DNA of 10,401 bases from Rhodocyclaceae bacterium (lineage in GTDB: Bacteria; Pseudomonadota; Gammaproteobacteria; Burkholderiales; Rhodocyclaceae), in the NCBI GenBank assembly GCA_030689585.1, contig JAUYFZ010000232.1, positions 1 to 10,401 of the forward strand, in the 5' to 3' direction. The notes under the pieces are model-generated. The model was not told where the DNA came from and did no database searches. It was given only the letters and a program-made list of their open reading frames with translations. Each line of letters opens with the position of its first letter. Position 1 is the first letter of the stretch. This document shows positions 1 to 10,401 of this stretch, piece after piece. The position numbers and the translations under genes are program-made.

Positions 1-125
1 CGTAAATTTGTTAAAACCACAGAAAACATTTTCAAATACAAAAACGTTGCCAATAAAATAAAAAATTAGAAATGGCGACTCAAAATTTCAGAATTTTAGA
101 CCGACTATTTTTTAAAAATTGGGGT
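1..125. other. AT-rich segment with no recognisable gene
   Basis: This stretch is strikingly AT-rich compared with the GC-balanced coding DNA that follows. No credible gene lies in it apart from the tail of the broken third hip-operon gene. A short inverted repeat (AAAATT at 82-87, AATTTT at 92-97, 4-nt loop) is visible but is too AU-rich to call a terminator. The sharp composition change near 120-135 coincides with loss of nucleotidyltransferase-like sequence, so it may be the edge of an insertion or deletion. No insertion-sequence ends are identifiable because the window begins here. Confidence 0.45.
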
Positions 126-268
126 TTTCTGCCAAGCACTAAATAAGCCCTGGCAAGTGCCGTCCCACCCACAAGAAGACACGGTGCCTCAATAACACCT
201 GGCAACCGAACAATACGAACAATCTCGTCTTGACGCTGGTAAAGGGTTTGGGTTTCCATGGCGTTCAT
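80..268 (-). pseudogene. Truncated AbiEii-like nucleotidyltransferase, third gene of the hip operon
   Basis: The start codon at 268-266 overlaps the hipA stop by one base (TAATG), a typical translational-coupling junction, so this is probably the third cistron of hipBA. The 62-residue product begins MNAMETQ and contains LLVGGTALARAYL at about residues 31-43. This matches the GG-T/S-x2 nucleotide-binding start of the AbiEii/AbiGii-type nucleotidyltransferase fold, which is normally followed within about 10-15 residues by a metal-binding DxD-like motif. Here the DxD never appears. From about residue 46 the sequence becomes basic and AT-coded and stops at 80, whereas family members usually exceed 200 residues. 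I read it as a gene broken at about 120-135. HipA genes followed by such transferases are familiar from other genomes (recollection). The identification rests on one motif, so it is moderate. Confidence 0.5.
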
Positions 269-1539
269 TATACGTAGGGATGAATTGCTCCAAAAGCACT
301 GGCTGATAATTCGATCTCTGCTCCTGCAATACCGACCCGGCGGGCAGCATTCTTCCAACCGCTCGCCACCTCCACGATACTTCCAACGATTTCTTGAGCA
401 CGTTCGTCCGTCAGACGGTAGAACGGTGCGGTAGCCCGCACCGTTTCCAGCGAAGGCCGATTGTCGGACTCATCGATGTTGAGAACATGCTCTGCTTTAT
501 CAATGCTTGGATTAACATCAAAAGCAGGGGCCAAACGCCAGCCACGCCTATTTAGAATGAACCCGTGGTTCCGCAGATGATCGTCACGATTCCCAATGGC
601 AACATTGAAGGCGACACGCAAAAAAAGCTGTTCCAGATCAGACTGTACAAAGTGAGGATCGCCCTGCCTCTGAAGAAACTCGGCAAGTTCCAGATAGCTG
701 GTTCCTTCACTGACCCTCTTGCCTAAGAGCGTCATGGCCGAAGCATAAAATCGCCGCCGATATTCCGCTCCATTCGCCGCCACACCTGCAATGCGGTCGA
801 AACGCTGCACGCAAAACGTATGATGCGCACGAGGGGTGAGCCGTTCGACGATTGCCGGAGGCATGTCGATTCCAACTTGACGGGCAAGCCACCAAGCCAT
901 CCCCTCCCACGCGCCTATATTCCTGTCGTCATCGTGCGCAGGAAACTTGGCAATCCAGAGCGAACTGTCCTTGTTGCGGAAGTTGGCCTTGGGTCGTGCC
1001 CCCCCTAGGGAAGCCCCCGGAGCGACCAACACGGCAAGCCAGCGTCGCAAGGGATCAATATCATGAATATCCTTGCGAGTCAGTGCCTTCGCAATCGTGG
1101 CCAGTTCTGCGAGATGCGTGATGGGGGGAGCCGCCAACACTTCATTGGCAAGAAACATTTCATCATTTTTCAAACGGAACCGCAGCGCACCTTGCCGGGT
1201 GACATCCTGAACACCCAAAAGAAAATCCCAGGCATACAGTGTTCGTGCGGTGCGCTGCTCGTCCTTGGCCTGTAATGCTTCGCGTCGGCGCATCAGGGTT
1301 TGCCCCCATCGATCCGGCGAAGAATCCAGAAACACACCGAAATTGCCCGCGTCCGGTTTCGGAAAAAATGAACCCGCATCCAGACTCAACTGCGGATCAA
1401 TGGTAAATGCCCACTCCCGTTGCGCCAGCCAGGTTTTTTCGTACTGAAATCTCACTTGACCACGATCATGAATCAGTGTGCCCAATCGCTGCATGGGACA
1501 CCAATCGCAATCCAGCCAAACCTCCAGCTCACTGCTCAT
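268..1539 (-). CDS. hipA: HipA-family serine/threonine kinase toxin
   Basis: This 423-residue protein is a HipA-family kinase. The E. coli member phosphorylates glutamyl-tRNA synthetase and induces dormancy; the target here is unknown. Numbered from the ATG at 1539, an N-terminal HipA_N subdomain (about 1-100) contains SSPDRWGQTLMRR. The glycine-rich loop GASLGGARPK lies at 175-184, and its serine corresponds to the autophosphorylation position of E. coli HipA. LWIAKFP supplies the ATP-contacting lysine (K198). The catalytic loop GNRDDHLRN contains the general base (D319) and N324, and APAFDV carries the metal-binding Asp (D341). All key kinase residues are present, so it should be active. 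The upstream GTG at 1548 is in frame, but the ATG at 1539 forms an ATGA overlap with the hipB stop and is preferred. Length fits the family (about 400-440). Confidence 0.93.
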   Translation of the reverse strand: MSSELEVWLDCDWCPMQRLGTLIHDRGQVRFQYEKTWLAQREWAFTIDPQLSLDAGSFFPKPDAGNFGVFLDSSPDRWGQTLMRRREALQAKDEQRTARTLYAWDFLLGVQDVTRQGALRFRLKNDEMFLANEVLAAPPITHLAELATIAKALTRKDIHDIDPLRRWLAVLVAPGASLGGARPKANFRNKDSSLWIAKFPAHDDDRNIGAWEGMAWWLARQVGIDMPPAIVERLTPRAHHTFCVQRFDRIAGVAANGAEYRRRFYASAMTLLGKRVSEGTSYLELAEFLQRQGDPHFVQSDLEQLFLRVAFNVAIGNRDDHLRNHGFILNRRGWRLAPAFDVNPSIDKAEHVLNIDESDNRPSLETVRATAPFYRLTDERAQEIVGSIVEVASGWKNAARRVGIAGAEIELSASAFGAIHPYV

Positions 1540-1844
1540 CGTCGCCACTTTTTGAACAAAGGTAAGGCGAGATCCTGAAGACGACGGCCCAACACATCAT
1601 CTAGGGCCACCGTCGCAAAATCACCTTCCAGTCCATAGATAGCCAGCACACGCAGGTAGGTTCCCATCGTGACTGAAGCATCGCCACGCTCTACCTTGGC
1701 TAGCGTCGGGCGCGAAATGTCACAACGCAAGGCAACCGTGGTCGTCGTCAGTTGTCGTCTGAGGCGAGCCAGTCGAAGACGCTCACCTAATTCGACGAGC
1801 AGTTTGGATTCAGACAGAAAGGCAAGGGGGGCTTTGCTTGGCAT
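1536..1844 (-). CDS. hipB: HipB-like XRE-family antitoxin/repressor
   Basis: This 102-residue protein is a small DNA-binding protein of the Cro/C1 helix-turn-helix class. The HTH spans roughly residues 18-72, with ERLRLARLRRQLT for helix 1 and the DISRPTLAKVERGDASVTMGTY stretch covering the recognition helix and following turn. It sits directly before hipA with a 4-base overlap, the standard antitoxin-toxin order, so it should bind HipA and repress the operon. A TTG at 1883 would extend the protein by 13 residues. That codon lies inside a consensus -35 box, so I chose the ATG at 1844. This ATG is only about 9 nt below the -10 box, which predicts a leaderless or nearly leaderless mRNA and explains the lack of a Shine-Dalgarno sequence. 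The C-terminus ends FKKWRR. Confidence 0.9.
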   Translation of the reverse strand: MPSKAPLAFLSESKLLVELGERLRLARLRRQLTTTTVALRCDISRPTLAKVERGDASVTMGTYLRVLAIYGLEGDFATVALDDVLGRRLQDLALPLFKKWRR

Positions 1845-1853
1845 AGTGAAAGC

Positions 1854-1883
1854 ATTATGAGCAAAACCATTTCGCTTTGTCAA
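1854..1883 (-). promoter_or_regulatory. Sigma-70-type promoter of hipBA
   Basis: On the minus strand a perfect -35 TTGACA (1883-1878) is followed after 18 nt by CATAAT (1859-1854), a 5/6 match to the -10 consensus. The predicted start point at about 1848-1845 lies within a few bases of the hipB ATG, implying a leaderless transcript. The promoter begins only about 10 bases after the stop of the upstream secretion gene, so hipBA can be expressed independently of the operon above it. Confidence 0.7.
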
Positions 1884-1891
1884 TAATGGTT
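1865..1891. promoter_or_regulatory. Inverted repeat spanning the hip -35 box, candidate HipB operator
   Basis: Perfect 7-base arms AACCATT (1865-1871) and AATGGTT (1885-1891) are separated by 13 bases. Arm centres are 20 bases apart, about two helical turns, which suits a dimeric HTH repressor binding one face of DNA. The repeat encloses the -35 hexamer, so a bound repressor would block RNA polymerase. It could alternatively be read as a weak hairpin after the upstream gene, but the 13-nt loop and short A/T-rich stem argue against a terminator. HipB autoregulation is known in E. coli; its operators there have a different sequence and shorter spacing. Confidence 0.55.
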
Positions 1892-1892
1892 A

Positions 1893-3491
1893 TCAGAATG
1901 CAAGCATCAAATTCATGTGCTGAAGCCATTCTCCTTCCTTCCTCGATCCGTTTGGTTTGAGCACGCGGGCTAAGTCGAATTTGAAAGCAATATCCTTGGC
2001 CAGCGAATAACGCAACCCCAAACCGGCGGCAGATAAGCTACCAGAGGCGTGTGTTTCACCCGCCAACAGGTGGTTGCGGCCCGTGGCGGTATCAAAAAAG
2101 GCGAGTAGCTTGAACGAACCGGGCAGCCCCACCTGTCCGGCCAGCTCTGGCGTGGTCGCTTCTACGGTCGCCAATATTCCCGTATCGCGGGATACTTCCC
2201 GTTCCGAAAATCCCCGCACGCCGTTGGCACCGGCCATGCCGAACTGCTCGGCCGAGAGCAACGCGATGTCCGTCCATTGGGCAGAAGCTGCCATGCGCAA
2301 CTGCCAATCCCCCGCCAGACGCATGTGATTGAGGCTGCCTTTGATGGAACGATAATCGTCGCGTGCGCCGGCCCCGCCCGTTGGACTGGGTCTGGAAGCC
2401 TGAAAGTCGGCATCGCGTCCGTTCTTACCGCCGGGCAGGTTGTGCGTGAGGGTCACACTTAATTCCGTTGCCTGTCCGCCCGCCGCCAACATCCGGCTGT
2501 AAGTGGCGGTCAAGGGGCGCGTCGTAATATCCGCTGCCGCTGATCCGCACCCTGCTGCCCCAAAGGTGCCCAGTGTGCAGGTATTGTCGTTGGCCTTGAT
2601 GTCCCATCCCACAATGAGTTTATGCGTCATATCGCCTTCACGCGGCAGGGCATGGGTGTAGCGAAATCCAGTCACCGTCCCGCTTCCGGCGAAACTTAGA
2701 TCACCGGCGGTGGTTGCGGTCGTGCCCGCATTGACGGTGGAACTGGCCAGAATGAAATCGAAGGCTCCGCCTAGGGCATAGACAGGCAGACGATAGCTGG
2801 CACTCCAGATTTTGACGGCGGCGGGTTTTTCCGGCGATGTCTGGTAAGAGAGCGTCGCCACATGATCACGGTTCCAAAGATTGGCGTGTTGTATGGAAAC
2901 GCCGATGCGTCGCTTGCCCGTCGAATCATTGCCCGTGTTATCCAGCGACATCGTAAATTTCAAAGGGTCGTTTTCAGTCACTTTTAGACTGGCATCCACT
3001 GTGTTTTCTTTTTCTCCAAATCCCAATAACACTTCTACCTGTTTGGCGGGATTTTCGTTGTTGAGCGCAATTTGAGTAGAAAGATCAAAGGTATTTGGAG
3101 AAGTGCCCTCCTTCAACGCCGGTAACGCGGCCCGCAGATTATCGGCATCCAAGTATTTGAGAGTATCCGGTAGCACCACTTTGGCAATCACCGTTTCGGT
3201 AACTTCCAACCGCACGATGCCGCCGGTCAATTCTTGCTCCGGTGCATGAACCTGAACAGCAGAATAGCCGCGTTGCCGGTACGCAATTTCTATCGTTTCG
3301 AGTGCGCGCTGTATGTCCCCGTATTCCCGCTTTTCACCCGTAAAAGGAGCCACCAACTGCGCAATTTCGTCGGCGGTGAGCAACGAGGCCCCTTCGATCC
3401 GAAACCGCTGAATGTCAAACCGCTCCGTTTGTCCCGCTTGCCCCCAAGCATGACCGCAGACGACGATCAGAAATATCCCAAACCATCTCAT
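1893..3491 (-). CDS. Two-partner secretion outer-membrane transporter (TpsB, ShlB/FhaC/HecB family)
   Basis: This 532-residue protein belongs to the Omp85/TpsB superfamily, which secretes a large TpsA exoprotein across the outer membrane. A signal peptide (MRWFGIFLIVVCGHAWG, about 1-17) is followed by a ShlB-type POTRA domain at about 24-100 (FRIEGASLLTADEIAQLV; YRQRGYSAVQVHAPEQELTGG). A second POTRA-like part reaches about 170, and a beta-barrel occupies about 175-532. The signature VRGF is at 425-428, in the sequence NGVRGFSERE. A later barrel strand carries FFDTATG, and the chain ends in phenylalanine, as expected for BAM-dependent folding. The ATG at 3491 overlaps the stop of the dioxygenase gene (ATGA), so translation is coupled. 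No TpsA substrate gene is present; the gene is followed immediately by the hip promoter. The substrate is therefore unknown. Confidence 0.9.
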   Translation of the reverse strand: MRWFGIFLIVVCGHAWGQAGQTERFDIQRFRIEGASLLTADEIAQLVAPFTGEKREYGDIQRALETIEIAYRQRGYSAVQVHAPEQELTGGIVRLEVTETVIAKVVLPDTLKYLDADNLRAALPALKEGTSPNTFDLSTQIALNNENPAKQVEVLLGFGEKENTVDASLKVTENDPLKFTMSLDNTGNDSTGKRRIGVSIQHANLWNRDHVATLSYQTSPEKPAAVKIWSASYRLPVYALGGAFDFILASSTVNAGTTATTAGDLSFAGSGTVTGFRYTHALPREGDMTHKLIVGWDIKANDNTCTLGTFGAAGCGSAAADITTRPLTATYSRMLAAGGQATELSVTLTHNLPGGKNGRDADFQASRPSPTGGAGARDDYRSIKGSLNHMRLAGDWQLRMAASAQWTDIALLSAEQFGMAGANGVRGFSEREVSRDTGILATVEATTPELAGQVGLPGSFKLLAFFDTATGRNHLLAGETHASGSLSAAGLGLRYSLAKDIAFKFDLARVLKPNGSRKEGEWLQHMNLMLAF

Positions 3492-4372
3492 GAAGTGACT
3501 CGGTCGTAGTATCTCGCCCGATAAAGTAGGCGATGACGCGAGGCGCCGTTTGAAAAACCTGCGCGATCATGCAAAACGTTATTGCTAACCAATCCCATGC
3601 CAGGTTCCAGCCGTCCACGCAATATCCAGGGGGAGGGTTGATTCAATAGATGAGCCAAGGCCCTCACCGCCGCACGGGTAACGGCATCGTCACGCCAGAC
3701 GATGTTGATCGCTCTGGCCGTATAGCGCATGTGTAAAAACCCTGCCTCATCCACGGAAAAAACTGGACCCGGTTGTTCCGGTCGCGCAATGCCCCCTTCT
3801 TCTCCTTGCTCCATCCTCGCCGGAATGGTCATGGCCTCCGGACGGGATAAGGCGCGAATATATTCAGGGTTTTTATCGCGCAGCAGAATGTAGGCAATTT
3901 CGTGATCTAAAAGCTGGTTTTCTCCACCGGATTCGGCACTTTCTGCGCAATGAAGCAGTAGCCCCCGCACGGTGCGCTCCGGTGCGTTGTAATAACCGTC
4001 CGTATGCCATTTGATCGGACGGTTGGTGTAGGGAATGAAATCAGGACGATTCCCGGTTTCTTGCACCGATAACGGTGAAATGCCATCGTCATCGGTCAAC
4101 CAGTGCGTGTCGAGTTTTTGCAATCCCAACTGCTGGCCGAGTTTTCGCGGAATGTCCTTATCAGGATCGCGCCCCGTTTTCCCTGCATGAATGGCCATGT
4201 TGCAGCGGGCACACAGGTCAATCATTTGCTGTCGTTCCGACACATTCAAGCATCGAGGATCCTCCACTTCGACCACAATGTCTTCCAGTCGACGCGGAGC
4301 CGTATCGAGTTTTTGGGCGCGCCAGTCACGGTACGTCGCTGTGTCGTGCAGGTCGAAAGGAGACGTCATCAT
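3488..4372 (-). CDS. TauD/TfdA-family Fe(II)/2-oxoglutarate dioxygenase
   Basis: This 294-residue protein belongs to the family that couples 2-oxoglutarate decarboxylation to substrate hydroxylation, for example taurine to sulfite plus aminoacetaldehyde. The iron-binding HxD is at H123 and D125 (WHTDGYY) and the distal histidine is H268 (NNVLHDR). An arginine 11 residues later (R279, in GASRHRLLYR) sits where family members bind the 2-oxoglutarate carboxylate. All facial-triad residues are present, so the enzyme should be active. Length and spacing match TauD-like enzymes of about 280-300 residues. The substrate cannot be read from the sequence: the N-terminal part (RDWRAQKLDTAPRRLEDIVVEV) is unlike taurine dioxygenase as I remember it. 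It overlaps both neighbours by 4 bases (ATGA). With a DsrC-family gene in the same run, a sulfur-containing substrate is plausible but unproven. Confidence 0.88.
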   Translation of the reverse strand: MMTSPFDLHDTATYRDWRAQKLDTAPRRLEDIVVEVEDPRCLNVSERQQMIDLCARCNMAIHAGKTGRDPDKDIPRKLGQQLGLQKLDTHWLTDDDGISPLSVQETGNRPDFIPYTNRPIKWHTDGYYNAPERTVRGLLLHCAESAESGGENQLLDHEIAYILLRDKNPEYIRALSRPEAMTIPARMEQGEEGGIARPEQPGPVFSVDEAGFLHMRYTARAINIVWRDDAVTRAAVRALAHLLNQPSPWILRGRLEPGMGLVSNNVLHDRAGFSNGASRHRLLYRARYYDRVTS

Positions 4373-4914
4373 TCAAGGATGCCCGTCAATGTTTTCTCTA
4401 ATGCCAGAATCGCCGCCGGTGCTTCAATATCCATCACTTGATCGATCACCCAATGATGATCTTTTTCAAGCAACAGAACTTCCCTCAAACAAGCCCCTAA
4501 ATACCGATGAAAGCCAAATGCCTCATAGTCAAATTCGGCATATTCCGCGCTACGTCGGTTGAACAAATGAATGAAATCGCGCTGATCCGCGCTGGGGTCC
4601 ACTTGATGAAGTTGTTTGTTTTCCTCAACGATTTCTGACAATCGTTTCACCAAGGCCACGGTGAATGCCGTGCGAACTTCCACGTCGAGTTGTTTGTAAA
4701 CAATTCGGTCGGCTGCCACTGCCATAAAAACCAGAAACTCGCCCAAAAAATCGAAATAGGGCGGGCCAATATCAATGTCGAACTTCGCACGCCGCATGTT
4801 GTTGATCGATTCAATCGCCAATTTCCAAGCCAAAGTCGCCACGACGGAAGCCAGTACCACGGGGGATCTCTGGCCTTCCGCATGGAAACGGGTACGAAGT
4901 CGAATGCCCGCCAT
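4369..4914 (-). CDS. Uncharacterised helical protein in the dsrC-like/TauD operon
   Basis: I do not recognise a characterised family. The 181-residue product appears soluble and largely alpha-helical, with no signal peptide. Features include VVLASVVATLAWKLAIESINNM (about 19-40, the most hydrophobic helix), FDIDIGPPYFDFLGEF (45-60), the charged stretch VKRLSEIVEENKQL, FNRRSAEYAEFDYEAFGFHRYLG (118-140) and KDHHWVIDQVMDIEAP (151-166). Clustered Glu, Asp and His (E59, D69, H136, H153, H154, D158) could form a metal or cofactor site, but this is speculation. A TTG at 4917 abuts the preceding stop; I prefer the ATG at 4914. The stop overlaps the dioxygenase ATG, so the two are translationally coupled and may act in the same process. 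I believe similar proteins occur beside DsrC-like genes elsewhere, but this needs a search. Confidence 0.8.
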   Translation of the reverse strand: MAGIRLRTRFHAEGQRSPVVLASVVATLAWKLAIESINNMRRAKFDIDIGPPYFDFLGEFLVFMAVAADRIVYKQLDVEVRTAFTVALVKRLSEIVEENKQLHQVDPSADQRDFIHLFNRRSAEYAEFDYEAFGFHRYLGACLREVLLLEKDHHWVIDQVMDIEAPAAILALEKTLTGILE

Positions 4915-4917
4915 CAA

Positions 4918-5250
4918 TCAATAACCAGCCTTGCCATAAGGCTTCGGCAAACCAGCAATCTTGACGGCCTGTTTGGCCGGGCCATCAATCGGGAACATGT
5001 CGTACATTTCCTTGGAGCCCGCATGGGGCAGAATACTTTCCATGTCCTTCATGAAATTGCGGAAGTTCGGCGTTTTTCCGTCTTCCTGAAATTTCTCGCG
5101 GAAGTAGTTGATGACCACCATGTGATCGTCGGTCAGCGTAATGCTTTCCGCTTCTGCGATGACCTGCACGGCCTCGTCAGAATAATCCGGCTCCAGCAGA
5201 AAGCCATAGTCGTCCGTTTCTTTTTCTTCCCCATTGATCACGTAGCTCAT
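4918..5250 (-). CDS. DsrC/TusE-family protein lacking both conserved cysteines (RspA-like)
   Basis: This 110-residue protein is a DsrC/TusE homologue. DsrC carries sulfur on a flexible C-terminal arm, and TusE relays persulfide for tRNA thiolation. Family hallmarks are visible: the TDDHMVVINYFREKFQEDGKTPNFR stretch (40-64) and a C-terminal arm GPAKQAVKIAGLPKPYGKAGY (90-110) that aligns with the canonical arm ending CKxAGLPKPxGCV. Both cysteine positions are changed: V96 replaces the upstream Cys and K107 the penultimate Cys, and a few residues are added at the end. The whole protein has no cysteine, so it cannot carry persulfide or form the DsrC disulfide. Such variants have been separated from DsrC and TusE under the name RspA, with a suspected regulatory role (recollection). 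A strong ribosome-binding site precedes the ATG. It lies 29 nt after the Cas6-like gene and directly before the unknown 181-aa gene. Confidence 0.9.
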   Translation of the reverse strand: MSYVINGEEKETDDYGFLLEPDYSDEAVQVIAEAESITLTDDHMVVINYFREKFQEDGKTPNFRNFMKDMESILPHAGSKEMYDMFPIDGPAKQAVKIAGLPKPYGKAGY

Positions 5251-5256
5251 TAAAAG

Positions 5257-5265
5257 TTCTCCTTT
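5257..5265 (-). promoter_or_regulatory. Strong Shine-Dalgarno site of the dsrC-like gene
   Basis: The minus strand reads AAAGGAGAA, ending about 6 nt before the ATG at 5250. It is one of the clearest ribosome-binding sites in the window and fixes the start of the dsrC-like gene. It lies within the short gap after the Cas6-like stop, so the pair can share a transcript while the dsrC-like gene is translated independently and probably at a higher level. Confidence 0.8.
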
Positions 5266-5279
5266 GATATTTAAAAGAA

Positions 5280-5891
5280 TTATCTACCCCATCCACCCAC
5301 GGGCGCAACCGATTTGTGCTCTACGAAAAGTCCGCATCCCAACAATCGATCACCCCCCAACCCTTCGCGTTGCACGCGCAACGACCCGGTCTCATCCAAC
5401 CCCTGCAACATCAGGCTGAAACCCACACGAAGTCCTTCCTGCCGTGCCTTGCCGCAAAGCAGAGGCACGAAAATATCCATCTGAGACAGCCTATGACGAC
5501 AAGCCTCGAGAAACGCTGACTCTTCGGATTCTCCCATCGTCACAAAGGCAGAATATAGCATTCTGACCCCCGCTAATTCACGCGGCTTGGCCGTTCCAAT
5601 CGTCACGCTGTCCCCCAATTCAAGAGACACCCCCGTCAGCCCATTCGCCAATTCCTGTCTTTCACGAGGCAGACGCAAAATCAAACGAGAATGCCGTGAC
5701 AAATAAAGTTCGTCAGAAGCCTCTCCCACACGATGCAAGGAATGAACACCGGCCAATGGCTCATCCATTAACCAAGGCAGATGCTCGCACAACTGTTCTT
5801 TCAATCTCTCGGCATAACCTTTCTTCACCGCTTGACCGGAAAGAACGAAGGAAATATCCAGTGAATCATTAGCGTGAAATACATACCCCAT
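5280..5891 (-). CDS. Cas6/Cmx6-like RAMP protein (orphan)
   Basis: From the ATG at 5891 this is a 203-residue protein that I assign to the Cas6 RAMP superfamily, closest in memory to the MYXAN-type Cas6/Cmx6 group. Cas6 proteins cut CRISPR precursor RNA at repeat hairpins. The C-terminus holds GLGGDRLLGCG at 177-187, an exact match to the Cas6 glycine-rich loop pattern G-x-G-x5-G-x-G, within LRVQREGLGGDRLLGCGLF. Upstream are LDISFVLSG (11-19, beta-1), the helix KKGYAERLKEQLCEHLPWL (23-41), GVHSLHR (48-54) and RLILRLPRER. Candidate catalytic histidines are H37, H50 and H53. A HGY found after beta-1 in my recollection of the family reads KGY here, so activity is uncertain. No other cas gene or CRISPR array is in the window. 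An open frame continues upstream to 6065, but only through tandem repeats. The ATG itself lies in the terminal repeat, so the native N-terminus may differ. Confidence 0.72.
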   Translation of the reverse strand: MGYVFHANDSLDISFVLSGQAVKKGYAERLKEQLCEHLPWLMDEPLAGVHSLHRVGEASDELYLSRHSRLILRLPRERQELANGLTGVSLELGDSVTIGTAKPRELAGVRMLYSAFVTMGESEESAFLEACRHRLSQMDIFVPLLCGKARQEGLRVGFSLMLQGLDETGSLRVQREGLGGDRLLGCGLFVEHKSVAPVGGWGR

Positions 5892-5910
5892 CCCCTCCCC
5901 AACCCTCCCC
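5886..5910 (-). promoter_or_regulatory. G-quadruplex-prone tract over the Cas6-like start codon
   Basis: On the sense strand of the Cas6-like gene there are five G-runs of 4, 3, 4, 4 and 4 bases, separated by loops of 1, 2, 1 and 2 bases (positions 5910 down to 5886). The ATG start falls between the fourth and fifth runs. This satisfies the usual four-run, short-loop quadruplex pattern, so a folded mRNA would hide the start codon and the G-rich Shine-Dalgarno-like sequence. Related G-rich tracts occur on the plus strand at 6094-6120 and 10035-10059. Confidence 0.5.
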
Positions 5911-6120
5911 GTGAAGGGGAGGGAGTTAAGCCCCTCCCCCTTCAAGGGGAGAGAGTTAGTCTGCTCCCCCTTGTAGGGGAGGGAGTTAGTCTCCTCCCCC
6001 TTGAAGTGGAGGGAGTTAGTCTCCTCCCCCTTGAAGGGGAGGGAGTTAGTCTGCTCCCCCTTCAAGGGGAGGGAGTTAAGCCCCTCCCCCTACAAGGGGG
6101 AGGCTGGGAGGGGGATGGGG
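5889..6120. repeat. Tandem array of 30-bp GC-rich palindromic repeats with inverted terminal copies
   Basis: Six contiguous 30-bp units begin with CTCCCC at 5934, 5964, 5994, 6024, 6054 and 6084, plus a partial unit from about 5903. Each contains a palindrome CTCCCC-(5-7 nt)-GGGGAG joined by a linker of the type GTTAGTCTCC. The ends are different: the left end (5889-5920) carries the reverse complement of the single-copy element at about 10025-10056 with one mismatch. The right end (6084-6120) carries a similar sequence in direct orientation, so the two caps point outwards. Because 30 is divisible by three, open frames run through both strands (peptides such as LPLEGEGVSL on plus and KGEETNSLPF on minus); these are by-products. 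There are no unique spacers, so it is not a CRISPR array. Confidence 0.92.
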
Positions 6121-6137
6121 TCGGTAGATGCCCTAAG

Positions 6138-6170
6138 TTTCATCATGCGGGGTGGGCTTCGTGACCATGC
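6138..6170. repeat. Remnant of the MITE-flanking module
   Basis: TTTCAT at 6138-6143 is followed after 5 nt by a 22-base sequence (6149-6170, GGGGTGGGCTTCGTGACC plus ATGC) that recurs exactly at 9001-9022. In that second place it follows the right end (TTTCAT) of the second MITE copy by 6 nt. Here it lies just left of the first MITE copy instead, so it looks like the leftover right flank of another, lost or rearranged, element copy. Similarity continues weakly to about 6180 (GTTA-N2-GTGA). Confidence 0.65.
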
Positions 6171-6178
6171 CCGTTAAC

Positions 6179-6294
6179 GTGAAATAACTCGTTCGGAGTG
6201 CCCCGTAACAAACGAGCGCAGCGAGCGGGTCAGAACCCCCCCGAGAGGGGGGCGAAGGGGGGCGGGTGTTTAAATTGCTTTCAGTGTATTTCAT
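6179..6294. mobile_element. MITE-like element, copy A
   Basis: This 116-bp non-coding element has imperfect terminal inverted repeats: GTGAAATAACTC at the left and AGTGTATTTCAT at the right. It shares its whole internal order with copy B (8880-8994). Conserved parts are a hairpin ACTC-GTTCG-GAGT, the block CGAGCGCAGCGAG, a C/G hairpin CCCCCC-GAGA-GGGGGG near 6235-6252, and the run GGCGAAGGGGGGCGGG. It contains no transposase, so it would need one supplied in trans. Its right end provides the TGA stop (6293-6291) of the histidine kinase gene. Confidence 0.72.
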
Positions 6295-7742
6295 AGAACG
6301 AGGGTTGGCTTGGCGACTAGGCGAGGTAGACCAAAGCGGATATTGAAACGGAAGGTGCTGCCTTTTCCAGGCGTGCTTTCCACGGTGATGTCGCCTCCCA
6401 TCAACCCGACGAGATGGCGACAGATCGCCAGTCCCAGTCCGGTACCCCCGTAGTGTCGGGTGGTGTATTCCTCTGCTTGGGAGAACGGATCGAAAATGTG
6501 GTCGAGTTTATCGACGGCGATACCGATCCCTGTATCGATGATTTCACATTGAATCTGGCAATGATCTTCCACACGATAGAGCGCGGAACAGCGAAGGGTG
6601 ATGCTGCCTTGGTGCGTGAATTTGATGGCGTTGCTGATGAGGTTGGTCAGCACCTGACGCAACCGCACCGGATCACCGAGCAAGAGAGGCGGGATGTTGG
6701 GATCAATCTCGCTGGTGAGCGTTAACCGTTTGTCCTGGGATTGGGATGAGAACAGGCCAACGACCTGCGTGATGGATTCGCGTATATCCATGGGAATGGA
6801 TTCGAGCGTGAGTCGTCCCGCATCAATGTTTGAGAAATCGAGAAGGTCTGTGAGGACGGTTAACAACGCCTTGGCAGAATCTTTCGCAAGTCCCAAGTAC
6901 TCTCGCTGTTCCTCGGTCAGGTCAGTCATAAGCACCAGATCGGTCATCCCCAGAATGCCGTTCATCGGCGTGCGTATTTCGTGGCTCATCGTGGAGAGGA
7001 AAGCGGATTTGGCGCGTGCGCCCGCTTCAGCCGCTTCCTTGGCGTAGATCAGTTCGCTTTCTCTTTGGATGACGCTATCGGCCATGAAGTTGAAGGCATC
7101 GGCTACCGCAGCGATTTCGGGTACGGCAATATCAGGGATGCGCTCCAGTTCACCGGCGGCGATATGTTGCGCACCCTTGGTCAAGAATTTGAGGGGGGCT
7201 AATCCGCGCTGAACGACCCAGCCAAGCAAGGCGATGAGCGCGGCTAACCCGGTGAGTCCTGCCAGAACAAACCGGCTGATCGCCGACCAGAGGTCCGAGA
7301 GCAGTTTGTCGGAGGACATTTCAAGCTGCACGATGCCATACCGGTTGCCACCGACGATGATATTGATCTCGGTGATGACTGGATTCAATGGCATCAAGCT
7401 CACAAACCAGTCCGGCGCACGGGCTGCATCTCTACTGGCATCGATGCTATCGAGTCGCACACGTCGGCTTTTCTCGTCCAGCAAGGCCATGCGTCGAACG
7501 GCGGATTGGCGAACGACTCGGCTGAAAGTCTCATCAACCGTGGCCAGATCACCGATGACCAGCGCGTTGTTCAGCATGGGCAGCAGAGCTTCCACGATAC
7601 TTTGTGCATTGTCACGGGACGTTTTTTCGCTGGATCCGATGCGCTCGGTAATGACCATCGTCAACCCGACGAACGCCATAACACCGACCGTGACGGCGGT
7701 CAGTAATTGTGTGCGTCGTAAGAGGCTCAGCGAGGTAAACAT
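6291..7742 (-). CDS. Membrane sensor histidine kinase (HAMP, HisKA, HATPase_c)
   Basis: This 483-residue kinase starts at the ATG at 7742, 7 nt after the stop of the binding-protein gene. An upstream extension to 7997 would lie inside that gene and is rejected. The first membrane helix spans about 12-31, followed by a roughly 120-residue periplasmic sensor region (about 32-152). The second helix is at about 155-176, a HAMP linker at about 178-232, and HisKA carries the phospho-accepting H254 ([16 protein letters not shown]). HATPase_c has the N box NLISNAIKF (367-375), G1 DTGIGI (403-408), F box DPFSQAE and G2 GGTGLGL (432-438). All catalytic motifs are intact. Similar kinases often have a C-terminal receiver domain, but here the chain stops soon after [13 protein letters not shown]. 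The last residues ([10 protein letters not shown]) come from sequence resembling the MITE-flanking module. No response regulator gene is in the window. Confidence 0.92.
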
Positions 7743-7749
7743 CAAGGCA

Positions 7750-8562
7750 TTATTGGGCGATGGATTTATAGACGCGGCGTGCGTTGTCGTAGTCTTTATC
7801 CGAGGCGGCAGAAAATCCGTCGAATCCACCGGCGGCCCGTGCTTCAGCAGCTTTGGGGTCGGTCTTGATAGCCAGTAGTGCTTTTTGAATGATTTCCGCT
7901 TGGGACTTGGCAATACGCGGATGGATGATGACGGCCAGATCGGCATACCCCTCCGAGCTAAAAGCCTCACGATAGGCCAACCCTTTTTGGGCGGCATATT
8001 GGGTCAGGAAGCGGGAATTGACGGCGGCCGCATCGACTTCACGGGCCTTGAGTTGCGTCAACGCGCCTTCTTGATGGGCTGCATAGACAGGTTCAAACGT
8101 AATTTTTGCATTTTTCAATGCCGCCATGGGGATGGCGTAGGCGACGAAAGCACTCTTGGAAGGGAACACGATCCGTTTGCCCGCCAAGTCTTTCAGCGTC
8201 TTGATGTTGCTGTCGGCATGGACGGCGATGACGCCATAGATCGGTTTTTCGCTCCAGCGAGCGATGGTTTTATAGGTTCCGTCGTATTGAGGCAGAAAGT
8301 TGTGATTGGTGAAAACGAGATCAAATTCACCGCGTCCCATCATGGCATTGGTTTCTTGTACGGTGGTCCCCATTTTCATCTGGAAGGGGATGCCTGTGGC
8401 CTCAGAAAGATAGCGCAGGATCGGATTCCATCGCTCGGCTGTTTTGGCCGCACTTTGTTGATTCAGGATACCGAAAGTCAGTGGCTTGATGTCTGCCGCC
8501 CAAGTCGTTGCGCAGAACATTACGCCTATCGTGATGCAAAAAGTTGTGATAAGTTTTTTCAT
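7750..8562 (-). CDS. PhnD-like periplasmic substrate-binding protein
   Basis: This 270-residue protein belongs to the phosphate/phosphite/phosphonate binding family (PhnD; type 2 periplasmic binding fold). A signal peptide [22 protein letters not shown] (1-22) precedes the mature [35 protein letters not shown]. Later parts typical of the family are the stretch from [10 protein letters not shown] (75-84), [17 protein letters not shown] (123-139) and [11 protein letters not shown] (176-186). A strong Shine-Dalgarno and an ATGA overlap with the DUF2442 gene fix the ATG at 8562. There is no permease or ATPase gene nearby, and the next gene, 7 nt on, is a sensor kinase, so it probably presents a ligand to that kinase rather than to a transporter. 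Related PhnD-like domains sense tetrathionate or thiosulfate in TtrS/ThsS kinases (recollection). The ligand here is not deducible. Confidence 0.9.
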
Positions 8563-8867
8563 GGTATTTCCTCCGTTGGATTTAAGTAACCCCACTGCTT
8601 AAATAGTGGCTGAAGTGATGGAGTGTCGTGGAAAGTCAAAAAATAGAGATACTCTGCCGCAATGTCGCGTTCCTCTGGCCAGCAGAGTGTGCCATGTTGA
8701 AGGCTAAACTGATGAACAAAGGCTTCATCCGCAAAGACACCGAAAACCGATTGTGGGTTTGAACTGATGAGCGGATGCAAATCCGCGACACCACTTCGTC
8801 CGTCGTTGAAAGACATTTGCATCTGGTAGTTGGAAAGATATTTTGCGTGGGTGATTTCTAGCAACAT
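8559..8867 (-). CDS. DUF2442-domain protein
   Basis: This 102-residue protein matches the DUF2442 pattern: MLLEITHAKYLSNYQMQMSF, then NDGRSGVADLHPLI (21-34), FADEAFVHQFSLQHGTLCWPEERDIAAEYLY (45-75). Its biochemical role is unknown. It is usually encoded directly after DUF4160, and the pair has a toxin-antitoxin-like layout, though I know of no proof. The ATG at 8867 gives the normal family N-terminus; an in-frame ATG at 8894 lies inside the MITE-like element. There is no clear Shine-Dalgarno at either start, because the element inserted only about 12 bp upstream of 8867. The C-terminal extension after AAEYLY ([18 protein letters not shown]) is longer than I expect for the family and runs into the PhnD-like gene with a 4-base overlap. 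Confidence 0.82.
   Translation of the reverse strand: MLLEITHAKYLSNYQMQMSFNDGRSGVADLHPLISSNPQSVFGVFADEAFVHQFSLQHGTLCWPEERDIAAEYLYFLTFHDTPSLQPLFKQWGYLNPTEEIP
8570..8574 (-). promoter_or_regulatory. Shine-Dalgarno site of the PhnD-like gene
   Basis: The minus strand reads GGAGG followed by 7 nt before the ATG at 8562. The site lies inside the last codons of DUF2442, whose stop overlaps the PhnD-like start. It rules out the in-frame upstream start at 8595. Confidence 0.85.
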
Positions 8868-8879
8868 GGTCGGTTTAGC

Positions 8880-8994
8880 GTGAAATACACTCATTCGGAG
8901 TGCCTCGTAATAATCGAGCGTAGCGAGCCGATGAGAACCCCCCGAAAGGGGGGCGAAGGGGGGCGGGCGTTTAATCGCATTTAACGGATTTCAT
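8880..8994. mobile_element. MITE-like element, copy B
   Basis: This 115-bp element is homologous to copy A throughout. The left terminal repeat GTGAAATACACTC is a better match to the right end of copy A (AGTGTATTTCAT reversed) than copy A's own left end, supporting a terminal-inverted-repeat structure. Internal hairpins are conserved: CACTC-ATTCG-GAGTG at 8888-8902, and CCCCCC-GAAA-GGGGGG near 8938-8953, where the loop is GAAA against GAGA in copy A. Both are GNRA tetraloops. It separates DUF4160 from DUF2442, and its right end supplies the TGA stop of the DUF4160 remnant. Confidence 0.75.
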
Positions 8995-9152
8995 GTGACA
9001 GGGGTGGGCTTCGTGACCATGCGAGTTAGTGTGAGTGGTTCTATGGTCAGCGATGCCCTAAATTCGTTGTATTCGACATGAAAATGCGGTGGGTTGTGTT
9101 CCTTGAAGTGCATCAGTATGAGGATGCCAAGAAAACGGGAAACTTCGGGCAT
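8991..9152 (-). pseudogene. DUF4160-domain protein, truncated by a repeat
   Basis: The ATG at 9152 follows a GGAG ribosome-binding site by 7 nt and opens with MPEVSRFLGILILMHFKEHN, then PPHFHVEYNEFRASLTIE. This is the characteristic DUF4160 N-terminus (SRFxGIxIxMxF, PPHFHxxY). Family members run about 75-95 residues, but here recognisable sequence ends near residue 38. The remaining residues, including RMVTKPTPVT, are encoded by the repeat module at 9001-9022 and its flank, and the stop TGA belongs to the MITE-like element. The 53-residue product probably lacks a complete fold. The domain has no established function and is typically paired with DUF2442, which survives just downstream. An open frame extends upstream to 9308 inside the protease gene but has no family similarity. 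Confidence 0.75.
9001..9022. repeat. MITE-flanking module, second copy
   Basis: These 22 bases are identical to 6149-6170. The segment 6301-6322, at the 3' end of the kinase gene and the same 6 nt beyond a TTTCAT element end, matches at 16 of 22 positions. In the two genes that read into it, the module gives a common C-terminal peptide in the same frame: MVTKPT in DUF4160 and LVAKPT in the kinase. Confidence 0.65.
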
Positions 9153-9153
9153 G

Positions 9154-9167
9154 ATACGGCTCCGTAT
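9154..9167. promoter_or_regulatory. Perfect palindrome over the DUF4160 ribosome-binding site
   Basis: ATACGG-CT-CCGTAT is a perfect 6-base inverted repeat with a 2-base centre. It contains the GGAG Shine-Dalgarno of DUF4160 and lies in the 34-nt gap between the protease stop and the DUF4160 start. It could be a DNA operator for an autoregulating TA-like pair or a site for translational control. The 2-nt centre is too tight for a simple RNA hairpin without opening the inner pairs. Confidence 0.4.
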
Positions 9168-9186
9168 AGGCGAATGAATTCGAGGG

Positions 9187-9966
9187 TCACTTTGTATTTG
9201 AAGCCTGATAATACTGCATCGCCTCCGGAATCCATCGTTCGATTTGCTGAATACGTGCCGCATTGGCAGGGTGGGTGGACAGGAATTCTGGAGGAGTGGG
9301 CTTACCACGCCCTGCTTCGGCCATGCGATGCCAAAGGTGAACCGCCGCGTGAGGGTCGTATCCGGCTTTTGCCATATAAATTAGACCCATGCGGTCTGCT
9401 TCGGATTCGTGCAGGCGCGAATAGGGAAGCAGAAACCCCACTGCGGCACCGGCACCGAGCAATCCGGTATAAAGATCCCGTTTCTTCGGATCGTGTGTGC
9501 TGGCCGCCACGGCCAGGGTGGCTCCGGTGACGAGGAGTTGTTGGCTCAACCGTTCTCCCCCGTGCCGTGCGATGGCATGGGCGACTTCGTGACCGATGAC
9601 GGCGGCTAATCCGGCTTCATCTTTGGCCACGGGTAACAGTCCGGTGTAGACCGCTACTTTGCCACCGGGTAAGCAGAACGCGTTGATCTGTTTATCGTTT
9701 TCTATTACCTTGAATTCCCATTGGAAATCGGTGCGGCCTGTGGCTGAGGCAATGCGGCGACCGACGCGATTGACGAGTTCGTTGGCGGCTACATCAGAAG
9801 ACAGTTTCTCTTTTTTCAGAATGTCCTGAAAAGCGGAGAGACCCATCGCCATTTCTTGTCCGGGGGAGATGAGTTGTAACTGCGAACGCCCTGTCATCGG
9901 TACGTTTTGACAGGCCGCAAGTAACAAGGTTACAAAGAGAACAACGGGGAAAAACATAAGGTTCAT
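9187..9966 (-). CDS. M48-family zinc metalloprotease, predicted lipoprotein
   Basis: This 259-residue protein is an M48 peptidase, the group that includes periplasmic quality-control proteases such as BepA/YfgC and LoiP, and mitochondrial Oma1. A lipoprotein signal ends in LLLAAC with C19 as the lipidation site, so it should be anchored in the periplasm; Q20 after the cysteine favours the outer membrane. The zinc site is HEVAH at 126-130 (AAVIGHEVAHAIARHGGERL). The third ligand is a glutamate in SRLHESEADRMGL (about E187). FCLPGGKVAVYTGLL (98-111) and STHPANAARI (230-239) are also typical of the family. There is no TPR tail as in BepA, so this is the short form. The ATG at 9966 is chosen because it starts a clean lipoprotein signal and lies 5 nt after the DUF559 stop. 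Confidence 0.93.
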   Translation of the reverse strand: MNLMFFPVVLFVTLLLAACQNVPMTGRSQLQLISPGQEMAMGLSAFQDILKKEKLSSDVAANELVNRVGRRIASATGRTDFQWEFKVIENDKQINAFCLPGGKVAVYTGLLPVAKDEAGLAAVIGHEVAHAIARHGGERLSQQLLVTGATLAVAASTHDPKKRDLYTGLLGAGAAVGFLLPYSRLHESEADRMGLIYMAKAGYDPHAAVHLWHRMAEAGRGKPTPPEFLSTHPANAARIQQIERWIPEAMQYYQASNTK

Positions 9967-9971
9967 CGGCT

Positions 9972-10355
9972 CTATGCGGTTTGTAGTGGGTGACATGCCA
10001 TATCGCTGACATGATAGTCTCCATCCCCTTCAAGGGGAGGGTTGGGGAGGGGATGGGGGATAGATTCCTTTTGCAAAGCAATCCAGATCGCATCAACTAG
10101 CGTATCGATATTTTGCAGCACGTCGTTGTTCCAAAATCTCAATACCCTGAATCCTGCCGTTTGTAGGCACTTGTCACGTTTTTTGTCGCGCTCGCTTTCA
10201 AGGTGCTGTCCGCCATCTACTTCAATGATCAAGCGACTTTCCAGACAAACGAAGTCCAGCACATAATCCAAGAACGGGTGTTGGCGGCGAAATTTGCAGT
10301 CGACCAATTGCCGCCCGCGCAACCGTTGCCACAACTGAATTTCGGCATCAGTCAT
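9972..10355 (-). CDS. DUF559 (Vsr-like) endonuclease-domain protein with repeat-encoded tail
   Basis: This protein of about 127 residues belongs to DUF559, related to very-short-patch-repair (Vsr) and PD-(D/E)xK nucleases. MTDAEIQLWQRLRGRQL is the usual opening. The core has KFRRQHPFLDYVLDFVCL (21-38), LIIEVDGGQH (42-51) and FRVLRFWNNDVL (69-80), with D34, E45, D47 and the QH pair as likely active-site residues. The family usually ends near IWIALQKE. Here residues 99-112 (IPHPLPNPPLEGDG) are translated from a palindromic repeat at 10022-10059, and a tail continues to 9972. The frame is open upstream of 10355 to the window edge without a stop (ending KLRNN), and family members often have residues before MTDAE, so the true start may lie outside. 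The natural substrate of DUF559 proteins is not established. Confidence 0.85.
   Translation of the reverse strand: MTDAEIQLWQRLRGRQLVDCKFRRQHPFLDYVLDFVCLESRLIIEVDGGQHLESERDKKRDKCLQTAGFRVLRFWNNDVLQNIDTLVDAIWIALQKESIPHPLPNPPLEGDGDYHVSDMACHPLQTA
10022..10059. repeat. Single copy of the GC-rich palindromic repeat
   Basis: The sequence contains CCCCTTCAAGGGG (10025-10037) followed by a G-rich part ending GGGGATGGGG, with CATCCCC and GGGGATG as outer inverted arms. It matches the left cap of the 5889-6120 array in reverse complement, with one mismatch over about 32 bases, so both belong to one dispersed family. It is read in frame by the DUF559 gene without a stop. Confidence 0.85.
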
Positions 10356-10401
10356 GTTATTTCGCAGCTTCTGCTGGATATGCCGCCCGATAATTACGAG
10401 A

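Follow-up and report, generated by a model that had tools for sequence, protein, structure and literature searches.

A Cas6-fold protein clade linked to dsr sulfur-oxidation genes, outside CRISPR-Cas, in Beta- and Gammaproteobacteria

The window analysed here—a stretch of 10,401 nt from a Rhodocyclaceae bacterium—encodes on its reverse strand (5280..5891) a 203-aa Cas6-fold protein that belongs to a separate, non-CRISPR clade of family PF09559, linked to dsr genes in sulfur-oxidizing Beta- and Gammaproteobacteria. Because the gene adjoins dsr genes, without CRISPR genes, in most of the relatives sampled, our data suggest that sulfur metabolism recruited a component of CRISPR, and support the earlier reading of the gene as a Cas6 homologue outside CRISPR. 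We are much surer of this non-CRISPR, sulfur-oxidation context than of the mode of action, for which we lean towards an accessory and probably regulatory role in the reverse-Dsr pathway, together with a DsrC-like partner.

The similarity of the window protein to Cas6, assigned from its open reading frame, profiles and fold, is far above chance. In profile searches it scored 145.6 bits against PF09559 (cut-off 26.7) and 113.7 bits against TIGR02807 (cut-off 98.85), six PADLOC Cas6 profiles matched as well, and in structure comparison its fold matched Cas6 chains, with their double RRM-like RAMP fold. Profiles and fold thus agree on the Cas6/Cmx6-like identity that the first-pass annotation had proposed, and the glycine-rich loop on which that proposal drew, GLGGDRLLGCG, is indeed present at the C terminus; within this loop, G177, G179, R182, G185, C186, and G187 do not vary across alignment A1 (43 rows). 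The annotation had also described the loss of one candidate catalytic histidine. A His is indeed missing—at the two canonical His positions the protein carries Tyr26, in place of the helix-1 His, and Met42—but the motif given for it, KGY, was placed one residue off: where the canonical D-H-G-Y has Asp and His, the window protein has Gly25 and Tyr26. The whole protein has a net charge of −3. Its first codons (5880-5891) fall inside the edge of a dispersed repeat, and the exact start of the gene is therefore uncertain.

Downstream, after a 29-nt gap that matches the annotated one, lies a DsrC-like gene (PF04358, TIGR03342; 4918..5250, reverse strand, 110 aa) whose product lacks both C-terminal cysteines, followed on the same strand by a member of a conserved family that we call F3 (4369..4917, 182 aa; predicted all-alpha, with no Pfam match and no PDB fold match) and a TauD-type Fe(II)/2-oxoglutarate dioxygenase family protein (PF02668; 3488..4372, 294 aa). 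Just upstream of the Cas6-fold gene is an array of 30-nt tandem repeats (5907..6116, no strand assigned). Searches of the window revealed neither a cas gene nor a CRISPR array, consistent with the orphan status first ascribed to the gene. In this assembly, which is 79% complete, dsrA, dsrB, and further dsr genes are located on contig C117 and not on the window contig. The first gene of C117 encodes a DUF6967 protein and is directed at the contig start, and the initial 73 bases of this contig match window positions 6098-6170 at 96%, with full identity over the leading 51 (6098-6148). This overlap fits the order dsrA, DUF6967, Cas6-fold gene, DsrC-like gene seen in relatives, with the repeat array in between. 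However, copies of the flank element are present at 12 genomic sites (seven exact), and the opposite end of C117 carries the element as well; the GC-rich 30-nt unit makes up tandem arrays in many parts of the genome (124 matches). With an element so dispersed, contig joins across it are unsafe and the adjacency of the two contigs is unproven; despite the 51 identical bases, we do not claim it. In G023, a genome from the same genus that consists of a single contig, dsrA lies ~1.1 kb from the Cas6-fold gene (locus L144). As a side observation, the own-genome dsrA open frame contained one TAA in the family search, whereas dsrA as called by the gene caller is open.

We then compared the gene neighbourhood across relatives. 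A scan of named genomes with alignment A1 returned 353 relatives, of which the best 80 were used—by title mostly Betaproteobacteria, with some unspecified Proteobacteria and one gammaproteobacterium; with 40 further loci from a family sample of 199 genomes and the window itself, this amounted to 121 loci. Five of these (L033, L045, L054, L063, and L072), in which the gene caller missed the gene, were left out; removal of duplicates from the other 116 left 97, the window's genes being set by hand. Loci from the named scan and the family sample are termed beta-type and those from a class sample gamma-type, a division that reflects how they were fetched rather than taxonomy; one beta-type row (L089) groups among gamma-type rows in the tree described below.

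The arrangement proved highly recurrent. dsrAB was encoded on the opposite strand, at most four genes upstream, in 95 of the 97 loci (the exceptions being the window itself and L096), and a DsrC-like gene followed on the same strand, at most three genes downstream, in 93. F3 was found near the Cas6-fold gene in 89/97 beta-type loci and TauD in 84/97, and a double TusA lay no more than three genes downstream in 59/97. Directly upstream, 79 of the 97 loci carried DUF6967 (PF22295), with a median overlap of 4 nt between the two genes over these 79 loci, which points to a single, putative transcript. The opposite strand reads dsrA dsrB dsrE dsrF dsrH dsrC dsrM, names being given by homology and order. 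The conserved run, divergent from dsrAB, thus has DUF6967 or TauD on its upstream side, while a DsrC-like gene poor in Cys codons, F3, and TauD (in many loci also TusA) lie downstream. This changes two details of the initial view. The gene, initially placed at the head of a run, does not head an isolated one: in relatives it usually comes after DUF6967, facing the dsr operon. And while a RAMP homologue in a metabolic or regulatory operon is supported, the 'sulfur-relay-type' run is better described as the context of a dsrAB-dsrEFHC sulfur-oxidation operon.

Gamma-type loci, which are part of the 118 class-sample carriers (four without a called gene were left out of the neighbour counts), had a similar layout. 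The DsrC-like gene was the next one downstream in 37/46, so that the predicted recurrence of Cys-poor DsrC homologues held in both sets; TauD lay at most three genes upstream in 30/46 and dsrAB at most four genes upstream in 28/46, with contigs often ending nearby. Five genomes of 1.0-1.1 Mb (G237, G485, G340, G453, and G549; loci L164-L168), none of which had a Cas1 match, showed the same arrangement with a dsr operon; their size would be that of reduced thiotrophic symbionts. Between TauD and the Cas6-fold gene, gamma-type loci (as at L159:8668-8862 and L164:8648-8839) encode a 63-64 aa protein without Pfam match, and some gamma-type loci also have a ~235 aa protein.

The tie to dsr extends to gene content. 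In the family sample, PF09559 was present in 42/199 genomes and dsrA in 47 (44 over the cut-off plus three, G071, G001, and G131, cut by contig ends). When the two lists were compared by hand, all 42 carriers had dsrA and none of the 152 genomes without dsrA carried PF09559, the gene being missing from five of the 47 dsrA genomes (G004, G154, G122, G076, and G125). The class sample of 369 genomes, scored with a dsrA limit of E ≤ 1e-40, contained 118 genomes with PF09559 and 118 with dsrA (112 over the cut-off): both genes in 111, PF09559 only in seven, dsrA only in seven, and neither in 244 (Fisher p 5e-76, shared ancestry ignored), with carriers in 87 of 272 genera. In 81 of the 111 double carriers the two genes were at most 7 kb apart, in 28 they were on different contigs, and in two they were far apart (518 kb in G523, 42 kb in G307), separations that disfavour an obligatory linkage to dsrA. 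Loci L169, L170, and L171 belong to a lineage with genomes of 1.4-1.6 Mb, in which dsrA is 518 kb or 42 kb away, or on another contig. Of the seven loci with PF09559 but no dsrA match within this limit, six have TauD, a DsrC-like gene, or both next to the Cas6-fold gene, and in one of them (G516) a dsrAB fragment is present in addition. At the remaining locus (G497), a match to the DsrC family lies on the opposite strand. In a phylum sample of 239 genomes, dsrA was found in 48 and PF09559 only in the own genome and G767, that is, in none of the 46 dsrA genomes from other classes. In these samples, the link between PF09559 and dsr is therefore a feature of Beta- and Gammaproteobacteria and not a general part of Dsr.

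To the extent that profiles name it, the window protein is a CRISPR protein: TIGR02807 and PADLOC both call it CRISPR-associated, and the own genome has a contig with Cas1 and Cas2, as would suit a displaced CRISPR-Cas member that processes crRNA in trans. We nevertheless regard this explanation as very improbable and largely refuted. A tblastn search used 13 Cas queries, of which 12 came from I-MYXAN loci of cyanobacteria and one was an I-C Cas1, a set that could miss other subtypes; none of 147 dsr-type loci (2.28 Mb) matched, as opposed to seven of eight plasmid loci and the contig with the own Cas1, which served as controls. In the same seven plasmid loci, PF09559 genes sit inside cas operons, beside cas3, cmx8/cas8, cas7, and cas5, unlike the dsr-linked clade, for which no cas neighbours were found. 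Cas1 matched in 51/118 class-sample carriers versus 85/251 non-carriers (p 0.08), arguing for a weak tie between Cas1 and PF09559 at most, and left 67 carriers without a match. The only Cas1 match of the own assembly, on a contig shared with Cas2 and cut by the contig end, scored best with type I-C (360.9 bits, below the model cut-off of 385); type I-C, according to the part of PMC3652601 available to us, has no cas6 and uses Cas5d instead. The alternative raised with the original note, a normal CRISPR-cas locus from which the gene had been displaced, finds no counterpart in this 79% complete assembly, and with the separate clade and residues described next we rejected it. Viral contigs scanned with alignment A4 contained no phage-borne copies of the gene. 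Short array-like repeats were flagged in two dsr-type loci (L109 near 10958 and L206 near 15288). The eighth plasmid control (L219, Gloeobacter morelensis), in which cas6 is the only annotated cas gene, has its PF09559 gene near PAPS-reductase-family and methyltransferase genes, possibly another non-CRISPR use.

Type I-MYXAN Cas6/Cmx6 (TIGR02807, PF09559), encoded in CRISPR-Cas operons of cyanobacteria and others, is the closest known counterpart, sharing Pfam family, fold, and Gly-rich loop with the dsr-linked clade (profile-profile probability 100) and, in current annotation, its name. Sequence comparison nonetheless sets the two apart. A tree was computed from 161 rows, namely 41/97 beta-type, 46 gamma-type, 15/42 near-hit, 50/120 canonical, eight plasmid, and one CAST; in it, a branch with SH-aLRT 100 divided the 59 canonical, plasmid, and CAST rows from the dsr-linked rows (quick method, unrooted). 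Profiles built from half of each group sorted 92/92 and 64/64 held-out rows correctly, although identical or near-identical rows may span the halves, and when relatives of a gamma-type protein from a small genome were put to the profile test, all 120 of the best 120 (of 180) grouped with the dsr set. The groups also differ in their residues (window numbering). His42, found in 119/120 canonical and 5/8 plasmid rows, occurs in 0/46 gamma-type and 1/97 beta-type rows; conversely, Trp40 (97/97 beta-type, 41/46 gamma-type) and His192 (97/97 and 40/46) are outside the eight commonest residues at these positions in canonical rows. CRISPR-linked PF09559 proteins are basic and mostly carry H42, whereas the dsr-linked clade is near-neutral and shares W40 and H192-K193 instead: median core net charge, a coarse proxy, was 0 for beta-type (n=97) and −1 for gamma-type proteins (n=46) versus +8 for canonical (n=118) and +6.5 for plasmid ones (n=8). 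Cas6 of type I-B CAST (PDB 8fcj/8fcu), by entry title a component of a Cascade complex, keeps H42 and has a core charge of +7, again unlike the dsr-linked clade. The dsr-linked protein is evidently maintained, given a median dN/dS of 0.18 (range 0.06-0.39; 127 pairs of 72-99% identity, which share sequences), indicative of purifying selection.

Could the protein still be a sequence-specific RNA-binding protein or endoribonuclease, now directed at a dsr transcript or a small RNA, for example in operon mRNA processing or autoregulation? The Cas6 fold and the Gly-rich loop are intact, and the helix-1 His26, present in 109/120 canonical rows, is kept in 45/46 gamma-type and 49/97 beta-type rows, being invariant in the 29 rows of alignment A4, which are gamma-type members; 42/97 beta-type rows, including the window protein, have Tyr at this position. 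A simple loss of the catalytic His across the clade is therefore not a viable description. Moreover, as far as the consulted portion of PMC3652601 goes, Cas6e and Cas6f use the helix-1 His, Cas6 of P. furiosus uses a different one, and SsoCas6 cleaves without an active-site His; Cas6 histidines are also discussed in the accessible parts of PMC3945376 and PMC3150331. Against this stand the core charge, the column-42 His remaining in only 1/143 rows, and a window protein that has neither His. RNA searches, all of them coarse, likewise yielded no convincing element: Rfam gave no match in six sources, and alifold, run on 65 windows from intergenic segments, revealed no convincing conserved hairpin, its few low z-scores falling on weak, short hairpins that, in the part of the loci inspected, lay in the GC-rich 3′ coding ends of cas6 without a stem common to all. 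We hold such a sequence-specific RNA-binding or nuclease function to be rather unlikely, though the least so of the alternatives considered. The narrower suggestion made at first sight, that the protein binds RNA without cutting it, goes beyond the data, as the clade has no basic net charge and most gamma-type members retain the helix-1 His.

The partner proteins offer further hints. Within the last 20 residues, 64 of 101 beta-type DsrC-like neighbours have no Cys and 37 have one, as opposed to two in 71/73 DsrC proteins of the dsr operon; 35/37 gamma-type neighbours have none. The window's DsrC-like tail ends ...AVKIAGLPKPYGKAGY, without the two relay cysteines of the DsrC family, and so fits the group of DsrC-like proteins lacking C-terminal cysteines, called RspA. 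TauD proteins display the motifs HxDGYY (83/83 beta-type, 29/29 gamma-type) and NNxLHxR (76/83 and 22/29), and 59/60 TusA neighbours have two CPxP motifs. F3, also found in 20 gamma-type loci, was modelled as an all-alpha protein (pLDDT 89.6; predicted structure), with no PDB fold match at an E under 0.8. Since Tus proteins act on tRNA, the presence of TusA, a TusE/DsrC relative, and a motif-bearing oxygenase as neighbours could be read as an RNA thiolation module, in which TusA and the TusE-like DsrC relative would give sulfur, the TauD-type oxygenase would oxidize, and the Cas6-fold protein would hold the RNA. We consider this improbable: none of the 101 beta-type DsrC-like neighbours reaches two Cys within its last 20 residues, TusA is not within three genes in 38/97 loci, the Cas6-fold protein is close to neutral, and the dsrAB link points to energy metabolism.

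In the explanation that we favour, the clade would have been domesticated from CRISPR Cas6—a direction that we infer, as the tree is unrooted—and its protein would form a complex with the Cys-poor DsrC-like protein. This complex may tune dsr expression or DsrAB/DsrC turnover, probably by contacting other proteins or a single specific RNA, and not via CRISPR repeat processing. A more detailed version, in which a single, deep domestication in Beta- and Gammaproteobacteria made the protein an almost constant element of lithotrophic sulfur oxidation in these groups, went along with a large loss of general RNA binding and produced a control or assembly switch of reverse Dsr with a relay-dead DsrC homologue, is offered more tentatively, at somewhat less than even confidence. 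A regulatory role would suit DsrC-type proteins, since in A. vinosum, according to the sections of PMC5944118 at hand, the DNA upstream of dsr is bound by DsrC. The same sections list extra DsrC-like proteins in Thiodictyon syntrophicum, one of them numbered close to the dsr cluster; extra cysteine-less dsrC homologues are reported for the Solemya velum symbiont (PMC4287430, in part), and DsrC/TusE genes rank among the most expressed of a lucinid symbiont (PMC13137333, in part). Going by gene numbers, our guess is that one of the latter corresponds to the DsrC-like neighbour described here; the available portions of these three papers do not mention a Cas6-fold gene.

If true, this would be a clear case of a CRISPR part domesticated into energy metabolism, and would add an unstudied component to a pathway that matters for the sulfur cycle and for symbioses. 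In the literature on Cas6, the family names, and dsr that was partly accessible to us (most subscription journals lay outside its scope), we found no description of a Cas6 homologue in dsr clusters, and the accessible parts of the papers cited here mention Cas6, known as the enzyme that cuts CRISPR RNA, solely in that role. As databases label the dsr-linked genes as CRISPR proteins, CRISPR surveys can be misled by them. Elsewhere in the window, and unrelated to the Cas6-fold finding, positions 268-1883 encode a HipA-like protein with an HTH partner (PF07804, PF13657, HTH_31).
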